The notes under the pieces were generated by a model. The model was not told where the DNA came from. It did no database searches and saw only the letters and a list, made by a program, of their open reading frames with translations. The translations under genes and the position numbers were made by a program. Shown piece by piece: positions 1 through 64,000 of a stretch of DNA of 64,000 bases. The stretch is from a virus. How positions within the stretch are numbered: the stretch's first letter is position 1; every line of letters begins with the position of its first letter. Location: positions 1-64,000 of IMG/VR virus record IMGVR_UViG_3300005534_000001; one strand, given 5' to 3'.

Positions 1-430
1 TCTCTACTCGTTCTATGGCCTTGTCCGGTTCGCCGTGGCACTCCAATACGATTCCACGGCAATCTACGAAGGCACCATAGGATTCAACGCGAAAATTAAA
101 CTTGCCATATCCCCTTGGCAATCCCATGCGTTCCTGATTTTCCCAGAGAGCCTGCGAGACGGCACACGTATTGCAGTTGTGGCCCTCCCCGCGCCTAATG
201 CAATCGGCAGTTATTGGGATGGCAAAGAGCCGATGCGTCTTGAGCAGGGCGATTCTGGCCTTGGCCGCACTCCACATAGATCCTAACGTCTCAGTCGTTC
301 GCCGTGGGCCTATTTCTACGCCAGCGAGTACGCCATCTCTGTACATGGCGATTCGATATTGCCAGAACTTGCGCTCGTCGCCGTATTCAATCCTGCTAGG
401 CAGTACTTTGAATTTTATATCGTCGCCCAT
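1..430 (-). CDS. Hypothetical protein, 3' end off the window
   Basis: Reading leftward from an ATG at 430 the frame stays open for 143 codons to the window edge, so the gene is truncated by the window, not broken. An AGAAGGAG ribosome site sits six bases before the ATG. The residues include a small Cys cluster (C78, C87, C90 region, pattern CNTC), which could bind zinc. No family recognised. It is the last visible gene of the long leftward operon. Confidence 0.7.
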   Translation of the reverse strand, partial: MGDDIKFKVLPSRIEYGDERKFWQYRIAMYRDGVLAGVEIGPRRTTETLGSMWSAAKARIALLKTHRLFAIPITADCIRRGEGHNCNTCAVSQALWENQERMGLPRGYGKFNFRVESYGAFVDCRGIVLECHGEPDKAIERVE

Positions 431-500
431 TGCTTCTCCTTCTGAAAGTGTCCGCGCCGTGGTCTTGGAGGACAACGGCGCGATTGGCTCGCGCTGTTTA

Positions 501-1214
501 TCACGGCGCGGACTCTGTTTGATCTTCGCCGGTTACGGCATCCAACTTGCCCAGCCACACGTTGAGCGTGTCCAGAAATTCATTGAGGTCGTACTTCTGT
601 TGCTCTTGGCCTTTGAGCGAATCAGTTAAGTCTCTCAGGAACATCGTGTCAATGCCCATGAGTTGCTTGCGCAAATCGGCATAGGTGTCAATCTGGAGCG
701 CCTGGATACGCAGACCTAACTTGATTGCCTCAATTCCTGAGAAATGGAAGCCACGCTTGATGAACTTACGCAGACGGTACAACGAGCAAATCGGATATTC
801 GGCTTTGATGTTGAAGACTAACCGGCGCTGGGCCAAGTGTTGGAAGAAATCTTTGCCAAAGATAAATCCGTCATTCCAATCCAATCCACCCTGGCAGATT
901 GTGAAATCAAATCCTTCAAGGACTTCTGCTGGGGTGCGGAGAACGCACTTAATTAACTGGACGCGATGGCCATCTAAAACGACCGAACACGCGGAATCGG
1001 TATGGACTGTTTTCTCGTCTTGCGGACAGGCCAGCAATGCTTGATCGAGGACTTTCTTGTTCGGAAAGAAAAGGTCGAAGTCATTGATTCGCGCTGAAGA
1101 GAACACGCTGGTTATTGCACCGCCAGCCAAGAAAGCCCCATTGTGCTCCATGAGTGAACGGACTGTTGGCCCCATTTGATCTTTGAGAAATGATAATTCT
1201 CGGTAATAGTTCAT
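501..1214 (-). CDS. Nucleotidyltransferase-fold protein
   Basis: 237 aa. Near residues 28-46 it has the Pol-beta-type nucleotidyltransferase signature: a GG pair (FLAGGAI) followed by an acidic DFDLFF strand, as in phage relatives of poly(A)/CCA-adding enzymes. The partner acidic residue further on is less clear. The start at 1214 is chosen because its ATG overlaps the stop of the upstream gene (ATGA); an in-frame codon seven residues earlier would lose that coupling. Substrate unknown; it could act on a nucleotide, an RNA end or a protein. Another, unrelated, nucleotidyltransferase-like gene lies at 40279. Confidence 0.7.
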   Translation of the reverse strand: MNYYRELSFLKDQMGPTVRSLMEHNGAFLAGGAITSVFSSARINDFDLFFPNKKVLDQALLACPQDEKTVHTDSACSVVLDGHRVQLIKCVLRTPAEVLEGFDFTICQGGLDWNDGFIFGKDFFQHLAQRRLVFNIKAEYPICSLYRLRKFIKRGFHFSGIEAIKLGLRIQALQIDTYADLRKQLMGIDTMFLRDLTDSLKGQEQQKYDLNEFLDTLNVWLGKLDAVTGEDQTESAP

Positions 1215-1423
1215 GCAGCCTCCACATGTTTGCAATGCTTACCGCAGCATTTCTGGCAACGGCCATTAACGCACCGTGCGGCTTTCGGCGCGGGCCCTCC
1301 GCACTGGTTACAATGCCTCTCACGCAGGCAAGCTGTACAGGAAATACCATGCGGGTATGGCTTACGCTGATCCGCGCTGAGTTTCAGTAGAGCGCCAAGC
1401 GGGAATACCCATTCGTTTCTCAT
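1211..1423 (-). CDS. Cys-rich zinc-binding-like miniprotein
   Basis: 70 aa with about ten cysteines in the C-terminal half arranged as CTAC, CNQC, CQKCC and CKH, the look of two compact zinc knuckles. Its ATG overlaps the previous stop (ATGA at 1420-1423) and its own stop overlaps the next start, so it is translationally coupled on both sides. Function unknown; DNA, RNA or protein binding is the usual role of such folds. Confidence 0.65.
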   Translation of the reverse strand: MRNEWVFPLGALLKLSADQRKPYPHGISCTACLRERHCNQCGGPAPKAARCVNGRCQKCCGKHCKHVEAA

Positions 1424-1716
1424 ATACTCCCAGTCTCATAAAACTTCTGGAGAAATGGCAACAAATACCCGACCTGTTCCCGTGTTAGGTGCATCCGCGT
1501 GTTGCACTGAAAATTCTCCGGCACATTGACAGGCTTCCATCCTTCACCCGGAATCAGGGCTCTGGGGTCTGCCTTCTCGCACCCCAGCCAGATAGCATTC
1601 TCGGTTGCTAGGCTGCTGGCCTGAATAGTGCATTGGACTTGGTTGAAATCGCGGAATTTAACCAGCGCAAATCCGCGATTCGTTTTCGTGACTTCAAATT
1701 CCATTTCAGTTTTCAT
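1420..1716 (-). CDS. Hypothetical protein
   Basis: 98 aa from the ATG at 1716, which overlaps the stop of the 57-aa gene upstream (ATGA). A longer reading from 1812 would run over that gene in another frame and is less likely. Mixed alpha/beta composition with a C-terminal LTREQVGYLLPFLQKFYETG helix. No family recognised. Confidence 0.65.
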   Translation of the reverse strand: MKTEMEFEVTKTNRGFALVKFRDFNQVQCTIQASSLATENAIWLGCEKADPRALIPGEGWKPVNVPENFQCNTRMHLTREQVGYLLPFLQKFYETGSI

Positions 1717-1886
1717 GAGTATGATTCTCCAGATTCCAGCCATTCTCCGCCACATCCGTAATGAGTTCCACCTTCGTTCGTGCCTGGATAGTCGCTTCTT
1801 TCGCGGCCACACGCTGAACAGCGCCAGATGATCTGCAAATCGTGTTGTCGGGCCTCATCGGAATAACGGTAATCATCGTATCCCAT
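1713..1886 (-). CDS. Small zinc-ribbon-like protein
   Basis: 57 aa. A CSACG knuckle at residues 23-27 and a CGGEW at 45-49 give a C-x2-C ... C pattern. Its ATG overlaps the stop of the upstream gene in TAATG and its stop overlaps the next ATG, which supports this frame over two competing frames. Function unknown. Confidence 0.6.
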   Translation of the reverse strand: MGYDDYRYSDEARQHDLQIIWRCSACGRERSDYPGTNEGGTHYGCGGEWLESGESYS

Positions 1887-2035
1887 TACCGCCTCACTCT
1901 CTTCCGCATCGCGGCAAGGAAAACAGCGGCATCATGACGTGTGGAAAATTCAAAGGTCATACGTTCGGCGCAACCGCCTCGAATGGTGACTATGGTGTTT
2001 TTGGTCTGATATGCAGTGTGGGTTGAAACGCTCAT
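1886..2035 (-). CDS. Small hypothetical protein, first gene of a promoter-proximal unit
   Basis: 49 aa, basic C-terminus (MRKRVRR). A strong GGAGG site lies 9 bases before the ATG at 2035, and a near-consensus promoter lies just upstream (2064-2091). Nothing in the sequence suggests a specific function. Confidence 0.6.
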   Translation of the reverse strand: MSVSTHTAYQTKNTIVTIRGGCAERMTFEFSTRHDAAVFLAAMRKRVRR

Positions 2036-2063
2036 TCTCAACGTCCTCCAAGACGATGGCTAA

Positions 2064-2091
2064 ATAATACTCTGCCAATTGATTATGTCAA
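2064..2091 (-). promoter_or_regulatory. Sigma70-like promoter
   Basis: On the minus strand: TTGACA (6/6), 16-bp spacer, TATTAT (5/6). It overlaps the last bases of the HNH gene upstream and should give a 20-nt leader carrying GGAGG for the gene at 2035. One of the best promoter matches in the window. Confidence 0.7.
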
Positions 2092-2624
2092 CAAAAATCG
2101 GCTAAAAAATCTTCCTCTGGAATCACCGCTTTCACGGTCTCTTTCGCTTGCTTCTGCCGTGAATTCCACGCGCCTGCCGCTAATTTTGTGCATTTCTCCA
2201 ATCGGCCCATCACGTCCGTTACTGGAGTGTTACCGAACTTTGCCGCGAAGGTCATCATGAGGCCGTTGAAGAACCTGAACTCTTCTCTAGTCATACGCCC
2301 TTTGATATTGTTGCACTCAGCGCATGGGACGCCTAGGTTGTCAAGGCCGGCGCTCCCGCCTCTATGGAGAGGTACGCAGTGGTCTACTGCGCAGCCTAAT
2401 AGGTCTATGGGTTTGGTGCAATATTCGCAGCAGATGACTCCGAATTCACCGCCGAAAATCTTCAGCACCCATTCCCCTAATTGCTTCTGATTGAACGGCA
2501 ACGGAATAGCCTGACGCCTGACTCGTCCTGCATTGCGACCTGACTTCCATTTCTTCTCAGACGTTCGCCGGCGCATCCCGCTGTAGATGTTGGCTACTCG
2601 CTTTTCGAATTGTTCACTTGGCAT
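2088..2624 (-). CDS. HNH endonuclease
   Basis: About 178 aa. The core has CCEYC, then VDHCVPLHRGG, then LDNLGVPCAECNNIKG: two CxxC zinc knuckles around the His-Asn-His metal-finger nuclease centre (DH, H, N). A basic N-terminus (RRRTSEKKWKSGRNAGRVRR) suggests DNA binding. The start at 2624 has GGAGAGG upstream; an ATG at 2651 is possible. In phages such genes are packaging-associated nickases or free-standing homing nucleases; here it sits among small early genes, so its role is open. Confidence 0.8.
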   Translation of the reverse strand: MPSEQFEKRVANIYSGMRRRTSEKKWKSGRNAGRVRRQAIPLPFNQKQLGEWVLKIFGGEFGVICCEYCTKPIDLLGCAVDHCVPLHRGGSAGLDNLGVPCAECNNIKGRMTREEFRFFNGLMMTFAAKFGNTPVTDVMGRLEKCTKLAAGAWNSRQKQAKETVKAVIPEEDFLADFC

Positions 2625-2823
2625 CTTCTTTTGCCTCTCCAATCGCATCATGTAGCAATCTCATGGCGCTCGTAATCTTTATGAACATCCAATAAGGTAT
2701 CAGCACAGCGGCAGGCTCCGGCACATTTCTGTAATGCACGATCTGGGCGCAGTCCAGAGACTTAAGCCGCTTGCGGTTCATCGCGTTCAGATCGGCAATG
2801 CCGATGTGCTTTTCGCGGATCAT
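2614..2823 (-). CDS. Small protein, weak Phd/YefM antitoxin resemblance
   Basis: 69 aa from the ATG at 2823, which overlaps the upstream stop (ATGA). The middle segment HYRNVPEPAAVLIPYWMF resembles the beta-strand of Phd/YefM antitoxins (repeated 'R..PvAVLIp' pattern), but the N-terminal part does not match well and there is no toxin partner next to it. Low-certainty assignment. Confidence 0.5.
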   Translation of the reverse strand: MIREKHIGIADLNAMNRKRLKSLDCAQIVHYRNVPEPAAVLIPYWMFIKITSAMRLLHDAIGEAKEDAK

Positions 2824-3170
2824 GGTTTTTTCCAATCAGGAAACGGGATTTCATCTTCACGCTTCCACCAGCGTACCCGTAATCCCCTGAATCCCGGTAT
2901 CGGTTCAGCGATTGTACAGGCCACTGCATTACCTTCGCGGCAAATGATAAATCCTTCTGCTGGATGCTCTACGCGAGTAACAGGAGCCCAGCCACGCAAC
3001 CTGCCATGAGCGACAACATAGAATCGGTCTCCCGGTTTCATACTTCTTGCCAGAGAGTGCCCCGTATACCATCCCCACTCTTCGCCAGTCGGAGGATCGC
3101 CAGCGGCATCGCCTTCGGCTATCCACTCATTCCAGAAGTCTTTCGGGCAAGTTCCTACTAAATCGCTCAT
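2820..3170 (-). CDS. Hypothetical protein, PUA/EVE-like barrel suspected
   Basis: 116 aa, rich in Trp. The segment PGDRFYVVAHGRLRGWAPVTRV looks like the beta-barrel core of PUA/ASCH/EVE-type proteins, which read modified or structured nucleic acid. Coupled by ATGA to the ASCH-type frame upstream, which fits a shared theme, but the family call is inference. Confidence 0.55.
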   Translation of the reverse strand: MSDLVGTCPKDFWNEWIAEGDAAGDPPTGEEWGWYTGHSLARSMKPGDRFYVVAHGRLRGWAPVTRVEHPAEGFIICREGNAVACTIAEPIPGFRGLRVRWWKREDEIPFPDWKKP

Positions 3171-3448
3171 TTCTTCTCTCCTAGAAACTTCCAGTGAATG
3201 ATATCTCCCACAAACGGCAAGCGGCCTTCCCAGAATTGCATCATTTCGGCGAAGGTTTCAAAGCCGTCCGCGAATGCTAGAGAATCCTTCTCATCTGCCG
3301 ATAGGTCGTTGCCGTCGATGGTGATGCTTGGGAATAAACAGCCCTTGGCCAGCACGCCAGTACCGACAGGTGGCCGCAGTTCAATCTTAATCTCTTCCAA
3401 CTTCACGCACTCAGTATTGAAGATCCGCTTGCAGTTCTTCGTTCGCAT
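3167..3448 (-). CDS. ASCH-domain protein, C-terminal frame of a split gene
   Basis: 93 aa. It begins MRTKNCKRI and ends with DGFETFAEMMQFWEG and a HWKF strand, the C-terminal two thirds of a phage ASCH protein. The expected N-terminal third lies directly upstream in another frame (3411-3575). The two join without gap or excess if one T of the CTTT at about 3455-3458 is skipped. So this is half of one frameshifted or recoded gene; a separate internal start at 3448 has no good ribosome site. Confidence 0.7.
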   Translation of the reverse strand: MRTKNCKRIFNTECVKLEEIKIELRPPVGTGVLAKGCLFPSITIDGNDLSADEKDSLAFADGFETFAEMMQFWEGRLPFVGDIIHWKFLGEKK

Positions 3449-3575
3449 CCCTGTAAAGATGATAGAGTTTGTCGCCCACTTTCCATTGTCGCTTGCGCTT
3501 GTCCCTGATCGTGTGGCGCTTACGACCGCTGCGAATGTGAGGATCGAATTGGAGTTTAAAGCTTAGGGCTGGCAT
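3411..3575 (-). CDS. ASCH-domain protein, N-terminal frame of a split gene
   Basis: 54 aa from the ATG at 3575. It carries the hallmark N-terminus of phage ASCH proteins: MPALSFK, then IRSGRKRHTIRDKRKR and KVGDKLYHL. After the CTT codon the frame leaves the family pattern and soon stops (3411). The frame of 3167-3448 continues it as TGMRTK. ASCH domains bind RNA or modified nucleotides. The start overlaps the end of the DUF5131 gene by 13 bases. Confidence 0.7.
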   Translation of the reverse strand: MPALSFKLQFDPHIRSGRKRHTIRDKRKRQWKVGDKLYHLYRDANEELQADLQY

Positions 3576-4576
3576 TTATCCTCTGGGTATTCGCGGATTC
3601 TTAAATCCTGCGGCCATTCCGACATGTCTCCGCCCTTTTTATCTACGAGGTGCTTGCGAAAATATCCTTTACCCGTATCGAGCATTCCCGTACTACGAGG
3701 CCAGTGCTGGTTAGGACCAGTTATGCCACTCGTTACAACATGCGCACCCATCTGCTTAACAAATACTGAAACCTTAGCCACTTGGCATTGATCTACTATG
3801 CTACGCATCGCCTCTACATTCATTGGCCTTGCCTTGGGGCCACTCTCGCCGCCTACTACGACCCAGGAAATTCCCCGCAAGTCTATCGTGTGCTCCGCCA
3901 ACATCGGCTCATCCGATAGCCATTTCATTCCCCAGTTGGTTTCGCGCATGTAGGGCAAAGTCCAATCCGCGCTTGGTTGATCTTCGATTGAGCAGCCGAG
4001 GTGTATATGTTCTCCAATTCCGTAACTGTGTAATTGACCGCCTTCGTCCAGCATTCTCGCAATATTCAACCCGTTATTGAAAACGGATGCACTCACTTTG
4101 TTTCCCCGCACGAGTTGTCGCATGGCTTCCGCAATTCTCTTTGGGGTCTCCACAGAGTTAATGTAATCACGCTGGATATCGGGTCGCTTGGTCAACGATT
4201 GGAAGGTATGCTGCGGACAAAGCAGCATCACGGAAAATCCAAGGTCTACCCATTCCCGCTTAGCGTTCGGATGGAATAGATCAGACATTGAGTTAACGAA
4301 TATCATTGTAGGTTTTTTCTTCCGCAACGGGTCAAGCAGGTGATCTTCGGAGAAGTCAACCTTACCAGTCCAATGAGCTGACGCTCCTTGGATAATAACT
4401 AGCCCTTCGTAGGGCAACCCAGGCCCACAGAATCGTCCGCCTGTATCGCGAGCGTAACAATGGCGACATCCCTCCCTCAGAACCGGCTTACCGTTTGGTC
4501 CTGGCATTGTGGCCAGTGAACAGCCACGCAGGAAATTCCATGTGAACTCGGTCCATTCGATTGAAGTGTTCCCCAT
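3563..4576 (-). CDS. DUF5131 (phage Gp37/Gp68 family) protein
   Basis: 337 aa. It opens with TSIEWTEFTWNFLRGC, followed by CRHCYA, the family signature near the N-terminus, and later carries FVNSMSDLFHP, TKRP, SIEDQPSADW and GGESGPKARPMN, all in family order. The family is widespread in phages and often described as TIM-barrel, radical-SAM-related by its Cys motif; the reaction is not established. Full length for the family. Its ATG directly follows the stop of the 59-aa gene. Confidence 0.85.
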   Translation of the reverse strand: MGNTSIEWTEFTWNFLRGCSLATMPGPNGKPVLREGCRHCYARDTGGRFCGPGLPYEGLVIIQGASAHWTGKVDFSEDHLLDPLRKKKPTMIFVNSMSDLFHPNAKREWVDLGFSVMLLCPQHTFQSLTKRPDIQRDYINSVETPKRIAEAMRQLVRGNKVSASVFNNGLNIARMLDEGGQLHSYGIGEHIHLGCSIEDQPSADWTLPYMRETNWGMKWLSDEPMLAEHTIDLRGISWVVVGGESGPKARPMNVEAMRSIVDQCQVAKVSVFVKQMGAHVVTSGITGPNQHWPRSTGMLDTGKGYFRKHLVDKKGGDMSEWPQDLRIREYPEDKCQP

Positions 4577-4756
4577 TTACCCCATCCCCCTAATCGCATC
4601 CTGAATCTCTTGGCACGATCTTGTCAATGATTCTGTTGCCGCTTCGTCGCGTTCACTATCGGACTTTACGAGAATATCTTGCGCGTCTTTCATGTGCTCT
4701 CTGGCCTTGCTCAGATGTTCCTTAGCGAGTCGGCGCTGTAGTTTTGTCAGGATCAT
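4577..4756 (-). CDS. Small helical hypothetical protein
   Basis: 59 aa, charged and predicted helical (QRRLAKEHLSKAREHMKDA). ATG at 4756 overlaps the stop of the J-domain gene (ATGA). No family recognised. Confidence 0.65.
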   Translation of the reverse strand: MILTKLQRRLAKEHLSKAREHMKDAQDILVKSDSERDEAATESLTRSCQEIQDAIRGMG

Positions 4757-5415
4757 CCAAACAACTCCCGCTTGGCATTGTGACGCGCTTCTGTGATTTG
4801 CCTAAATGTGTCTGCATTACCGCCGTAATCGGGATGGTGCTTTTTCACCAGATCGCGGTAGGCGCTTTCAATCTTTTCTAGATTGACCTGTTCTGTTTCT
4901 CCGAATCCGAGATGGTATCTCCACGAGCCGCTCGCTTGTTCTGGAAGTGCAGCGAATCCAAGGAACGCACGGTTTAGGATTTCAGCACCTCCATGTCGCT
5001 CTATGGCTCGCATCGCCTCAAGTGTGGCCGCAATCGCAGCAAGATTATCGGCCACATTGGTATAGCGGTCAATCGCCATGCAGCGCTGCTGATTACCGTC
5101 CATCCAGTAAACTGCCGCCCCTGGATCTGATGGCTCTTTCCCGCTTCGCGGCATACCGTCAAGTTTCGGCTCAACGTTTGTCGAAACGACAACCGAACTG
5201 GTATTCACGCACATCATGTCCAACTGCTGAAGCAATCGCTTAACCGAATCGGCAGTAGTAACCGGATTAGTGACCGTGTATCTGTCCTGAGTATTTGGAG
5301 ACGTGTGCCGGTACTTAGTTTCCTTGCGGCTGAATCTTCCATTCACTCGTTGCGCTAAAGATGTGCGCTTCCATCCATCCGGCCAGCACAGAGGGTAACT
5401 CTGTTTGTTGTTCAT
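4753..5415 (-). CDS. J-domain protein
   Basis: 220 aa. The C-terminal 55 residues form a J domain: AYRDLVKKHHPDYGG carries the invariant HPD that stimulates DnaK ATPase, followed by a helix with FRQITEA. The N-terminal part opens with YPLCWPDGWKRT, a pattern of phage proteins in which a J domain is fused behind a short unknown domain. The start at 5415 has an AGGAAGG site and overlaps the upstream stop (ATGA). It probably recruits host DnaK. A GroES-like gene lies in the late operon at 53462. Confidence 0.8.
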   Translation of the reverse strand: MNNKQSYPLCWPDGWKRTSLAQRVNGRFSRKETKYRHTSPNTQDRYTVTNPVTTADSVKRLLQQLDMMCVNTSSVVVSTNVEPKLDGMPRSGKEPSDPGAAVYWMDGNQQRCMAIDRYTNVADNLAAIAATLEAMRAIERHGGAEILNRAFLGFAALPEQASGSWRYHLGFGETEQVNLEKIESAYRDLVKKHHPDYGGNADTFRQITEARHNAKRELFG

Positions 5416-5627
5416 TGCGCCTTCCTGTTCATTCTCGGATAGCCGCGCCACATTACAGTGCGGTCTCTTTCGGAAACGACAACACGCGAGTTGACTGGAA
5501 ATTCTGGCTTCACTAATCCAGAGCGGCCTTCGCGCAAACATTCAAACGCTTCGCCGTCATTCTCGTAAACTAGGTCGCCTTCGTTGTACCACTTGTTCGG
5601 TACCCATGCTGCTAGTTTGTCGGTCAC
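5412..5627 (-). CDS. Small protein, possible carbohydrate-binding-module-like fold
   Basis: 71 aa. WVPNKWYNEGDLVYENDGEA recalls the Trp/Tyr/Gly-Asp pattern of CBM5/12-type chitin-binding strands, but the module is short and the context (early operon, no signal peptide) does not support an extracellular role. Coupled by ATGA on both sides. Confidence 0.5.
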   Translation of the reverse strand: MTDKLAAWVPNKWYNEGDLVYENDGEAFECLREGRSGLVKPEFPVNSRVVVSERDRTVMWRGYPRMNRKAQ

Positions 5628-5851
5628 GTCAGCCTACTTTCAGGAGGTGGAGGAAGCGTACGCTCCAGTGCTTCTTTGAGAATCCAGAAGTCCACCGCTG
5701 ATACTTCGAACTCATCCCCATCTATCACATCGCAGTCTGTAAATATCGCCTGCCCAGATCCTGCCCCGCCAAGATAGAATTGGCAGTCATGAATCACATA
5801 CCCGCTGTATTCTGGATTGTCCGCATTTCTCCACCAGATCGCGGCATACAC
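5624..5851 (-). CDS. Hypothetical protein
   Basis: 75 aa, acidic, beta-rich, with a PPPP stretch before the C-terminus. No motif recognised. Its stop overlaps the next start (ATGA at 5624-5627). About 59 bases of non-coding sequence separate it from the gene upstream. Confidence 0.6.
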   Translation of the reverse strand: MYAAIWWRNADNPEYSGYVIHDCQFYLGGAGSGQAIFTDCDVIDGDEFEVSAVDFWILKEALERTLPPPPESRLT

Positions 5852-5910
5852 TTCGCTATCATCTGGCGGTAATTACTCGGCGGTCTTGTTCCAGGTGATC
5901 TCGCTGACTT

Positions 5911-6108
5911 TCACTTTATCCTCTTCTCTTCGGCCTGCAATCCCATGATCGTTTCGCCCCGCGATTCATTGTCGGCATTAATGCACCGTGCGCCAAGTTT
6001 ATAGATCGTATCGGGCACGAGTTTATGTAACAACACGATTCTTGTTCCATCATCGGCAGTCAGCCAGAATGCGGCCTTCTCAACGTATGCTGGTATCGCT
6101 CGTTTCAT
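5911..6108 (-). CDS. Hypothetical protein
   Basis: 65 aa with a beta-type core (AAFWLTADDGTRIVLL). No family recognised. Coupled to the 55-aa gene upstream by an ATGA overlap. Confidence 0.6.
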   Translation of the reverse strand: MKRAIPAYVEKAAFWLTADDGTRIVLLHKLVPDTIYKLGARCINADNESRGETIMGLQAEEKRIK

Positions 6109-6272
6109 TCCGGCGCTTTCACTGGCAACGCTTCAATCTGTTGGTCTTTCACTGCTTCATAACACCCAGGAACCGATAACACATGAAGCCAGCAAATCCA
6201 TTGACCACCGCCAATGTAATAGCCTGCCGTCATTGGACAATCTTTATCGGCGCTGCAAAGTCTCGCGTTCAT
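6105..6272 (-). CDS. Small Cys-containing hypothetical protein
   Basis: 55 aa from the ATG at 6272, chosen because it overlaps the upstream stop (ATGA); a longer frame from 6335 would overlap that gene. Cysteines at LCSADKDCP, WICWLH and PGCY could hold a metal. Function unknown. Confidence 0.6.
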   Translation of the reverse strand: MNARLCSADKDCPMTAGYYIGGGQWICWLHVLSVPGCYEAVKDQQIEALPVKAPE

Positions 6273-6520
6273 TTCGTGGCCTTCGTCACATAGAAATTCT
6301 CCAGCATCTTTCGGCCCCGTGGAGTTGTAATACATTCCAACGGATGCCCCATAAATACGAGCACTTCCCCGCCTGCTGTTCGGAGGAATGTGGCCTTGGT
6401 TCTACCGCCGTTATTGTCGGCATATTGCAACGCCTTGTACGATGCGCTATGTTCGCCAACTATATTGGCCATACGCTCAACTGTTGCCAAATCCATTTCG
6501 CAGGTGATGTAGTCTTTCAT
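6269..6520 (-). CDS. Hypothetical protein
   Basis: 83 aa, mixed fold, no recognised motif. Both ends are ATGA-coupled to neighbours, consistent with a genuine operon member. Confidence 0.6.
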   Translation of the reverse strand: MKDYITCEMDLATVERMANIVGEHSASYKALQYADNNGGRTKATFLRTAGGEVLVFMGHPLECITTPRGRKMLENFYVTKATK

Positions 6521-6903
6521 TTCGCCGCCTTCACACTTGCCCGCTCAAGCCATTCATCCAGCGCATCGCGGAGCTTCTCGACTTGCTTACGCGTAAGAAT
6601 TACTGAATCCTCCGCTTCGAACATACTCACGCGTAGCCACGGATACCACTTACCGTTCTCTGGCCTATCGTCTCGCCCGTCTCTTGTGATGTGGTCTGGA
6701 ATAGCTGCTAACCCGAAAATACCTCCGCGCTTGTCTTTGTCGGACGGCAGGACTCCGCTGTGCTGATATTCAATCGGGGCACTGCCGCAGGTACAGGGCT
6801 TAGAATTGTCTTGCTCGTACACTCCACGCCGAACCTTGCGAATGCGCTTGCAACGCGGCAAGTGATCACACCCGAAATCGAAGATGCTGCAATAGATGCT
6901 CAC
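6517..6903 (-). CDS. Hypothetical protein, GTG start
   Basis: 128 aa starting at a GTG (6903) that overlaps the stop of the HTH gene (GTGA). Two Cys groups (CSIFDFGCDHLPRC and CTCG) may bind zinc; the C-terminal LTRKQVEKLRDALDEWLE is a clear amphipathic helix. A longer ATG frame from 6972 would overlap the HTH gene by 70 bases and is rejected. Confidence 0.6.
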   Translation of the reverse strand: MSIYCSIFDFGCDHLPRCKRIRKVRRGVYEQDNSKPCTCGSAPIEYQHSGVLPSDKDKRGGIFGLAAIPDHITRDGRDDRPENGKWYPWLRVSMFEAEDSVILTRKQVEKLRDALDEWLERASVKAAK

Positions 6904-7136
6904 TGTGCCGCCTTGATGATTTGAGCGACCAGAAAATCGCTGATACTCCGGCGCTGCTTGGCAACATCGCACAGGTATTGCTTACTGATCCCTAATTGTT
7001 GGGCTAGTACAGTAGCGTTGCCGTGGATTTGTTCGGCCTCTCCAGCAAGAGCGGCAGCTAATTCGGAAGATGCTATCCGTTCCTGTTTGCGTAAATTGGC
7101 AAGCCGCTGCGCTCTTCGACGTAATTGTTTAATCAT
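6900..7136 (-). CDS. Small helix-turn-helix DNA-binding protein
   Basis: 78 aa. A basic N-terminal helix (MIKQLRRRAQRLANLRKQ) precedes a Cro/CI-type HTH: ATVLAQQLGISKQYLCDVAK. First gene after a promoter whose -10 box ends only nine bases before the ATG, with no ribosome site, so it is probably read from a leaderless transcript. Likely a regulator of this part of the early operon; target unknown. Confidence 0.7.
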   Translation of the reverse strand: MIKQLRRRAQRLANLRKQERIASSELAAALAGEAEQIHGNATVLAQQLGISKQYLCDVAKQRRSISDFLVAQIIKAAQ

Positions 7137-7145
7137 AGATACTAC

Positions 7146-7175
7146 ACGATAAGCGGATTGCCGTATTTATGTCAA
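7146..7175 (-). promoter_or_regulatory. Sigma70-like promoter, leaderless start
   Basis: Minus strand TTGACA (6/6), 18-bp spacer, TATCGT (4/6), ending nine bases before the ATG of the HTH gene. The -35 overlaps the stop region of the gene upstream. Confidence 0.5.
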
Positions 7176-7414
7176 GGACTATTTCGAACCGGCAAAACGT
7201 ACCCATGGACATGCGGAATCCCAGCCAATTGTTCATCCCTGTATTCGACAAACGTAAGATGTGCTCGGCCTGGAGAGCCATTTGGCATCACTGGAATCTT
7301 GCAGCCATTAGGACACTTTGCGAGTCCCGGCGTTCCCATTTCATTTCCGCAGTACCGGCCTGAGACGATCAAGCGTTGACAGCAAGAGAGACGGAATATG
7401 GCGGCCATGCTCAT
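7172..7414 (-). CDS. Cys-containing hypothetical protein
   Basis: 80 aa. Two cysteine pairs (CC early, CPNGC later) suggest a metal site. Start ATG at 7414 overlaps the upstream TAA (TAATG). No family recognised; last gene before the promoter at 7146-7175. Confidence 0.55.
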   Translation of the reverse strand: MSMAAIFRLSCCQRLIVSGRYCGNEMGTPGLAKCPNGCKIPVMPNGSPGRAHLTFVEYRDEQLAGIPHVHGYVLPVRNSP

Positions 7415-7710
7415 TAAGTCACCAGTCCGCGCTCTCTGGAAATCTGTAGGTACTTCTCAATCTTGGCCGACTTCTCGAAATATGCTTCAGCCAATTCGTC
7501 CTGTGTTGCAATTGGAATCAGTTTACGGCCTTCGAGAATGGTGACCACTGAGCGCAGATCGTTTATCTCGGCCATGAGTCGTTGAAGATTGTTCTCTGTA
7601 TGCCCCTCTTGGATTTCGTCGTCTCCGAACTGGAGCAACTTTAAAACTCGGTGCTGAACTTCGGAGCACTCTTCAGCGAGTTTCAGGAATATGTGTTCTT
7701 TGGTGGTCAT
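7414..7710 (-). CDS. MazG-like nucleotide pyrophosphohydrolase-type protein
   Basis: 98 aa, all helical. LAEECSEVQH is followed about 35 residues later by MAEINDLRSV, matching the ExxE ... ExxD metal-binding helices of MazG/dUTPase-like NTP pyrophosphohydrolases. Such phage enzymes clean or alter the nucleotide pool or ppGpp. It lies four bases below the DnaB gene, consistent with a DNA-metabolism role. Short for the family, so activity is not certain. Confidence 0.6.
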   Translation of the reverse strand: MTTKEHIFLKLAEECSEVQHRVLKLLQFGDDEIQEGHTENNLQRLMAEINDLRSVVTILEGRKLIPIATQDELAEAYFEKSAKIEKYLQISRERGLVT

Positions 7711-7714
7711 CGTT

Positions 7715-9037
7715 TCAATACCCCCTCATGCTGCGATTCTCAAATCTCACCCAGCGGCCAAGATAAGTAACGAACACTACTCCAGATTCACCGCCTCTTT
7801 GCACGATTATGATTTCGTCTTCGCCAGTATATTTGCCGTCGAGTTTTGGCCGGTAAATCAGCAAAATAGTATTGGCATCGGCCTCAAGGGAACCAGACTC
7901 TTTCAAGTCCCAAATCTCAGGCCGCTTGCTTGGACTCTTATCCCCAGGTCGGGCTAATTGTGAAAGGGCAATCACCGCAAGCTCTTCACGTTTGGCCAGT
8001 GTCCTCAGTGACCGAGAAATTTTAATCATGCGCTGGCGAATATCTCCGGTGCCGTTGATGATCTGAATGTAATCCACGCCAATCAGTTTTACTCCGTGGC
8101 GTTTTTTCATCAATCGAGCGCGGGCACAAATCTCGTTAGCGTTAATTTCCGCGTCATCGTCAATGTAGAGCTGCCATGAGTCCACAACTTGCTTTGCCGA
8201 TAGCAGCCGCGTCATGTCATCCTCTTCAAGCAAGCGGGGATTTCTGATGCGTTCGTAATTGATCTTCCCGACTGAAGCGTATAACCGTTCAAGAATTGCC
8301 TCTCGGTTCATCTCGACTGAGAAAAGACCAACTGGTATCCCCTGCTTACAATTCGCTTCAATTGCCTGCAAGAGAGCCGAGGTTTTCCCATCTTTAGGGC
8401 GACCGCCGATGATCGTAAATTCCTTGATTCGAATACCACCAGTTCGGCTATCAAGATCCTCAATCCCGTAAGAAAATCCCGGCAACGCTTCTCCGTTAGC
8501 CCTCAGATTGAAAATCTGGTTCACTACCTCATCAGAAAAGTCGGCAACATGCGCGGCGTCTCCTCGACTGTGGCCTACCAGTTCCATCAAATCCTCATCG
8601 TGCATTGAGGCAATATGCATGGCTGGGTCAGAATCTTCTTGGCATTGTTCAATCGTGGAATTACAAACGTGAATCAACTTCCGCTTGGATGATTTATCCT
8701 TGACTAGGTTCACATAGACGGCGATATTTTTGACTCGCGGTAGCCCTTTGGCCAGATCGAAAATATATTCATGGCCACCGACCGCTTCAAGTTCTCCGTG
8801 GGCCTTCAGTTGATGCGGTAGCGTAGTGTAGTCAATCGGATGGCCGGCATCGGACAGTTCAGCCATGCGCGAGAAAACTTTCTGGTGCGAGTCAAAATAA
8901 AAATCTCCAGCATTGAGTTTTGCAAGAGCTTGGTCAAGGCACTGATTGTCAAGCAGGACGGCACCCAGAAGCGATCTCTCGGCCTCTAGGCTGAATGGCA
9001 TGGACTCTTTGACGGGTTGGGCTAGGGAAGGCTTCAT
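7715..9037 (-). CDS. dnaB: Replicative DNA helicase, DnaB type
   Basis: 440 aa. An N-terminal helical domain (SLEAERSLLGAVLLD, typical of DnaB) is joined to a RecA-like ATPase: Walker A GGRPKDGKTS at 211-220, SVEMNREAILERL of motif H1a, Walker B KLIGVDYIQII near 320, LSQLARPGD and the ESGSLEADAN motif H4 near 385. Length and order match the family. It should unwind the fork with the loader-like and initiator-like genes immediately upstream. The Walker A lysine is present and no intein interrupts it. Confidence 0.95.
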   Translation of the reverse strand: MKPSLAQPVKESMPFSLEAERSLLGAVLLDNQCLDQALAKLNAGDFYFDSHQKVFSRMAELSDAGHPIDYTTLPHQLKAHGELEAVGGHEYIFDLAKGLPRVKNIAVYVNLVKDKSSKRKLIHVCNSTIEQCQEDSDPAMHIASMHDEDLMELVGHSRGDAAHVADFSDEVVNQIFNLRANGEALPGFSYGIEDLDSRTGGIRIKEFTIIGGRPKDGKTSALLQAIEANCKQGIPVGLFSVEMNREAILERLYASVGKINYERIRNPRLLEEDDMTRLLSAKQVVDSWQLYIDDDAEINANEICARARLMKKRHGVKLIGVDYIQIINGTGDIRQRMIKISRSLRTLAKREELAVIALSQLARPGDKSPSKRPEIWDLKESGSLEADANTILLIYRPKLDGKYTGEDEIIIVQRGGESGVVFVTYLGRWVRFENRSMRGY

Positions 9038-9046
9038 GTGTCCAAA

Positions 9047-9430
9047 TTATGGCCGTGGCGGAGGCGTGTACCCTGGATCAAAACGCTGCCCATTGGCGTT
9101 CACGTAGCTTTCGCCTTCGAAGTGACCGCCCCAGTAATCGGGAGCACACGCCCTGATCATGCCAGGAGTCGGACGGAATCCGCGCTTGTCGGATTTCAGG
9201 AAATATTTAAACCCTTCACGAATCTGAGTCGGGGTCAAGTCTTCCAGACATTCCATCCACAACTGGGCCAGTTCCGGAGTGAACTCCATTGCGTACTGAG
9301 TCCCTATTGCCATCAGAATCTCGCCCGTTGCCTTGATTCGCTCCAAGTTTTCGGATTGCTGCTTCTGTAGCTGCGTTGGCGTTTGCGTAATGTCGCTTTT
9401 CTGCTGTTGTTGGGTATTGCCCGTTTCCAT
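9047..9430 (-). CDS. Putative helicase loader (G39P-like)
   Basis: 127 aa from the ATG at 9430 (GTG at 9439 also possible). A Gln-rich N-terminus leads to a helical domain with FTPELAQLWMECLEDLTPTQIREGFKYFL and FRPTPGMIRA, the pattern seen in small loader proteins of the phage SPP1 G39P type, which bind DnaB. It directly precedes the helicase. Its first 70 codons overlap, in another frame, the 3' end of the initiator-like gene. Confidence 0.6.
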   Translation of the reverse strand: METGNTQQQQKSDITQTPTQLQKQQSENLERIKATGEILMAIGTQYAMEFTPELAQLWMECLEDLTPTQIREGFKYFLKSDKRGFRPTPGMIRACAPDYWGGHFEGESYVNANGQRFDPGYTPPPRP

Positions 9431-10271
9431 TTGTTCCACCGCTTTCCGGTCTGAAGAATTCTGCTAGCGGCCCGTGGAGAAATTTGGGTAATTTGTGCAG
9501 CCACGATGCTGGCCTATCGCCACGGGGTATACATTTTGAACTTTTCGCAAGGTTGTCAAGACATGTGACAAATTGGGCATCTGGCCAGTTTGGAGTGGAT
9601 TTCAAGAGAGCGGATAATTGCTTGCCTTCTCCTCCATCCCAAGGGCATTCAGTTCCAGCCCAATCCAGATACCAATTCATTACCATCTGCTGGACTCTAG
9701 TGTGCCTTGTTTCACCGCTCATTTTGGCAAATGCTGAATTATTAATTCCGCGAGATTTCGCTTTGCTCGCGGAAGGTTTTAGATCTTTGGTTTGGTTATG
9801 TGAGGTGAGGTGTGGTGCCATGTTTTGCCATAGGCACTCGGATTCTTCTGCTATAGCATCGCTATGCGATTGCGATGGCACTGTCATAGCAGTGTCATTT
9901 ACCGTGAGTGGCTCTTGTTTCTTCCATCGCGCTTCGCTGCCTTTCGTACCTGCGTCTGATTTCTTCTTAAACCATAGGCTTGCGTCATTCCATTCTTCAG
10001 TAAGTGTCTCATTTGTCAACCATTTGCCGTCATCAGAAACCGTGAACATGGCAATGACTTGTTCAGCAACCGCTGCGAATTCTTCACGGCTGCTGGCCAG
10101 GGCATACCTCCAGAAAACTTCTGGAGTATTTGGGAGTTTAGCCCCGTTCTCCCATGCTGCATCAAGCAGGTTCCGATAGGCTCCATGTGCCGCCAGAGAC
10201 ATCGCTAGCACGTTGGGAGACTTCTTCCATCGGTTAATATGCCAGCGGTACCAGGGGCGTATTTCGGCCAT
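9216..10271 (-). CDS. DUF1376-type replication initiation protein
   Basis: 351 aa. The N-terminal winged-helix region (WYRWHINRWKKSPNVLAMSLAAHGAYRNLLDAAW) is the DUF1376/YdaU signature of phage replication proteins that bind the origin. A variable linker precedes a C-terminal DnaT/DnaD-like segment ending near RPASWLHKLPKFL. The last 75 residues are Asn/Gly/Asp-rich and overlap the loader gene by 215 bases; they may be an extension tolerated because of the overlap. The repetitive central DNA could contain the origin, but no iterons were recognised. Confidence 0.8.
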   Translation of the reverse strand: MAEIRPWYRWHINRWKKSPNVLAMSLAAHGAYRNLLDAAWENGAKLPNTPEVFWRYALASSREEFAAVAEQVIAMFTVSDDGKWLTNETLTEEWNDASLWFKKKSDAGTKGSEARWKKQEPLTVNDTAMTVPSQSHSDAIAEESECLWQNMAPHLTSHNQTKDLKPSASKAKSRGINNSAFAKMSGETRHTRVQQMVMNWYLDWAGTECPWDGGEGKQLSALLKSTPNWPDAQFVTCLDNLAKSSKCIPRGDRPASWLHKLPKFLHGPLAEFFRPESGGTNGNGQYPTTAEKRHYANANAATEAAIRKLGANQGNGRDSDGNRDSVRNGVHSGTGPVVDGMSGRLDPDSDS

Positions 10272-10276
10272 TAAAC

Positions 10277-10768
10277 TTACCCTTTGGCCTCGCTTCGCAA
10301 CTTACCGCCATTAGCCATCCGCACACGATCCACAATGAGCAGCGCTTGGGCCTCAATAAATTTCAGGTTGGCTTTGTCGCCGTGATCTCGAATGTAATCG
10401 GAAAGTGTTTGTGCTGGGCTTGCTATTTGCTGAAGCGGAGATAAGGGGGCCGATCTTTCTTGCACTTGTTGAGAGTCCGTCTTCGGCTCTTCTCCCGAAC
10501 CTAAACAGCGTTCGCAAATATCAACACAATTACCGAGTCCATGCCATTCGCAACGATCATCGGCAGATTCCATTTGAGTGTTGCATAGATGGCACAGTTG
10601 CGGCCATTGTTCAGGAGTCTCGCGCTCGTAATCAGTGAGCCACTGCGACAATTGGTAATCATTGGCCGCGTCAAAATTGGCGAAGACTATAGTGGGGGAG
10701 TTTCTGAGTATGCGTCTGATTTGTTCGAGTGGAGTATTAACTTCCAAAGCAATCCTCACAATCTTCAT
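10277..10768 (-). CDS. Hypothetical protein with central zinc knuckles
   Basis: 163 aa. CHLCNTQM and CERCLG in the middle, with CEWHG between, make a plausible zinc site; the C-terminus is helical. It lies just upstream of the initiator gene and could take part in replication. Start uncertain: ATG at 10768 lacks a ribosome site and overlaps the gene upstream by 32 bases; a GTG three codons later is an alternative. Confidence 0.6.
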   Translation of the reverse strand: MKIVRIALEVNTPLEQIRRILRNSPTIVFANFDAANDYQLSQWLTDYERETPEQWPQLCHLCNTQMESADDRCEWHGLGNCVDICERCLGSGEEPKTDSQQVQERSAPLSPLQQIASPAQTLSDYIRDHGDKANLKFIEAQALLIVDRVRMANGGKLRSEAKG

Positions 10769-10937
10769 CGTGACAATGAAAAGTCAGACTGATATCGGCT
10801 GCCGTCTTGCCGGGATTACGCGCTAATACTGCTGCTTCAGCTGCATCGCAATCGGAGTGACGGTTACAGGAGCGCACCCGTTTAGGAGTTTCGATGTGCT
10901 CCCATGAATCAAGGGGTTCAATGAGATTGGGATTCAT
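10737..10937 (-). CDS. Small Cys/His-rich hypothetical protein
   Basis: 66 aa with CNRHSDCDA and CHDEDCEDC, likely metal ligands. ATG at 10937 overlaps the upstream stop (ATGA). Function unknown. Confidence 0.55.
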   Translation of the reverse strand: MNPNLIEPLDSWEHIETPKRVRSCNRHSDCDAAEAAVLARNPGKTAADISLTFHCHDEDCEDCFGS

Positions 10938-11131
10938 ATGCTAGTTCGTTTACTCCTTCCCTCCATTTGAGCGGAGGGCTGCGAAGGTAGGATGTGAATT
11001 CCTGCGGGTGAAAACTTCTCACTGGCTGGATCTGCCAACACGATGCCGCAGGAAACTTGATTGTTGATGGATTGTAAAACCTTTAAGACAAAAGGAATCT
11101 TGCTCGAATTGACGAGGCGCGTATCGGTCAT
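10934..11131 (-). CDS. Small hypothetical protein, first of a transcription unit
   Basis: 65 aa, no recognised motif. It is the first gene after a structured 120-base intergenic region with a TTGACA box and is probably transcribed from there. Confidence 0.5.
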   Translation of the reverse strand: MTDTRLVNSSKIPFVLKVLQSINNQVSCGIVLADPASEKFSPAGIHILPSQPSAQMEGRSKRTSI

Positions 11132-11254
11132 ATTTTAGCCGTATTCGCTTTCGGTTACGGCGGCAGGGCTAGTATTTCTACCAGCCCCACCTATGACCTA
11201 CGGCGAATGAGAAAAACATTACAGTAACTCTCCGCATCCTGTCAACTTATTTTT
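11132..11254 (-). promoter_or_regulatory. Intergenic region with -35 box and structured leader
   Basis: Minus-strand TTGACA at 11245-11240 with weak -10 candidates 17-18 bases on (GTAATG or TAATGT). The following leader of about 75 nt can fold: GGGCT pairs with AGCCC across a short loop, enclosed by ATTCGC/GCGAAT arms. It may act as an attenuator or a 5' stabilising structure. The promoter part is moderate, the structural part is inference. Confidence 0.4.
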
Positions 11255-11500
11255 TTAACGCTCTGGCGGCTTCAGAAGATCATGCAGGATGCCGATGAAT
11301 GCCATGCCTTTGGCCGTGGGCTTGCCTTTACCGTCCACTTCGACCGGGAAGATGTTCACGCGCAACCAGTTCGTTAAAACGTCTCTACGGCGCTTTGTCA
11401 TGGCTGTTCCGCGCTTCTCCGCTTCGCGCTTGGTCTCAATCGGTCCGATGAGTTTTGCCTGGGAGACGTGGTACAAGCGATATCCAGTGTGCTTACTCAT
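11255..11500 (-). CDS. Small basic hypothetical protein
   Basis: 81 aa. A basic stretch (ETKREAEKRGTAMTKRRRD) followed by LTNWLRVNIFPVEVDGKGKPT looks like a winged-helix-like DNA-binding unit, but no family is clear. Its start overlaps the end of the Cys-rich gene upstream by 8 bases. Confidence 0.55.
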   Translation of the reverse strand: MSKHTGYRLYHVSQAKLIGPIETKREAEKRGTAMTKRRRDVLTNWLRVNIFPVEVDGKGKPTAKGMAFIGILHDLLKPPER

Positions 11501-11666
11501 CGTCCTCCATTCGCTTCAATCTCTGTTTCTGTCGGATGACGCTCTTTCTGTGATCTTCTTGGCGAGCTTTCAATTCGCGCTCGTGGGCGCAATCTGAGCA
11601 CCATTGACAAAACGGCTTGCCGTGCTTACATGTTTTGCAATCGCAGTAATTCGGGCAAAGGCTCAT
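11493..11666 (-). CDS. Cys-rich zinc-binding-like miniprotein
   Basis: 57 aa. The first half has CPNYCDCKTC and CQWCSDC, followed by a long basic helix. GGGAG lies just before the ATG at 11666. One of many such mini zinc proteins in the early operon. Confidence 0.6.
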   Translation of the reverse strand: MSLCPNYCDCKTCKHGKPFCQWCSDCAHERELKARQEDHRKSVIRQKQRLKRMEDDE

Positions 11667-11674
11667 AAGTCTCC

Positions 11675-11890
11675 CTAGTCGCCGCCATTTTTTCTCGCGG
11701 GATATTCAACGTCACGGTTGCCTTCGAAATCCGCGAAGAGTGTACGCGGAAATATCCCATGCCAGCTGGCTATATCTGGGTCGCATTCGCTGCATAGACG
11801 CGGGAGATTGGCGTCACGAAATGTAGACCAGAAATTAGTGAGGGCGGTATTGTCGATCACATGGCATTTCTCGCATTCAAATAGCGGCAT
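11675..11890 (-). CDS. Zinc-ribbon miniprotein of a common phage family
   Basis: 71 aa. MPLFECEKCHVIDNTAL at the N-terminus and LCSECDPDIASWHGIFP later: two CxxC knuckles and a conserved C-terminal W-H-G-x-F, a pattern found in many phage small proteins annotated only as hypothetical. Start at 11890 overlaps the upstream TAA (TAATG). Confidence 0.65.
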   Translation of the reverse strand: MPLFECEKCHVIDNTALTNFWSTFRDANLPRLCSECDPDIASWHGIFPRTLFADFEGNRDVEYPARKNGGD

Positions 11891-12081
11891 TACAAGTCTC
11901 CCCACAATGGCCCTTCTTCAGCCATAAACTCTCCCAGATTGGCATCTCGGATAATTCTGACCTCATCTGCTGAGGCTGGCCCAGGAACGCGAGAAATAGG
12001 GCGTTCTGACGGCTTAGGGAAGCATCCAGGGCATCCGGAAAGTCCGCATGGGCACTCTTCAGGATGTTTTAGTCCGCTCAC
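11890..12081 (-). CDS. Small Cys-rich hypothetical protein, GTG start
   Basis: 63 aa starting at GTG 12081, which overlaps the upstream stop (GTGA). CPCGLSGCPGCFP near the N-terminus is a dense cysteine cluster; the rest is acidic. Function unknown. Confidence 0.55.
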   Translation of the reverse strand: MSGLKHPEECPCGLSGCPGCFPKPSERPISRVPGPASADEVRIIRDANLGEFMAEEGPLWGDL

Positions 12082-12395
12082 CGTTTGGCCTTTGGTCGGC
12101 ATCCCACAATTTTACAGTTAACATCTTCTTTGTGGTCTCCGATGTGCGATGGCCAAGGATGCAGAGACATTTCTTTTGGCACATTCTCATTGCCCTGCAT
12201 CATTTTCACCTTGGCGTGTTTGCAGTGCATAGAGCATTTGTAACAACCGTGCGGGCATTCGTAAATCCGCTTCCCGCCCTTGCGCTTGAACTCTTTCGAG
12301 TACTTTAGCCAGCAACCGCATCGGCCCATTGGCGCAGAGCAGCAACAGCACTTAAACTCAACGCGATCTAGTAGACTTTCGATGGGAGACGGCAT
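12078..12395 (-). CDS. Cys-rich multi-knuckle hypothetical protein
   Basis: 105 aa from ATG 12395; a longer frame from 12506 would overlap the gene upstream by 107 bases. Clusters KCCCCSAPMGRCGC, CPHGCYKCSMHCKH and the late CKIVGC suggest several zinc sites. Function unknown. Confidence 0.55.
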   Translation of the reverse strand: MPSPIESLLDRVEFKCCCCSAPMGRCGCWLKYSKEFKRKGGKRIYECPHGCYKCSMHCKHAKVKMMQGNENVPKEMSLHPWPSHIGDHKEDVNCKIVGCRPKAKR

Positions 12396-12399
12396 GTAT

Positions 12400-12693
12400 T
12401 CAGTCAGCCGCTTTCTTGGTCGGCCACGATTCCATCTCTCCCATTCGTTCAAGAGTTTGGCCTCTGCGTTCGTCTGAGAGTTGAGGATTAAGGACAAGCC
12501 ACTCATTGATAGTCAGCGGTGAGGTTTGGTCTTGCGCTCTCAACGTGAACGTAGGCTCTCCAAGTCGCAATGCTCTGAAGAAACAGCCGCAATCGTTCTG
12601 GCGCTTGCTGAAAAGTTCCGGCTTATCGTTGAGGATAAACTTTAAGCATTCTATGAGTTTTTCTTCTGTGCAGTTTTCTTCGAGTTGGTACAT
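12400..12693 (-). CDS. Hypothetical protein
   Basis: 97 aa, acidic, helical N-terminus (TEEKLIECLKFILNDKPELF). No motif recognised. The stop is followed after four bases by the next start. Confidence 0.6.
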   Translation of the reverse strand: MYQLEENCTEEKLIECLKFILNDKPELFSKRQNDCGCFFRALRLGEPTFTLRAQDQTSPLTINEWLVLNPQLSDERRGQTLERMGEMESWPTKKAAD

Positions 12694-12702
12694 GGAATCT
12701 CC

Positions 12703-13548
12703 TTATTCGCAAAGATTGTAAACGCTCATACAGGCACGTGCTGGCAGCAATGGCAATTGGTTTTCATCCACCGAATCAAGGTATCTGAACACGTCTTCGG
12801 CGGTCGGTACATAGGCCATACCGCCATGCTTCGCCTTTCCACGCAGTGAGCAGAAACGAGCGGGAATCGTTCCAGCAGCGAAGAAAGTAGCAGGCCATTT
12901 CCGTGTTTCCTTATTGCCCACATTGCCGTTGACATGCGCTTCTAGATCAATCAGTCGCTGTCGGAGTTCGGGGGAAAATTGCAGAATCCTTTTCAGTTCA
13001 CGAAGGCCAGTCATAATGCACGGCCAGCATCCAACGCGGGAACTTCCCATGAGGTAAAGAGGGTTAGGCTTAACGTTGTGCTTCGCCATCATTGCAAAGC
13101 ATTGCTCCGCAGTCCAGCGCAAGAGCGGTCGTTTTACCCAATACCCGCCGCCATCACTGACCCATTGCGTATCAGTCATTGAGGCTCTGCTGTGTGATTC
13201 GTCGGCCCGGATTCCTTGATAACTGGTAATTTCATCGTCCAAGCTTTCGTAATACTTGTGAAGCGGGAAGACCTTCAGTTCCTGCGTACAGAACCGGCGC
13301 TTAAAGCTTGGGATGCCCTTGCGCTCCACTGCCAACTGTACGAAACCATCGGGGTAAGTATCACTTTTCACGCGCACAAGACCGCCATCTAACAGTTGCT
13401 TATTTATTTCTTCAATGTAGGCATAGGTGATTGGATGCTCCCAGCCTGTGTCACAGAAAACAACCGTGAACTCGGGGAGATTTTCCTTGGCCCAAAGCAG
13501 AAGAGCCGTTGAATCTTTACCACCCGAAAAACAAACAATGTGCTTCAT
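12703..13548 (-). CDS. PP-loop (PAPS reductase/DndC-like) enzyme
   Basis: 281 aa from the ATG at 13548; upstream codons in frame lie in a terminator-like hairpin. SGGKDS at 8-13 is the PP-loop that binds ATP or PAPS. RRFCTQELK (C87), GIRADESHSRA (112-122) and a CWPC pair (174-177) follow. The family transfers sulfur or activates phosphosulfate; phage members could take part in DNA or tRNA thiolation, or in sulfate use. The FeS-type cysteines fit a DndC-like enzyme more than classical CysH, but no DndB, D or E partner is present. A second PP-loop gene is at 25121. Confidence 0.8.
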   Translation of the reverse strand: MKHIVCFSGGKDSTALLLWAKENLPEFTVVFCDTGWEHPITYAYIEEINKQLLDGGLVRVKSDTYPDGFVQLAVERKGIPSFKRRFCTQELKVFPLHKYYESLDDEITSYQGIRADESHSRASMTDTQWVSDGGGYWVKRPLLRWTAEQCFAMMAKHNVKPNPLYLMGSSRVGCWPCIMTGLRELKRILQFSPELRQRLIDLEAHVNGNVGNKETRKWPATFFAAGTIPARFCSLRGKAKHGGMAYVPTAEDVFRYLDSVDENQLPLLPARACMSVYNLCE

Positions 13549-13597
13549 AGGGATAATCCACACTACCAACAAACCATCAAAAATCAAGAGAAATAAT

Positions 13598-13630
13598 GGC
13601 CAGCGAGAGAACTCCTTCAGCCCGCTGGCC
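13598..13630 (-). terminator. Possible intrinsic terminator
   Basis: Inverted repeat GGCCAGC ... GCTGGCC with a 19-nt loop, followed on the minus strand by a T-rich stretch (ATTATTTCTCTTGATTTTTG). Lies after the gene at 13647-14684 and before the PP-loop gene. The loop is long and the T-run broken, so termination may be partial. Confidence 0.45.
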
Positions 13631-13646
13631 GCGTGTACAGAGGCAG

Positions 13647-14684
13647 TTACTCCTTTCGATTGGGATTTACAACATCGTAGGCACTCATCCAAGCGCACCC
13701 CGGCGCATGTTTGATGCCGAATGCATGGCCGACTTCAGCATTTTCGCCCTTGATTCCGCAAAAGCGGCATTGGCACATATCATGCTCCCCGATTCCAGTT
13801 TCTATGCCAGAGTCCAAAAGAGAACGCAATGCCTCCCACGGAAATGGATCAGGCTTTGCGGTACTGGGTTGCGATTCAAGGAGTTGCCAGATTGGGCCGG
13901 CGGGACATTGGTTTGGGCATTGATCGTACTGATTAAAATGCATCCACCCGCGTAAGGGATGCGAATATCGCGCAACTTGCCAAGTAATCCCAGCATATTT
14001 AGGATTCGCGCAGATTGAGCATAAAGCCTCGGCGCACTCAAGGATGGTTTCTCGCTTAATGGTTGTAAGTTCGGATTTAAGTTGGTCCCGTTCGGCCATG
14101 AGTCCGCATTGTGCCAACTCCACTACTTGCTTAAACAATCTTACCCTTGACGAGTGAGGCGGCTCAGGGCAAAACCGTCCATTCGGCTCAATGCCTAAAG
14201 GCTTACTGGCATCTTTGCGAACGAACGAAGTGTGCTTGCTTCTTGGTTCGCCGCATTCACACATTGGGTCTTGCGTGTCCAGTCCTATGGATGAAATTGT
14301 TGCTGATCTGCCTTCAATAGAAGACCCTATATGTTCTTGCTTTGGCATTGAAGCGTTTGGACACATGTTCTCCAGTCCGCAGCCGTTGTCGTGGATAGTC
14401 CCATTGCATCTGGGATTGTCGCATTCCTCCTGCTTCTGTGAGGAACCTTTGCGCGCAAAAAAGTGAGTGCCGCAGCTTTCGCAACGTATCCACAAGGAAT
14501 CATCTGCCGAATCCCCATGAATACCTTGGCACAATACCACTGGGCCCTTGCCACATTCGGGGCAATGCTTCTTCCCGTGTTCTATGTAGCGGGAGAGAAT
14601 GGCCGTAATTGCGGGAATACCGATCAATCCATGCGAAACTTCCTTAATTGCCCGCGCTGCCTCTTCTATCTGTTTAGGTGTCAT
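13647..14684 (-). CDS. Multi-zinc-knuckle hypothetical protein
   Basis: 345 aa. At least five cysteine pairs or groups: CPECG, CESCG, CDNPRCNG, CECGEP and CSICANP, with CQCRFCG near the end. The N-terminus is helical (TPKQIEEAARAIKEV), a layout seen in phage proteins built of variable zinc ribbons. The fold looks modular and may have grown by local duplication. ATG at 14684 overlaps the upstream stop (ATGA). Function unknown. Confidence 0.65.
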   Translation of the reverse strand: MTPKQIEEAARAIKEVSHGLIGIPAITAILSRYIEHGKKHCPECGKGPVVLCQGIHGDSADDSLWIRCESCGTHFFARKGSSQKQEECDNPRCNGTIHDNGCGLENMCPNASMPKQEHIGSSIEGRSATISSIGLDTQDPMCECGEPRSKHTSFVRKDASKPLGIEPNGRFCPEPPHSSRVRLFKQVVELAQCGLMAERDQLKSELTTIKRETILECAEALCSICANPKYAGITWQVARYSHPLRGWMHFNQYDQCPNQCPAGPIWQLLESQPSTAKPDPFPWEALRSLLDSGIETGIGEHDMCQCRFCGIKGENAEVGHAFGIKHAPGCAWMSAYDVVNPNRKE

Positions 14685-14836
14685 AGCGGAAAATCCTCAC
14701 TGAATTCCTGGCAATATTCGATACCTTCGCGGCCCTCAATGTTTTTCTTGGCCTCTTTTATTTCCTGTAAAGCCTTATCAACTGCCGCTGAATCTCCAAT
14801 CAAGGTAATCTCAATCTTTGTTCCAACCTGTGTCAT
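14681..14836 (-). CDS. Small hypothetical protein
   Basis: 51 aa preceded by AGGAGG. Beta strand (GTKIEITLIGD) followed by a helix (AVDKALQEIKEAKKN). No family recognised. Confidence 0.6.
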   Translation of the reverse strand: MTQVGTKIEITLIGDSAAVDKALQEIKEAKKNIEGREGIEYCQEFSEDFPL

Positions 14837-14866
14837 CCTCTTGCCTCCTGTTGATCTTACAGCACA

Positions 14867-15187
14867 CTATGCCCTCCCAGTGGCCTTCATATGTTTCGCC
14901 TTGAACTGCTCGATAAATCCATCCAGTTCGCGGGCGATTAATTCCATGCGGTCTAAGTCTTTCGCTGTCGGCTCTGAACCGGCTTCCAAGATTCCCATTA
15001 TGCTACTAAATAAATGTTGCGCTCCGGCGAAGAAAGCATTTCTCATTTCTTCGACTTGAATTTCTGGCGCATCGGCTGGAATGGAAGCGAATTTGAGGCC
15101 AATGAAACCAGCCTCAATGAGTTTACCTTGGTCGGTTAGTTTGCGGCAGATGTTGTCGTGTTCGGCTTTAGTCATCTTAGTTGCCAT
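14867..15187 (-). CDS. Conserved phage hypothetical protein (helical)
   Basis: 106 aa from ATG 15187. Contains GKLIEAGFIGLKFASIPADAP, then RNAFFAGAQHLFSSIM, then a C-terminal helix with ELDGFIEQF. This order recurs in small proteins of many unrelated phages, without assigned function. The 74 extra codons of the longer frame overlap the gene upstream and are rejected. Confidence 0.65.
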   Translation of the reverse strand: MATKMTKAEHDNICRKLTDQGKLIEAGFIGLKFASIPADAPEIQVEEMRNAFFAGAQHLFSSIMGILEAGSEPTAKDLDRMELIARELDGFIEQFKAKHMKATGRA

Positions 15188-15416
15188 AGCATTCCTCCCG
15201 GCTTTTGCATTTGCATCGTCCGCCGCCGCTCCTGTGAAAGATATATCCATACTCCCGCGAGTAATCCACGTCATAGGTATAACGCGGCACATAGGTTTTG
15301 CCATCGTGTCGGGCGATGCAAGACGTGAAGGCCGTAAGTGAAAACAACTCGAAGCGGCCATTTGAATTCTTGTGGAACTCTGCGACCATTGCGCGGTTAG
15401 GATCATCATGCTTCAT
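15177..15416 (-). CDS. Hypothetical protein with Cys C-terminus
   Basis: 79 aa. Tyr-rich middle (YVPRYTYDVDYSREYGYIF) and a CKCKSREEC tail. ATG 15416 overlaps the upstream stop (ATGA). Confidence 0.6.
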   Translation of the reverse strand: MKHDDPNRAMVAEFHKNSNGRFELFSLTAFTSCIARHDGKTYVPRYTYDVDYSREYGYIFHRSGGGRCKCKSREECYGN

Positions 15417-15634
15417 AAAACTCCCGTTCTCATTTTTTCAATCTGTCGAAACTCTCTAGCCTTCGGGCAATGGCTCCAGTGCGCTTCCCATGTCTGCGGA
15501 TCAATCGGAACGAGTTGGCCTCCTGCTGGCGGTTCAAAGAACTCAACCGGACTAGAACAGGCTTCGCAATTGCCTGATCCATATGGCCTGTAACCTCGGT
15601 CTGTCCATGTTGAGAGAGTCTTTGAAGTGCTCAT
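15413..15634 (-). CDS. Small Cys-containing hypothetical protein
   Basis: 73 aa from ATG 15634, which overlaps the upstream stop (ATGA). NCEACSSPVEFF and HWSHCPKAREF may form a zinc site, similar to small phage proteins that read NCk.C...i.fv at this place. Function unknown. Confidence 0.6.
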   Translation of the reverse strand: MSTSKTLSTWTDRGYRPYGSGNCEACSSPVEFFEPPAGGQLVPIDPQTWEAHWSHCPKAREFRQIEKMRTGVL

Positions 15635-16023
15635 GCTAATGTCCATCCTTGAGATTTGCGCTCTTTCGAGAGTTCTATGCTTACCAGCGGCAGACCTTGG
15701 ATTGTAATCTCCTTGTATCCAATACAAACGGGGCACGGAATAAATTGCGGCCCTTCCCCTTGGAACTCCAGGTTTGGAATAACTCCCTCGCCCTTGCATT
15801 CGTAGCACTTTTCTTTGGTTTCTCCGACCGGCCCAGCCGGACATCCACGATAAGCGCGATTCATGCAGCACGGAGTATCGGGACTTCCAGTATTGCGCGA
15901 CCCTCCTCCGGCCATCATGCTGCGGTGCTGGTACATGCCTGGAGACCAGCATTCTCGGCCAATACAATGCCGATCAGCGAATCCGTATTTTGCCTTTTCG
16001 CCTTTTCGTTTGAAGTAAGCCAT
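15631..16023 (-). CDS. Zinc-finger hypothetical protein with DnaJ-type CxxCxGxG
   Basis: 130 aa. KCYECKGEGVIP and a later CPVCIG form a DnaJ-like CxxCxGxG zinc pair; earlier cysteines (CIGREC, CC) may add a second site. The start at 16023 touches the upstream stop (TGATG). Confidence 0.6.
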   Translation of the reverse strand: MAYFKRKGEKAKYGFADRHCIGRECWSPGMYQHRSMMAGGGSRNTGSPDTPCCMNRAYRGCPAGPVGETKEKCYECKGEGVIPNLEFQGEGPQFIPCPVCIGYKEITIQGLPLVSIELSKERKSQGWTLA

Positions 16024-16319
16024 CAGGAAATCCCTTCCACATCGCAGCAAGTCATTTCTTTTGAACTTTTATGAATAACAGTGTTTACGCGCTTATCGAA
16101 TTTATTAAATTTAACCCGCTTACGCGTAACCGTGTATCCAGTTCTCAGCAGTTCATCCAAACTGTAAACTGTGTAGCAACGGCGAGTCCAAGAGCAGTGC
16201 TTAATGGCGAACGATACCCATACTTTCTTCGGATCATCGCTAGCAATATGCACGGCTCTGGCAATACGGAGAAGCCCTGCTGGCGATTTAATTAGTTGGC
16301 CGACCCTAGGAATAATCAT
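16023..16319 (-). CDS. Hypothetical protein
   Basis: 98 aa from ATG 16319 with AAAGG five bases upstream. The N-terminal IPRVGQLIKSPAGLLRIARAV suggests a small beta-barrel; KHCSWTRRCYTVYSLDELL follows. No family recognised. Confidence 0.55.
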   Translation of the reverse strand: MIIPRVGQLIKSPAGLLRIARAVHIASDDPKKVWVSFAIKHCSWTRRCYTVYSLDELLRTGYTVTRKRVKFNKFDKRVNTVIHKSSKEMTCCDVEGIS

Positions 16320-16489
16320 TGGCACCTTTCTGCCAAAAGCAACTGATGCTTATCGTGCGAATCAATCAGCAATAAAGCCATGCCGATGCTAGGCTGAGTC
16401 CGGTAAAAGCCCGTGTCATTCCACGGGAGTTTCCCGGTTATAAGGATCTCCAATAGGAGTTGTCGGCAGTATTCGAGAGTGTAATTCAT
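16316..16489 (-). CDS. Small hypothetical protein
   Basis: 57 aa, Leu-rich helices (CRQLLLEILITG, GMALLLIDSHD). Coupled by ATGA at both ends, which supports its reality. Confidence 0.6.
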   Translation of the reverse strand: MNYTLEYCRQLLLEILITGKLPWNDTGFYRTQPSIGMALLLIDSHDKHQLLLAERCQ

Positions 16490-16758
16490 GCAACAAATCC
16501 ATTCAGCAGATTACGGAAACGCTGCAATTCGTGGCTTAGTTTCCATCTCTGCGTCACATAGTAAGCGACCTCAGAATCCAACAAGGGAATTAGTTCTCCC
16601 TTGCTGCATGAAAGGCATTCAGGCTTTGGATTGGCAGCATATGGGAAGCGGTCTGGTATCATCCACTGAGCGTTGCCGCATTCTACGCAGAGACGCATAC
16701 CAGAAAAGCAGGCTGTATCGCCAATTACTTCGACAGACTTTGCTGTGAATTGGGCCAT
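16486..16758 (-). CDS. Zinc-ribbon-like hypothetical protein
   Basis: 90 aa. CVECGNAQW and CLSCSKGE form two knuckles about 22 residues apart, then a helix with RWKLSHELQRFRNLLN. GGAGGAG lies just upstream of the ATG. Confidence 0.6.
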   Translation of the reverse strand: MAQFTAKSVEVIGDTACFSGMRLCVECGNAQWMIPDRFPYAANPKPECLSCSKGELIPLLDSEVAYYVTQRWKLSHELQRFRNLLNGFVA

Positions 16759-16791
16759 TACTCCTCCTTCGCTTCTTTCAATCTCTTCGCT

Positions 16792-17937
16792 TTACTTGTC
16801 GAAACCCAATGGCATTCCCTGCACGGAACTCTGCTCTGTCGATTGTTTCTTGGATGTGGGCCTTCCTTGCTTGTTCGAAGGTAATTGTGCTTGCCCTTCG
16901 TCCTTTGGTGCTTGAGTTTGGGCTGTCTCCTGCACCGGATGAGGGTCCACGGTAACGCTTGTTCCTTCAAATTCAAAGGTTACAGGCTCACCATCTAGAT
17001 TGGCCTTGGCCTGGGCTGCTTGCTTCAGATTGGCGAATAGGGATTGTTCGGGCTGTGGTTCTGGGTTTGTGGCCGTAACTGCTGGAGTCTCATCCTTCTT
17101 GGCGTACTTCTCCGCAATCTTATCAATCTTTTCGTTTGTGACTGCCGTTGCCTTATTGGACTTGACATGGTTTTCCACGTTCTCGAAGATGTCCTGAACG
17201 GAAGACTCGCCTTCTTTCAAGGCATTCAGGAACCCATTGAGAATTACCAGATGGTCAATTCCGATATCATCCTTGCCGCCAAGGCCCAAGGTCTTATAGA
17301 TCATGTCGGGAGTCACGCCATAGATTACAAAGGCTTGCAATGCTGATTCCCGCCTGTTTACCAGCGTCTTGAAGTCTCCAGCCACTACTTTCCTTGCCGC
17401 CTCATAGATTGGCTTCCACAGGGCCTTGGGGATGCCCTTAAGCACGGCATTGCGAAGGGCAATGGACGAGGCCGCGTTGCTGGTCGTGCCGATCATGTCA
17501 GAGGAGTATCGCTTGCCGGCTGCATTGGTGATTCGCCGCTTGACCTCGTAACTAATTGCCACGTTCTTTTCAAGGTCAAAAAATAGACCTTGCGAAGTGA
17601 CAAAATCGTTATCCTCGCCGATGACCCTTGCCCCGGCTCGGCTGTTTCCCCAAGCATAAATCAGGATTTCAGCGAATCGGGCACTTGGGCCTTCGATGAC
17701 CTTGCCAGCCCTTGGCAAAGCATAAATGCACTCACCGGCTGTTGCTTCGTCCAATGTCGCAAGGTTCAGAGCTTCATCCTTGAACTTTTTGACGCTGCGT
17801 GGATAGCGTTTGCTAGTGGCAATCTGTTGTGAAATTTCGCTTTTGTTGAGGGCGGCCAGAGAACTGATATCAACCTGCTCTGGTTCATCTTGCATGATTT
17901 CGCCCTCTACTGGTTCGTAGGTGTGATCGTTTGGCAT
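16792..17937 (-). CDS. Putative recombination (single-strand annealing type) protein
   Basis: 381 aa. Residues 60-230 carry conserved blocks I recall from a phage family beside YqaJ exonucleases: ALPRAGKVIEGPSARFAEI, AWGNSRAGARVIGED, FFDLEKNVAISYEVKRRI, MIGTTSNAASSIALRNAVLKGIP. The C-terminal third is a charged, Pro/Gln-rich tail. It lies with the Rad50-like ATPase and the exonuclease, matching the usual exonuclease plus annealing-protein pair. It is not a recognisable RecT, Erf or Red-beta by eye, so the function is from context. Confidence 0.6.
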   Translation of the reverse strand: MPNDHTYEPVEGEIMQDEPEQVDISSLAALNKSEISQQIATSKRYPRSVKKFKDEALNLATLDEATAGECIYALPRAGKVIEGPSARFAEILIYAWGNSRAGARVIGEDNDFVTSQGLFFDLEKNVAISYEVKRRITNAAGKRYSSDMIGTTSNAASSIALRNAVLKGIPKALWKPIYEAARKVVAGDFKTLVNRRESALQAFVIYGVTPDMIYKTLGLGGKDDIGIDHLVILNGFLNALKEGESSVQDIFENVENHVKSNKATAVTNEKIDKIAEKYAKKDETPAVTATNPEPQPEQSLFANLKQAAQAKANLDGEPVTFEFEGTSVTVDPHPVQETAQTQAPKDEGQAQLPSNKQGRPTSKKQSTEQSSVQGMPLGFDK

Positions 17938-17953
17938 ATTGTCAATCCTCTTT

Positions 17954-18190
17954 TCAGAATCCGTAATTCATACCCGCGTTAAATTCCTTCGCCTTGGCAA
18001 TGCACCGATGGCAAAGTCTCCGCCGGTTTTTCTTTGACCATCTCGTAACAGGCCAATCAGATCGGCATTCAATTTCAGCGTCTTCATCCTGAGAAACGGG
18101 ATTGCCGCAGAGAGTGACCATCTCTTCTTGGCGCAAGTGCATGAGCGTCCGATGCCCGTTGCTGCCGTTCCATGAAACTGCCTCAATCAT
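17954..18190 (-). CDS. Small zinc-type hypothetical protein
   Basis: 78 aa with CGNPVSQ, ECRSDW and a final CHRCIAKAKEF. Coupled to the ATPase gene upstream by ATGA. May be an accessory to the recombination proteins on both sides. Confidence 0.55.
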   Translation of the reverse strand: MIEAVSWNGSNGHRTLMHLRQEEMVTLCGNPVSQDEDAEIECRSDWPVTRWSKKNRRRLCHRCIAKAKEFNAGMNYGF

Positions 18191-19491
18191 TTCGGCTCAT
18201 CCTTCCGTCCTGACACATAACCATCCTCGATCAACACTCCTACCTTGGTGCTGGTCGCTACTTTCTCAAGCCAAATCTGATAACCATTGGCTTTCACCAA
18301 ATTGGTGAGAATGGCCATTGAGTCATCGTCAATAAGCGAAGCATCCCGAACGAGCAAGACTTTGATCTTGGGATTGCTGGCCATTGCGATAGCGCAGGAG
18401 ACGCGGATCTTTTCGGCTTGGCTGGCCTGCTCAAGCGGAATGTCATTGAACAGGACTACATCATCACCAAAGACCAAGCCATCAACCGGCATCTTGGCTT
18501 CTTGGATGGCCTTCACTCGCTGGTCAGTCCGCGATTCCATTGCTTTGGTGAGTGCATCGGCATGGCCTTGGAGCATGTCGCGGTTCTGTACGACGGCATT
18601 GCGCTTATGATGGCGTTCAATGGCAGCATTCAGGATGTTTGCATCCTCTACCTGTTTGTGGATGTTGGCAATGTCAACCGTAGAACCAAAGTCGGGTACC
18701 GGCTCTTGCAGTTGTGCTTCCAGTGACTTTATTTGGCCTAAATGAATTTCGACTTCACCGCTCAACTTGGCTGCCTCATCAAGTAACCGCTGGGTGCGTT
18801 TGCGTTTATCGGTTACATCTTTCTCAATGGTAAGTTTTTGCTCTGCTTTGGATGATTGCTGGTTCTCCCAGTCTCGTATCTTCTCGGCAATTGTGACATT
18901 GTGCTTGCTGGCCTCTGTCATCTGAGTAAGAAGCCCAGAGGTATCAACCGGGACAAAGGATTCCAATTGCTCAACTGGCATCGCCTCAATCTGAGCGGTC
19001 AGAGTCTTTACTTGCCGATTGACTTCTGTGCGCTTGGTGTAGTCTGTCTCATTATCTTTCTGGAGCCTGTCCACGTCCACAGAAAGAGGAACCAGTTTCC
19101 GCAATTCCTTGAATTGTTCGGGCGCTTTCATCCGAGTGAATGCCAGAGGATCAAACGATATTGCACCTAGCAGCTTGTCCAGCACGGCTTGAGGGCTTGG
19201 ATACCTCGCTCCTTCCGCATTCTCAACTGTGAGAGTGCCGCCCTTCGGTGTGATCGTCCGCTTGACAATCAGTTCGCCAAGGTCTAAGCGAATGACTGCC
19301 TTATCCGCGCCTTTGCGAATAGGCTCTGCCTGAATATGCTCTGCCCCTTCCAATGCCCACCATATGCTATCGAGCACGGAAGTTTTTCCGTGGCCGTTTT
19401 TGCCGACAATCTCAACGATGTCGCCTTGGGGTGTGATATGGACAGCTACCAGTTTCTTTACGTTCTCAGCTTGCAAACTTATGATCTTCAT
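18187..19491 (-). CDS. Rad50/RecF/SMC-like ABC ATPase
   Basis: 434 aa. The N-terminus folds as an ABC-type head: Walker A GKNGHGKTS at about 30-38, then a charged coiled-coil region (roughly 150-330, with the hinge region short), and a C-terminal head with an LEQASQAEKIRVSCAIAMA signature-like segment and KVLLVRDASLID Walker B region. It has only a short coiled-coil compared with Rad50 or SMC. It lies between the exonuclease and annealing genes and probably manages DNA ends with them. Confidence 0.8.
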   Translation of the reverse strand: MKIISLQAENVKKLVAVHITPQGDIVEIVGKNGHGKTSVLDSIWWALEGAEHIQAEPIRKGADKAVIRLDLGELIVKRTITPKGGTLTVENAEGARYPSPQAVLDKLLGAISFDPLAFTRMKAPEQFKELRKLVPLSVDVDRLQKDNETDYTKRTEVNRQVKTLTAQIEAMPVEQLESFVPVDTSGLLTQMTEASKHNVTIAEKIRDWENQQSSKAEQKLTIEKDVTDKRKRTQRLLDEAAKLSGEVEIHLGQIKSLEAQLQEPVPDFGSTVDIANIHKQVEDANILNAAIERHHKRNAVVQNRDMLQGHADALTKAMESRTDQRVKAIQEAKMPVDGLVFGDDVVLFNDIPLEQASQAEKIRVSCAIAMASNPKIKVLLVRDASLIDDDSMAILTNLVKANGYQIWLEKVATSTKVGVLIEDGYVSGRKDEPK

Positions 19492-19500
19492 GGTTTCCTC

Positions 19501-20661
19501 TTACAAATATTTGACTACAAACGGCTGTCTTGGCGTACCGGGCTTCTTGTATTTCTTGTCCAAATGGTCGGACTTCGGATGCTCTTTCTGGAAATCGGCT
19601 TCTAGTGCCGCAAACTCTTCAGGTTGCCCACCCTTCAGCCATTCAACAAAATGAAGTATCCGGCCAATCGTTCCACCTTCGGCTTCGAGGGCTTTGCCAT
19701 CCCAGGACATCGGCGGCTTACCTTTGACCCATGAGACCCTAGCGCCCATGCTAGGTACTTCCAATTTGCCGATATTTTTCTCGGTCATCCGCTCTTTGAT
19801 GACGTTCTCAATCTGCTCTTCTGTAAATTGGAGTTTGTCAATCTCTTCCCGAATCTCTTTCAGGTCAGACAGGACTTGGTAAAACGAATCATCGGAAACG
19901 TACTCCGTGTCCGGCTTCTCTCCTGCCATTGCCATTAGAGCTACAGCACCCAGGCATGAGCGTCTGTACTGGCAACCATGGCAACGCTTGTTACCGTCCT
20001 TGAATTCTGGTTTATCGGGCAATGGCAAACTCGGATTGGTTACCAGTGGCCAGAAGTTCTCAGCACGGCGTTGGATCTCAACAATCAGAATCGAATTGGC
20101 TGTGAATGCATAGGTGATCATCTGGAAACTGCTCATGTCCATGATCGCCATTACGCCCCATTTGTAGCCCCTTGCTCCGATACCGTGTTGAACTTGGGCA
20201 ACGTAATCGAATGGAATGCCGGACTTGATTACTGAGGCAAAGGCCCACTGGTTCGCACTCTTGCACTCCAAATAGCCAGGACCACAGGCACCCTCCAATT
20301 TCAGATCAGGCCAATGAACCAAAATCTCTTCTGTGGTCACAGACACAATTTGCCTGTCCATGTTCACGCCGATGAACGGCTTATCGGCCATGACAAACGT
20401 AGGAGTTCGGCGCACTTTCATTCCAAACATACGGCTGAATTTGTCGGCAATGATGTCCTCGACTTCGTTCCCGCGCTCCAGCATGTCCTTCTCTTTTTGG
20501 GTGCGCTCGTAATCTGGAGTGATGCCACGCTTGATGTAAGTGAGACGGCGCGGACACCCGTATTGGCTTTCTTCGGGGAAAAGGCTGGCTGCCTCAGATC
20601 CTCCCACGAAGCCCTTTCGTCGCTCAAGGAATAATTGCCGTTCTGCTGTTTCGGTTGGCAT
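19501..20661 (-). CDS. YqaJ-type PD-(D/E)XK exonuclease, possible Fe-S cluster
   Basis: 386 aa. The lambda-exonuclease/YqaJ pattern is in order: FVGGSEAASLF near 18-28, GNEVEDIIADKF near 64-75, the LECKSA catalytic block at 131-136 and QVQHGIGARGYKWG near 156-169. C36 (YGCPRR) together with C227, C230 and C236 (CHGC-x5-C) resembles the Cys set of Cas4/AddB-type nucleases with a 4Fe-4S cluster. It would resect double-strand ends for the annealing protein. Confidence 0.85.
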   Translation of the reverse strand: MPTETAERQLFLERRKGFVGGSEAASLFPEESQYGCPRRLTYIKRGITPDYERTQKEKDMLERGNEVEDIIADKFSRMFGMKVRRTPTFVMADKPFIGVNMDRQIVSVTTEEILVHWPDLKLEGACGPGYLECKSANQWAFASVIKSGIPFDYVAQVQHGIGARGYKWGVMAIMDMSSFQMITYAFTANSILIVEIQRRAENFWPLVTNPSLPLPDKPEFKDGNKRCHGCQYRRSCLGAVALMAMAGEKPDTEYVSDDSFYQVLSDLKEIREEIDKLQFTEEQIENVIKERMTEKNIGKLEVPSMGARVSWVKGKPPMSWDGKALEAEGGTIGRILHFVEWLKGGQPEEFAALEADFQKEHPKSDHLDKKYKKPGTPRQPFVVKYL

Positions 20662-20663
20662 TG

Positions 20664-21323
20664 CTATTCTCCTACCAGTTTTCTGAGTTCTCCGAGTGGG
20701 CCGCCAGAAGCACCATAAAACGCGATCACTGCCTTGGCTGCTTTGACAAGTTTTTCTACTCTGTCTTGTGCTTCTTGCTTGTGCTGGTGCATGGCTCTTG
20801 TAATTACGGCATGATCCCTAATTGTCGATTGCCGTCCTGTATCGCGCCCCTTGTCGAATGCCTGCTGGAGATTATCTGCTAGCCATTCGCCGACAATCCG
20901 AGAAATGTCTTCATGTTTGGTGTACTCGTAAATCAGCAACCGGCATTTTTCTTGCAGTTCGGCAGCGGTATACCACTTCATCGTCTTTGCCTCTGTGAAA
21001 GCATTTACCGCCTCAATGATCCTGTCCGCATTGGCTTCTGTGACTGATTCGCAGATGAGGTACCCGCCATAGTATTCAACATCGCCAGTACCATTGCAGC
21101 CGCCATCTATTGGAACATCTGCGACAACGCAATCCGGCCTAATGCCCTTGCGCCACGGCGTAGGAGTTGGCTGAGGTGTGGGCTTGGGGAAGAGCACATT
21201 CAATGCGGCCTGAGCTTTGAATATCCATGAGAATCGTATGCTTTCGCTGGCCACTGACCACGGTGAACGAATAACATTGGCTGGCTGCTCGTACATCTTT
21301 TGGGCGAGTTCTTCGGCTGTCAT
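20664..21323 (-). CDS. Hypothetical protein
   Basis: 219 aa. A Pro-rich linker (PKPTPQPTPTP) near residue 50 separates a helical N-terminus from a mixed domain; the C-terminus is helical and charged. No family recognised. Two bases upstream of the exonuclease. Confidence 0.6.
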   Translation of the reverse strand: MTAEELAQKMYEQPANVIRSPWSVASESIRFSWIFKAQAALNVLFPKPTPQPTPTPWRKGIRPDCVVADVPIDGGCNGTGDVEYYGGYLICESVTEANADRIIEAVNAFTEAKTMKWYTAAELQEKCRLLIYEYTKHEDISRIVGEWLADNLQQAFDKGRDTGRQSTIRDHAVITRAMHQHKQEAQDRVEKLVKAAKAVIAFYGASGGPLGELRKLVGE

Positions 21324-21514
21324 CGGCTGCCCGCCCTTCTTTGCAGAGACTTGGCCTTCCGCAATTGGCGCTCATGCTTAGAGTGGATAGTTTTATTGCG
21401 CTGTGACTTTCGGTGAGAACGGACGGCCTGACGTGCCCACTGTTCAGGGGTAGGCGCGATATTTGAACGAATCGGGTTTATTCCAAAGAGGCTTGCCAGA
21501 AATCGGATGTTCAT
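21320..21514 (-). CDS. Small basic hypothetical protein
   Basis: 64 aa, strongly basic (SHRKSQRNKTIHSKHERQLRK), consistent with nucleic-acid binding. ATG 21514 overlaps the upstream TAA; its stop overlaps the next ATG. Confidence 0.55.
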   Translation of the reverse strand: MNIRFLASLFGINPIRSNIAPTPEQWARQAVRSHRKSQRNKTIHSKHERQLRKAKSLQRRAGSR

Positions 21515-21675
21515 TATTTGCCTTTGAGATCGTAAATGGTTTGCTGCATGGTCGCTCTCAGGATGTAAACGCGCATCGTTTGGCCGCGTAAATCAGCGGC
21601 TTTCTTAACTTTGTCTCGCTGGATTGCAGAGTCAAACCTGAGAGGGTAAACGTTGGATTGTGGCTTGGGTTTCAT
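21514..21675 (-). CDS. Ribbon-helix-helix-like DNA-binding protein
   Basis: 53 aa. A strand (NVYPLRFDSAIQRDKVKKAA) followed by DLRGQTMRVYILRATMQQTI matches the layout of Arc/MetJ-type ribbon-helix-helix repressors. It is the first gene after a near-consensus promoter that contains an inverted repeat, and its ATG lies ten bases from the -10 box with no ribosome site. It may repress its own promoter. The start at 21675 is preferred; an earlier one lies inside the promoter. Confidence 0.65.
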   Translation of the reverse strand: MKPKPQSNVYPLRFDSAIQRDKVKKAADLRGQTMRVYILRATMQQTIYDLKGK

Positions 21676-21685
21676 TGCAGATAAG

Positions 21686-21714
21686 AATATACAGACATGA
21701 TATTTAGATGTCAA
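21686..21714 (-). promoter_or_regulatory. Sigma70 promoter with operator-like repeat
   Basis: Minus strand TTGACA (6/6), 17-bp spacer, TATATT (5/6). GACAT-N9-ATGTC (21694-21712) lies between the two boxes, a likely repressor site. Serves the ribbon-helix-helix gene and the recombination module below it. Confidence 0.75.
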
Positions 21715-21725
21715 GATGTAAGTGC

Positions 21726-21761
21726 AAATAAAAACCGGCGAATCAAGCCCGACTCGCCGGT
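21726..21761 (-). terminator. Rho-independent terminator
   Basis: Minus strand: 8-bp stem ACCGGCGA/TCGCCGGT with a 12-nt loop, followed at once by TTTTATTTG. Ends the unit finishing with the gene at 21811-22203 just before the next promoter. Confidence 0.8.
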
Positions 21762-21810
21762 CATTCTCGCATTGAATATCCCGAGAGTAGATATATTCAG
21801 GCCAGATGTT

Positions 21811-22203
21811 TTAAGGCCAATCAAGCACAACATCGGTCGGCTGGAGCGGCTGAGTCCATCGCCACGAATTGGTACTGGTGATGATCTTCTCGTAGCCGTT
21901 ACCCTCCATGTTGGCAACGAGAATGCGTTCATCTCCAGTTGCGCGGTTTTTTACTTCTTCCAGCGTTTCGACTGTCCCGCCAAGGTAGTACATTGGACTC
22001 GTGTCGATAACGCTGGAATCAAGATCATCGTTGGAGCGCCCACGAGTCGTAAAGCGAAACCCGTAAGGCGTAGCTCCATGTCGTTCCTTGATTCCCTTAG
22101 CCAGCGTCTTAGCGGTTTCTACATCCCACGATTCGATTGGCTCAGTTGACGACTCAGCCACAAACGTTCCGGGGCTGTAAAAGGTTACAAAATGCTGTTG
22201 CAT
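21811..22203 (-). CDS. Conserved hypothetical protein of phages and bacteria
   Basis: 130 aa. Opens with FVTFYSPGTFVAESS, then IESWDVETAKTLAKGI, TPYGFRFTTR, YYLGGTVETLEEV and NMEGNGYEKI. I recall this order from a widespread uncharacterised family of about 130 residues. No catalytic residues can be proposed. Followed by a terminator. Confidence 0.75.
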   Translation of the reverse strand: MQQHFVTFYSPGTFVAESSTEPIESWDVETAKTLAKGIKERHGATPYGFRFTTRGRSNDDLDSSVIDTSPMYYLGGTVETLEEVKNRATGDERILVANMEGNGYEKIITSTNSWRWTQPLQPTDVVLDWP

Positions 22204-22206
22204 AGT

Positions 22207-22434
22207 TTATTCTCCGTTCGGTGGATTGCCGGTATCGCCTTCGCTCTTCTTGTTTGCAGATCCCTTTGGCCGGCCTCCGCGTTTCTTCTTTGGCGGCTCC
22301 GCCGGTTGACCGTCTACGATCTCAAGAAGAGTTTCGTTTACGGCGATGTCGAAGGCATGTATCGTATCATCGTCCTTCTCGTTTTCGATGATGAAGTTTG
22401 CCCGAAGGCGTTGAATTAATTCGCGTGTTGTCAT
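22207..22434 (-). CDS. Small protein with AT-hook-like tail
   Basis: 75 aa. Acidic helical N-terminus; the C-terminus holds KKKRGGRPKGSANKK, an AT-hook core (GRP) flanked by basic residues, for minor-groove binding. Coupled to the gene upstream by ATGA. Confidence 0.6.
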   Translation of the reverse strand: MTTRELIQRLRANFIIENEKDDDTIHAFDIAVNETLLEIVDGQPAEPPKKKRGGRPKGSANKKSEGDTGNPPNGE

Positions 22435-22988
22435 TTGTCTCCTCTGTAAGAATTGTATTCATTTTGTTTGTCTGTAACACTGCTTCTCTTTAGGCCCATG
22501 CATACCACTTTCCATGTGTCTCCGCCGAATATCAGCATGGCCCCTTCTCCGTTAGCCACGGTCTCAGCGCGGAACTTAAAATGAGTTGCATTAATGTTGT
22601 GCAGGAATCTGAAGAGCAAACTGCGGTCTACCGTATGACCAAATACAAATGATATTTCCATGTCATCCTCGTCTGTGCGCTTGCAGATGTGATCCACTTC
22701 GCAATGTTCGCAATGGCGTTGAATAGTCTGCAACCACCTCTTAAACGGCTCCATTTTATATTCTTGTTCCCCAAGCGCGGCCTCAATATACTTCCGTACA
22801 GCCTTGATACCGCGCTGGTCTTCTTCGATCCTGGAGTTGTCTTGTATTGCAACTAGCGAGTTGCCATCGGTCGCAACAACGAAAAGCCCACTGCGGAATG
22901 GATTCGCCGTAAACGGATTGCGCGCGGTCATGGAAATATCTTCAGAGCACAGATCACTCATCCATTCGATACTAGAGTTAAGAGGCAT
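22431..22988 (-). CDS. Hypothetical protein
   Basis: 185 aa. An early FRSGLFVVATDGNSLVAI segment resembles the start of the beta-clamp-like strand in some phage proteins, and CEHCEVDHIC in the middle suggests a zinc site. The clamp idea is weak. Internal ATGs at residues 10 and 20 are possible starts. Confidence 0.55.
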   Translation of the reverse strand: MPLNSSIEWMSDLCSEDISMTARNPFTANPFRSGLFVVATDGNSLVAIQDNSRIEEDQRGIKAVRKYIEAALGEQEYKMEPFKRWLQTIQRHCEHCEVDHICKRTDEDDMEISFVFGHTVDRSLLFRFLHNINATHFKFRAETVANGEGAMLIFGGDTWKVVCMGLKRSSVTDKQNEYNSYRGDK

Positions 22989-23013
22989 AGATGTTTATCC
23001 TTCCGCGTAGAAA

Positions 23014-23376
23014 TTATTTGATCAGGTCGGAAAGCTCCGAAAAGTAGATCTCGATATCACTAAATCCCGAGGAGTGCCCATGCTCATAAGCGATGTAGTA
23101 GGCTTTCTCAAACTTCGGATTGCCTGTTACGCCGTACTCTTCACCGAGTAGGCGCTTGAAAATATCTGTCTTGATGCAGTGGATTGATCCATTAATCTCT
23201 TGCCGTTCTCGCTTCAGCGCGCGATTGTGGTCTTTCAATTCTTCCTGTTTTTTACGGCTATCCTCATTCGGGAGTAACAGTCTGTTCGTTTCGATCGTGG
23301 CCGCAATCTTCAATAGACGCTCTTCTAGAGGCTTAACTTGGGGTGCCGCCAATTCATCAATCTGTTCGTAAACCAT
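23014..23376 (-). CDS. Coiled-coil hypothetical protein
   Basis: 120 aa from ATG 23376, preceded by AGGGTAAGG; a longer frame overlaps the next gene. Strong heptad region (residues 15-70: EERLLKIAATIETNRLLL ... ELKDHNRALKRERQEI) and a Tyr-rich C-terminus. No family recognised. Confidence 0.6.
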   Translation of the reverse strand: MVYEQIDELAAPQVKPLEERLLKIAATIETNRLLLPNEDSRKKQEELKDHNRALKRERQEINGSIHCIKTDIFKRLLGEEYGVTGNPKFEKAYYIAYEHGHSSGFSDIEIYFSELSDLIK

Positions 23377-23380
23377 TTCC

Positions 23381-23608
23381 TTACCCTTCCGCTGACATCT
23401 CAACGCCAGCAAGTTCTTCATCAATCTTCCCGAGTGCTTGCCAATTGAACGGAAACTCTTTTCCACATGAAAGGCACACTCGGTACGATATAGGCTTACC
23501 CTTCGCGGCTGGCCAGCATCTCGTAGCCCTACGTGTCTGATTCTGAAGCGTGAAGACGCGGGAGAGATTCGAATGTGAGCAGCCGAAGATAAGCATCAAG
23601 AGGCTCAC
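23381..23608 (-). CDS. Zinc-type conserved phage protein, GTG start
   Basis: 75 aa from GTG 23608, which overlaps the upstream stop (GTGA). CSHSNLSR near the N-terminus and RVCLSCGKEFPFNW near the C-terminus form a CxH ... CxxC pattern found in many small phage and bacterial proteins of unknown role. Confidence 0.65.
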   Translation of the reverse strand: MSLLMLIFGCSHSNLSRVFTLQNQTRRATRCWPAAKGKPISYRVCLSCGKEFPFNWQALGKIDEELAGVEMSAEG

Positions 23609-24006
23609 AGCGAGACCTCGGTAATCTCCGTGATTGGCGTTGTTGTAATCGTTGAATACTCGCCGACAAGTGAGAACTCCAAGTGCATCTCGCGTCCCAC
23701 ATACCCCATCTTCAGCATTGAGGTTCCCCAGGTAGAGCCATGGATATTGGCGCGAACAGGGACAGGGCACAAGCGCTGGTTGCCAGAAATCCAGAATTCA
23801 TTCTCGCCGCGTCTCTCAATAAAGTAGAGCGTGTTCTTTGTTTGGACTTTCAGCCCTTTGCCGACTGGCAGGACATTCCCTTTTGCCTTCGCTTCAGCGT
23901 GAGCAATTGAGGCGGACTCCTCGGGCATCTGAAGCCAGACTCCGCCATCTATTTCGCTCTTGGTAATCTTTGAGTTGATATCGTCGCTGAGATCTGGATG
24001 GTTCAT
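23605..24006 (-). CDS. Hypothetical protein
   Basis: 133 aa, beta-rich, no recognised motif. Ends with a Thr-rich stretch (STITTTPITEITEV). Confidence 0.6.
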   Translation of the reverse strand: MNHPDLSDDINSKITKSEIDGGVWLQMPEESASIAHAEAKAKGNVLPVGKGLKVQTKNTLYFIERRGENEFWISGNQRLCPVPVRANIHGSTWGTSMLKMGYVGREMHLEFSLVGEYSTITTTPITEITEVSL

Positions 24007-24017
24007 TTATTTTCCTT

Positions 24018-24185
24018 TCACCAGATGAAAAGTAAGCAGACTACAAAATAGCCAATACCGCTCTGTCCATGATTGAGATAGGCCCAGTACCCGCAAACCA
24101 AGGCAGCCGCAAACGTAGCAAGCCACTTACTCGTATATTTACTTCCACAGGTACATTGCCGTGGCTCTTCTTGGATGTCTGTCAT
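24018..24185 (-). CDS. Small membrane protein
   Basis: 55 aa from ATG 24185 (ATGA overlap). A CTCG pair in the soluble N-terminus and about 35 hydrophobic residues ending the chain (WLATFAAALVCGYWAYL, GIGYFVVCLLFIW), likely two membrane passes. Unusual for the early operon. Confidence 0.6.
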   Translation of the reverse strand: MTDIQEEPRQCTCGSKYTSKWLATFAAALVCGYWAYLNHGQSGIGYFVVCLLFIW

Positions 24186-24340
24186 GTCTTTCCTTTCGCG
24201 CATTTCACGCAGCGCATTTGCTTGATTGTCGGCTTACGCTTTGCCGGTTTCCAGACTTCATGCCCGCATTCCAATTGAATGCACCATACATTCTCGTTCA
24301 TTGGAGAGCGGTCAATTCGCGTTACGTTCTTGATGGACAT
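24182..24340 (-). CDS. Zinc-ribbon miniprotein
   Basis: 52 aa. CIQLECGHEVWKPAKRK and MRCVKCAKGK: knuckles typical of small phage zinc ribbons, with a basic linker. Coupled by ATGA to the membrane protein gene. Confidence 0.6.
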   Translation of the reverse strand: MSIKNVTRIDRSPMNENVWCIQLECGHEVWKPAKRKPTIKQMRCVKCAKGKT

Positions 24341-24393
24341 TGGCCTCGCGCTTTCTTGATAACTGCCTTGGCATCAATTAATCTCTCGGACAA

Positions 24394-24633
24394 TCATTCG
24401 GGAATATCCCGTCCATCAGTAGCCGACTCTACGATGGCCTCTAGGGATGCCAGCAAGGCAACTGTATACCGCTCATCCAAATCCGAAGCGTCAACCGGCT
24501 CCATCTGCTCATCAATCACTAGAGCGGCAGACCGTATCTGCTCTTCTCTGTGTACCATGATTTGACGAAATGGATAAAGAACAATCTCGGCTGCGACTAG
24601 TGCCTCTTCGCTGGGCTGTTTGGTTTCGCTCAT
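24394..24633 (-). CDS. Small acidic hypothetical protein
   Basis: 79 aa from ATG 24633 (ATGA). Helical (SEEALVAAEIVLYPFRQIM), no motif recognised. Confidence 0.55.
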   Translation of the reverse strand: MSETKQPSEEALVAAEIVLYPFRQIMVHREEQIRSAALVIDEQMEPVDASDLDERYTVALLASLEAIVESATDGRDIPE

Positions 24634-24998
24634 CTGTACCTCCCACATTCCACTTCAATTTCGGTCAAAACGCCCGCTAGCTCTTCATCGTCCAAGTCGG
24701 CATAAGTGAAAGTTCGCTCGGAAGATACATCCTGAAGCAGTGCGCACCATTCGGACATAAACTGCTCAAACGCCGGAGTCATTGCTGGCGTTGCGAACGT
24801 TTCACTCTTTACGCCATCTTTTCCCGAGGGACACCGGGCGGTATAGTTGTGCTCATGCAGCCACGGATTGCCGGGAGAATCATACTTGGATATCTTGGCG
24901 ATGCGATCGCCGCAACTCCCACAGGTTGAGCGCGGGGAGTCGTAACTGAACATTGCTTGCCCGGATTTGATTAGCAACCACTCCCGTTCGGCTCTCAT
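24630..24998 (-). CDS. Hypothetical protein, first gene of the leftward early operon
   Basis: 122 aa. CGSCGDR and a later CPSGKDG may bind zinc; the rest is acidic. GGAGG precedes the ATG. It is the first gene leftward from the divergent control region at 25044-25112. Confidence 0.6.
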   Translation of the reverse strand: MRAEREWLLIKSGQAMFSYDSPRSTCGSCGDRIAKISKYDSPGNPWLHEHNYTARCPSGKDGVKSETFATPAMTPAFEQFMSEWCALLQDVSSERTFTYADLDDEELAGVLTEIEVECGRYR

Positions 24999-25043
24999 AG
25001 TGACCTCCGTTTATTGCCAGTCGAATGACTGTTTGCAGCCCAA

Positions 25044-25112
25044 ACCTTAAACCAGCGAGAAGCGATTGTCAACAAAATAATTGTTGATTCTTTTTGGAGC
25101 GTGTGCAATACT
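25044..25112. promoter_or_regulatory. Divergent promoter with shared operator
   Basis: Rightward: TTGATT (25084-25089), 17 bp, AATACT (25107-25112), ending eight bases before the ATG at 25121. Leftward: TTGACA (25072-25067), 17 bp, TAAGGT (weak). A 7-bp dyad TCAACAA-AATAA-TTGTTGA (25069-25087) overlaps both -35 boxes, so one repressor could close both directions. The HTH protein at 26215 is an obvious candidate. Confidence 0.6.
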
Positions 25113-25120
25113 GATTTTCG

Positions 25121-26218
25121 ATGACACTTAGGGTATCGCTTACGGCAGATGTTTCTCGCCTACTCTCCGCAAATGCTGTCGTTGCAATTGGCGTGTCTGG
25201 CGGGAAAGACTCGGACGCCTGCGCAATCACGGTAAGCCGTTACCTTAAAGAGATTGGTCACACTGGGCCGAAAGTTCTCATTCATGCCGACCTCGGGCGA
25301 ACTGAGTGGAAGGATTCGCTGCCTTCGTGCGAACGGTTGGCCGCTAACATTGGCTGGCCATTGATAGTTTGCAGCCGCAAGGCTGGCGACATGATGGACC
25401 GCTGGCTTACCCGCTGGAAAAACAACGTTGCCCGGTACGCCGATCTATCTTGCGTGAAATTGATTCTCCCCTGGTCAACAGCTTCCATGCGCTTCTGCAC
25501 TTCGGAGATGAAGACGGCGGTAATCTGCTCCGAACTTCGCAAGCGCTTCCCGACCCAAGACATTTTGAACGTCACCGGGATTCGCCGGGAAGAAAGCCAC
25601 TCCCGCGCAAAGATGCCAGTTTCGGCAGTGCTCAAGAAGCTCCAGAAAAACAACGCTGCCGGGATTAGCTGGAATGCCATTATCGAGGAGCGGAAAGAGC
25701 AAGTCTTCGTCCAGATCGCAAGCGCCGGACTGCAATTGCATGAAGCTTATGAGACTTACGATTCCACGCGGGTAAGCTGCGTGTTCTGCATCTTGGGTTC
25801 ACAGCGCGACCTAAAAGCCTCCGCTGCCTGCGCAGACAACGTTCCAACCTACATCGAAATGGTCACACTGGAAGCCGATTCCACTTTCTCATTCCAGTCT
25901 GATAAATGGCTGGCCGATGTTGCGCCGCATTTGTTGAGTGCCGAACTGCGAGAGCGCGTCCAGATCGCCAAAGCCAAGGCAATCCAGCGCGAAGAGATTG
26001 AATCGGTAATTCCAAAACATCTGCTCTACGTGAAGGGCTGGCCGGTTGCGATGCCGACCGAGGCCGAGGCAGAGATGCTGGCCGGAGTCAGGCGCAAAAT
26101 CTCAGAGCTTATTGAGATTCGGGCGAAGTGTTTGACTGGGCCTGAAGTCATTGCCCGGTACGCCCAACTAATGGCTGAAAAATCGGCCAAAATTCTCAAA
26201 AGAGGATATTCAAAATGA
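25121..26218 (+). CDS. PP-loop (PAPS reductase/DndC-like) enzyme
   Basis: 365 aa. SGGKDSDA near 26-33 is the PP-loop; then MRFCTSEMK, a GIRREESHSRA block and an SCVFCILG cysteine pair, in the same order as the protein at 12703. The C-terminal 120 residues are extra and helical. Sulfur-transfer or adenylation chemistry is expected; a role in DNA or tRNA modification is inference from its neighbours (cytosine methyltransferase, HNH). Start is ATG with no ribosome site, fitting a leaderless transcript. Confidence 0.8.
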   Translation: MTLRVSLTADVSRLLSANAVVAIGVSGGKDSDACAITVSRYLKEIGHTGPKVLIHADLGRTEWKDSLPSCERLAANIGWPLIVCSRKAGDMMDRWLTRWKNNVARYADLSCVKLILPWSTASMRFCTSEMKTAVICSELRKRFPTQDILNVTGIRREESHSRAKMPVSAVLKKLQKNNAAGISWNAIIEERKEQVFVQIASAGLQLHEAYETYDSTRVSCVFCILGSQRDLKASAACADNVPTYIEMVTLEADSTFSFQSDKWLADVAPHLLSAELRERVQIAKAKAIQREEIESVIPKHLLYVKGWPVAMPTEAEAEMLAGVRRKISELIEIRAKCLTGPEVIARYAQLMAEKSAKILKRGYSK

Positions 26219-26433
26219 AGAACGGAAAGTCAAAACTCCTGACTCGCGCTGAGACGCTGAACAGGATTGCAAAAGTCCAAGGAGAAAAGACAGATGTGGA
26301 ATTTGCCCGAGAGTTAGGCGTTTCTCCGGCCACGCTGTCATCCATCAAGCGAGGGATTCAAAGGCCCAATGGAGAAGTGCTGGAATTCATTGGACTGAGA
26401 ATGACTGAGCTTTACGAAGAGGTGAAGAAATGA
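26215..26433 (+). CDS. HTH DNA-binding protein
   Basis: 72 aa. DVEFARELGVSPATLSSIKRG is a Cro/CI-type helix-turn-helix. Small size and place behind the PP-loop gene (ATGA overlap) recall controller proteins of restriction-modification loci. Candidate binder of the dyad at 25069-25087. Confidence 0.7.
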   Translation: MKNGKSKLLTRAETLNRIAKVQGEKTDVEFARELGVSPATLSSIKRGIQRPNGEVLEFIGLRMTELYEEVKK

Positions 26434-26741
26434 GTTGCTCCTGTCCCGAAACAAATTGGATGGATGGCAAAGGACATGACCCAGGATGCCGATTGTACTT
26501 GCCCAGAACTGTTCCGCAATATTCATTTTGTGAAACGGTAACCGCTGGGCCTCAAACGCCGTGGCATATTCGAAGACTGACTAGCAAAGGCCGAATGCTT
26601 GGCGGTGGGGCTGATACCCATTCGCTCTGTGATCGCAAAGTGGCATGGGATTTGAACGTGGAACTTACTGAGCATCACCTGGGTCATTGCTGTAAGCACT
26701 GTCGCGAAATCTACAAAGACAATGCGGTACCCAAGAAATGA
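26430..26741 (+). CDS. Cys/His-rich hypothetical protein
   Basis: 103 aa. CSCPETNWMDGKGHDPGC at the N-terminus and HCCKHCREIY at the C-terminus suggest one or two zinc sites. Coupled by ATGA on both sides. Confidence 0.6.
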   Translation: MSCSCPETNWMDGKGHDPGCRLYLPRTVPQYSFCETVTAGPQTPWHIRRLTSKGRMLGGGADTHSLCDRKVAWDLNVELTEHHLGHCCKHCREIYKDNAVPKK

Positions 26742-26935
26742 ACGGTATTCTTTGGGTCGTAGAAATGCGCAAAGAAAAACGCTTTGCTTCGTGGCGCATC
26801 GCAAACATTCTGTATAGTCACCGGGAAGCGAAAACGGAAATGCGTGAACTGAAGACCATTGATAAGAACTCCGGTGAATCAGGGAAGTATCGGTACCGAG
26901 TCGCCAAGTACGAGCGAACTGCGATTGAGAATTGA
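26738..26935 (+). CDS. Small basic hypothetical protein
   Basis: 65 aa, basic, no motif recognised. Ends twelve bases before the next ATG, in the GAGGAGGAG ribosome site region. Confidence 0.55.
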   Translation: MNGILWVVEMRKEKRFASWRIANILYSHREAKTEMRELKTIDKNSGESGKYRYRVAKYERTAIEN

Positions 26936-26947
26936 GGAGGAGCCACA

Positions 26948-27121
26948 ATGCCGCGATTCGAAGTAAAAATCAACCGGGAAATTGAAAGCTATGCGCTCGT
27001 TACAGTTGAGGCGCGGGACGAACAAGAAGCAGAAGTGCTGGCGCTTATCGAAGTGCGTAGCGCATACTTCACACAGACAATCCGCCATGAGTATACTGGG
27101 CGAATCACCGAGATTCCTTAA
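26948..27121 (+). CDS. Small hypothetical protein
   Basis: 57 aa behind a strong GAGGAGGAG site. Alternating strand-helix-strand (FEVKINREIESYALVTVEA, QEAEVLALI), a fold seen in small phage proteins of unknown role. A very similar layout occurs at 30171. Confidence 0.6.
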   Translation: MPRFEVKINREIESYALVTVEARDEQEAEVLALIEVRSAYFTQTIRHEYTGRITEIP

Positions 27122-27124
27122 AAG

Positions 27125-27667
27125 ATGATCCCCTGGGCCACAAAACGAGTCAACAAGATCAGCGCCAAGCAGAAAGTAAAGCTTGGCGAACTGGCCGAGG
27201 TCCGCGCCGGTTGGTGGAATAATCATCTTACAAGCGGGAAGCCTCTAACATGCGGAATCTGCAACGAGCCGATATTGAGATTTAGCGACTTGGCCAACGA
27301 CCATATTCAGCCTGGAGGTTTCGGCTGGAGAAATCACGCGGAATCCAATCTTCAGCCGGCGCACAAGATTTGTAATATTGAAAAAGCTTCTGTTAGAAAC
27401 TACAAGGGCAAGACAAAGACAGTCCCAAGAAAGCCAGGACGCGCTATGACAAAGCCTGAGATCGAAGCTTACCTAAAATCGCTCAAGTGTTTTTGCGGCA
27501 ACGAAAAAGGAAACGAGAGGCCATGTTGCCTGACGTGCCATGCGCGGTTATCTCCGCAATTGCGATTGGACCTAGCGCGGACTGGAGCTGAGAAACCAAC
27601 GTTCAAAGAGTACGTTGAGATTCTGCGCGAAGTCGAATTGCAGATTCTTAGGGAGTTCGTGGCGTGA
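27125..27667 (+). CDS. HNH endonuclease
   Basis: 180 aa. CGICNEPI, then LANDHIQPGGFGW, then SNLQPAHKICNIEK: the HNH metal finger with structural cysteines; the C-terminal half has a further Cys cluster (CFCG, CCLTC). It overlaps the methyltransferase start (GTGA). The nuclease-methyltransferase pair with an HTH gene looks like a small restriction-modification-type set, but the HNH could also be a homing nuclease. Confidence 0.8.
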   Translation: MIPWATKRVNKISAKQKVKLGELAEVRAGWWNNHLTSGKPLTCGICNEPILRFSDLANDHIQPGGFGWRNHAESNLQPAHKICNIEKASVRNYKGKTKTVPRKPGRAMTKPEIEAYLKSLKCFCGNEKGNERPCCLTCHARLSPQLRLDLARTGAEKPTFKEYVEILREVELQILREFVA

Positions 27668-28581
27668 GGCCTCTCTGCGTGGATCTGTTTTCTGGTTTGC
27701 ATGGCTGGTCTGAGCCTTTCGTTTTGGAAGGCTACCGCGTAAAAGCCTATGACATCGTGGACATGTGCGCCGAGTTGGGCGAGAACCGAAGAGACGGCAT
27801 TGAGTTGTTTCTCCGCGACGTGCGCACGATTCACGGTTCCGAATTCGCAGATGCCGCCGTAATCGTTGCTTCGCCGCCATGCCAGAAATACTCCTACATG
27901 GCAATGCCCTGGTCCCGCGCCAAGACGCTGGCCGCCTGGTACCGGGAAAGTCCAGAGCGCATTGAGCAATTAAACGAACTATTTAATGCCTGCTTCCGAA
28001 TCCAACGGGAAGCCTGCGAAGTGGCCGGCCGGTACATTCCGCTGATCGTGGAGAATGTGAAAGGGGCACAACCCTGGGTAGGCCGTGCCGCTTGGCATTT
28101 TGGAAGTTTTTATCTTTGGGGTGACGTGCCCGCGCTGATGCCTATCGCCAAAAGCCTGAAGAATACCGGCGGCTCATGGTTTGATGTTGCGCACAACACG
28201 ACGAGCGGACTTGGGAATAATCCAGTCAACAGAGATGGCGAGAAACTCCCCGGCAACAATTCAGAGAGACGCTGGGAAGACAGACCGATTCAGCGGCTCC
28301 GAGACGCAACCAAGGTTTCCGGCCAGAACTGGAGCACCTTCAAAGAGACCGGCGTAGTCTCTCCGCACTGGCGGATGCAAAGCCAGAATGTTTCCAGTAT
28401 AAATGGCCTTAAGATTAATGGCCCAGAGCGCGAACGAGATTTGAAGCCTGGGGAATTCGGCAAGAAGATGGCAGACGGAACATCGAAAAGCCTCAAGCGT
28501 AAGGCTGCCTCTGCTCAGATAGCCCGTATCCCTTTCCCGCTGGCCCAGCACATTGCCCGCTGTTTTAAGGAGAAAGCATGA
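27664..28581 (+). CDS. C5-cytosine DNA methyltransferase
   Basis: 305 aa, GTG start. Motif I DLFSG at 7-11, motif IV PPCQ at 71-74 with the catalytic Cys, motif VI ENV at 130-132. The target-recognition part (about 190-270) is short; the motif X region closes the chain (RIPFPLAQHIA). It transfers methyl from SAM to C5 of cytosine; the site is unknown. It probably protects phage DNA from host restriction. Overlaps both neighbours by four bases. Confidence 0.9.
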   Translation: MRPLCVDLFSGLHGWSEPFVLEGYRVKAYDIVDMCAELGENRRDGIELFLRDVRTIHGSEFADAAVIVASPPCQKYSYMAMPWSRAKTLAAWYRESPERIEQLNELFNACFRIQREACEVAGRYIPLIVENVKGAQPWVGRAAWHFGSFYLWGDVPALMPIAKSLKNTGGSWFDVAHNTTSGLGNNPVNRDGEKLPGNNSERRWEDRPIQRLRDATKVSGQNWSTFKETGVVSPHWRMQSQNVSSINGLKINGPERERDLKPGEFGKKMADGTSKSLKRKAASAQIARIPFPLAQHIARCFKEKA

Positions 28582-28808
28582 AAGTAATGCGCATGTGGCC
28601 GGCAGAAGGCGATAGTGGAGAACCGCGTAACCATGCATTCGAGCAAGGCGGTAATGACTACACGCTTTGTGGTTACACGCTGGACGGTGATGAACTCGTA
28701 GTCAAAGACAATAAGATCATTGAAGGCCAAATAACCTGTGAGCAATGCTGGGCAATCATTGAGTACTGTCGGACAATCAAACAGCGGAAGATCGGCGAAG
28801 AGCCTTAA
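28578..28808 (+). CDS. Small zinc-type hypothetical protein
   Basis: 76 aa. TLCGYTLDGDE and ITCEQCWAIIEYC: a CG ... CxxC knuckle. GGAG precedes the ATG, which overlaps the methyltransferase stop. Convergent with the next gene, tails overlapping by four bases. Confidence 0.6.
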   Translation: MKVMRMWPAEGDSGEPRNHAFEQGGNDYTLCGYTLDGDELVVKDNKIIEGQITCEQCWAIIEYCRTIKQRKIGEEP

Positions 28809-29020
28809 ACCGTCACCCCGTAATAGATCTGTCCTGCCTTGCGAATCTGCTTGGCAATTACCAACCCATTCATTATCCCCTCGAACTGGTGGATGTCACA
28901 GCCGTACTGCATGAGGGCTGCATAAAGTATTCCGCCTGGGATTCCTGTCTTACCTGATTCGTTTACGGCTTCGATTATGAAGTCGCCTAAGAGTTTGAGA
29001 GTGTTGTGCGTGGATGTCAT
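28805..29020 (-). CDS. Small hypothetical protein, winged-helix-like
   Basis: 71 aa. GKTGIPGGILYAALMQYGCDIHQFEGIMNGL resembles a winged-helix unit. Last gene of the leftward unit that begins at 32704; coupled by ATGA. Confidence 0.55.
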   Translation of the reverse strand: MTSTHNTLKLLGDFIIEAVNESGKTGIPGGILYAALMQYGCDIHQFEGIMNGLVIAKQIRKAGQIYYGVTV

Positions 29021-29205
29021 TGGTTGTTGCTCAATTCTATTTGGAGAACTCGCTCCAGGTCATATAGTTGAACGTTCGATGTTAGTCCGTCATCCCACTT
29101 GACGGTAAATGCGGCATATCCTTTGTCGGTTACTTCGCCCTTACTTCCGTCAACGTGAGTGACCTTGCTGCCCACTTTCATTCTGGTTAGATCGTCTGTG
29201 TTCAT
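29017..29205 (-). CDS. Small KOW-like beta-barrel protein
   Basis: 62 aa from ATG 29205. MKVGSKVTHVDGSKGEVTDKG is a KOW-like strand-turn-strand (VGxxVxH...G..G.V), often nucleic-acid or ribosome binding. Longer frame upstream rejected because of overlap. Confidence 0.55.
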   Translation of the reverse strand: MNTDDLTRMKVGSKVTHVDGSKGEVTDKGYAAFTVKWDDGLTSNVQLYDLERVLQIELSNNQ

Positions 29206-29219
29206 ATTCTTATTCCTCT

Positions 29220-29666
29220 TTAGCCCACAATCCCAGCGCGTTGATGGTATTCTTTCTTGAGTTTGGAATCGCGTCTCTTTATGAGTTCGATACTGCGGGA
29301 GCACGATTCGAATCCCTTAGCCTTGTACTGCTGGTCTCGCGTGTATCCTCCGAGGCCGTAACGTCTCGCAGTGATTTTACAAACTGAGCAGCGGGCCGTA
29401 TCGAAACTAGGGCCGCCATTTACAACTTGAGTAACTAAATTGGTTTTCTCCCATGAGTGCGGACTGTGGCCTTTGTCTTTCTGGTCGGCAGTGCGAACAT
29501 CAACAAGTCTGCGCGGGAGCTCTCCAGGGCGCAGGCTGCTATTGAAATTGTTGATGGTCTGTTCGGAATATGAGCGGGCCGCCTCAATGGATGATATGGT
29601 CGGCTTGTCGTAAGTCTCTTCGCAGTTCTCACCGCGTTCATCGGTTACTACGCAGATGAATTTCAT
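29220..29666 (-). CDS. Hypothetical protein
   Basis: 148 aa from ATG 29666 (ATGA overlap). CSVCKITARRYG in the second half could be a knuckle; basic C-terminus. No family recognised. Confidence 0.6.
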   Translation of the reverse strand: MKFICVVTDERGENCEETYDKPTISSIEAARSYSEQTINNFNSSLRPGELPRRLVDVRTADQKDKGHSPHSWEKTNLVTQVVNGGPSFDTARCSVCKITARRYGLGGYTRDQQYKAKGFESCSRSIELIKRRDSKLKKEYHQRAGIVG

Positions 29667-29923
29667 TGATGGTTCCTCGTTATCCTGAATTCGCCAGTGC
29701 TCAAAGACTGGGCGATTGATCTTCCCCATTGATAGCCGCAATTAACGGAGCAGAATTCTCCGTCTCCATTGACTCCATACTTCCCAGAGAACGTCCGAGT
29801 AATCGGGCCATTAGCCGGGCAATCGAAAATCACATAAGGCTTCAGTGGCTTTTTGCAGAGTCGGCATTTCGGGCGAGAGGCGAATGGCGCAATATGTAAG
29901 CTGTCGATGATTGGAGTCGTCAT
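29663..29923 (-). CDS. Zinc-ribbon hypothetical protein
   Basis: 86 aa from ATG 29923 (ATGA). CRLCKKPL and CSVNCGYQW with an intervening FDCPA: two knuckles, similar in feel to MYM/TRASH-type fingers (C-x2-C ... F-C-x3-C). Function unknown. Confidence 0.6.
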   Translation of the reverse strand: MTTPIIDSLHIAPFASRPKCRLCKKPLKPYVIFDCPANGPITRTFSGKYGVNGDGEFCSVNCGYQWGRSIAQSLSTGEFRITRNHQ

Positions 29924-30174
29924 TTCCACTCCTCAACGAGTTTCGCTTTAACTGATTTTCCACGATGCATCAATGCAATTGAAAGCGCCAGCATCGCAGT
30001 GTGAGCCGTGGCATCTTTGCAAACCACGGTCAGCTTGTGCAATAGAAGTTTGATTGCTTTCGGCTGTACTCCATCAGGCCAGCAAGCGCACGTATCGGCA
30101 ATATGCCTGGGTCTCGCGGCATCTGAACTTACCGTGTTGCCGGTTACGGTGATCTTTGGAACTGATTCGTTCAT
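29920..30174 (-). CDS. Hypothetical protein
   Basis: 84 aa from ATG 30174, with GGAG upstream and an ATGA overlap. Two helices (KAIKLLLHKL, ATAHTAMLALSIAL). No family recognised. Confidence 0.6.
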   Translation of the reverse strand: MNESVPKITVTGNTVSSDAARPRHIADTCACWPDGVQPKAIKLLLHKLTVVCKDATAHTAMLALSIALMHRGKSVKAKLVEEWK

Positions 30175-30329
30175 ATCCACTCCTCAATTTGAGCCACTGG
30201 TTTAACTTCGGACTCGTACCTGAATTTGGCCACAGCATCATCAATGGCTTTCTTGATGGCTTCGGCCTGTTGCTTGTCGCGGGCCTGCACCTGAAAAGTT
30301 ACTTGGTAGACTACGCCAGCCCTTCTCAT
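30171..30329 (-). CDS. Small hypothetical protein
   Basis: 52 aa. Strand-helix-strand layout (VYQVTFQVQARDKQQAEAI), close in style to the protein at 26948. ATGA-coupled at both ends, GGTGG ahead of the ATG. Confidence 0.6.
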   Translation of the reverse strand: MRRAGVVYQVTFQVQARDKQQAEAIKKAIDDAVAKFRYESEVKPVAQIEEWI

Positions 30330-30535
30330 GCTTCCACCACCCTATAAAAGAAATTCCCGCGATTCTTGGACTCCAGTTCTGGAAACTGCTCAATGCACTT
30401 GTCCAGCGTCCTGTATCCAGACCAATCGCCATACTCGCAGACGATCACGAAGTTACGAGCCTCTGGATCTTTCGGCTCTTCTATCTTGGCCATCTTGCGG
30501 TTGATGAGCGCGTAAATTGTGCGTCCGGTTGTCAT
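30326..30535 (-). CDS. Small hypothetical protein
   Basis: 69 aa, acidic, helical N-terminus and a YRTLDKCIEQFP segment. No family recognised; ATGA-coupled. Confidence 0.55.
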   Translation of the reverse strand: MTTGRTIYALINRKMAKIEEPKDPEARNFVIVCEYGDWSGYRTLDKCIEQFPELESKNRGNFFYRVVEA

Positions 30536-30777
30536 CTGCGACCAGCTTTCATCGGTGAATAGTTGTAATACATCACGAAATGGTGATCCACGTCATTCCA
30601 GAATTTCTGCTGGCATTCGGTTAGCGGCGTGTCGCTTTCAGTGTAGACCTGATAAGCGTATCCACCGAGCAGATAATTGAGTAGGCGGTTGCGCTCTTCG
30701 GCGCTCAACTTGTCAATTGCGCCCATTATTGATACCGTATCGTCTTTGGTGATTGGCTTGAGTCCAATTGTCGCCAT
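30532..30777 (-). CDS. Hypothetical protein
   Basis: 81 aa. DKLSAEERNRLLNYLL resembles a small helix-hairpin unit; Tyr-rich C-terminus. No family recognised. Confidence 0.55.
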   Translation of the reverse strand: MATIGLKPITKDDTVSIMGAIDKLSAEERNRLLNYLLGGYAYQVYTESDTPLTECQQKFWNDVDHHFVMYYNYSPMKAGRR

Positions 30778-30869
30778 TTTCGGATCTCCTCAAATTCTAT
30801 GGCCGTATTTCGCCCGGCCTGTCGGTTACTACCATTTTCCCGAACGCTCCGTAAACGCCGGAGAAGCGT

Positions 30870-31016
30870 CTAGCGAGGATCTTCTTCATCTGGTTCTGGA
30901 TATCCGCTATCTCGTGGTGAACGCATGTGATATGCGCAGAACTGGGAATCTTCGTGCCGTTCATAGGGGCAATCTTCAACCGCGCATTCATCTCCGAAAA
31001 CTTCACGCAAGTTCAT
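30870..31016 (-). CDS. Small zinc-type hypothetical protein
   Basis: 48 aa with the best ribosome site of the area (GAGGAGG, spacing 5) before ATG 31016. CAVEDCPYERHED and FCAYHM give a C-x4-C ... C-x2-H pattern. A competing frame (30797-31006, or its tail from 30889) lies on the same strand without a good ribosome site; the tail could be an additional short peptide. Confidence 0.5.
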   Translation of the reverse strand: MNLREVFGDECAVEDCPYERHEDSQFCAYHMRSPRDSGYPEPDEEDPR

Positions 31017-31030
31017 TACGACCTCCTCGG

Positions 31031-32704
31031 TTAAAATTCAGCTACTAATTCCGCCTTGCCTACTCCGTTGCAGGTTGAGCACTTCACATATCCGCAATTG
31101 TCGCGGCGATCTTTCAGCGGATCTTCGTCGCGATGTTCCTGTACCCAGGTAGTGATCTGTTTGAATGAGTAATCCCTGCCGGAGCCATCACAGGCAGTGC
31201 AATAGCCGTTCTGCTTGCACCATTCAATATGCTCTTGCTTCTTGACTTCTCCGGCTGCTTTCTCGCCCTGTTTCCAGAACTTCTTCTGTTCCTTCGTCCG
31301 GTTGAAAGCGCAGCGGGTAATAACTGTCTGCTTGATGCCTTCCCGCTCTTCGTGTTTCTTGATGCTGGCCAGGACGGTAACAGTCTCGCCTTCCCGGATG
31401 TCATGCTCTGGAGAGCCGAAGACTTCTGGTTGATCGGGAACGCTCAAGCGATTCGAGGCCCACCATACAAAGACATTCCCTTCGGCATCTGAGAACTTGT
31501 AAAGAGTCGAGACGCCGTAATCGCTATCAAATTCGCGGGTAAACTCCATCGTGAGAGTCAATTCCATGCGTTGCTTTGGCTCTCCGATGAACTTAGAATT
31601 CTTGTGTAGGTCGGCCAGTTTCGCCCGATTGATTGCCCGTTCCTTTTCGCGCAGGAAAGAGGCAATCGAGGAAACCGCTAATCCAATCTGGCGAACTTCG
31701 ATGATTTGGGCGCGGCCTAACAGGCTCAGATTGTAGAGATAGTCATTTTCCGTGGTGGCGTCAACCTGCTCAAGCCACTCTTCCGTCTCGGTCGCCATCT
31801 TGATATCTTCCTCAATGACCGCTGGAACCTCTAGCCGTGCCTCAAGACGGGCATCGCGGTACTTTTTGGCGTCATAGAGCCATGAACTAACCCCGGCTGC
31901 CGTGCTGGGCTTGTAGGCTGCTTCAGCCTTTGCTTTAGAGAGCCATCCATCAATTCGAATGAGGGAAGCGGCGAACTTCAGAACTGTGTCTAGGCTATAC
32001 CGCTCAGTACGCCGTCTTCCGCTTCCACCTTCACCCCAGCCGTCATCTTCTGAAGCGCCAGCCAGATCCCAAGCGTTAATCAGCAGTTCGGCCATCGCTG
32101 CGTAACTTTCAGGAGAGATACCGCCAAGGAAGTCAGCCAAGCAGTTGCGGCCTACCTGTTTTGTGGCCGACTCATTCTGGACAATGAACACGTCATTGCG
32201 GCGGCGAATCGTCTGGCAATGGTCGCAATGGAGGTCGGCATTCCTGTATTCGGCGGGAACCGGGGGAGCGCCGGGAACGTTGCGGACTTCGTTGCCCACG
32301 ATCTTGCCATCTTCGTCTGTAACTGGGTGAATCGTGGCGATGAACGTCCAGCCTGCTACCTTTGGCGCTTTCCCTTCAACTACGATTTCAAAGATGCGGC
32401 GAAACCGGCCACTGTCCATCATTGCGCCGTCAACATTGAACGAGAGGTCAGGGACGCGGATAGGCACTTCATGCTGCCCGGTCACACGCATGACGATTTC
32501 GGGAAGGTTGAGTTTCCGAGCGCGGCGATTCAATTTCTCAAAGCGTCCTTTTAGAGCTTCGAAATTGTCTTCAGGCACTTCAAAGCAGGTAACGGGTTGA
32601 GGATCAAGAACCGAGTCGCAGCCTGTGCAATTCCAGAGGCCAGCGTAATAATGCAGAGTGTTTTCGCGGGAGCACTTCGGGCAGGTTGTGATGTTGGTCT
32701 TCAT
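31031..32704 (-). CDS. Large zinc-knuckle protein, conserved unknown
   Basis: 557 aa. N-terminal CPKCSRE ... CTGC ribbon; a second motif LHCDHCQTIRRRNDVFIV with KQVGRNCLADFLGG, a pattern I recall from uncharacterised proteins; and a C-terminal pair of DnaJ-like fingers (CTACDGSG, CSTCNGVG). A central helical part and an OB-like region lie between. Only two of DnaJ's four fingers are present. It is the first gene of its unit, behind a strong promoter. Function unknown; nucleic-acid binding is likely. Confidence 0.7.
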   Translation of the reverse strand: MKTNITTCPKCSRENTLHYYAGLWNCTGCDSVLDPQPVTCFEVPEDNFEALKGRFEKLNRRARKLNLPEIVMRVTGQHEVPIRVPDLSFNVDGAMMDSGRFRRIFEIVVEGKAPKVAGWTFIATIHPVTDEDGKIVGNEVRNVPGAPPVPAEYRNADLHCDHCQTIRRRNDVFIVQNESATKQVGRNCLADFLGGISPESYAAMAELLINAWDLAGASEDDGWGEGGSGRRRTERYSLDTVLKFAASLIRIDGWLSKAKAEAAYKPSTAAGVSSWLYDAKKYRDARLEARLEVPAVIEEDIKMATETEEWLEQVDATTENDYLYNLSLLGRAQIIEVRQIGLAVSSIASFLREKERAINRAKLADLHKNSKFIGEPKQRMELTLTMEFTREFDSDYGVSTLYKFSDAEGNVFVWWASNRLSVPDQPEVFGSPEHDIREGETVTVLASIKKHEEREGIKQTVITRCAFNRTKEQKKFWKQGEKAAGEVKKQEHIEWCKQNGYCTACDGSGRDYSFKQITTWVQEHRDEDPLKDRRDNCGYVKCSTCNGVGKAELVAEF

Positions 32705-32721
32705 GAACGCAAGCCTCAATT

Positions 32722-32790
32722 GTTCTTATACAGAACGGGAAAACAATTGTCAATAAAATTGTTCAACTTAAGAACATTTTGTGATATAAG
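32722..32790. promoter_or_regulatory. Divergent promoters with paired GTTC-N7-GAAC operators
   Basis: Leftward: TTGACA (32753-32748), 17 bp, TATAAG (32730-32725). Rightward: TATAAG at 32785-32790 with only a weak -35 (TTCAAC), ending nine bases before ATG 32800. Two 15-bp sites of the form GTTC-N7-GAAC lie at 32722-32736, over the leftward -10, and 32761-32775, inside the rightward promoter. ACAATT-N8-AATTGT lies between. This is a textbook layout for one repressor shutting both directions. Confidence 0.65.
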
Positions 32791-32799
32791 GAATCCTGT

Positions 32800-32973
32800 A
32801 TGGCGATTATATGGCTGTTCACAAGGCGAATCGGCAAGAAAATCAGGGCTGGATTCTGTGAGAATTGCGCCTATATCTGGCTGATTCGCGGGGAGTTACC
32901 CGTCCAGTGCGGGAATCAAGAGAAGCGATGCAGGAACTGGAATACCCCTAAAGTCAAAGGAGCGAAAAAATGA
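32800..32973 (+). CDS. Small zinc-type hypothetical protein
   Basis: 57 aa. Basic N-terminus, CENCAYIW, then CGNQEKRC. No ribosome site before ATG 32800, consistent with leaderless translation from the adjacent promoter. ATGA overlap with the next gene. Confidence 0.55.
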   Translation: MAIIWLFTRRIGKKIRAGFCENCAYIWLIRGELPVQCGNQEKRCRNWNTPKVKGAKK

Positions 32974-33173
32974 AGAGCACGTATTACGATGCGCTTAAGC
33001 AAGCACTCAATCAACCGGCTATTGATAATTGCAAACTCAGCAACGATCAACTGGCTTCTGCCATTACCGGTATAACCGCTACTCTCGCCGGATATTTACC
33101 AGATACAGTCCGCCTGGAACTCGTAGCGGATCGAGCAGAGTTACGCGCAACTCTCAAACGGCGGACATCATGA
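32970..33173 (+). CDS. Small hypothetical protein
   Basis: 67 aa behind GGAG. Helical, no motif recognised. Overlaps the next short frame by ATGA. Confidence 0.55.
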   Translation: MKSTYYDALKQALNQPAIDNCKLSNDQLASAITGITATLAGYLPDTVRLELVADRAELRATLKRRTS

Positions 33174-33250
33174 AACTCCTCTGGATTAAATCCGACAACA
33201 TAGGCGGCCTCTGGGAGAGTGAGCCGAAAACGACGAGGAAAATGATTTAG
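33170..33250 (+). CDS. Very short hypothetical peptide
   Basis: 26 aa, Trp-containing (KLLWIKSDN, GGLWESEP). ATG 33170 overlaps the upstream stop (ATGA); TAG stop. Only the coupling supports it. Confidence 0.35.
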   Translation: MKLLWIKSDNIGGLWESEPKTTRKMI

Positions 33251-33268
33251 AAGAGAGGACAAACTAAA

Positions 33269-33427
33269 ATGCCAAACATGAACTATTGCCGATTTTCAAA
33301 TACCCTCAGTGATCTAAAAGATTGCTGCCAATACATGGATGATCAAGCGGAATCTCCAGAAGAAGAAGAGGCAAAACAAAAATTAATCAAGTTATGTCGA
33401 GCCATCGCGGCTGACTACGAGGAATAA
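33269..33427 (+). CDS. Conserved phage miniprotein
   Basis: 52 aa. MNYCRFSNTLSDLKDC then an acidic helix and LIKLCRAIAADY. I recall this order (CRFxNT ... DLxDC ... LCxxI) from small proteins of many phages. Helical, three to four cysteines, function unknown. Next gene follows after two bases. Confidence 0.65.
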   Translation: MPNMNYCRFSNTLSDLKDCCQYMDDQAESPEEEEAKQKLIKLCRAIAADYEE

Positions 33428-33429
33428 AA

Positions 33430-33624
33430 ATGGACCAACAAACTCTCAACAAAATCCAGGAAAACATAGAGTCGGAAGAAAGCAGCCAAGACATGAGACG
33501 CGAACCCAAAAAGCGTAAAGACTCGCCAAAAGAGTTCCGGGAAGATTCTCGTCTATTTGGGGAACAGCAATTTGCGGGAGATGTAGCGGAACGGGGATGT
33601 AGCCTAAATCCTCGCAACCCCTAG
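33430..33624 (+). CDS. Small charged hypothetical protein
   Basis: 64 aa, rich in Glu, Arg and Lys, probably disordered. Accepted because it follows the previous gene by two bases on the same strand; otherwise weakly supported. Confidence 0.45.
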   Translation: MDQQTLNKIQENIESEESSQDMRREPKKRKDSPKEFREDSRLFGEQQFAGDVAERGCSLNPRNP

Positions 33625-33650
33625 ATAACGCTTAGATTATAGACATACTC

Positions 33651-33700
33651 TCGCTACACACTTCCTTACACTTCCTTAACAGTGTTCTACGTGGAACGTG
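33651..33700. repeat. Dispersed intergenic repeat, copy A
   Basis: TCGCTACACACTTC, then a tandem CTTACACTTC, then TTAACAGTGTTCTACGTGGAAC. Shares about 33 of 37 positions with copy B at 36008-36044 once the tandem insert is removed. It ends in the near-palindrome GTTC-TACGTG-GAAC. Both copies sit in gaps right after plus-strand genes. Confidence 0.5.
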
Positions 33701-33714
33701 CTATCGTTACAAAC

Positions 33715-33900
33715 CTACTCCCTAACTGGCTCATAAACCAATCCATCGCCTGATACTTTCGTTCCCAATTTCCGCCCACGCTTCAGTGACTCCCGGTTCC
33801 AAGTTGTTCTCTTGCACTTTGCGCAGCATCGAGGCGTAGTTTTGGCGAGCCACTCGTGCTGGCAGTCAAGATGGCGGCAGTGGCAGAGTATTCGTTTCAT
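33715..33900 (-). CDS. Zinc-ribbon miniprotein
   Basis: 61 aa. CRHLDCQHEWLAK and CCAKCKRTTWNRES: the layout 'Cx4C..W ... CxxC...W' of small phage ribbon proteins, also seen at 35089. Basic tail. Between it and the next gene upstream (33901-34073) three short frames exist, none convincing. Confidence 0.65.
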   Translation of the reverse strand: MKRILCHCRHLDCQHEWLAKTTPRCCAKCKRTTWNRESLKRGRKLGTKVSGDGLVYEPVRE

Positions 33901-34073
33901 TTGTTGGCCTTCTGAGAGCGGAAGTCATGGCGACATCCACGGCAAGAGTCATTTGGCCTCCGCGCGGGGAGGATTCGCGGGCGTCCCAAGGGTTAGGGTG
34001 CAGGGTGGATGTTGCCGGTCATCGGCTCCATGTGTATGAGCGCGTCCGCTTGGCCGAGTTGTGAGCCACACGA

Positions 34074-34277
34074 TCAAGCGGCAACCTCTGGCAAGCGGAA
34101 TCGGACGAGCCACGAAGGCCCAAATGCATTGCGGACATTCTGCAAAGCGGCAGAGTCGCAATCCGAGGGATAATTGCCGGTCATCCAACAGTCACGAAGT
34201 TCCGACTTCCAGCGGCGACCATACTGAGCGGCAAAACATCTCAAGGCGTTCAGTTGTTCGGCACTAAGTTGATTCAT
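34074..34277 (-). CDS. Conserved phage small protein
   Basis: 67 aa from ATG 34277 behind GGAGG. LNALRCFAAQYGRRWKSELRDCW and LQNVRNAFGPSWLVRF are the conserved blocks of a small family I recall from many phages, role unknown. Preceded by hairpin copy 1. Confidence 0.7.
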   Translation of the reverse strand: MNQLSAEQLNALRCFAAQYGRRWKSELRDCWMTGNYPSDCDSAALQNVRNAFGPSWLVRFRLPEVAA

Positions 34278-34294
34278 TTTTAGTACCTCCACAG

Positions 34295-34329
34295 CTACTC
34301 TCTCACCGCACAATCCAGGGAGAGAGTAG
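34295..34329 (-). repeat. Leader hairpin, copy 1
   Basis: Perfect 10-bp stem CTACTCTCTC/GAGAGAGTAG with a 15-nt loop that contains CCCTGG (minus strand), ending 17 bases before ATG 34277 and just ahead of the GGAGG. Near-identical stem and loop core to copy 2. Confidence 0.7.
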
Positions 34330-34341
34330 GAATCGGGATAC

Positions 34342-34695
34342 TCACTCACCAATGAGCAGATCATCGACAAATACTCTCCCCTCCCCAATACAATCGCCGG
34401 AGACGATACGCAGGACACATCCAGTCGGCAAGGTTACCCACTTACGGACTTCGGTGAAAAATCCATTGTTACTCTCGGCATTTCCCGCCTGGAGAATTGG
34501 CGCAGGGCCAGATAAGTGGCGGAACTCTACATATGCGCCGCCGCTACCAAAAGTCGTGAATCCCTCCACGAGAAGGAATTGCGGGGTGCCGGATACGGGG
34601 CGAGGTTGGCGCGGTTCGGATGGCTTCACCAAATCGGCGCGGAAATAAGATGCTTCGATCTGCTCTTCTTCTTGTTGCGTAAACGGATAAGTCAT
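34342..34695 (-). CDS. Hypothetical protein
   Basis: 117 aa from ATG 34695 behind GGAG. Acidic N-terminus, then a beta-rich domain (FLLVEGFTTFGSGGAYVEF, GCVLRIVSGD). No family recognised. Preceded by hairpin copy 2. Confidence 0.6.
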   Translation of the reverse strand: MTYPFTQQEEEQIEASYFRADLVKPSEPRQPRPVSGTPQFLLVEGFTTFGSGGAYVEFRHLSGPAPILQAGNAESNNGFFTEVRKWVTLPTGCVLRIVSGDCIGEGRVFVDDLLIGE

Positions 34696-34720
34696 ATTTT
34701 CTCCTTCGAAAGTTTTTGTA

Positions 34721-34750
34721 CCTACTCTCTCACCAGGGTCAGAGAGTAGG
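34721..34750 (-). repeat. Leader hairpin, copy 2
   Basis: Perfect 10-bp stem CCTACTCTCT/AGAGAGTAGG with a 10-nt loop containing CCCTGG (minus strand), 25 bases before ATG 34695. Same stem and loop core as copy 1, only 390 bp away, in front of an unrelated gene. Confidence 0.7.
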
Positions 34751-34836
34751 AATTGAGATGCTAGCGCTGATCTTGACCGAATCAGCATGAGGGTAAGGCG
34801 GCCCACGGTTCGTGCCGGTGTTTCGGCGGCACAAAC

Positions 34837-34995
34837 TTACCAATATTGAGAAACTGGCAATCTTGATATTTCGCCGCCACAGATCTCATACCCGTAGCAG
34901 TGCTCTCCGACATGGACAGCGGCCCACGTCTCATCATGCATGACAACTTTGTTAGCGTTGAGTTGCTTTGCGAATTCTTGCTCTTGAGCGGTCAT
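34837..34995 (-). CDS. Small hypothetical protein
   Basis: 52 aa behind AAGGAG. HVGEHCYGYEICGGEI holds two cysteines. A short hairpin GTCGCT-AGT-AGCGAC (35011-35025) sits in its leader, in the same place as the longer hairpins of the two genes downstream. Confidence 0.6.
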   Translation of the reverse strand: MTAQEQEFAKQLNANKVVMHDETWAAVHVGEHCYGYEICGGEISRLPVSQYW

Positions 34996-35036
34996 CGGGT
35001 TTTCTCCTTCGTCGCTAGTAGCGACCTACAAGAGCA

Positions 35037-35064
35037 ATATTACCGGAAGTAAATCTATTGTCAA
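35037..35064 (-). promoter_or_regulatory. Sigma70-like promoter inside an inverted repeat
   Basis: Minus strand TTGACA (6/6), 16 bp, TAATAT (4/6). TTACCGG (35040-35046) and CCGGTAA (35073-35079) form a 7-bp dyad spanning the promoter. Drives the gene at 34995 and the hairpin-led genes below. Confidence 0.55.
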
Positions 35065-35088
35065 GCATAAAACCGGTAAATGGGTAAA

Positions 35089-35226
35089 TTATTTCAATGG
35101 TTCTATTGGCTGTGCGTTCCATTTTCTAGAATGGCACTTAGCGCAATGGGTTGGCAGTTTACCGGTCGGGAGCCAGATATGCTGGCACTGGGAGCACTGG
35201 AGGGCCTGGACTTGGATGACTGGCAT
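35089..35226 (-). CDS. Zinc-ribbon miniprotein
   Basis: 45 aa. QCSQCQHIW, then HCAKCHSRKWN: a full minimal zinc ribbon, sister of the protein at 33715. Start overlaps the upstream stop (TAATG). The opposite-strand reading of this DNA is rejected. Confidence 0.65.
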   Translation of the reverse strand: MPVIQVQALQCSQCQHIWLPTGKLPTHCAKCHSRKWNAQPIEPLK

Positions 35227-35390
35227 TACTTTATCTCCAGAATTTCAAAGTCAGACCGAAGTGGCAGTTTCCCGCTTAAGCCTCGCACGAAGCAGCGAAG
35301 CGCAGCAATCTGCTGTTCGCGGGTCTTCTGCGCAAGAACTATGTCTAGAGCCTCGCCAAGGATCTTAAGTTCTTGGTTGTCATCAATCAT
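35226..35390 (-). CDS. Small helical hypothetical protein
   Basis: 54 aa from ATG 35390 (ATGA). Two helices (NQELKILGEALDIVL, REQQIAALRCFV). No family recognised. Confidence 0.55.
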   Translation of the reverse strand: MIDDNQELKILGEALDIVLAQKTREQQIAALRCFVRGLSGKLPLRSDFEILEIK

Positions 35391-35668
35391 GCTTTTACCT
35401 CGCTGAACTCCACATACCCGCACAGGCCACAGGTACCGGCCAGCGGATCGGGCAGAACTTGGTCACAGCCGAGGCAGCGGATTGCTGATACTGGAGCGGA
35501 ATGCATTACGCGAATCCTCAAATCTCGACTCCAGCCGCGCTGAACTGAGCGCAAAGACCGCAGATACTTTGCGGCATCGCGGCGATTCGAGCCGTAATGT
35601 ACGGTGATGGGCTGGGCAGTCTTCAGAATGCCCGAGTATTGGGTAATCGTGATGTTTGGTTTGTTCAT
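35387..35668 (-). CDS. Zinc-knuckle hypothetical protein
   Basis: 93 aa. Basic, beta-type N-terminus and a C-terminal RCLGCDQVLPDPL ... CGLCGYVEF ribbon. First gene of its unit, promoter at 35676-35703. Confidence 0.6.
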   Translation of the reverse strand: MNKPNITITQYSGILKTAQPITVHYGSNRRDAAKYLRSLRSVQRGWSRDLRIRVMHSAPVSAIRCLGCDQVLPDPLAGTCGLCGYVEFSEVKA

Positions 35669-35675
35669 GTGCTAA

Positions 35676-35703
35676 ACATTAACACATGTGTGCCCATTGT
35701 CAA
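35676..35703 (-). promoter_or_regulatory. Promoter with palindromic operator
   Basis: Minus strand TTGACA (6/6), 16 bp, TAATGT (3/6). A perfect 10-bp palindrome ACACATGTGT (35682-35691) fills the spacer, a likely repressor site. Confidence 0.5.
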
Positions 35704-35751
35704 CAGTAAATAGTTATGGGTTGATAGATTTTGAGGGGGTTGAGGGAGGGG

Positions 35752-36006
35752 ATGGGCGCTGGCCATTGGGATGTCCTCTGCGGGAAGATTGCTGATTTCT
35801 ACTTCCCGGATCAGAGGCTAGTTGTTGAAATAGATGGCGGATACCACTATTTCAAGAAAGGCCAACGCGCAAAAGACAGGGGCAGGCAAAGGGTAATAGA
35901 GAAAAGCGGACGCCGCGTTATCAGATTCGACAATAAAGACGTCATTAATTTCCCAGAGCATACAATTGCGGCGATACTGAAAGCTCTTGGGCCAGCCTTT
36001 GAGTAG
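35752..36006 (+). CDS. DUF559/Vsr-like nuclease fragment
   Basis: 84 aa behind GAGGGAGGGG. DFYFPDQRLVVEIDGGYH, then RQRVIEKSGRRVIRFDNKDV, the core and C-terminus of DUF559/VSR-type PD-(D/E)XK nucleases. The N-terminal helix that carries a conserved Glu (the 'TpaE' part) is missing, so this may be a truncated remnant; no upstream in-frame part was found, as a stop lies close before. It may be inactive. Confidence 0.65.
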   Translation: MGAGHWDVLCGKIADFYFPDQRLVVEIDGGYHYFKKGQRAKDRGRQRVIEKSGRRVIRFDNKDVINFPEHTIAAILKALGPAFE

Positions 36007-36007
36007 T

Positions 36008-36044
36008 CACTACACACTTCTTAACAATGTTATCCGTGGAACTA
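36008..36044. repeat. Dispersed intergenic repeat, copy B
   Basis: CACTACACACTTC then TTAACAATGTTATCCGTGGAAC. Matches copy A (33651-33700) except for the tandem insert and four substitutions. Lies directly after the nuclease fragment. Confidence 0.5.
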
Positions 36045-36089
36045 ATGTTGCCCTTTTCTCCCAAAATCCACATTTTATTAATTTTGTGC

Positions 36090-36119
36090 TTGACAATGGC
36101 AAAGTGGTAACCATAAAGT
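36090..36119 (+). promoter_or_regulatory. Sigma70-like promoter
   Basis: TTGACA (6/6), 18 bp, TAAAGT (4/6), fourteen bases before ATG 36134. Possible start of the rightward late unit; no ribosome site follows. Confidence 0.5.
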
Positions 36120-36133
36120 GTCACTTGTTGATC

Positions 36134-36469
36134 ATGGACAATCCTCCTTCGACTGGTAGTGCGGCCTCTGTGGAGAAGCAGGGGCCGCCTGTATATGGAG
36201 AATTGCATCCAGTTTTATCGTCGTTCACAGTATTTCCCGTAAATTCAAGTTATTCAAGTGCAAAATACCACAACAGAAAGGCAGCAATTCCGATGGTTTA
36301 CACGTTGTCCGGCGGCTTGCAACAAAGGGCGACCGACATCCCTGAAATCTGTGTCTCAGCAGCTATGGGAGCGAAACGGGTGTTAATTGCAAGCGGATAT
36401 GCCAATCACACAACGCGCACGATCCGGCTGGAGTCTGGGACCTTCCAGCCGGTTGAGATCGCCAAATAA
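36134..36469 (+). CDS. Hypothetical protein
   Basis: 111 aa from ATG 36134; the longer frame from 35987 would start inside the previous gene. Ser/Thr-rich N-terminus, then beta-rich segments (AIPMVYTLSGG, KRVLIASGYANH). No family recognised. Confidence 0.5.
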   Translation: MDNPPSTGSAASVEKQGPPVYGELHPVLSSFTVFPVNSSYSSAKYHNRKAAIPMVYTLSGGLQQRATDIPEICVSAAMGAKRVLIASGYANHTTRTIRLESGTFQPVEIAK

Positions 36470-36528
36470 TACCGATTAAGCCCAGCTCCACCCAAGTGAG
36501 CAGGGAATAAATGCTCGCACACCAAGAG

Positions 36529-36558
36529 CCGACATCCGGCGAAATACAAGCATATTAT
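36529..36558 (+). promoter_or_regulatory. Possible promoter, leaderless start
   Basis: CCGACA (4/6), 18 bp, TATTAT (5/6), ending eight bases before ATG 36567. The gap 36470-36566 holds no gene. Confidence 0.4.
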
Positions 36559-36566
36559 TTTTTAAA

Positions 36567-37082
36567 ATGAATGACTTAGGAACCTGTAAAGCAGGCGGCC
36601 CAGGCGGTACTCATCCTAATTACGGGAAGCCCCATATTGCTGTCGAAGGGAAATTCGAAGGCCGGCCAAGATCCTCATGTCGCGCTTGTGGTCGATGGCT
36701 TGGGACTTCGCCGGGGATTGGCGGCCAGCAAACAACGGTAGCAGTCTACTATCAGGGGCAGGCTCCGGATGGACCGCCAGCAGAGTTCACGACTCGGGAG
36801 CGAGCAGAGCAACTCAAGAGTGGGGGTAGGGCGCAGAGCATCAATCACGGCAAGGCGATACGGATTATGACGGTGCGGCCAAGCATGGCCGGGGTGAGAG
36901 AGTCGAGAAAGCTTGGCTGGCAGAAGCTCCCTAGTGGATGTGTGACCACAATGCAACTCTCAGGTGAGGTTGATACGGTGAAGCGCGGTCGCACGAAGAT
37001 TTCCAGGGGCCCGGAGTATTGTTCAGCGCGGGATGTAAACTTCGTGCCAAAATCTCTGGAAAGTGCTACAGTACGGCCATGA
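36567..37082 (+). CDS. Basic hypothetical protein with CxxC
   Basis: 171 aa. An N-terminal HPNYGKPHIAVEGKFEGRP, SCRACGRWLG and a basic C-terminal half. No family recognised. Overlaps the next gene (ATGA). Confidence 0.6.
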   Translation: MNDLGTCKAGGPGGTHPNYGKPHIAVEGKFEGRPRSSCRACGRWLGTSPGIGGQQTTVAVYYQGQAPDGPPAEFTTRERAEQLKSGGRAQSINHGKAIRIMTVRPSMAGVRESRKLGWQKLPSGCVTTMQLSGEVDTVKRGRTKISRGPEYCSARDVNFVPKSLESATVRP

Positions 37083-37234
37083 CAGACGCAGAAAAGTTCG
37101 TCCGCGAAAGACTCCCCGAGGCTGAATGTTGCGGCCCAATGCGAAACGGAAGGCCGCATCCCGAAGGTGGATACATGTTATTTGCTATGCGATCTTGCAG
37201 TGGGCCATTCAGTAGCGGAGACTGCCAAGCCTGA
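37079..37234 (+). CDS. Small Cys-rich hypothetical protein
   Basis: 51 aa from ATG 37079 (ATGA overlap). EAECCGPM and later cysteines. Function unknown. Confidence 0.5.
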   Translation: MTDAEKFVRERLPEAECCGPMRNGRPHPEGGYMLFAMRSCSGPFSSGDCQA

Positions 37235-37250
37235 GACCGTCAAGCCTTCC

Positions 37251-37610
37251 ATGAAGATGCAGGATATTCACAAGCCATGCCCGTATTGCGGGAAGCCGTT
37301 CGAGGACGGTAGTTTCCGCAGCGCTGGCAATGCTCTGGAAAATCACATCCGCAATAAGCATTCACAGGTAATCGACAAACCCCGTATCCGTGAAAGCCGA
37401 GCACAGGCCATTCCAAGAGTCCCAGGATATCGGCGCGGGGTCGGAGTACTTACGCTCACAGAGAAACAGGAAGAGATGCGCCAAAGGATGGAAGTAGCGC
37501 GAAAGGCTGCTTACATCAGAGGCGCACGAAGCAAGTTTACCGGCCAATCTTCGCGGCCCGTGCCAATCACTCACAACTCAATCGCGGCGTCTTGCGATTT
37601 TGGCCGGTAA
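37251..37610 (+). CDS. C2H2-type zinc-finger protein
   Basis: About 119 aa from ATG 37251 (37257 also possible). CPYCGKPFEDG and NALENHIRNKH form a C-x2-C-x17-H-x3/4-H finger, followed by a basic tail. Likely DNA or RNA binding. Confidence 0.6.
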   Translation: MKMQDIHKPCPYCGKPFEDGSFRSAGNALENHIRNKHSQVIDKPRIRESRAQAIPRVPGYRRGVGVLTLTEKQEEMRQRMEVARKAAYIRGARSKFTGQSSRPVPITHNSIAASCDFGR

Positions 37611-37747
37611 TGGACAACCTTCGCACTCCGGAAGTAGTAGCGAAAGAACTTGAGCAACTTGCCGCCGATCTGCGCTCTGGAAAAGTTGAGCGATACCAAG
37701 CGCCAAAGTTGATTTCCAAGCTTGCGAATCGAGTTGAGAGAGCATGA
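37610..37747 (+). CDS. Small helical hypothetical protein
   Basis: 45 aa. Start overlaps the upstream TAA (TAATG), stop overlaps the next ATG. Helical (PEVVAKELEQLAADL). Confidence 0.55.
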   Translation: MDNLRTPEVVAKELEQLAADLRSGKVERYQAPKLISKLANRVERA

Positions 37748-37887
37748 AGCGTGATATCTACGGAAACCCTCGGATGTCTCCCGATGAGTGGATTGCTACT
37801 CGTATCGGCTGGGGCTGGGGAGTCGTGGTTGTCATGGGATTCGTGGCCTTTATCGTTGGCTTATGGGAAACTGCTAAACACTTTTAG
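37744..37887 (+). CDS. Small single-pass membrane protein
   Basis: 47 aa. Soluble N-terminus (DIYGNPRMSPDEW) and one hydrophobic span (GWGVVVVMGFVAFIVGLW). ATGA-coupled. TAG stop. Confidence 0.6.
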   Translation: MKRDIYGNPRMSPDEWIATRIGWGWGVVVVMGFVAFIVGLWETAKHF

Positions 37888-37894
37888 AATCAGA

Positions 37895-38266
37895 ATGCTT
37901 CTGGTCAAGACAGAAATCAAGCCAAGCTCAATTCACGGCATTGGTCTTTTCGCGGGCGAGGATATTGCAGCAGGGACGCTGGTGTGGGAATTCCGTGAGC
38001 CATTTGACCGGCACATGCCTGAGTCTGAATTTTATGCCCTCCCTCAGATAGCGCAAGAGCACGTTCGGCAAAGATCGATGCACAGCAAAGATGGCTGGTA
38101 TCTGTTCACTGGCGACAACGACCGATTCATCAATCATTCTGAGTTTGCCAATCTCATTACCAACGAAGAAATAAGCCAAAGCCATGCAGCGAGAAATATC
38201 GCGCGAGGCGAAGAACTTACCGAAGATTATCGGCTCTACAATGAGCCCGAAGGATTAAGTTTATGA
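37895..38266 (+). CDS. SET-domain protein (putative lysine methyltransferase)
   Basis: 123 aa from ATG 37895; the longer frame overlaps two genes. The SET fold is compact but complete: SSIHGIGLFAGEDIAAGTLV at 11-30 (SAM-binding GxG), RFINHSEFANL at 77-87 (NHS motif), and GEELTEDY at 105-112, where Tyr112 fits the catalytic Tyr. There are no pre- or post-SET zinc cysteines. SET enzymes methylate lysines in proteins; the target could be a host or virion protein. Overlaps the lipoprotein gene by four bases. Confidence 0.85.
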   Translation: MLLVKTEIKPSSIHGIGLFAGEDIAAGTLVWEFREPFDRHMPESEFYALPQIAQEHVRQRSMHSKDGWYLFTGDNDRFINHSEFANLITNEEISQSHAARNIARGEELTEDYRLYNEPEGLSL

Positions 38267-38763
38267 GAAAAAACAGATTCACCAATTTCAAGGCATGGCT
38301 GGTTCTGACGCTGGTCATCGTTGCAATCTCAGGCTGCATCAAGCGGCAAGGTACCGGCAAGCCAGTTACGCCATTCGAGCAGGTGATGGTCTGGAATGAT
38401 GCTCTGGCGCAGACCAATAACAGCGTGGCCAAAGGGATCATAGCGGTAAGCTCTGGTACCTCTCCGCTGGTTATGCCGGACAAAGCAGCCGTGATTCTTC
38501 TCCAGCAGCGTAATATTGCAACAGCCGACCAGCAATTGACGATCATTTTCAAGACAGGGCAGGCCGGCGCAACACTTCAGGCAGCGCAGATCCAGGCGTT
38601 ACTCAGTCAGATCAAGGCGGCCTCACTGGTACTCGTTGATTCCGGAGCCATCGGCGTAAAGAATCCGGCGAGTAAGCAGACGTTCGATGCTGATATCCAA
38701 GCCATCGGAGATTTAATTACCAATATCACGAGCGGGTTGAAGTCGGCGGGGGTGATTCAATGA
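38263..38763 (+). CDS. Putative lipoprotein
   Basis: 166 aa. Basic N-terminus (RKNRFTNFK), hydrophobic run AWLVLTLVIVA and lipobox ISGC, so Cys25 is the likely lipid-modified residue. The mature part is Ala/Gln-rich and helical. Could be a superinfection or spanin-like envelope protein. ATGA-coupled. Confidence 0.7.
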   Translation: MRKNRFTNFKAWLVLTLVIVAISGCIKRQGTGKPVTPFEQVMVWNDALAQTNNSVAKGIIAVSSGTSPLVMPDKAAVILLQQRNIATADQQLTIIFKTGQAGATLQAAQIQALLSQIKAASLVLVDSGAIGVKNPASKQTFDADIQAIGDLITNITSGLKSAGVIQ

Positions 38764-39158
38764 ACCTACAAGACACCAAAGATTATCAGGACTACTGGCG
38801 TGGGAAAGTAGGAAGGCCAGTTCAGCGGATCTGTAACCTTGGGTTCCAATGGTTGCCGTCTAACTATGATCCTCTGACAACCATTGACGCGGAAAAGTGG
38901 GCAGCACATTTCCTCCAAGTCCTCCGCGAAAATCCCGAAATCATCATTGACCACGATTTCATGCTTACATGGTTCTCCAATGCCATCATGCGTGGATACG
39001 ATGAGCGGTGCTGGCAATCGCTTCAGTACAAGCGCAGTATTCGCCGTGCTCTGTTCTCGCGCTGGAACTGGCGTCACTATGCCATCGCCGATTGGCTCTC
39101 GCCCAAACTCCGTGGCCCTGAATGGCGCAAACATCTTGGATTGGAAGGTGCAAAGTGA
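38760..39158 (+). CDS. Hypothetical protein
   Basis: 132 aa, Trp/Arg-rich (SRWNWRHYAIADWL, WSNAIMRGYDERCW region). No family recognised. ATGA-coupled to the lipoprotein gene. Confidence 0.6.
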   Translation: MNLQDTKDYQDYWRGKVGRPVQRICNLGFQWLPSNYDPLTTIDAEKWAAHFLQVLRENPEIIIDHDFMLTWFSNAIMRGYDERCWQSLQYKRSIRRALFSRWNWRHYAIADWLSPKLRGPEWRKHLGLEGAK

Positions 39159-39373
39159 ACGTAGCTCTTATTCTCCAGATCGGACAACTTGTTGCCACTC
39201 TTGGCCCTATTGCGCTGGACATGGCGCTGAAGATCCAGGCTTTACTTGCTCCATTGGGGCCGGATATCGCCGTCAACATTAAAGCATTGGGTGATGATGC
39301 AATCGCCGCAGACGCCGATACCGTGGCCGCCGTGAATGCTTTCTTGGCAGCGCATAACCTGCCGGCGATTTAA
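39155..39373 (+). CDS. Small hydrophobic protein, GTG start
   Basis: 72 aa from GTG 39155 behind GGAAGG, overlapping the upstream stop (GTGA). A long Ala/Leu/Ile helix (ALILQIGQLVATLGPIALDM), possibly membrane associated. Resembles small phage proteins near lysis genes only in composition. Confidence 0.5.
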   Translation: MNVALILQIGQLVATLGPIALDMALKIQALLAPLGPDIAVNIKALGDDAIAADADTVAAVNAFLAAHNLPAI

Positions 39374-39580
39374 ACAAACCTGCTCCCGTTGGCAGTGCAA
39401 GGTGCAAGGTAAGCAACGGGTGGCTGGACGACTCTTGCAATTAGAGTTGCATCCCGCGTGGCTCTCACTGGCCACGTAAAAGAATCGTGCAGTGAGTGGG
39501 GGGATGAGCGGCTCGAAAATTGGGCTACTGACACCTAGGCAAGGGCGGCTGCCGAATAACATGGCCGCCCGTCAATTTCA
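39374..39580 (+). other. Structured non-coding gap
   Basis: 207 bases without a convincing frame. Contains CGTGGC-N8-GCCACG (39457-39476), GGGCGGC-N14-GCCGCCC (39543-39570), and a tandem GTGCAAG. No T-run follows, so terminator function is weak. Not a tRNA: no T-arm or CCA-ready acceptor. Could be a small RNA or a leader structure for the gene at 39581, which lacks a ribosome site. Confidence 0.4.
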
Positions 39581-40282
39581 ATGACCAAACTCAGGTCAGT
39601 AATCTCAATCGTTCTCAGTCTCTCAGCCATCTTCGCTCTGTGCTCTGTGGGCTATTTCTTCATCCATTTAAGCCGAACAGCAGACGCACTGGCAAATACT
39701 CCAGAGAGCGCAAATAGGACGCTTGAATCCATTTCGGCGACATCGGCCAAGCTCTATGATACGACAACCCAATTAAACGATACGATTGCTCTTGCGAATA
39801 AACGACTCTTCGCGGATGGCGGCCTAATCCAAGCAACTCAGAAATCCATCGTGGCCTACAAATCAGTTGCCGTGGAAGCGGCGATAGGCGAGAAAAAGTA
39901 TTGGAATGAACTGGAAACCGGAACGACTGAGGTTCTGGGCAACGCGAATAAGGCGCTCCAAGGATTGACCACGGCAGAAGTTGGAGTAACGGCAGACTTC
40001 CACGAAAGCACGGCTCATCTGAATGCAGCAGTTGACCGAATCGGCCCAATGGTAGACCAGGGCGGGAAAACGCTCAGAACGGCACAAGGCGCAATTGAAG
40101 CCATAGACGTACCAGCGGTAAACGAAAGCCTCAGAAACGCAAGCCTAGCAACGGGGAATGTGGCTGTAGCAACTGGCGACATCAAAGACGCGGTACATCG
40201 GTGGACGAGGCCGGCATCGGTGCTGAAGTCGCTGGCCATTAATCTGTTGGGATTGGCGGGTAGCGCGAGGGCGTTCTTTTGA
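39581..40282 (+). CDS. Single-pass membrane protein with periplasmic coiled coil
   Basis: 233 aa. An N-terminal span (ISIVLSLSAIFALCSVGYFFI) and a long helical Ala/Thr/Asn-rich region with heptads (TLESISATSAKLYDTTTQL; ATGNVAVATGDIKDAV), ending in a second hydrophobic stretch. Recalls MCP-like or DUF948-like proteins without signalling motifs. Followed by a TTGA-overlapped gene. Confidence 0.6.
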   Translation: MTKLRSVISIVLSLSAIFALCSVGYFFIHLSRTADALANTPESANRTLESISATSAKLYDTTTQLNDTIALANKRLFADGGLIQATQKSIVAYKSVAVEAAIGEKKYWNELETGTTEVLGNANKALQGLTTAEVGVTADFHESTAHLNAAVDRIGPMVDQGGKTLRTAQGAIEAIDVPAVNESLRNASLATGNVAVATGDIKDAVHRWTRPASVLKSLAINLLGLAGSARAFF

Positions 40283-40662
40283 GCGACGAACCGCGCAAGA
40301 AAGCCTCTTATGTGGGAGCGCCAGCAGTGTTCGCTCTTGAGCAAGCCTGCAAAGACATCAACGATGCTTTCGGCGGGTACCGTTGCTATTTGGTTGGATC
40401 GGCGCTTGAACGTGGGGATTGGCGGGATGTAGATGTCCGCTACATTATGGAAGACGAAGAGTTCTCCGTGCTCTTTCCGAATGCTGGCCAGCAGTGGGAA
40501 CAAGATCCGCGCTGGCTATTGCTCACGGTTTCTATTTCGGAAAGGCTTTCCAGAATAACTGGGCTGCCGATTGATTTTCAGATTCAGCCGCAAACTCACG
40601 CCAATGAAAGGCATACAGGAATGCGTTCTGCAATCGGATTGAGAATATACAAACCAGAATGA
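40279..40662 (+). CDS. Nucleotidyltransferase-domain protein, TTG start
   Basis: 127 aa from TTG 40279, which overlaps the upstream stop (TTGA). YLVGSALERGDWRDVDVRYI carries the GS-x10-DxD signature of the minimal nucleotidyltransferase fold; a further Asp in DFQIQPQ may be the third metal ligand. Target unknown. Distinct from the gene at 501. Confidence 0.75.
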   Translation: MSDEPRKKASYVGAPAVFALEQACKDINDAFGGYRCYLVGSALERGDWRDVDVRYIMEDEEFSVLFPNAGQQWEQDPRWLLLTVSISERLSRITGLPIDFQIQPQTHANERHTGMRSAIGLRIYKPE

Positions 40663-40754
40663 AAATCTCCGACTTGCTAAATTCCACAGACAACAGAAAA
40701 GGTTCACGCTTACTAAGTCTTCTCGGTAGATTCTGGGGGAGATACCGAGATTGA
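40659..40754 (+). CDS. Very short hypothetical peptide
   Basis: 31 aa, basic (SRLLSLLGRFWGRYRD). ATG overlaps the upstream stop (ATGA) and the stop overlaps the start of a terminator stem. Supported only by position. Confidence 0.35.
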   Translation: MKISDLLNSTDNRKGSRLLSLLGRFWGRYRD

Positions 40755-40782
40755 GGGGCTGGAGACGGCCCCTCGCTTTTAT
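40753..40782 (+). terminator. Rho-independent terminator
   Basis: GAGGGGC-TGGAGACG-GCCCCTC (7-bp GC-rich stem, 8-nt loop) followed by GCTTTTATT. Ends the unit with the nucleotidyltransferase gene. Confidence 0.8.
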
Positions 40783-40802
40783 TCCCCGGCATCACACTCT
40801 TT

Positions 40803-41111
40803 ATGACCACTCAACAACTTTTCATACCGCGTGGCGTATTTGCCACCAAGATCATCATACTGGCGTTCGCAATTCCACTCGCTGCCATACTCGCTATCCT
40901 GGCAATAATACAAACAGGGAGTGTAAACGTGGACCCAGATACTATCGCAACACTGTGGAAGGCATTCTTTGGGCTCAGCGGAGCCGCTAACCTGTTCTGT
41001 GTTTACAAGTTAGCCGTGATCAGCTATCAACATAAACTCATGTGGACCGACTTCGAACGGCGTAAGCGATTGAACGGTGGCCACAGTCAACACTCCAGCG
41101 ATGGGGAATAA
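40803..41111 (+). CDS. Two-span membrane protein, holin-like
   Basis: 102 aa. Two hydrophobic spans (FATKIIILAFAIPLAAILAIL and LWKAFFGLSGAANLFCVYKLAV) and a charged C-terminus (FERRKRLNGGHSQHSSDGE) match class II holin layout, but no endolysin is certain nearby, so this is a guess from shape. Confidence 0.5.
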   Translation: MTTQQLFIPRGVFATKIIILAFAIPLAAILAILAIIQTGSVNVDPDTIATLWKAFFGLSGAANLFCVYKLAVISYQHKLMWTDFERRKRLNGGHSQHSSDGE

Positions 41112-41173
41112 AATTTACGAAAACAGAAAAATGGTGAAGGTGTTGATGACAGACTTAAGAAACAGCGATAAAG

Positions 41174-41195
41174 TCTCCCATAGAGGAGATTTTTT
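41174..41195 (+). promoter_or_regulatory. Hairpin covering the ribosome site
   Basis: TCTCC-CATAGA-GGAGA followed by six T. The GGAGA arm is the ribosome site of the gene at 41198, so the fold would hide it, or the stem plus T-run would act as a weak terminator. Confidence 0.4.
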
Positions 41196-41197
41196 AT

Positions 41198-41323
41198 ATG
41201 AAAAAGCTGTTCTTCATAGTGGCATCATGCGTTTTACTCTTTGCTCTCATTCGTCCAGCGTCCGTTCCGGTGGATGGTCCCTGGCCGCCTCCGCAGTGCT
41301 TCCCGCCACAGGTCTGCAACTGA
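41198..41323 (+). CDS. Small secreted or anchored peptide
   Basis: 41 aa. MKKLFFIVASCVLLFALI is a signal-anchor or signal peptide; the rest is Pro-rich with two cysteines (PPPQCFPPQVC). GAGGAG precedes the ATG. Size and build recall small Pro-rich outer-membrane spanins, but no partner is identified. Confidence 0.5.
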   Translation: MKKLFFIVASCVLLFALIRPASVPVDGPWPPPQCFPPQVCN

Positions 41324-41342
41324 CCGACTCAGGAGGTTGGGC

Positions 41343-42011
41343 ATGAATCTCAACCTCCTGAATTATTTTGTCGGGATCTTAGGAACCGTACTGTACATTG
41401 CCGTTTTGGTTCGCGTCATCACCAGCAAGTTTGCTCCTCATTTGTCAATGTTCCGCGTTTATTTGGCCTACTGGTCGCTTGCTTCAATCAGCATGGCATT
41501 CGCGACTTTATGGCCTACCGCGTACCCGCAAATATATTCTGTTCTCGCGGCGCAAATTGGCTCTGTTGGGCAGGGCATTATGGCCTTGGCTCTAATCAAT
41601 ATCACTCTGGCAAAAGTCAAAGACAATTTATTTCCGATTGCGTTCTTTGTGATTACAGCCGCGCTGCTGTTCGTTGTCTTCTTGGATGGAACTCCGAACA
41701 CGGTTTCCTCTTTGCTGAGGCTGGGCTGGCGCTGGGATGCGGTTGCTGGGTTATTACTGGCTTTCACGTTGATGCGTTCTCAGGTGTGGCGCTGGGAATA
41801 CTCCTATTCGGTAATCGCCTATTATCTCTTGGCGCAAATCACTCTTCACATCGGCGCAGTCTACCTCCAGAGCATCTGGAATGACACCCACTTCGGGATC
41901 GTGGCGCTTGCTCATCAATTGTCATGCGTTGGGCCGCTGTGGTGGATGACTCGGAAAGTTTTCAGGATGACAAGGCCAGCAGAATCCAAATCGTATGGAG
42001 TTGGTGCTTAA
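41343..42011 (+). CDS. Polytopic membrane protein
   Basis: 222 aa from ATG 41343 behind AGGAGG. Six or seven hydrophobic segments (LLNYFVGILGTVLYIAVL, VYLAYWSLASISMAFATL, ALALINITLA, PIAFFVITAALLFVVFL and more). Resembles seven-transmembrane 7TMR-like topology, and the next gene is a PAS protein, suggesting a sensor pair; inference. Confidence 0.6.
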   Translation: MNLNLLNYFVGILGTVLYIAVLVRVITSKFAPHLSMFRVYLAYWSLASISMAFATLWPTAYPQIYSVLAAQIGSVGQGIMALALINITLAKVKDNLFPIAFFVITAALLFVVFLDGTPNTVSSLLRLGWRWDAVAGLLLAFTLMRSQVWRWEYSYSVIAYYLLAQITLHIGAVYLQSIWNDTHFGIVALAHQLSCVGPLWWMTRKVFRMTRPAESKSYGVGA

Positions 42012-42014
42012 TTT

Positions 42015-42455
42015 ATGACCGACAAGCACAGTATCGAAGAATTTTCGGATTTTGCCAGCGGTGAGCGTCTACGAGAAGAGTTGCGGAGCGCAGGATTTGC
42101 TAAGGCCGCCGATGCCATGCTGGTTATTGACGCTAAAGGCAAGATCGTAGTGGTCAATGAACAGGTGACAACGTTCTTTTGGTACACCGAAGCCGAATTG
42201 CTGGGCGCGTCCGTTGATATTCTAGTACCTGAGAAATTGCGTGATGCCCATGCTCAGCACCGTACAGATTACGTTGATAATCCGGTTGTGCGTTCAATGG
42301 GTGCTGGCCGGGAATTGAGCGGACGGCGCAAAGACGGCAAGGAGTTCCGGGTTGAAATCAGCATCAATCCCCTGCCTCATAGAAATGAAATGTTTTTCAT
42401 GGCCATCGTGCGAAGGCCTACGGTGAAGATGATTGCATCGGGCGTCCAAGGCTAA
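42015..42455 (+). CDS. Free-standing PAS-domain protein
   Basis: 146 aa. Residues 33-130 form a PAS domain: AMLVIDAKGKIVVVNEQ, YTEAELLGASVDILVPE, then GAGRELSGRRKDGKEFRVEIS, the LVP and 'GRRKDG.EF.vEi' blocks of sensory PAS domains. No kinase, cyclase or HTH output is attached. It may sense a ligand or bind a host PAS-containing kinase as a decoy. Next to a polytopic membrane gene. Confidence 0.85.
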   Translation: MTDKHSIEEFSDFASGERLREELRSAGFAKAADAMLVIDAKGKIVVVNEQVTTFFWYTEAELLGASVDILVPEKLRDAHAQHRTDYVDNPVVRSMGAGRELSGRRKDGKEFRVEISINPLPHRNEMFFMAIVRRPTVKMIASGVQG

Positions 42456-42459
42456 GGAC

Positions 42460-42699
42460 ATGGCAACTCGCGATCAGATGATCGCCGATGCGCTCAAGGA
42501 AGTTAAAGACGGTCTCAAGGATTTAGGAAACAAGTTTGACAACAACAAAGACGAGCGTAACCGCGAGATGGCCGAATTTAAACAGCAATATGCCAGAGAA
42601 ATGGCCAAACTGGAAACACAAGTCAAGATTTACGCCGGTATCGCTGGGGCCCTGGGAATGGCAATCGGTACGGCAGTTTCAAAGTTGTTAGTGAGATAG
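42460..42699 (+). CDS. XhlA-like coiled-coil membrane protein
   Basis: 79 aa from ATG 42460. Charged heptads (DALKEVKDGLKDLGNKF; REMAEFKQQYAREMAKLE) then a C-terminal span (YAGIAGALGMAIGTAVSKLL). Same build as haemolysin XhlA-type lysis proteins that work with holins. Confidence 0.55.
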   Translation: MATRDQMIADALKEVKDGLKDLGNKFDNNKDERNREMAEFKQQYAREMAKLETQVKIYAGIAGALGMAIGTAVSKLLVR

Positions 42700-42720
42700 G
42701 GTTTTCATAGGAGCAACAAA

Positions 42721-42909
42721 ATGGCATCAACCATACAGCACGCTTTTCTCATTATCGCTATCATCTGTTGGTTTCTTTCGTCATGTGCAGCAGTGTTCGG
42801 ATATTTCATCCCGGCAACTCCCGCGACCAATCCCTATTACGGGCGCTCGCTGGCAATTCCCTTTATCGCCGTGGGGTTATTTTTCTACGGCATGGCAATC
42901 TATAAGTAG
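42721..42909 (+). CDS. Small two-span membrane protein
   Basis: 62 aa behind GGAG. Two hydrophobic spans (AFLIIAIICWFLSSCAAVFGYFI and AIPFIAVGLFFYGMAI). Holin-sized; function unknown. Confidence 0.55.
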   Translation: MASTIQHAFLIIAIICWFLSSCAAVFGYFIPATPATNPYYGRSLAIPFIAVGLFFYGMAIYK

Positions 42910-42916
42910 CGGCGGC

Positions 42917-43129
42917 ATGTCAGCCGCAGGGATAAAACCCTCTCGTAACTTTAAATCTTCAGAATTTATCCTGGAGATAGACGAAAACGGCGAACACTTC
43001 TGGGTTGGAGATGCGGGCGAGAAATTGACGGAGTTCTTGAGTTTCAAGGCTGAAGATTATTCTCCGAATACCAAGGTAATACTTTACCCGCCATTAACGC
43101 GCACTCGCGGCGATAATGGTGAGACATGA
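42917..43129 (+). CDS. Small hypothetical protein
   Basis: 70 aa from ATG 42917; ATGA overlap with the next gene. Soluble, beta-type, no motif. Confidence 0.5.
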   Translation: MSAAGIKPSRNFKSSEFILEIDENGEHFWVGDAGEKLTEFLSFKAEDYSPNTKVILYPPLTRTRGDNGET

Positions 43130-43683
43130 AGAAGTTCAAAAATAACGGGCAAAGAGTAATTGACCCGACAGAGAATGTCATGTCTCTTGTCGCGGCAGCC
43201 CAAAAACGGCAGGATGATCTTCGAGAAGCGGAGAACAGGCGAATTGATGATCTCAGAAAACAGCAAGTACAGTACGAGCACGAATTGCGTACAGTCCGTT
43301 CGCAATATCAGGATGAATTAGCTCAAGCAGAATCTAAGCGCATTGATGCGCTGGCAACGGCGGAATCGCGAAGGCTTGACGCTGTTCTTGCGGGCATGAA
43401 GGCAGATGTGGCACTCGCTAGCGAAAAAGCCAGTGCGACCGCAGCAACCCTCGCCGCTTCCGTAGCTGCTACGGCAACGGCCACGGCATCACAGATTAAT
43501 GAACTGCGGAACACTCTTGATAAGAGGCTTGCCGCAGTGGAGCAAAATCAGTATCAGGCGGGCGGAGCACAGACGCAACGCAGCGAAGGGCAGAAATCGA
43601 ATCAGTGGGCAATCACGACCGCGATTGTCATTGGCATGGCCGTCATTACATTTCTGCTATCTCGTATCTGGCCGGCCCATTAG
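43126..43683 (+). CDS. Coiled-coil tail-anchored membrane protein
   Basis: 185 aa. Long charged coiled coil (QKRQDDLREAENRRIDDL), an Ala-rich stretch (ATAATLAASVAATATAT) and a C-terminal span (TTAIVIGMAVITFLLSRIW). Proteins of this build recur in phages and virophage-like elements without a known role. Confidence 0.6.
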   Translation: MKKFKNNGQRVIDPTENVMSLVAAAQKRQDDLREAENRRIDDLRKQQVQYEHELRTVRSQYQDELAQAESKRIDALATAESRRLDAVLAGMKADVALASEKASATAATLAASVAATATATASQINELRNTLDKRLAAVEQNQYQAGGAQTQRSEGQKSNQWAITTAIVIGMAVITFLLSRIWPAH

Positions 43684-43697
43684 GGGTATGCGATAAC

Positions 43698-44105
43698 GTG
43701 ATTACAGCATCTCAAATATTGGCCCATCTCTGGGGCGATTACATTTTCCAGTCCGATTGGATGGCCAACGGTAAAACTAAGTGGTGGTTTCCGTGTGCGA
43801 TGCACGTCCTGTTCTATTGTCCAGCATTCTTGCTTTTCCATCCGAGTTGGCAGGCAATGGCGGTCATCGCAGTGACGCACTATTTCATTGACCGCTATCG
43901 GCTGGCCCGCTTCGTCGTGTTCGCAAAGAACTGGTATCTAAAGAAATTCGATTTCTGGAAGCCGATGCCGGTTGGATGGCAGCATAAAGTAACTCCGACT
44001 GGATACCCAGAGTCAACGCCCGATTGGTTGGCGGTCTGGCTCCTGATCATTGCGGACAATATCCTACATCTGACAATTAACGGTCTTGCGCTGAGGTATC
44101 TGTGA
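43698..44105 (+). CDS. DUF3307 membrane protein, GTG start
   Basis: 135 aa from GTG 43698. ASQILAHLWGDYIFQSDWMA is the DUF3307 signature, followed by AVIAVTHYFIDRYRLARF and a C-terminal span (LLIIADNILHLTINGLAL). About four membrane passes. Found in many phages and bacteria; function not established. Overlaps the next gene (GTGA). Confidence 0.8.
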   Translation: MITASQILAHLWGDYIFQSDWMANGKTKWWFPCAMHVLFYCPAFLLFHPSWQAMAVIAVTHYFIDRYRLARFVVFAKNWYLKKFDFWKPMPVGWQHKVTPTGYPESTPDWLAVWLLIIADNILHLTINGLALRYL

Positions 44106-46000
44106 GCACAACAGCCCCATATCTAATTGATCTTCTGCCAGCCGGCAGCAATGCAACCGTCCTGTTCCATGAAATGGGATGGTTTCAGAAGTCTCCGAAT
44201 GGTCACCGAAATGTCGGCTACAACAGCGACGATCAAGTGACGGTAGATCGGCATCTGGATATGATCTTGGCGTTCGGCAGGGGGATTCCAGCTTCGCGGC
44301 TAGGAGTTATTCTGGACTGGTACGGGCCGGGATTCAAAGACCCATATATTGACAAAGCGGGATTGCTGCTAAAAGCCGGTTGTGAAAAGCGGGGCATGAA
44401 ACTCTCGCTCTGCTTCGATCATGGGATTCCCGATGTTCCAGGAGCAGTCGCATACGCAGCGCAGAATTATTTCGGTTCGCCGGCGTTCTTGCGGCATTCG
44501 AGCGGCAAATTATTTGTCACTGACTTCAACACGTCTGCCGATTGGAATACATTGTCCGCTCAATATGGACTGCATTGCTGCCGATGGACAAACGCGAAGC
44601 CGGGAGGGTACGCATGGATCAAATGTGGCCCTGGCGATAACCCTACGGCAATAGACACCCTTTGCCGTGAAAATCAACTCGTGGAAGTTCCTGGAGTGTG
44701 CGCTGGTTTCGATGACGGAGATCCGGCGAATATGGCGCAATCGAAGTGGGGCGGTCCACGGCGAACGGCTGGGTATGAGAACGGCCAAGCGTGGCTGAGA
44801 ACGTGGAAGAGCGTACCAGTAGAGGCGCAGATCATTCAGGTCATCACATTGAGCGACATTGACGAGAGAACGGGAATAATCGGATGCTTGGGAGAGAGCC
44901 TGCCAGCCGATTGTATTTTGCCGGTCGGCGGAGTAATCCCGAATGTGCTTTCAGGTACCCCGGCGCTCAATCCTCCTAAAATACCGCCCAAGCCTACGCC
45001 AATCCAGCAAGTACCCCCGGCGCCCAAAATCGATTACCAAGCCAACATCCTGAAGGCTGGCGCGTACCTTAGAGCATGCGTTGCCCCAGACGGCGAAATC
45101 CTGATGGCTCTGGACTCGCCAATCGTAAACCCGTATTTCTCGAATCTGGCAGCCCTCGGAATGTGCCATGATCCAGCGTGTATTCCATTTGTCATCAATT
45201 GGATGAAATGGTACATCGCCCATGAGAATTTCCCTGACAAATGGGGTGCGATGGGAACGGTATACGATGCGTCCGAAGTCGGCGGGAAGTCAGTTTCGAG
45301 TAACGGAGCCGATTCAACGGATTCTTACGCAGCAACGTTTCTGAGTGTGGCGTGGGCGCTCTGGAATACTGGCGATGCGACGGCACAGGTTTACGTAAAA
45401 TCTATTATTCCGCAATTGCTTGCAGTCGCTGAAGTAGTGCTTCAAACTCAGCAGCCAGACGGTCTTACATGGGCGCTGCCTAATTATCATCAGAAGTATT
45501 TGATGGACAATTGCGAAGGATACCGAGGTCTTATGGACTTCGCATCTCTGTTGCGCGTGACTGGAGCGCAATATACCGGAGATTATTATGGGCGAAAAGC
45601 ATCCGAAATCCTCAACGGTCTGAAATTCATGTGGCTGGGCAAGTTATGGTCTCCATCCAAAGACGAAGCCGGGACCATCGCACAGCCGAACTTGGCAACT
45701 TGGTATCCCGATGCCGTTTGCCAGTTATTTCCAGCAATGCTTGGCGTTGACCCAAATTCGCAGATCACTTACGCTGCATTCAATAAATCTTGGCCGAAAT
45801 GGTCAACCCTTGAGCACGGATCAGATACTTTCCCTTGGTGCCTCTGTGCTTACGCGGCTGCGATCATGGGCGATACCGTGCGGGCAAACGAGTTTATTAG
45901 CGCAGTCATGGCGAAGTGGGCAAACGGATTTACGTGGCCTTTCTTCTCTGCTGAGGCTGGATGGTTTGCTCTGGCTAATGCTATGATGGGCAAGAAATGA
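44102..46000 (+). CDS. Two-domain glycoside-hydrolase-like protein
   Basis: 632 aa, GTG start. The N-terminal ~280 residues resemble GH71/GH99-type (beta/alpha) barrels: TVLFHEMGWF, IPASRLGVILDWYGPGF, LSLCFDHGIP, and later PGVCAGFDDGDP. A Pro-rich linker (about 285-315) leads to an (alpha/alpha)-toroid-like domain (GAYLRACVAPDGEIL, SVAWALWNTGD, DNCEGYRGLMDFASL) such as seen in glycosidases and lyases. Likely cuts a host or capsule polysaccharide. It is among membrane genes, no signal peptide seen. Family call is by eye. Confidence 0.6.
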   Translation: MSTTAPYLIDLLPAGSNATVLFHEMGWFQKSPNGHRNVGYNSDDQVTVDRHLDMILAFGRGIPASRLGVILDWYGPGFKDPYIDKAGLLLKAGCEKRGMKLSLCFDHGIPDVPGAVAYAAQNYFGSPAFLRHSSGKLFVTDFNTSADWNTLSAQYGLHCCRWTNAKPGGYAWIKCGPGDNPTAIDTLCRENQLVEVPGVCAGFDDGDPANMAQSKWGGPRRTAGYENGQAWLRTWKSVPVEAQIIQVITLSDIDERTGIIGCLGESLPADCILPVGGVIPNVLSGTPALNPPKIPPKPTPIQQVPPAPKIDYQANILKAGAYLRACVAPDGEILMALDSPIVNPYFSNLAALGMCHDPACIPFVINWMKWYIAHENFPDKWGAMGTVYDASEVGGKSVSSNGADSTDSYAATFLSVAWALWNTGDATAQVYVKSIIPQLLAVAEVVLQTQQPDGLTWALPNYHQKYLMDNCEGYRGLMDFASLLRVTGAQYTGDYYGRKASEILNGLKFMWLGKLWSPSKDEAGTIAQPNLATWYPDAVCQLFPAMLGVDPNSQITYAAFNKSWPKWSTLEHGSDTFPWCLCAYAAAIMGDTVRANEFISAVMAKWANGFTWPFFSAEAGWFALANAMMGKK

Positions 46001-46242
46001 GAGATATAGTCGTTGCTCTTCTCGTGATTTTTATTGTCGCACTCGTAGTTTTTACGAGATGGATGAAAACCATCCAGTTGCCGCGATTAATTGCCGAAAG
46101 AACACTGCTAGGAATCCCGAGTGGCCAGAGTTATTGGAGTTGGCCAAAAGACAAGAAACTTGAAAGATTAGTTTCTGAGCGCGAACTGAATAGGTCACAA
46201 ATTAAAATCTTGGAGATGCTTGGATTTATGGTGCATGGATGA
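45997..46242 (+). CDS. Single-pass membrane protein
   Basis: 81 aa. N-terminal span (IVVALLVIFIVALVVF) and a basic soluble part (KKLERLVSERELNRSQI). ATGA-coupled at both ends. Confidence 0.6.
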   Translation: MRDIVVALLVIFIVALVVFTRWMKTIQLPRLIAERTLLGIPSGQSYWSWPKDKKLERLVSERELNRSQIKILEMLGFMVHG

Positions 46243-47294
46243 GCGAACACGATGAACTTCAACAGATTTTAGGGGATTCCGCAGGCCGCATTGACTCAAG
46301 GAATGCCAGAGCAGACCAGTGCGAACCGTCCCAGCCTACTTCGCCAGCGGTAACCGAATCAGCAAAGGTCAATTATGCTCAATGGGAAATTGAGCCGAAT
46401 GACATGTTTTTGGCGACTGGCGGAACTCGTGCCACATTACCACCGGGCGTCTATCGACTACTGGAAGATCAACGCGGAATTCACTTCGCTCGCGCCAATG
46501 TCCTCACAGACAAACTGATTGACCTGCACGATTCGGCTGCCAATGAAATCCTTGATGGCATCCGCACGTTCTGGAAGTCCAAAGCCCATTTCGATGAACT
46601 CGGAATTCTGTACAAGCGCGGTTGTCTGCTCTGGGGGCCGCCTGGTAGCGGCAAGACGGCCACAGTTCAGCGACTCATGAAAGAACTCGTTGATGATGGC
46701 GGGTTTGTGATTCTCTGCGATAGCCCACGATTAGCAGTTCATGCTCTGGCGCAAGTTCGACGCATTGAGCCAGACCGGCGTTTGATCGTTGTCGAGGAAG
46801 ACATTGAGGAAATCATGAACCATCACGGTGAGCATCAATTGCTTGCTTTGCTGGACGGTGAAAACCAGATTGCAAATGTCGTCCACATCGCCACTACGAA
46901 TTATCCCGACCAACTAGGGGCGCGAATCATCAACCGTCCAAGCCGATTCGATGAAGTGAAGAAAATAGGGATGCCGAACGAATGGGCAAGAGCAGCATAT
47001 TTCAAAGCCATTCTCGGCACAGAGAAACTTGCGGATTACGGCGGCGAGGAACGGTGGGTCATGGACACTGAAGGCATGAGTATTGCCCACTTGCGCGAAT
47101 TGGTTGTTGCTGTTTATTGCTTGGGGCGCGGTTACGAAGAAACTCTTGACCGTCTCAAGAAAATGGGAATTAAACCAAAGAGTCATGAAGACGGATTCAG
47201 CAATGGCAGAGACTTCGGTATCGGCGCAGCGGCGAATCAACTTAAATCAACGCCAATGAATGCCCCTGCAAAATCTAACGGCGGATGGCGGTGA
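46239..47294 (+). CDS. AAA+ ATPase, Bcs1-like
   Basis: 351 aa. Walker A GPPGSGKT at 133-140, Walker B RLIVVEEDIEEI near 178-188, HIATTNYPDQLG sensor 1 and RPSRFD with the arginine finger, as in Bcs1/FtsH-type AAA+ proteins. The N-terminal 120 residues are variable. AAA+ enzymes remodel proteins; here it follows a membrane gene and precedes virion genes, so it may act on a membrane complex or in assembly. Distinct from any terminase. Confidence 0.8.
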   Translation: MSEHDELQQILGDSAGRIDSRNARADQCEPSQPTSPAVTESAKVNYAQWEIEPNDMFLATGGTRATLPPGVYRLLEDQRGIHFARANVLTDKLIDLHDSAANEILDGIRTFWKSKAHFDELGILYKRGCLLWGPPGSGKTATVQRLMKELVDDGGFVILCDSPRLAVHALAQVRRIEPDRRLIVVEEDIEEIMNHHGEHQLLALLDGENQIANVVHIATTNYPDQLGARIINRPSRFDEVKKIGMPNEWARAAYFKAILGTEKLADYGGEERWVMDTEGMSIAHLRELVVAVYCLGRGYEETLDRLKKMGIKPKSHEDGFSNGRDFGIGAAANQLKSTPMNAPAKSNGGWR

Positions 47295-47431
47295 GGAAAT
47301 TCTGCCGTACTCCGGGCCGTGCCATAACCCGCTATGAAGCATTCAGGCGGTTCGGAATAAAGAACTCAGTTGGTTTCACAATCGGCGGTTACGGCTGCGG
47401 ACCTGAGTATTACTACCGATTCTTGGACTGA
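47285..47431 (+). CDS. Small hypothetical protein
   Basis: 48 aa from ATG 47285 (or 46 from GTG 47291, which overlaps the upstream stop as GTGA). Basic N-terminus, Gly/Tyr-rich end (GGYGCGPEYYYRF). Confidence 0.5.
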   Translation: MAVRKFCRTPGRAITRYEAFRRFGIKNSVGFTIGGYGCGPEYYYRFLD

Positions 47432-47440
47432 AATTGGTCT

Positions 47441-47851
47441 ATGATGACAATCTTAATAATCATCATCGTGGCCATCCTGTTAACGGCAGGGCATTTCACT
47501 ATGATGCATAGGTTTGACGCCGCTTTTAACCGAATACTTGATTCACTTAACGCCATCAAACAAGGGGAAATAAACATGGACGCAGACATTCAGAAACTCA
47601 TTGACCAAGCAAAACTCAATACCAACGCGGAAGCTTCTGCCGTTGCAACAATCAATGGCCTAGCAGCCAAACTCTCCGCAGCACTCGCCAATGTTGGCGG
47701 CCTATCGCCAGCAGATCGCGCAACTCTTCAGGCCGAAGTTACCGACATGCAGACCGGGGCAGCATCCTTGGGGGCCGCGATCGTGGCCAACACGCCGGCA
47801 GCGGGGAATCCTCCGGTAACGACTCCTCCGGTTGTTCCGCCAGCAGTTTAA
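47441..47851 (+). CDS. Small membrane or structural protein, two possible starts
   Basis: 136 aa with an N-terminal span (MTILIIIIVAILLTAG). A second ATG at 47576 has a good AAGGGG site and would give a soluble 91-aa form (MDADIQKLIDQAK...), so two products are possible. The C-terminus is Pro/Val-rich. Confidence 0.5.
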   Translation: MMTILIIIIVAILLTAGHFTMMHRFDAAFNRILDSLNAIKQGEINMDADIQKLIDQAKLNTNAEASAVATINGLAAKLSAALANVGGLSPADRATLQAEVTDMQTGAASLGAAIVANTPAAGNPPVTTPPVVPPAV

Positions 47852-47925
47852 CCCAGAGACGGGCCAGTCCTACAGTTTCCATCGCAGGCTGGCCGTCTTC
47901 ACTTTCGAATAGGAGAATTAATCCC

Positions 47926-48336
47926 ATGAGCACTAATCCCTCAAATCTTCAGAACGTAGAGAATCACCTCGCAACATTCGCACACATCGTCCGCGCAGAC
48001 GTGGACAAGGCGCTGCCATTCGTCGCCCGCATCATTTCAGTTGCCGGCTCAATCTGGCCATTGGTCGGTTCCATCGGCTCTCCTCTGATTGCTGCCGTAA
48101 TCAAGGCTGAAGCCTCTGTGAATGCCCCAGGTCAAGGCGCAAACAAACTGGCATCGGTTATTGCCGCAGTTGGCCCACAAGTGCAGCAGGCGCTCAATGC
48201 GTCAGGCCACGCGGCACAGGGTGCAACAGTCGAATCCACCATCGAAAAGGTCGTTAAGGGATTACAGGAGCCTACGGCGGTAGATCAGGTTCCGGCAGTG
48301 GTATCTGCGCCAATTCCGGGCGTTCCGAAGGCGTAA
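47926..48336 (+). CDS. Hypothetical protein
   Basis: 136 aa behind GGAG. Ala-rich helices (PFVARIISVAGSIWPLVGSIGSPLIAAVI region) and a Pro/Val C-terminus. Possibly membrane associated or virion. A GACGG-type imperfect hairpin precedes it (47858-47897). Confidence 0.5.
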   Translation: MSTNPSNLQNVENHLATFAHIVRADVDKALPFVARIISVAGSIWPLVGSIGSPLIAAVIKAEASVNAPGQGANKLASVIAAVGPQVQQALNASGHAAQGATVESTIEKVVKGLQEPTAVDQVPAVVSAPIPGVPKA

Positions 48337-48339
48337 CCA

Positions 48340-48744
48340 ATGAGACTCGTTAGAGACGAAAACGGCGAGAGTGTGACTCGCCCATGTGGCCACGATGATT
48401 GGGATAAGCCATCAACATTTCTCGGAGAAACAGGCACCGAACAATTCTCTGTTGTAACCCGCGTGAACGAGGAAAAGATTGGCGAGCATAAGATCCATGA
48501 TCCATTCGTGCGAACGGTGGTAATACTTAGAGGATTTAAGTGGGCATGGAAAGCGCTGTTCGGCGGCCTGACTATCCAAGTCTCGGTCAATTCCAGCGAA
48601 GGCGCATCGCGGGCAATAATGACGCTCAATCCTCATCAACTTCAGGCCGAAACCGAGAAGATGCTGGAAGAGCGCCGACTGAGCCAGGAGGCCCATGCGC
48701 GGGCTGAGGACTACGGGATTTGCCAGATCGCGGGAGAAGCATGA
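48340..48744 (+). CDS. Hypothetical protein
   Basis: 134 aa. HDPFVRTVVILRGFKWAWKALFGG and a C-terminal helix (QAETEKMLEERRLSQEAHARA). No family recognised. Overlaps the terminase small subunit gene (ATGA). Confidence 0.55.
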   Translation: MRLVRDENGESVTRPCGHDDWDKPSTFLGETGTEQFSVVTRVNEEKIGEHKIHDPFVRTVVILRGFKWAWKALFGGLTIQVSVNSSEGASRAIMTLNPHQLQAETEKMLEERRLSQEAHARAEDYGICQIAGEA

Positions 48745-49346
48745 CAGACGATCAATCACCAGAAACTACAAACGAAGAGCAGCCAAAGCCTAAGCGCAGA
48801 CACTTTATCCCCATCAAGGAGTCTCAGCTAGCTAAGAGCACAGCGGCCATTCTCATAGCCGAAGATCTGCTCACCGATGTCAAGATTGCTGAACGTGTCG
48901 GCATCAATCTAAAGACTCTTGGCAACTGGAAGCGCAATGAGCATTTCGCCGCTAAAGTTCTGGAGTACCAGAAAGCTTTTGCCGACCGCGCCCTAAAGCA
49001 TGGATTGGCCAACAAGGAAATCAGACTCCATGAGCTCGACAAGATGTATGCCGACCTGAAGCAGGTTATCCGGGAGCGGGGATCTTCCGAGGAAATGAAG
49101 AAAGTGCCTGGAGGTACTACTGGGCTAATCTGCAAGACCTACAAAGGCATCGGCATTAACCAGCAGGAGATTTTCGAGGTTGACAATCCTACCATCAAGC
49201 AACTGATTGCCATCCATGAGCAATATGCGCAAGAGCTTGGCCAGAAGATTGCCAAGATGGAAGTGGCATTTGGCAGTATTGCTGAGCGCATGGAAGCTGC
49301 TGAAGAGCGACTGAAGAACAGAATCCCGTCAACATGTGTGCAATAG
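48741..49346 (+). CDS. terS: Terminase small subunit (phBC6A51-type HTH)
   Basis: 201 aa from ATG 48741. A helix-turn-helix (VKIAERVGINLKTLGNWKRN) follows a basic N-terminus (KPKRRHF), as in phBC6A51-type small subunits, and helical oligomerisation segments follow (IRLHELDKMYADLKQVIRE). It should recognise the packaging site and hand DNA to the large subunit, whose gene overlaps by 13 bases. Confidence 0.7.
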   Translation: MTDDQSPETTNEEQPKPKRRHFIPIKESQLAKSTAAILIAEDLLTDVKIAERVGINLKTLGNWKRNEHFAAKVLEYQKAFADRALKHGLANKEIRLHELDKMYADLKQVIRERGSSEEMKKVPGGTTGLICKTYKGIGINQQEIFEVDNPTIKQLIAIHEQYAQELGQKIAKMEVAFGSIAERMEAAEERLKNRIPSTCVQ

Positions 49347-51829
49347 CAGCGCAAGAAGAAATCTATAACCGCCTTCATGATCGGCTGCTGGATTTCAAAT
49401 GGGATCCTTATGGATTTGCGCTTTACGCCTATCCTTGGGGTGAGGGGGAGCTGGCGAATTCTGCTGGTCCTCGTACTTGGCAGCGCGAAATCATGGAGAT
49501 TATTGGAGGACATCTCCAGAATCCCCAGACAAGATTTACGCCGTTACAAGTTGCTGTTTGTAGCGGCCACGGGATCGGCAAGCTACACTGTAAATCATTG
49601 GTAATAAATGATTTAAACGGCACAAAAAGATGGGGCGATATTCGGCCTGGGGATTTAGTTTTTGGTGGCGATGGAAGGCCAGTACGAGTCAAGTCCACTC
49701 ATGAGCAAGGAGTAAAGCCAATATATCGGGTTACATTCGATGATGGCTCATACACGCTTGTTGGCCTGGAACATCTATGGAATGTTCGCGGTCGCCAAGA
49801 AAGACGCAAGAAGTTAGAAGGATGGCGAACACTCACAACCGAACAGATTTTAGAGCTTGGAGTTCTGCGATCAAACGGCGTAGCACAGGCAAAGCAATGG
49901 GAAATACCGATTCAAGGGGCAGCGCAATTTGAGGAAAGAGAAATTGACCTTCATCCGTACTTTTTTGGGATATGGCTTGGCGATGGAACTAAAGGAATCC
50001 CGCAATATACTAAACCGTTCCCTGAATTGGTTGAGCGGCTTAGAAGTTTGGGGATGCAAGTCAATGAGCGCCCAGACGGCAAACACAAGAGAGTTATTGG
50101 GATATCTCATCTTCTCACCGATGCAGTCTTCAGTTGTGGCTCCCACGAAAGATACATCCCAGATTCCTACAAATTCAATACCGTTGAAAATCGGCGTGAA
50201 TTGCTTCGCGGCTTACTTGACACGGATGGCGAAGCAAATAGTTCTGGGAGTATTGGATACTCATCTACAAGTAAACGCCTTTGTGAAGATGTAATTTGGC
50301 TTGTCCGCTCTTTGGGCGGCAAGGCGATGATGCAGGATGCGGTAAAACATGGATGGTACCCAGATGGTGAAGGTGGAAGAGTTGAATGCCGGGATTGCTA
50401 CAGGGCCACAATTAACCTCGACTGGAATCCATTCACAATTGAGCATCGGCGAAAGGCGTGGAAACCATCTGAAGAGCGATATCTTAAACGCTGGATTGAG
50501 AGCATTGAGTATTCCCACGATGAGGACGCAATGTGCATCTCTGTTGATGCTCCAGATGGTCTTTATCTTGCCAATGATTTCATCGTAACGCACAATACGA
50601 GCCTGATTGCAATGTTGACTGCATGGGCCAAGAGCACATGCAGGGATTGCCGAGTCAAGATTACAGCGAACACTGGGCCGCAGTTAGACACCATCACAGT
50701 ACCAGAAGTATCAACTTGGTTCAGGCGGTTGATCAATGCGGATTGGTGGGACGTAAAAGCTACTTCGATCAAGGTAAGGGATACTAATTTTGAAAAGACA
50801 TGGCGAACAGATTTTGTCACTTGGAGCGCTAAAAATCCTTCCGCTTTTGCAGGCTTGCACAATTACGGGAAGCGAATCCTCTATATTTTCGATGAGGCAA
50901 GCGGAATTGATGACATTATCTGGGAAACAACGCAAGGTTCCATGTCGGATGAAAATACCGAGATCATCTGGCTTGCCTTCGGAAACCCGATTGAGCGAGA
51001 TGGGAGATTTGCAGAGTGTTTCGGCAAATTCGCCCATCGCTGGGTAAAGAAAAGAATTGATTCACGTACCGTCGAAGGAACCAACAAAGAGGCAATTCAG
51101 AAAGATGTTGACGATTGGGGCGAAGACTCAGACTTCGTTCGCGCTCGATGGCGCGGAGAGTTTCCACGTGCAGGCTCAAGCCAGTTCATCCCAAGTGATT
51201 CTGTAGCCTTCTGCCGAAAGTACAAAGCAACGGGCTACAGCGGCCTGCCAAAGATCATGGCGGTTGACGTGGCGCGGTTTGGCGATGATCAAACGACCAT
51301 CGGGTATCGGCAGGGAAGAAAGGCAGTCATTCTCGCAAAGTATCGCGGATTGGACACGGTTCAGGTAGCAGAACATGTTATTGAGTTTATGGAATCCGAA
51401 GATCCCGATGCAGTGGTCATCGACGGTGATGGTCTCGGTGCCGGAGTGGTCGATCACATTAAGCACCGTGGATTTGGGAAGAAAGTTTTCGAGTTTCATG
51501 GAGGGGCCACGCCGAACGATGTAGCGAAGTATTTCAATCGCCGTGCTGAGATTTGGGGATTAGGCCGTGACGCTCTTAAGGCAGGAATGGAAATTCCCGA
51601 TGATCCTGAGCTCGACTCTGACTTGACCGGAATAAAGTACGGATTTGGACCGAAGGGCCAGATTCAACTTGAGCGCAAAGAGGATATGAAGAAACGCGGA
51701 TTGAAGAGCCCAGATCTTGGAGATATGCTTATGATGACATTCGCAGTTAGGATCATGGCGAAAAAGAAAGAGACTGCGACTCGGCCAGTTCTTTCGAGTT
51801 ATGCTGGTAATTCTTGGATGGGAGCATGA
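49334..51829 (+). CDS. terL: Terminase large subunit interrupted by an intein
   Basis: 831 codons: extein-N (1-83), intein (84-421), extein-C (422-831), giving a mature 493-aa TerL. The joined Walker A reads SGHGIGK-TSL, cut between Lys83 and Thr422. Walker B with catalytic Glu is LYIFDEASG (D520-E521). The nuclease domain follows with MAVDVARFGDDQT (about 640), AVVIDGDGLGAG and DLGDMLMM, the three acidic blocks of RNase-H-type terminases. It cuts concatemers and drives ATP-dependent packaging into the portal. The intein must splice for ATPase activity. Confidence 0.95.
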   Translation: MCAIAAQEEIYNRLHDRLLDFKWDPYGFALYAYPWGEGELANSAGPRTWQREIMEIIGGHLQNPQTRFTPLQVAVCSGHGIGKLHCKSLVINDLNGTKRWGDIRPGDLVFGGDGRPVRVKSTHEQGVKPIYRVTFDDGSYTLVGLEHLWNVRGRQERRKKLEGWRTLTTEQILELGVLRSNGVAQAKQWEIPIQGAAQFEEREIDLHPYFFGIWLGDGTKGIPQYTKPFPELVERLRSLGMQVNERPDGKHKRVIGISHLLTDAVFSCGSHERYIPDSYKFNTVENRRELLRGLLDTDGEANSSGSIGYSSTSKRLCEDVIWLVRSLGGKAMMQDAVKHGWYPDGEGGRVECRDCYRATINLDWNPFTIEHRRKAWKPSEERYLKRWIESIEYSHDEDAMCISVDAPDGLYLANDFIVTHNTSLIAMLTAWAKSTCRDCRVKITANTGPQLDTITVPEVSTWFRRLINADWWDVKATSIKVRDTNFEKTWRTDFVTWSAKNPSAFAGLHNYGKRILYIFDEASGIDDIIWETTQGSMSDENTEIIWLAFGNPIERDGRFAECFGKFAHRWVKKRIDSRTVEGTNKEAIQKDVDDWGEDSDFVRARWRGEFPRAGSSQFIPSDSVAFCRKYKATGYSGLPKIMAVDVARFGDDQTTIGYRQGRKAVILAKYRGLDTVQVAEHVIEFMESEDPDAVVIDGDGLGAGVVDHIKHRGFGKKVFEFHGGATPNDVAKYFNRRAEIWGLGRDALKAGMEIPDDPELDSDLTGIKYGFGPKGQIQLERKEDMKKRGLKSPDLGDMLMMTFAVRIMAKKKETATRPVLSSYAGNSWMGA
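49583..50596 (+). other. Class 3 intein with LAGLIDADG homing nuclease
   Basis: 338 aa. Block A starts with Leu (LHCKSLVIND) rather than Cys or Ser. Block B has GLEHLW (His64, Trp66), block F MCISV with Cys318, block G VTHN (Thr336, His337, Asn338), then +1 Thr. Trp, Cys and Thr are the class 3 triad, in which the block F Cys makes the branch. Between lie DOD homing motifs: FFGIWLGDG and LLRGLLDTDGEA. Insertion directly after the Walker A lysine is a usual target. Confidence 0.9.
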
Positions 51830-52377
51830 CCGAAGTCCATACCAATCTCTTTGTCGGCTCTCAGGCAGACCTGACGCCGACAGTTCACGACTATGCAATC
51901 GTTCACGCAGCAAAAGACCCTTGGCACCGGCAAGCGGTAGGCTACACCGAACGAGCAGCGCCTAAAGATCATCCTGAATATCTGTTTGCGCATCGCCGGA
52001 ATCGGTTGAGCCTGAATCTGATTGATGCTGCCTATCCTCAATTCATTCCCGATGCGGTGATGGACGAAGGCTGCAAGTTTATCGGGAAGCATTTGGCCGC
52101 AGGCTCAAAAGTGCTGGTGCATTGCAATCAGGGACAGAGCAGAGGGCCGGGATTGGCGTTCTACTATCTTTGGAAATCAGCGTTATTGCCTGAAGAGTTT
52201 GAGGTTGCACTGGCTGAGTTCAAGAAGGTATATCCTGCATTTAATCCCGCTTCCGGTATTCTCGGGTTTCTGAAAGTACGGTGCGTGAAGCGTGGCGAAG
52301 TGTTGCAGGCTGAAACGATTGAAGAGCAATCGGAAGGCCCAGTTAGCGATGAAGAGTTTTTAGCCCGATTCGGGTAA
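51826..52377 (+). CDS. Dual-specificity-type protein phosphatase
   Basis: 183 aa from ATG 51826 (ATGA overlap with TerL). VLVHCNQGQSRGPGLA holds the P-loop HCX5R (His99, Cys100, Arg106), with the Ser preceding Arg; an Asp near 67 (LIDAAYPQF) is a candidate general acid. The fold order (N-terminal strand NLFVGSQAD, then P-loop, helices) fits small DSPs. It removes phosphate from Tyr/Ser/Thr, or from RNA or lipid in some relatives. Unexpected between TerL and portal. Confidence 0.85.
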   Translation: MTEVHTNLFVGSQADLTPTVHDYAIVHAAKDPWHRQAVGYTERAAPKDHPEYLFAHRRNRLSLNLIDAAYPQFIPDAVMDEGCKFIGKHLAAGSKVLVHCNQGQSRGPGLAFYYLWKSALLPEEFEVALAEFKKVYPAFNPASGILGFLKVRCVKRGEVLQAETIEEQSEGPVSDEEFLARFG

Positions 52378-52386
52378 AGGAGAGAA

Positions 52387-52710
52387 ATGGCACACAGAGA
52401 AATGGCATCGGCCACGGTACAGAAGCGCGAGATGGGCAAGAAGATGCTGGAGCACCTGAAGGTAATAAAGGGGAAAGGCGATAGCGGCCATGTGATTGAG
52501 CACCATTACGAAAATGGTGGTATGGGCATGTGGCACAAACCTGATGTAGTCCCATTCGGCGCTGACCAAGGCAAGGAGGCGCTGGCTCATATTGCTTCAG
52601 CCGTTGGCATTAAAATGGACGCCGAAGAGAAAGGCGAGTCTCCCAAGGAAGAGAAGGCAGAAATGGCGAAGGGTGGGAAGGGAGAAAAGGAGGAGGAAGA
52701 CGATGCCTAG
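52387..52710 (+). CDS. Hypothetical protein
   Basis: 107 aa behind AAGGAG. HVIEHHYENGGMGMWHKPDV, then a Lys/Glu-rich disordered tail. Looks like a small virion or scaffold-associated protein; no family recognised. Confidence 0.55.
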   Translation: MAHREMASATVQKREMGKKMLEHLKVIKGKGDSGHVIEHHYENGGMGMWHKPDVVPFGADQGKEALAHIASAVGIKMDAEEKGESPKEEKAEMAKGGKGEKEEEDDA

Positions 52711-52915
52711 GCCACAGACCCCGATGCCAGAACTCCTAACATCTCAAGAGGGTGTGGAGTTGTCCGCCTACAACATCAACACCGATAAAATGGATAGCAT
52801 CCCCGGCTTAACTCCACAGCAGGCCACTGATATCCAGCGGCTGTTATGCCGTTATTTTGAAATGGGAGTCAGCGCGGGAATAAACACGGCGCGAGAATCC
52901 TTAAAGAATCTGTAA
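52703..52915 (+). CDS. Small hypothetical protein
   Basis: 70 aa from ATG 52703 behind AGGAGGAGG. Helical (GLTPQQATDIQRLLCRYFEMG). Followed by TAATG into the next gene. Confidence 0.6.
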   Translation: MPRPQTPMPELLTSQEGVELSAYNINTDKMDSIPGLTPQQATDIQRLLCRYFEMGVSAGINTARESLKNL

Positions 52916-53094
52916 TGCCAGCCTTTCTTGAGCAGAAACTCAAAGCGCGGTACGGACAGAACAGCAAGATACCGTACAAAATAATGAACTCTATCGGTGC
53001 AATGAGGGGTTCACGCGAGACGGCGAAAGGTGCTGCCATGCAGCGCAAGCACGACAAGAAAGTCTCTATTCTGGCTTTGATGAGGGCGAAATAA
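52915..53094 (+). CDS. Small basic phage protein
   Basis: 59 aa. EQKLKARYGQNSKIPYKIMNSIGAMRG, a basic pattern recurring in small proteins near portal genes. Start and stop both in TAATG overlaps. Confidence 0.6.
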   Translation: MPAFLEQKLKARYGQNSKIPYKIMNSIGAMRGSRETAKGAAMQRKHDKKVSILALMRAK

Positions 53095-53267
53095 TGGCCA
53101 TCCACATCAAACCCTCGCGCAAGGGGCTGCTCCACAAGAAACTTGGCATCCCAGAGGGCAAGCCAATCAGTATTGCTGCGTTGATGTAGGCCAAGAGTTC
53201 AAAGAGTCCAGCGCTTCGCAAAGAGGCAACATTTGCCGCTAGTGCTCGAAAGTGGAATCACAGTTAA
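53094..53267 (+). pseudogene. Small phage protein interrupted by an in-frame TAG
   Basis: From ATG 53094 the frame reads 31 codons, meets TAG at 53187-53189, and then stays open for 25 codons to TAA 53265-53267. The part before (IKPSRKGLLHKKLGIPEGKPI) and after (AKSSKSPALRKEATFAASA, then RKWNHS) together match a small phage family I recall, of about 55 residues ending in RKWxH. Either a nonsense mutation (AAG or CAG to TAG) or readthrough. Confidence 0.65.
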
Positions 53268-53465
53268 ATGCCAACTGGTACCCAAGACCCTAAATCGCTC
53301 TTCCCGTTCGGCACATCCGATCTGCGCCGACCAAGATTGAGCGGAGCGATGCGGAATTATGCGACCAAGCCAAAGGCACAGTTTAGGCCTCAGAAAATCG
53401 GGGCAATCAAGGCCAACAAATTGGTTTCCATTGCGGCTCTTTTGCCGAAGAAAGGTTACAGATGA
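53268..53465 (+). CDS. Small basic hypothetical protein
   Basis: 65 aa starting right after the TAA of the interrupted gene. Basic, no clear fold. Ends in an ATGA overlap with the GroES-like gene. Confidence 0.55.
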   Translation: MPTGTQDPKSLFPFGTSDLRRPRLSGAMRNYATKPKAQFRPQKIGAIKANKLVSIAALLPKKGYR

Positions 53466-53743
53466 TCCAACCTCTCCATGACCGCGTACTCGTTCGCCGA
53501 ATCCAACAAGAGCAAGGTTTGATTGTGCTCACCGATGCTGAAAAGTCGCGGCGCTGTGAAGTCTTGGCCGTTGGCCCTGGAAGATGGGATGCAGAACGAG
53601 AAGAATTTAAGCCAATCCAAGTTAAGGCTGGACAGACTGTGATTGTTTCCCCGTCAATCAACAATGAGGCATGGACCGACATCATCCAGCGCGGTGATGA
53701 AGTTCTGATTCAGGAAGCGGATATCTTGGTGGTGTGCGGGTGA
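53462..53743 (+). CDS. groES: GroES-like co-chaperonin
   Basis: 93 aa, full length. IQPLHDRVLVRRI, the mobile loop ending in LIVLTDAEKSRRCEVLAVGPG, then VKAGQTVIVSPS and DEVLIQEADILVV follow GroES in order. The Ile-Val-Leu tripeptide that docks on GroEL is intact. It would cap host GroEL, as T4 gp31 does, to fold a phage capsid protein. Placed just before the portal gene. Confidence 0.85.
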   Translation: MIQPLHDRVLVRRIQQEQGLIVLTDAEKSRRCEVLAVGPGRWDAEREEFKPIQVKAGQTVIVSPSINNEAWTDIIQRGDEVLIQEADILVVCG

Positions 53744-53901
53744 GGGCCACTGCTCGGCTCTGGATAAGCACCATAATCTTTTATCTTGTAATGTCCCATT
53801 TTTCCTACGAATTACACCCTAAGTCATGGGTAACAATGGGCGTCATTGTTTATCTTTTCACAATATTTTCGGTTGGCATCATTGACAAACGGGAAAACTA
53901 A
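53740..53901 (+). CDS. Small two-span membrane protein, GTG start
   Basis: 53 aa from GTG 53740, which overlaps the upstream stop (GTGA). Two hydrophobic spans (LWISTIIFYLVM and WVTMGVIVYLFTIFSVGII). Odd within a capsid operon. Confidence 0.55.
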   Translation: MRATARLWISTIIFYLVMSHFSYELHPKSWVTMGVIVYLFTIFSVGIIDKREN

Positions 53902-53902
53902 A

Positions 53903-54103
53903 ATGAGTTACGATTCTCCCGAAGTCAAAGCCGAAAACGACCAAGAGAGCAGACTTCGCTCACTCGCCGAAGGAATCATTGACAACAAGCACTTGCGCGA
54001 AATACTCAAAGAGACTCATCCAGCCTTGCGCCGTGGAGTATACGACAAATTGAAGCCGATGGTGAGTTTTAAAGCACAACCATATTTCTTTCTGATTCGA
54101 TAA
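53903..54103 (+). CDS. Small hypothetical protein
   Basis: 66 aa from ATG 53903. Charged, helical (ENDQESRLRSLAEGIIDN). Ends right at the portal start. Confidence 0.55.
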   Translation: MSYDSPEVKAENDQESRLRSLAEGIIDNKHLREILKETHPALRRGVYDKLKPMVSFKAQPYFFLIR

Positions 54104-56419
54104 ATGCCAGCCCTCGTAGAAGCCACAGGTAGCCCCAAGCAAAAAGAAATAGATGAAGAAGAGCAAGCCAGAATTGATCTGGATGCTTTTCTGACTCTTG
54201 CGCGCAAGCGTTTCTCTATTGCTGAAGAGGCTGAGGCAGAAAACCGCAAAGCTTCTCTTGAAGATCTGGAATTTTTCACTGGAGAGCAGTGGCCGAACGA
54301 TGTCAAGGCCGCAAGAAGCGCCGATGGACGCCCATGCCTCACAATCAATCGGCTCAAGGGCATAAAGAATCAAGTCACGAACGAGCAGAGGCAGCAGAGG
54401 CCAGCAATTCAAGTAAACCCTCGTGGAGACGGAGCCAGCACGGAGACCGCCGAAGTCTATCAAGGGATAATACGAGACATTGAGGTAAACTCTGACGCTG
54501 AAATTGCCTATGACAGTTCATTCGAAGGAATGGTCATCGGTGGATTCTCGTACTTCCGCGTTCTCACTGATTACCTTCCCGGATTAAGTTTTGAGCAGGA
54601 ACTTAAGATCAAGCGGATCAAAAATCCCTTCACGGTTTACTTTGATCCAACCTGCATTGAACCTGATTATTCCGATGCAAACTGGGCCTTCATCATCGAA
54701 GACCTGTCGAAACAGGAATACAAAGCGCAGTTTCCTAAGTCTGAAGCCGCTTCGATGGTGGACTTCAGCAGTATTGGAGATCAATCGCCGGGATGGGCCG
54801 CAAAAGAGACAATTCGCATCGCTGAGTACTTCCATGTTGAGCACGATACCCAGCCGATTGTGCTTCTTGATGATAATCGCGTGATGCTCAAAGAACATGC
54901 GCCAAAAGATGCGGTAATCGTTAAATCCAGAGACATGATAGTTCGCCGCGTGGTCTGGACAAAGATCAATGCCATCGAGAAATTGAAAGAGACTTCTTGG
55001 CTTGGCCAGTGGATACCGATTATCCCGGTACTCGGCGACGATCTGGACGTAAACGGGAAAAGGTACCTTGCTGGATTGATCAGAAACGCAAAAGACGCAC
55101 AAAAGCAATACAACTACATGAACTCGGCGGCCACAGAGCAGATTGCATTGGCCACTAAAGCCCCATATTTGGCAGTGGAAGGCCAGATGGAAGGCTTTGA
55201 GAAAATGTGGGAACAGGCCAATGTCAGGAATTTCTCGTTCCTGTATTACAAGGCTGTTGATGTTCAAGGTAAACCCGCTCCTCCTCCGACACGCAATGCG
55301 GTAGAGCCACCTATTCAGGCAATGGCAGTGATGATCAGGCAGGCTGACAATGACCTGAAAAGTACTACAGGCATTTATGACGCATCTTTGGGGGAAAGAG
55401 GGCCAGACCAGTCAGGGAAGGCGATTCTAGCTCGACAGAAGCAGGGAGACGTTGCCACGCTCAACTTTAGCGACAATCTGGCGCGGTCGATTCGCTTTCT
55501 TGGCAAGCAATTGGTGGATTTGATTCCGAGAGTTTATACCGCAGCGCGAATCCAAAGAATCATCAAGCCAGATCAAACGGTTGATCATGTGGGAATATGG
55601 AATTCCTCAATGCATGATGCCGGTACCGACCCGCGCACATTGCCGGGAATGACCGATCCGTCAATCAAGAGGATCTTTGACATTGGTACAGGGCGCTACG
55701 ATGTAACGGTATCGGTTGGGCCTTCATATCAGTCGAAGAGGCAGGAAGCAGTTTCTTCGCAACTTGCGCTCATTCAGGCTGACCCTGATATTTTGAAGGT
55801 CGCTGGCGATCTGCTAATCAGGAACATGGATTGGCCGGGATCAAAAGAAATTGCTGACAGAGTAAAGAAGATGTTGCCTCCACAATTGCAAGACGATAAT
55901 GGAGATCCAGCAGCGCAACTCCAGAAGGCGCAATCTCAACTTCAGCAACTAAATCAGCAGCATGAATTATTGACTCAGCATCTTACTGCTGCCAATGAAA
56001 CGATCAAATCTAAGCAACAAGAGCAAGAGGCCAAGATGTCCATCGCCAAGGCTCAGATTGATGCCGATTTGATCAAGACGAAACTGGAACTTGAGAATAA
56101 ATTGGCGATTGCCGAAATCACTACCAAGGCCCAAGACCGTCAGCAGAGAGCTCAATTAGAACAGGATATGTGGATGGCGCTGCACAATTCGGCGCACGAT
56201 GCGGCAACTCAAGCGACAGATCAAACGCACGAAGCGGGAATGCAGACTGCCGACCAGCAGCATGAAGCACAACTTCAGCAAGCCCAACAGCAACATGAAG
56301 GCGAACAGGCCACCCAATCCCAAGGTGCAGAAGCAGACCAAGCTACTCAGGCCCAAGCAGCCGCACAACAGCAACAAGAATCGGCGCAAGCCGCAGAACC
56401 TCAAACTCCAGGAGAATAA
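54104..56419 (+). CDS. Portal protein, P22-like
   Basis: 771 aa. EDLEFFTGEQWP near the N-terminus, RPCLTINRLKGIKNQVTNEQRQQRP, then FEGMVIGGFSYFRV and FTVYFDPTCIEPDYSDANW are the order of P22-like portals. The C-terminal ~150 residues are Gln/Ala-rich coiled coil, the portal barrel or a tail. Forms the dodecameric ring at one vertex through which DNA passes. Confidence 0.9.
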   Translation: MPALVEATGSPKQKEIDEEEQARIDLDAFLTLARKRFSIAEEAEAENRKASLEDLEFFTGEQWPNDVKAARSADGRPCLTINRLKGIKNQVTNEQRQQRPAIQVNPRGDGASTETAEVYQGIIRDIEVNSDAEIAYDSSFEGMVIGGFSYFRVLTDYLPGLSFEQELKIKRIKNPFTVYFDPTCIEPDYSDANWAFIIEDLSKQEYKAQFPKSEAASMVDFSSIGDQSPGWAAKETIRIAEYFHVEHDTQPIVLLDDNRVMLKEHAPKDAVIVKSRDMIVRRVVWTKINAIEKLKETSWLGQWIPIIPVLGDDLDVNGKRYLAGLIRNAKDAQKQYNYMNSAATEQIALATKAPYLAVEGQMEGFEKMWEQANVRNFSFLYYKAVDVQGKPAPPPTRNAVEPPIQAMAVMIRQADNDLKSTTGIYDASLGERGPDQSGKAILARQKQGDVATLNFSDNLARSIRFLGKQLVDLIPRVYTAARIQRIIKPDQTVDHVGIWNSSMHDAGTDPRTLPGMTDPSIKRIFDIGTGRYDVTVSVGPSYQSKRQEAVSSQLALIQADPDILKVAGDLLIRNMDWPGSKEIADRVKKMLPPQLQDDNGDPAAQLQKAQSQLQQLNQQHELLTQHLTAANETIKSKQQEQEAKMSIAKAQIDADLIKTKLELENKLAIAEITTKAQDRQQRAQLEQDMWMALHNSAHDAATQATDQTHEAGMQTADQQHEAQLQQAQQQHEGEQATQSQGAEADQATQAQAAAQQQQESAQAAEPQTPGE

Positions 56420-56422
56420 CTT

Positions 56423-56824
56423 ATGGCACTACCAATGAATAAAATCGGCAATCATTCAGGGGCATGGGATTCATCGGCCCAAAGGGACGTACTCCAGAGC
56501 AATTGTCAATTACCTTTTGTTCTCACAGGTTCAGCCGATGCCCTCGCATGGCCGGCAAGTTACATTGTCAACTCATCCGTTGTGGATGCAATGACACTCG
56601 GTACTCCCATTGCCGGAGATCCATTGGTCGGTGGCGATGACGGGAAAACCATTACAGTTGCCGATGTCGGCGGCCATGCTCATACGATCACCACGGCTAA
56701 CAACGTGATCATCAACAGCAAGAAGACGCTCACATTCAATGGAACCATTGGTTCTTTCGTTGAGCTCCAGGCGTGGAATGGACTCTGGATAGTCTTGGCC
56801 AACACTGGAATAACAATCAGCTAA
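56423..56824 (+). CDS. Beta-rich structural protein
   Basis: 133 aa. Gly/Thr/Ala-rich strands (TVADVGGHAHTITTANNVII, LTFNGTIGSFVELQAW). Head decoration or minor tail type; no family certain. Followed by a terminator. Confidence 0.6.
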   Translation: MALPMNKIGNHSGAWDSSAQRDVLQSNCQLPFVLTGSADALAWPASYIVNSSVVDAMTLGTPIAGDPLVGGDDGKTITVADVGGHAHTITTANNVIINSKKTLTFNGTIGSFVELQAWNGLWIVLANTGITIS

Positions 56825-56842
56825 CCTTCCACATGTGAACTG

Positions 56843-56873
56843 GGCCGATCAATCGAGGTCGGCCATTCTTTTT
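56843..56873 (+). terminator. Rho-independent terminator
   Basis: GGCCGA-N10-TCGGCC followed by ATTCTTTTT. After the small structural gene, ahead of the gap to 56948. Confidence 0.7.
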
Positions 56874-56947
56874 GGTGTAACAGGAATGCAGAATGATTTT
56901 CATATTCGCAATTTTAATCGTATTTTTACTTCTCTGTGGGCAGATCA

Positions 56948-58969
56948 ATGAAAAAACTAATCTCGTTATTATTCCTGATTTCAACTCTGTCGTTTTGCCA
57001 GAGTTTTTCGACTGGGAGCATAACGGCTTCCGGTACGACATGTGCGACAACAAACGCTTGCATTGCTCTTCATCTCCCAATAAATACGGCCACGGTAGCA
57101 GTAACAATTACGGGTACATGGACAGGAACAATTCAATTCGAGGGAGCCGCAAACGATCCTTCGGTGACATTCGTTTCAGTCTCCGGCCAGCCGTTGCCAT
57201 CGGGTGTATTAGCTAGTTCGGCAACGGCAAATGGAACATGGATTTTTCCGGCAGGAGCACTTAGCGATTTTCATGTTAGGGAATCGGCGGCGATGACCGG
57301 AGCCGCCGTTGTTACTATCAATGCATCTCTTGGGGCTACTCCACAAGGGACAACGATTAGCGGCACAGTAAATCAAGGTGCAGCCAATGCTACTCCGTGG
57401 AATCAGAATATTTCACAGGTAGCAGGGCAGATTCTTGGAGCAATCGCAAATTATGGGACAACGCCGGGACCTGTTCTGGTGCCGGGGGTGAATGCATTTA
57501 TAACGAATGTGCCAGCAGTTTCCCAATCTGGTACATGGACAGTCCAACCTGGCAACACAGCGAACACAACGCCGTGGCTGTTTACCATTCAGCAGGGCGG
57601 CAATCCGGCAACGGTATCAGCGGGTGGTGCGCTCAAGGTGGACGGGAGCGCAGTCACGCAGCCGGTTAGCGGAACGGTCGCAACGTCAAATTTACCTAAC
57701 ACCGTCGATACTGGTACCGGAGCATCGGGAGCAAGCACAATTCGCGTTGCTCCTGGAACTGGGAACTTTACCGTTGTCCAGCCTACAGGCACCAATTTAC
57801 ACGTGGTGGCCGATACGGGCAGCACAATGACGGTAACCGGAAACGTGAGCACAGTTGGCACGGCTAGCAACAACGCAGGCGCACCAGCAGCAACAAGCAA
57901 TCTCGGCGTTCTTCCCGCAATCGCCAACGCGGCCAGCCCTTCTTGGACAGAAGGCAATCAGGTTCTCGCGAGCACCGATTTAACCGGCAGGCAGAGAGTA
58001 CGCGGCACAGCAACAAACAATAATGCGGCTCCTGGAGCGGACCAGATTGACATAATGCCGAACGTGGCCAATGCGGCCTCCCCGACTTGGGTAGAAGGCA
58101 ATTCAACAAAGGACAGCGTAGATCTCGCCGGGCGTAAGCGCACTTTTAACCCGGATCTCACGCCGGGAACCTGCACGATCACAGCTTCAGGTACAGCCAA
58201 CGGCTGCACAGTCACCATGAGCGGATACGCTGGTGCGGGATTCATTGTGACGGCAGGCGGGGCAGGAACGGCAACACTTGCGCCTTATATCGTTGGGCCT
58301 GATTGTTCCACAATTCGCACCACAGCAACGCAGATGATGGACGTTGCTAACGGAAGCGTAGTTTCCAGTGTTGCCAATCCGGCAACCGGCAAGGTGTATC
58401 AATTACTTGGGCCGCAAGCGGGAGATTGTAAAGTGGGAGTGTATGCCAGCGCATTTACGGCAAACATCACCATCCAATTGAGGGCAACCACGATACCGTT
58501 TGCTGGTCAAGGGTTTAATGTTAACGGTGGCACTTGGACACCGTGGCCTCTTTATACGAATGCGCCTTCGACCACTAACGGTCAACCGTTCTGGCAGAGC
58601 TATGTTGACCCTTGCGCGGCCCCCGGAGTTCTAAAGTCACACAAGTTCGCCAACATCACCACTTCAACTACAACGCAGATCATTGCTGTTTCCGGGTCCA
58701 CAAACATTTATATATGTGGGATTGACGTTCAGCTCAACTCAACCACCTCGAGCACTATCTTGTTTGAGCATGGCACCGGAGCGGCTTGCACTGGAACGGT
58801 ATCGGACACGGCAACCTATTCAAACGGCGGCCTTACTTCTGAAACTATTCACATGGGATTTGGAGCAGGAACTTATTACGCAACTGGAGCATCACAAGGC
58901 GTCTGTGCGGTGACTACCGTTGGCACTTCGCCAACAATTTCAGTGGACATCACGATGGTTCAGCAGTAG
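56948..58969 (+). CDS. Large surface/tail-type protein with signal peptide
   Basis: 673 aa from ATG 56948. MKKLISLLFLISTLSFCQ is a Sec signal peptide (n-region KK, Leu-rich core, FCQ end), cleaved before SFS. The mature part is Thr/Ala/Gly/Asn-rich with beta repeats (QPVSGTVATSN, TSNLGVLPAIANAASP..., NVANAASPTWVEGN twice-like), as in phage surface or tail fibres. Two near repeats of an N-A-S-P-S/T-W-x-E-G-N unit near residues 345-390. It is odd that a virion protein is exported. Confidence 0.75.
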   Translation: MKKLISLLFLISTLSFCQSFSTGSITASGTTCATTNACIALHLPINTATVAVTITGTWTGTIQFEGAANDPSVTFVSVSGQPLPSGVLASSATANGTWIFPAGALSDFHVRESAAMTGAAVVTINASLGATPQGTTISGTVNQGAANATPWNQNISQVAGQILGAIANYGTTPGPVLVPGVNAFITNVPAVSQSGTWTVQPGNTANTTPWLFTIQQGGNPATVSAGGALKVDGSAVTQPVSGTVATSNLPNTVDTGTGASGASTIRVAPGTGNFTVVQPTGTNLHVVADTGSTMTVTGNVSTVGTASNNAGAPAATSNLGVLPAIANAASPSWTEGNQVLASTDLTGRQRVRGTATNNNAAPGADQIDIMPNVANAASPTWVEGNSTKDSVDLAGRKRTFNPDLTPGTCTITASGTANGCTVTMSGYAGAGFIVTAGGAGTATLAPYIVGPDCSTIRTTATQMMDVANGSVVSSVANPATGKVYQLLGPQAGDCKVGVYASAFTANITIQLRATTIPFAGQGFNVNGGTWTPWPLYTNAPSTTNGQPFWQSYVDPCAAPGVLKSHKFANITTSTTTQIIAVSGSTNIYICGIDVQLNSTTSSTILFEHGTGAACTGTVSDTATYSNGGLTSETIHMGFGAGTYYATGASQGVCAVTTVGTSPTISVDITMVQQ

Positions 58970-58981
58970 CCATATTCAGCA

Positions 58982-61141
58982 ATGATAATTAAATTGATCT
59001 CAGCATGTACCATCCTGTGCTCTTCTATTTTCGGACAGAGCATCAATTCCTCATCCCAACCGGGCGCAACCGCTGATGTTCAAATCAGCAATGCAATTGC
59101 CGCACTCGCTGGCAATGGAACCGTGGTCGCTGATTACCTCACAGTTCAGACCTTTGCAGCCTGTCCATTGTGGGGAAGCAACAAGATCATTCTTGAACTT
59201 CGTCCTGTTCAGTTCAATTTAAATTCAGCCTGCACTATTCCGATTAACGTTTCACTTAAGATGTGGAACGGTGCTCTTCTTGCTCCAGCAGCCAATATTA
59301 ATTTTTTCATAAATGGCAATGTGGATGCGCAACCTCAGCAGCGAATCGTAAACATCACCAATGGGAATGTGGTATTTCAGCACGTTCCAACGATCTGGTG
59401 GGACTGGTACGGAGCGGCAGACCTCGCTAATTCAGACGGCCCGATTCAGGCAGGCTTGAACGCGCTGGCATTGACAGGCGGGGCAGCAGCGCGGAAACCT
59501 CCATTCCTTTGTGTCCCAGGCGGGAACTATACGCTTCATTCGCGGCCATTGCATATTGCAACCGGCAACGTGATTTTTGGTGGACCTGGCAGCGGATCGG
59601 AGTCATGCGGATTTCGGGAGAATTGGGGATTCGGGCCAAGCCTCGTGATCGGACCAAGCCCAGCGCAAGGGTATTGCGGACAAGGTACGACCTGCACGGT
59701 ATCAGCTCCCTTGGTTGCTGGATTGACCACGAGCGGCGGGAATGCTCTCAACTTCGATGGCATTCATCCGTACTGGTTTAATTTGTCTCTCGACACCAAA
59801 GAGTTGAACGCTATGAATGGCCTCACGCAATTGACGTTAGAGGCATTCGTAAACACTAGCGCCGTGGCAACGGGCATGATCATGGGATCATCGGGCAGGT
59901 TCGCTCAATCCGATCCAGTTACCCAGGCATTCAGTCTGCTTCTTGTGGGATCGGTGCCAACCTGCAAAATCAACACGAGCAACGGGATGGTACAGGTCAA
60001 CGGCGGCAGTCTCACAGTAGGAACCACGGCGCATGTTGCCTGTTCGTGGGATGGCTCAACGGTTCGCCTATTCGTGGCTGGCGTAGAAACCGCCTCGGGA
60101 GCAGCAACCGGCACCCTACTGAAGAAAGATTCCGAGGATGTGACCATCGGACCAGCGTTGCAATCATGGCCGGATGCTGGAGTTCTGACCAACGCCTGCA
60201 AATGCACGATTGACAGCCCAAAGATAAGTAACATCGCGCTCTATACGAGTGATGCCGGGTTCACTCCTCCAACGGCGAAACTCGTAAAAGATGCCAACAC
60301 TTTAGCCCTTTTGAACTTTGCAAACTGCTTTGACGTGTTCTGCGACTTTCAGAGCAAAGATGCTAACGGGTTCCTGTTTTTTCGCAACGCCACATTTGCA
60401 GCCGCGCTGAACAATGTGCAACTTAAAGACCTCGTAATCAGCACAGGAACGGGGTTCGGAGGCGGTCTCTACTGGTACCAAACAAACCGATGGCAGCAGA
60501 ACAACTTGCACATTGCGTTGAACACTGGAGCAGCAGATTACTTCTGGAACAACTCGTTCATTGGCAGTGCGAGGACTCTATACATTGATGCTGGAGGGAC
60601 TGGCAATGGGCCTCTAGGCCATGATCTCATCGGCCTTGGGATGGTCGGTGCGGTCGGCGTGATTGAACTTGATGACGTGAATGTCACGGGCGGTCAATAC
60701 CAGATTGTGGGCAATGGTGGGAGCGGTCAATTCAATCGTCTTTACACTGCCCCAACTACAGAAACGTCCTTTTCAGTATTTGCCAAGGGAAGCGGAGGAT
60801 CTGAAACCTTTCAGTTTAACAATCTGGCTTGTGATGCCGAAGTATCGGGAGCGGGAGCAACCTTTCAGGCTTGCGCTTACATTTCGAACATGCGAACTGT
60901 TCAATTCATAGGCGGGGAACTGGAAGCAACTCAGCAATCTCCGCTTTGGGTGGATGGAGGAGAGTCAGTAACCGTTATCGGTTCTCGTTTTCTTCAGACG
61001 ATAAGCTATCCAGCGCAGATCGTGCATGTGGTTAATCCACCGACGCAAACGATACACATATTCAACGCGGTTCAGGCTGGAACACAATTCGGGCATACCC
61101 TGCCTTGGTGCGACAACATGACCGCTTGCTTGGTTCAGTAA
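58982..61141 (+). CDS. Tailspike-like protein with LamG-type domain and signal peptide
   Basis: 719 aa. MIIKLISACTILCSSIFGQ is a Sec signal peptide. DVQISNAIAALAGNGTVVADY at the N-terminus fits a beta-helix cap of pectate-lyase-like tailspikes. A laminin-G/concanavalin-like domain lies around 255-440 (LTLEAFVNTS, HVACSWDGSTVRLFVAGVE), followed by more beta-helix rungs. It probably binds or cuts host polysaccharide. Confidence 0.7.
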   Translation: MIIKLISACTILCSSIFGQSINSSSQPGATADVQISNAIAALAGNGTVVADYLTVQTFAACPLWGSNKIILELRPVQFNLNSACTIPINVSLKMWNGALLAPAANINFFINGNVDAQPQQRIVNITNGNVVFQHVPTIWWDWYGAADLANSDGPIQAGLNALALTGGAAARKPPFLCVPGGNYTLHSRPLHIATGNVIFGGPGSGSESCGFRENWGFGPSLVIGPSPAQGYCGQGTTCTVSAPLVAGLTTSGGNALNFDGIHPYWFNLSLDTKELNAMNGLTQLTLEAFVNTSAVATGMIMGSSGRFAQSDPVTQAFSLLLVGSVPTCKINTSNGMVQVNGGSLTVGTTAHVACSWDGSTVRLFVAGVETASGAATGTLLKKDSEDVTIGPALQSWPDAGVLTNACKCTIDSPKISNIALYTSDAGFTPPTAKLVKDANTLALLNFANCFDVFCDFQSKDANGFLFFRNATFAAALNNVQLKDLVISTGTGFGGGLYWYQTNRWQQNNLHIALNTGAADYFWNNSFIGSARTLYIDAGGTGNGPLGHDLIGLGMVGAVGVIELDDVNVTGGQYQIVGNGGSGQFNRLYTAPTTETSFSVFAKGSGGSETFQFNNLACDAEVSGAGATFQACAYISNMRTVQFIGGELEATQQSPLWVDGGESVTVIGSRFLQTISYPAQIVHVVNPPTQTIHIFNAVQAGTQFGHTLPWCDNMTACLVQ

Positions 61142-61232
61142 CTCCAAAACAAATTAATCAGGACTTATAAATCACGCCCATTGGTCGGCATTTTAATAGG
61201 CCAAGAATTAATCAGCTTAAAGGAGCGATATT

Positions 61233-62216
61233 ATGAATGAAATTACCATTGTTTCTTCCACGGATACACAAGCCGAAGTAAACGCAGCTCTGGGAATTGA
61301 AGAGCCCAAAGCGACTGAAGTAAAAGAAGAACCCAAACCAGAAGTCAAAGAAACTCCAGCAGTTGAGAAGCCTGCAAAAGAATCCAAGGCTGCCAACGAA
61401 ACAGAAGAAGAAAGAGCAGAAGCCGAGAAAGACAAAGGCAAAGGCGGCTGGCAGCGCCGTATCGACAAACTGACCAGAGAAAAATACGAACTTCTTGAAG
61501 AGAATCGCAATCTTCGCGCTGGCAAGGAACGCTTGGGGGCTGTGCCCGCTGTGGCGACCGAGGAAGAGCCAAAGAAACCAGTAGTCGAAGATGATCCACA
61601 GCCCAAGAAGGAAGCCTTCACCGATTATGAAGAGTACCTTGATGCGCGAGCAGCATGGAGAGCGCGGCAAGAGTTCAAGGCCCTGACAGAGAAACAATCC
61701 AAGGAGTCTGATCAAGCCGCAGAAAATCAGCGCATCCAGGAAACATTCGACAGTTACAACAAGAGATTCGAGCAAGCCAAATCCGACATCCCTGATCTTG
61801 AAGAGAAACTGCTTGAGGCAGCCCAAGCCGGTGTAAATATCCCGCAAGCAGCAATTATGGCCATCTATGAATTGGAGAATGGCCCAGAAGTTTCTTACTA
61901 CATCGCTACCAATTCAGATGTAGCAGAAAAACTCAACAAGATGACCACTCTCCGCGCAGTGGCCGAAATTGGCCGCATTGCCTATACCTTGCAGAATAAT
62001 CCAAAGGAAGAGACCAAAGCGGAACCAAAGCCGAAGGCCGAAGAGCCTAAGCCTGCAAAAGTTGAAGCCCCAAAGACAAAGGCCGCGAGTCCTCCACCTG
62101 AGCCTATAGCTCCAGTGGGCGGCTCCTCAACCAATGCGAGCGTCCCGGATTTCGACAAAATGAGCATGTCTGAATACACGGCATGGTACAAAAAGAATTA
62201 TCCAGGCGTCCGCTAA
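61233..62216 (+). CDS. Scaffold-like protein
   Basis: 327 aa, behind AAGGAG. Glu/Lys/Ala/Pro-rich and largely coiled (EEERAEAEKDKGKGGWQRRI, NRLRA region), C-terminus ending in a short conserved SMSEYTAWYKKNYPG segment, as in scaffolds where the C-terminal helix binds the coat. Directly before the coat gene, the usual place of the scaffold. Confidence 0.75.
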   Translation: MNEITIVSSTDTQAEVNAALGIEEPKATEVKEEPKPEVKETPAVEKPAKESKAANETEEERAEAEKDKGKGGWQRRIDKLTREKYELLEENRNLRAGKERLGAVPAVATEEEPKKPVVEDDPQPKKEAFTDYEEYLDARAAWRARQEFKALTEKQSKESDQAAENQRIQETFDSYNKRFEQAKSDIPDLEEKLLEAAQAGVNIPQAAIMAIYELENGPEVSYYIATNSDVAEKLNKMTTLRAVAEIGRIAYTLQNNPKEETKAEPKPKAEEPKPAKVEAPKTKAASPPPEPIAPVGGSSTNASVPDFDKMSMSEYTAWYKKNYPGVR

Positions 62217-62232
62217 ATTCAGGAGAATTTAA

Positions 62233-63435
62233 GTGAACACCCTTTTAACTTCCAGTATCATCACCAAAGAAGCCGTACGGGTGCTTGAGAACAATCTTAC
62301 TCTGACCAAGCACATCAACCGCGACTACGATGATCAATTCGCCAAAAAGGGCGCAGTCATCGGCAATACCATCAACGTACGCAAACCGCCCCGTTACATC
62401 GGTACCACTGGATCTGCGCTCTCAATTGAAGATGCGACCGAGACCAGCGTACCGTTGACACTCACCACTCAATTCCACGTGGACATCGCCTTCACCACGG
62501 TCGATTTGACCTTGAGCATCAACGATTTCAGCCGCCAATTCATCAAGCCTGCCATCGCGGCCATTGCCAACAAGGTAGACTTTGATGCCTCGTTGCTCTA
62601 CCAGACGGTTTACAACACCATCGGCACTCCGGGAACTACGCCCAACGCACTGCTGACTTATCTTCAGGCACAGCAGCGCTTGAACGAAGAAGCGGCTCCT
62701 TTGGATGAGCGCAGCCTGTGCATGACTCCTGCCATGAATGCTGCCATCGTGGACTCTCTCAAGGGATTGTTTCAGTCCTCTGAAAAAATCCGCGAACAGT
62801 ACGAAAAGGGCATGATCGGGATGTCCATTGGTCTTGAATGGTACATGGATCAGAACCTGCGCACCCATAAGATTGGGCCTCTTGGCGGTACACCTCTGGT
62901 AAGCGGTGCCGGACAGACAGGTACCTCTTTGCTGACCTCTGGATGGACGGCTGCTGCGGCTTCCCGGCTCAAAAAGGGCGATGTATTCACGATTGCCAAT
63001 GTGAATGCGGTGAACCCTCAGAATCGGCAATCCACTGGCTCACTTCGCCAGTTTGTCGCGACGGCTGATTTCTCTTCGGCTGCGGATGGAACGGGAACCA
63101 TTTCTATCTCGCCCGCTCTGACCGTTGCTGGCCCCTTCCAGACCGTGGATGCACTTCCGGCCAATGCCGCTGCAATCACTGTCTTTGGCGCGGCCAATAC
63201 CCAAACTCCTCAAGGTCTCGTGTTCCATCGGGACGCCTTCACGATGGGCGTTGCCGATCTCATGATGCCCCAGGGAGTCGATATGAACAACAGGGTATCG
63301 GACAAGCAACTTGGATTGAGCCTTCGCCTTGTCCGCGCCTACGACATCAACACGGACCGCCTGCCATGCCGCACAGACATCCTGTACGGTTTCGCGCCGA
63401 TTTACCCGGAACTTTGCTGTAGGATAGCGGGATAG
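62233..63435 (+). CDS. Major capsid protein, P22 gp5-like
   Basis: 400 aa, GTG start behind AGGAG. LTSSIITKEAVRVLENNL, NRDYDDQFAKKGAVIGNTINVRKP and LSINDFSRQFIKPAIAAIANKVD are the P22 coat protein order (HK97 fold with an I-domain region about 200-310). Length is close to P22 gp5. Forms the icosahedral shell on the scaffold. Confidence 0.9.
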   Translation: MNTLLTSSIITKEAVRVLENNLTLTKHINRDYDDQFAKKGAVIGNTINVRKPPRYIGTTGSALSIEDATETSVPLTLTTQFHVDIAFTTVDLTLSINDFSRQFIKPAIAAIANKVDFDASLLYQTVYNTIGTPGTTPNALLTYLQAQQRLNEEAAPLDERSLCMTPAMNAAIVDSLKGLFQSSEKIREQYEKGMIGMSIGLEWYMDQNLRTHKIGPLGGTPLVSGAGQTGTSLLTSGWTAAAASRLKKGDVFTIANVNAVNPQNRQSTGSLRQFVATADFSSAADGTGTISISPALTVAGPFQTVDALPANAAAITVFGAANTQTPQGLVFHRDAFTMGVADLMMPQGVDMNNRVSDKQLGLSLRLVRAYDINTDRLPCRTDILYGFAPIYPELCCRIAG

Positions 63436-63453
63436 CTAGATAACCACCATCCA

Positions 63454-63482
63454 AAGAGGGGTGCGCAATCGCCCCTCTTATT
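63454..63482 (+). terminator. Probable intrinsic terminator
   Basis: AAGAGGGG-N10-CCCCT-CTT, an 8-bp stem, followed by ATTCACACTT. Between the coat gene and the next exported gene; the T-run is short. Confidence 0.6.
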
Positions 63483-63505
63483 CACACTTCAGGAGAACAA
63501 AGTTT

Positions 63506-64000
63506 ATGAAACACGTGAAAGCAATCATTCTTTTCTGTCTACTGGTGGTTTTGGCGGGAACTGGATTTGGTCAGGCCACTCTGCAATCAACAACCGTTTC
63601 GGCTGCTGTAGGATTGAACGATCAGTCAATCGTCGTTGCCTCAGCCACTGGTTTTGTCGCTCCGAACAATGGAGCAATTGCCAGCATCGTATTCATTGAC
63701 CAAGAAGCACTGGGAGTCCAGTCAATTTCCGGCACTACCATTGGCGTCATTCGTGGATATGGTGGAACCCGATCTACTGCTCACGCTTCAGGCACGACAA
63801 CCTATATTGGGCCGCCTAATTACTACGTGTCGTTTCCACAAGCTGGAGCCTGCACAGCAGCCAATCAGGTAGTTTTGCCGACAATCAATATCACCAGCGG
63901 ATTGCAGTACAACTGCCTTGGCGGTGTGTGGGTAGCAATCAATCCGTTGCCTACCAAGTTGTTTTTCCCTGCCGGAACTGCTTCGGTGACCTCATTCAAT
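63506..64000 (+). CDS. Exported surface protein, 3' end off the window
   Basis: ATG 63506 behind AGGAG, open to the window end (165 codons seen). MKHVKAIILFCLLVVLAGTG followed by FGQ is a third Sec signal peptide of the same style. The mature part has Gly/Ser/Thr-rich strands (IVVASATGFVAPNNGAIA, VIRGYGGTRSTAHASG), similar in composition to the proteins at 56948 and 58982. Confidence 0.75.
   Translation, partial: MKHVKAIILFCLLVVLAGTGFGQATLQSTTVSAAVGLNDQSIVVASATGFVAPNNGAIASIVFIDQEALGVQSISGTTIGVIRGYGGTRSTAHASGTTTYIGPPNYYVSFPQAGACTAANQVVLPTINITSGLQYNCLGGVWVAINPLPTKLFFPAGTASVTSFN

Follow-up and report, generated by a model that had tools for sequence, protein, structure and literature searches.

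A candidate class 3 homing intein between the Walker A lysine and threonine of an epsilon15-type phage terminase

Terminase inteins make up the largest intein group in the mycobacteriophages, and the site designated TerL1-a lies between the invariant lysine and threonine of the large subunit (PMC5050341). Five representatives of these TerL inteins have been found to splice, and to do so quickly, and two of their nucleases cut intein-free alleles (PMC5050341). Class 3 inteins are defined by a Trp at B:12, a Cys at F:4, and a Thr at G:5, with no nucleophile at residue 1 and usually a Ser or Thr at the +1 position (PMC5222942), and the structure of the MchDnaB1 intein shows a protease-like triad made up of Cys, His, and Thr (PMC7664689). 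The one redox switch described for class 3 inteins, that of DnaBi1, requires a second cysteine, Cys48 (PMC6195587). We describe here a terminase gene in which an intein with the class 3 residues and a LAGLIDADG endonuclease parts the Walker A Lys from its Thr. The source is a virus contig of metagenomic origin, with no phage in culture, and we refer to the 64,000-nucleotide stretch that was analysed, taken from a 92.5-kb record, as the window.

The interrupted terminase gene and the boundary of the intein

The TerL precursor is encoded on the + strand, as are the small subunit and portal proteins of the neighboring genes, in a single uninterrupted frame of 831 codons (49334–51829; 831 aa). The N-extein of 83 aa (49334–49582) ends in VAVCSGHGIGK, with SGHGIGK at 49562–49582, and is followed by the 338-residue intein, which runs from LHCKSL to VTHN (49583–50596; precursor residues 84–421), and by a C-extein of 410 aa (50597–51829; residues 422–831) in which the +1 Thr is the Walker A Thr, and which includes the Walker B sequence IFDEA and a nuclease domain. 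When joined, the two exteins match the terminase large subunit family phrog_2 (E 1.5e-34) and phrog_5902 (E 7e-58) among the PHROGs and have no match in Pfam. Relatives of the exteins in named phages include the TerLs of Pseudomonas phage AF (45%) and Salmonella phage epsilon15 (44%), and by sequence the interrupted host protein is classed as an epsilon15-type terminase large subunit. The gene is flanked by a terminase small subunit gene that overlaps the start of TerL (48741–49346; phrog_7344, E 1.6e-8) and by a gene for a P22-like portal protein (54104–56419; PF16510, E 3e-165). The 92.5-kb record contains neither a second, intein-free TerL nor a second intein of the same family, and cultured phage records hold no DNA nearly identical to positions 40001–64000. 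The same phage encodes an AAA-type ATPase (46239–47294) with an intact P-loop, GPPGSGKT, that carries no intein, and, ahead of the packaging genes, a protein of 632 aa (44102–46000) with no PHROGs or Pfam match at an E value of 0.001.

The position of the intein is defined by comparison with uninterrupted terminases. In the window the flanks read AVCSGHGIGK/TSLIAM, so that the Walker A Lys is the final residue of the N-extein and directly precedes the intein. Among the 80 TerLs in the viral collection nearest to the C-extein (50–69% identical), 79 have an empty, contiguous G-x-GK-[S/T], and the remaining one reaches the end of its contig before the site. Removal of the segment from Leu1 onwards is the only one that restores the uninterrupted Walker A motif of these intein-free relatives, and the boundary is thereby fixed, on sequence grounds, with a start at Leu1, an end at Asn338, and the Walker A Thr at +1. 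The coordinates and length given by the first-pass annotation, as well as its placement of the insertion directly after the catalytic Lys, are thus exact, and a shifted boundary with Cys, Ser, or Ala at position 1, which it had named as grounds for abandoning its interpretation, is excluded by the 79 empty sites. By calculation the precursor weighs 94.2 kDa, spliced TerL 55.5 kDa, and the intein 38.7 kDa, the last two close to the approximately 55 and 38 kDa that had been anticipated for them.

Class assignment and the endonuclease domain

The intein has a Leu at residue 1, where a class 1 intein has Cys, Ser, or Thr and a class 3 intein has none of these, and the residues that characterize class 3 are all in place. 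Block B contains His64-Leu65-Trp66 (49772–49780), supplying the B:10 His and B:12 Trp; Cys318 (50534–50536) is the predicted F:4 nucleophile of class 3 splicing; and block G ends the intein with Thr336-His337-Asn338 (50588–50596), which provide the G:5 Thr, the penultimate His, and the terminal Asn ahead of the +1 Thr. The best three phmmer matches in the PDB are the class 3 DnaB inteins 6RIX, 6RIY, and 6BS8, in a register that sets residue 13 on residue 13, Cys318 on the block F Cys (including that of MchDnaB1), and the terminal THN on THN. The relationship to other inteins is not a chance resemblance, since tblastn matches to phage TerLs reach an E value of 4e-49 over 95% of the intein and a profile search of its own genome returns it with an E value of 2e-173.

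The census of relatives, which comprised one alignment-based scan each of viral and genome collections together with earlier loci, yielded 70 distinct inteins at 86 loci. His64, Trp66, Cys318, Thr336, His337, and Asn338 are invariant in all 70, although the search patterns for the genome collection, which contributed four loci only, included the block B His and Trp. The second LAGLIDADG motif, unlike the class 3 residues, was part of the viral search patterns, and the invariance of D213/D215 is therefore partly imposed. Residue 1 is Ala in 42 of the inteins, Gly in 11, Leu in seven, Glu in five, Met in two, Val in two, and Gln in one, and is never Cys, Ser, or Thr; a Leu at this position is unusual, but it is not unique. 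GK precedes every insertion and the +1 residue is Ser in 51 and Thr in 19; the script that located the borders was keyed on GK and HN, and no locus was lost through lack of either. Judged by these sequence features the intein belongs to class 3, and the proposal that it is a class 3 intein with a WCT triad is borne out by its residues, by their invariance in the 70 relatives, and by the alignment with 6RIX and 6BS8; Leu1, W66, C318, T336, H337, N338, and the +1 Thr are each present as originally named. The Asp of the block B DxxH motif is helpful in a studied class 3 intein. DnaBi1 has this Asp, whereas the window's intein has Gly61 (49763–49765), a substitution that is probably without consequence for splicing because Ser or Gly is usual there in the intein family, in which position 61 is mostly Ser, followed by Gly, Asp, Cys, or Thr.

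Both motifs of a LAGLIDADG homing endonuclease are present with their catalytic acidic residues. The first, PYFFGIWLGDG (49955–49987), includes D134, which is kept in 65 of the 70 inteins, and the second, LRGLLDTDG (50204–50230), includes D213 and D215 and coincides with a Pfam LAGLIDADG_3 match at intein residues 204–247 (E 3e-5, above the curated cut-off). An AlphaFold2 model of the intein has a pTM of 0.83 and a mean pLDDT of 82, with the first LAGLIDADG helix (residues 132–138) below a pLDDT of 50. Foldseek matches the model to PI-SceI over its whole length (E 3e-14), to the MchDnaB1 class 3 intein with a target TM of 0.79, and to I-DmoI; the rank order does not decide the intein class, as the class 1 intein PI-SceI heads the list by virtue of being the only match to cover both domains. 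The two motifs, their aspartates, the Pfam match, and the similarity to the PI-SceI and I-DmoI folds agree with the two-motif nuclease named in the first-pass annotation.

Lateral spread of the intein

The first-pass annotation described class 3 inteins as a minority type, and while this is appropriate for inteins overall, it does not describe the relatives of this one, which are common in phages (767 records). A phage origin of class 3 inteins has reportedly been proposed in one paper. As a rule, an intein shows no higher conservation than the active-site region of the protein that hosts it. The inteins nearest to that of the window are 58–62% identical to it, while their TerLs are only 36–46% identical to the window TerL, and this greater similarity of inteins than of hosts, set against the usual degree of intein conservation, points to homing. 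No intein interrupts the nearest TerL (65%), and the closest of the intein-bearing TerLs (L072, 54%) carries a distant intein (35%). Phylogenies, both from quick searches with SH-aLRT support only, place the window's intein with those of two loci, L026 and L002 (96%), and the window TerL inside a group composed almost wholly of empty TerLs (98%). On the TerL data, a tree constrained to unite the window with both L026 and L002 is worse by 334 log units (AU p 8e-53), and uniting the window with L026 alone gives an AU p of 6e-35, the group tested having been picked from the intein tree and not from the TerL tree. From these sequence comparisons the intein is assigned as laterally acquired, having moved among distantly related terminases.

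The same intein family occupies GK/T or GK/S in other ATPases, including PhoH and DnaB-like and SNF2 helicases. One relative (L090, 1480–4500) lies in a family A DNA polymerase (PF00476, E 1e-104) at EERDLGK/TFNFAQIYG, which is not a P-loop. Because the GK/T of this polymerase is no Walker A loop, this one example hints that the local GK/T peptide or its codons, rather than ATPase function, may guide insertion.

Several related terminases have further peculiarities. One TerL (L030, 2593–6285) is interrupted twice, in Walker A by a class 3 intein (GHGIGK/EMPKSLIINDLNG.., with a +1 Thr) and at Walker B, between FDEA and S, by an intein that looks like class 1 (CHDEETEVLT..). Another, encoded by a frame starting at position 1 of its contig (L006), has a Walker A class 3 intein and a second, class 1-like intein (CFIAGT..VQN/C) in the C-terminal nuclease domain at SPD/CGDSLAL. 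In a contig of Samsonia erythrinae (L096) the TerL frame stops soon after its class 3 intein (549 aa), perhaps through faulty assembly or because the terminase is that of a disrupted prophage.

Splicing, regulation, and described class 3 terminase inteins

We consider it very probable that a full-length class 3 LAGLIDADG intein inserted itself into the Walker A codons of the TerL gene in this phage, and that it splices and homes as follows. With 338 residues separating the P-loop Lys from the Thr, the 94-kDa precursor should lack ATPase activity. By analogy with studied class 3 inteins, Cys318, activated by His64 and Thr336, would attack the Lys-Leu bond and take the N-extein, which would then be transferred to the +1 Thr, the same residue as the Walker A Thr. 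Asn338 would cyclise and the exteins would be joined, giving a TerL of 55 kDa in which SGHGIGKTS is restored, and the freed 39-kDa intein would act as a homing nuclease, cutting intein-free TerL genes at the conserved GK-S/T codons and copying itself in. The present analysis contributes the sequence, the boundary, the conserved catalytic set, the fold prediction, the empty sites, and the lateral spread, and the chemistry, the rapid splicing, and the nuclease activity are presumed from the class 3 and TerL inteins that have been studied.

Because the intein sits inside Walker A and the record has no other TerL, the ATPase activity of its only TerL should need prior splicing, and to this extent the site itself favors the earlier suggestion that the packaging ATPase depends on splicing. 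The accompanying suggestion that splicing times or gates packaging fares less well, and a regulatory switch in which redox state, metal, temperature, or infection stage holds splicing back until the packaging ATPase is wanted seems to us highly improbable. Such a switch would gain from the dependence of ATPase activity on splicing that the insertion site creates, from the precedent of DnaBi1, a P-loop class 3 intein that is reversibly blocked when its block F Cys is oxidized (PMC6195587), and from the proximity of Cys3 to the splice junction. However, the intein is sporadic, and since the nearest TerLs lack it, packaging does not need an intein switch; Cys3 is present in only six of the 70 relatives; splicing was quick in the five mycobacteriophage TerL inteins studied as representatives; and in both distribution and phylogeny the intein behaves as a homing parasite. 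A redox switch modelled specifically on Msm DnaBi1 was rejected, as the partner Cys48 is replaced by Ile47. We give marginally less credence still to the fuller proposal that Cys318-dependent splicing answers an intracellular signal and times the packaging ATPase, as a post-translational timer for phage packaging. Comparably implausible is a decayed intein that has lost splicing and left the phage, like a degraded prophage, with a dead TerL. Arth_1007 is a precedent for a class 3 intein pseudogene (PMC3196547), but here all of the catalytic residues of the intein and the endonuclease are intact, the 831-codon frame is unbroken, the neighboring TerS and portal genes are both intact, and the record has no second TerL. 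Least credible of all is a class 1 intein with its start shifted to Cys3 (CKSLVIND...), which is followed by a block A-like stretch, but which would leave an extra Leu-His within the Walker A loop that is seen in no intein-free relative, would depend on a position that is not conserved, and would disregard a class 3 W, C, and T that are all present and invariant.

The intein, in our favored interpretation an active class 3 homing element, has several counterparts by sequence. One is in Salmonella phage PAT1 (Uetakevirus, MT261384), with matching inteins in Citrobacter and Pseudescherichia prophages, which resemble that of the window in TerL type, in the GHGIGK/S site, in the class 3 residues, and in the LAGLIDADG motifs. 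The PAT1 intein and extein are 38% and 42% identical to those of the window, respectively, but the PAT1 intein differs in having Ala at residue 1, Ser at +1, a length of 322 aa, and a place on another branch of the intein tree. The TerL1-a intein of mycobacteriophage Henry likewise lies between the Walker A Lys and Thr with the class 3 WCT/THN set and a Thr at +1, although it is in another TerL family, starts with Ala, and is a distant intein (26.8% identity by tblastn). The gp17 intein of the T4-like Escherichia phage MIZ4 has the same class 3 set at SRQLGK/T, but in a T4-type TerL and with a distant sequence (28%), and the terminase of Bacteroides phage B124-14 has a class 3 intein between Lys and Thr or Lys and Ser. 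The mycobacterial DnaB class 3 inteins (MchDnaB1, 6RIX; Msm DnaBi1, 6BS8) are also inserted in a P-loop ATPase, with the P-loop Ser at +1 (PMC6195587), but they are mini-inteins without an endonuclease and have Ala at residue 1. As it is present in Henry, MIZ4, B124-14, and PAT1, a class 3 terminase intein at Lys/Thr or Lys/Ser is, by its sequence signature, already known and not new. The picture of inteins is thus unchanged, and what the locus adds is a well-delimited class 3 intein with close relatives and intein-free TerL alleles, beyond the mycobacteriophages in which terminase inteins have been studied, together with documentation of the lateral movement of its lineage among distantly related terminases. 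It should be useful for tracing class 3 inteins and as a candidate that combines Thr at +1 with Leu at residue 1.

Follow-up and report, generated by a model that had tools for sequence, protein, structure and literature searches.

Predicted Sec signal peptides on outer, adhesin-type proteins of a P22-like phage

Four genes in and downstream of a 64,000-base stretch of viral DNA encode adhesin-type proteins whose N-terminal leaders are, judged from their sequences, well supported as working Sec export signals. The stretch, which we call the window, spans positions 1 to 64,000 of an IMG/VR record of 92,527 bases, classed as linear, and the genes are referred to here as A, B, C, and D. In this short-tailed soil phage and some of its relatives, the predicted leaders are limited to peripheral genes, are gained and lost between homologues at what would be the mature start, and precede particle-type domains that are conserved behind them. 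Virion assembly of tailed dsDNA phages is held to be cytoplasmic. The best explanation, in our view nearly an even call, is that the 4 proteins are exported by Sec, trimmed, folded outside the cytoplasm, and attached to finished particles at or after lysis.

The morphogenesis module

A P22-like morphogenesis module occupies the window from 49 kb onward, in the order large terminase (with a LAGLIDADG insertion), portal, a 133-aa gene, A, B, scaffold, coat, and C. The portal (54104 to 56419, + strand; PF16510, E 3.2e-165; PHROG portal, 1.2e-131), scaffold (61233 to 62216, +; phrog_8865, 1.7e-34), and coat genes (62233 to 63435, +; PF11651, 2e-44; phrog_283, 7e-87) are of P22 type and stand in the order found in P22-like podophages of the Lederbergvirus type, and none of the three carries a leader. 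Downstream of the window follow two small genes, genes for gp4- and gp10-like proteins, a 110-aa protein, D, and further genes; after D come a small acetyltransferase-like gene, ejection-type proteins, and a 424-aa protein. The labels gp4, gp7, gp10, gp16, and gp20 are assumed by us from size, order, and presumed similarity, and among these genes past the window, the 424-aa protein is the only one with a family link from a search. A second IMG/VR record of the same phage (L005; 3300027986_000034; 17.9 kb) shows 100% identity across coat, C, B, and portal. The sample number 3300027986 is shared by this record and that of a related phage, L100.

Several other genes drew attention. The insertion in the terminase ORF (49334 to 51829, +) is homing-endonuclease/intein-like (PF14528, 9.4e-5) and, by eye, separates the Walker A halves GHGIGK and TSLIAM. 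The window also encodes a SET-domain protein (37751 to 38266, +; PF00856, 1.7e-10), which is unexpected for a phage, and a cluster of small genes (38263 to 41111, +) whose N-termini are lipoprotein-like and transmembrane and which may act in lysis or at the envelope. In several relatives (L002:7352-7810, L100:13185-13775, L166:10943-11422, and L177:18660-19118), the acetyltransferase-like gene, named by eye, is flanked by the tailspike slot on one side and the ejection-type genes on the other.

Leaders of A, B, C, and D

Gene A (673 aa; 56948 to 58969, +) begins MKKLISLLFLISTLSFC|QSF, the bar marking the predicted cleavage site behind a signal peptide of 17 codons (56948 to 56998, +). Gene B (719 aa; 58982 to 61141, +) begins MIIKLISACTILCSSIFG|QSI, with a signal peptide of 18 codons (58982 to 59035, +). 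Gene C encodes 365 aa and extends to genome position 64603, with its first 165 codons in the window (63506 to 64000, +); its signal peptide of 22 codons (63506 to 63571, +), preceded by AGGAG, gives the N-terminus MKHVKAIILFCLLVVLAGTGFG|QAT. The tailspike-like gene D lies past the window (genome 68255-70675) and begins MRTLFLALMLSICANC|QQVDW. In all 4 proteins the residue at +1 is Q, and position −1 is occupied by C in A and D and by G in B and C. Each leader shows the basic n-region, the uncharged hydrophobic core of 8-15 residues, and the small −1 residue expected for Sec and signal peptidase I, with B and D scoring lower. A lipoprotein signal peptide was ruled out for A–D by the Q, rather than Cys, at +1, and a Tat signal peptide by the lack of a twin arginine, checked by eye, in the leaders of A–D and of the L100 head-binding protein described below.

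Leaders were scored with a rule-based caller written for this analysis, which gave 11.0 for A, 8.8 for B, 13.6 for C, and 8.9 for D; for A, B, and C, its own preferred cleavage sites are displaced by a few residues from the x|Q positions shown above. Among internal ATG codons of the surveyed loci, 0 of 3306 reached 8.5 and 4 reached 7, and among gene starts in other P22-like loci, 3 of 1156 reached 8.5 and none reached 10. The signal of B is the weakest of the four and, taken alone, the least certain.

The first-pass annotation had described a basic n-region, a hydrophobic core, and an FCQ/FGQ end on 3 surface-type proteins (A, B, and C), with none on the portal, scaffold, and coat genes. Sequence and caller bear out both observations, although with D the count of three rises to at least 4 in the morphogenesis region. 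Outside that region, a 212-aa Cys-rich protein (genome 83846-84484, minus strand; L003:4847-5485) also carries a leader, with 20 Cys within the 192 residues past it.

Features of A, B, and D

The N-terminal domain of A was recognized by alignment and profile search in leader-bearing proteins of L100 (20755-22086) and L182 (3522-4343), and A gave 0 matches in Pfam, PHROG, and the phage collection. B contains a LamG lectin-like domain (PF13385, E 9.3e-10; phrog_3545, 4.3e-13) and matched Synechococcus phage structural proteins by tblastn with a best E of 2e-5. Neither the A profile nor B matched a PDB entry, and profile search, the phage collection, and tblastn yielded no leaderless homologues of either. 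Past their leaders, A has 10 Cys and B 16. The relative of D in L100 is 56% identical and begins with a quite different leader, followed by the same QQ[VI]DW. D resembles the pectate-lyase type at a level below the cut-off (PF12708, 1.7e-4), had no PDB sequence match, and gave an unusable structure model (mean pLDDT 37.8). No particle-binding domain was recognized in A, B, or D.

The C family beside the coat gene

C directly follows the coat gene in the window and in L100, L182, L006, L162, L166, L174, L177, L007, and L012, and lies within the same module in L159; profile search found its domain in further loci, including L181. In the alignment, the C proteins of the window, L100, L159, and L182 carry leaders that differ in sequence. 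The initial Met of C in L006, L162, L166, L174, and L177 falls at the very column where these leaders end, and in L180, L007, and L012 the protein starts at most 2 residues from that column. L096 has 2 leader-bearing genes in which the C domain starts some 25-35 residues past the leader.

Right after the leader of C comes a phage tail type domain. The structure model is confident for about residues 25-105 only, a region that the structural matches suggest to be a small OB-like barrel. Phage chains ranked first in Foldseek and VIA-align, with VIA-align Z of 10.9 for VP1 capsid chain M, 10.1 for both the Chi tail tip and the GP4 portal-tail chain, 9.9 for the JBD30 baseplate, and 9.2 for the Mystique tube. 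ATP synthase barrels also appeared, with Z no higher than 8.2, which shows that an OB-like barrel is a common fold. As structural evidence for C, we used only the phage rows (Z 9.2-10.9) and the profile match to PDB sequences, in which the Chi minor tail protein (8vjh) was found at 1.8e-8 and the JBD30 tip protein at 1.3e-5.

A head-binding domain with and without a leader

The 424-aa protein of the window phage (genome 78448-79722) begins MASVALTPVPR without a leader, contains 0 Cys, and matches the solved tailspike head-binding chains 7eeq (1.1e-6) and 9vyg (9.5e-6). Its homologue in L100, of 434 aa, begins MKKRILVRASLCVLSFLALSCLGRA|QVQVAIAPVPK and matches 9vyg at 7.6e-6 and 7eeq at 1.6e-4. 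The two are identical at 55 of 85 positions in the domain and at 101 of 270 in the remainder. A lax caller printed SPII for the L100 leader, but on inspection by eye LALSC makes a poor lipobox, and cleavage at GRA|Q fits better.

The domain, which both phages share with P22-like podophages, was present in 61 loci, 60 of them testable. A leader was found in 1 of these 60, the L100 phage; unlike the L100 protein, the other 59 examined head-binding proteins lack one. P22's own head-binding protein is not known to have a leader either. In the L100 phage, a 197-aa lipoprotein-like gene (L239:5800-6393, +; positions converted by hand) adjoins the leader-bearing head-binding protein.

Survey of relatives

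Genes of at least 150 aa with a score of at least 10 were sought in 209 loci, a set that contains many short loci and near-copies. Nine loci contained such genes (L002, L005, L096, L100, L118, L143, L159, L174, and L182), L002 and L005 being the same phage. No core gene (portal, scaffold, coat, gp10-like, or ejection-type) reached 10 in any of the 209 loci. Because B and D in the window phage fall below this threshold, the survey undercounts. One of the 2 matches in L159 is a lipoprotein-like gene at 5777, outside the module. In L174 the leader is on the gene after the gp10-like gene, while C has none; in L118, from a Planctomycetota MAG, it is on a tailspike candidate, pectate-lyase-like by eye, that also follows the gp10-like gene. 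L143 was dropped as a bacterial-looking contig; the leader gene of L175, which lies outside the phage module and adjoins a reading frame that is NusG-like by eye, was dropped as well.

A coat tree of 43 rows, made by a quick method, requires 5 changes to account for its 7 leader-bearing rows, and a minimum of 3 follows from the well-supported branches; 17 of 500 shuffles gave as low a count. These counts are rough, since the label covers any leader in a locus and depends on the contig extent available. The window and L182 form a sister pair whose coats are 73% identical, L100 and L159 form another, and L118 falls elsewhere.

Cysteine content

In a first comparison, 14 leader-bearing proteins were far richer in Cys than 28 virion proteins without leaders (Mann-Whitney p 2e-7), most of the 28 being core proteins. 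In a class-matched control, the leader-bearing proteins had a median of 1.67% Cys against 1.43% in 52 leaderless head-binding proteins (p 0.009), with 15 proteins from partly redundant loci that include the L100 head-binding protein and L118 and leave out the 212-aa protein. Given this small difference, Cys content was rejected as proof of an oxidizing compartment, and it is weak evidence for export. The leader-bearing tailspike candidate of L118 contains a single Cys. A small subdomain of C contains a Cys pair in all 4 leader-bearing rows and is present without Cys in L007 and L012, and the L100 head-binding protein has 10 Cys against 0 in its leaderless homologue from the window phage; both observations are suggestive only.

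Discussion

We infer that A–D would actually be exported, cleaved, folded outside the cytoplasm, and attached at lysis. Made late, together with the morphogenesis genes, they would cross the inner membrane via the host Sec machinery, be trimmed by signal peptidase I just before the glutamine, and fold and trimerize outside the cytoplasm. Since the core head and tail parts lack leaders, particles should still form inside: heads with portal, gp4/gp10-like tail parts, and ejection proteins would be built in the cytoplasm as usual. At cell lysis the two pools would meet, and the exported adhesins could join finished particles with no new machinery needed. By analogy, the leader-bearing proteins appear to be outer parts, of the kind that can be added last in known phages. 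P22 tailspikes, for instance, add to tailless heads in vitro.

The first-pass annotation had reasoned that export would remove these proteins from the particle. This does not follow, as export could merely delay attachment until lysis. Its broader reading is supported as far as export of surface-type proteins and a cytoplasmic core are concerned, given the leaders and the core genes that lack them; between display or secretion on the one hand and maturation outside the cytoplasm on the other, sequence does not decide. Homologues with and without the signal peptide, which it had proposed to look for, were found in both the C family and the head-binding pair. Attachment to the particle is favoured here by the phage-tail type OB-like domain that C shares with its leaderless homologues and, as the main ground for preferring it to loss from the particle, by the L100 head-binding domain that stands behind a leader.

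It is quite possible, if on the whole doubtful, that the leaders work and the proteins never rejoin the particle. They would then be secreted or surface-held adhesins or glycan-acting enzymes that loosen an exopolysaccharide matrix, mask receptors against superinfection, or keep released phage off debris, and the particle would use the leaderless head-binding protein. The window phage indeed retains such a protein of P22 type and may thus have adhesins besides the exported ones, and the lectin-like domain of B and the sub-threshold pectate-lyase resemblance of D would suit enzymes or binders of this sort. Bacteria likewise export proteins with phage-fibre or tailspike folds by means of signal peptides, as described for the Bdellovibrio MAT fibres (PMC10769870) and for Pantoea WceF, which leaves by Tat (PMC7949094), although there the bacteria themselves encode and use the proteins, rather than a phage with a virion. 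A leader on the L100 head-binding protein itself is hard to explain, however, if export means leaving the particle, and C keeps both its domain and its place beside the coat gene in the two states, its gene persisting while leaders were gained or lost at least 3 times by the locus-level label. Against late attachment count the leaderless, Cys-free head-binding protein of the window phage, the rarity of leaders among the examined head-binding proteins (1 of 60), the small class-matched Cys difference, the acidobacterial loci without clear leaders described below, the failure of the searches to find leaderless homologues of A or B, the low caller scores of B and D, and the absence of a recognized particle-binding domain in A, B, and D. 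For these three, free or surface-held adhesins or glycan-acting proteins are nearly as likely as late attachment, and both could be true for different proteins of one phage.

We consider it improbable that the hydrophobic N-termini serve not for export but as tails that bind the virion in the cytoplasm or insert into membranes. Phage membrane-active proteins do use hydrophobic N-terminal segments; a binding tail, however, would be expected to be conserved, whereas here the leaders vary between homologues and the residues after them are conserved. The basic n-regions, the signal peptidase-like sites, and the existence of leaderless homologues also argue against such tails. An artefact, through misassigned start codons, faulty assembly, or hydrophobic stretches that arose by chance, is very improbable. 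A, B, and D lack a strong ribosome-binding site, the caller is self-written, and B is borderline; yet the other possible starts in A, B, and D lie at least 15 codons beyond the leader and would truncate the protein (in A, the next in-frame candidates are GTG at codon 73 and TTG at codon 83). Moreover, the start of D overlaps the stop codon of the upstream small gene in both the window phage and the L100 phage, the same genes recur in the second record, and chance seldom produced comparable scores in the controls (0/3306 and 3/1156 at 8.5 or above).

Export followed by late attachment has partial parallels in known systems. Filamentous virions assemble at the membrane. Their coat proteins, such as M13 G3p, are virion proteins made with Sec signal sequences (PMC8310372). 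Unlike in those phages, capsid and core tail proteins lack leaders here, and a filamentous phage coat protein identity was ruled out by the P22-like coat and portal encoded in the genome. Phage L Dec sits on P22-like capsids by an OB-fold foot and binds finished P22 capsids in vitro (PMC6449081; for binding also PMC7602432). C resembles Dec in having an OB-like domain and a gene that adjoins the coat gene, but the available part of PMC6449081 describes no leader for Dec, and Dec is absent from the structural rows listed for C. Among phage proteins with export signals, endolysins such as fOg44 Lys44 are Sec-routed like A–D but are lysis enzymes, neither adhesins nor virion parts (PMC6116005); Xanthomonas phage PBR31 has a predicted signal peptide on an esterase thought to aid lysis (PMC10975493), and signal peptides are predicted in the rumen Bacteroides phages phiBrb01/02 (PMC5723332). 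Searches of open-access papers, at the level of listings and passages, turned up no Sec signal peptide described for a tailspike or head-binding protein of a tailed phage.

More generally, and somewhat more tentatively than not, some tailed phages may finish their particles outside the cytoplasm, with Sec-exported receptor-binding spikes and decoration-type proteins that mature in the periplasm and are fitted at lysis, the route being switched in evolution by gain or loss of a signal peptide before a conserved particle-binding domain. If receptor-binding parts are Sec-routed, adhesins could gain disulphides or escape cytoplasmic proteases, could stay separate from capsid assembly until lysis, and could tie host range to the export apparatus. 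A leader in front of a head-binding domain would then be a simple marker for more cases in metagenomes, and the question can be tested directly on natural homologue pairs that differ in the leader.

Indications of the host

Leaders as a general acidobacterial trait were ruled out: L106, L139, and L111, P22-like coats in acidobacterial genomes, have no clear leaders, the one weak case being in L111 (9.8), so the feature is not host-phylum-wide. Weak matches to C and D occur in 8 and 4 of 396 Acidobacteriota genomes, respectively, mostly as a shared domain within other long proteins, and were left out of the argument. The lipoprotein gene of L159 matched 0 of the 396 genomes. A dispersed repeat-like stretch in the same locus (L159:11893-12300) matches multi-copy 65-base repeats in 2 of the 396, which is only a hint of the host.
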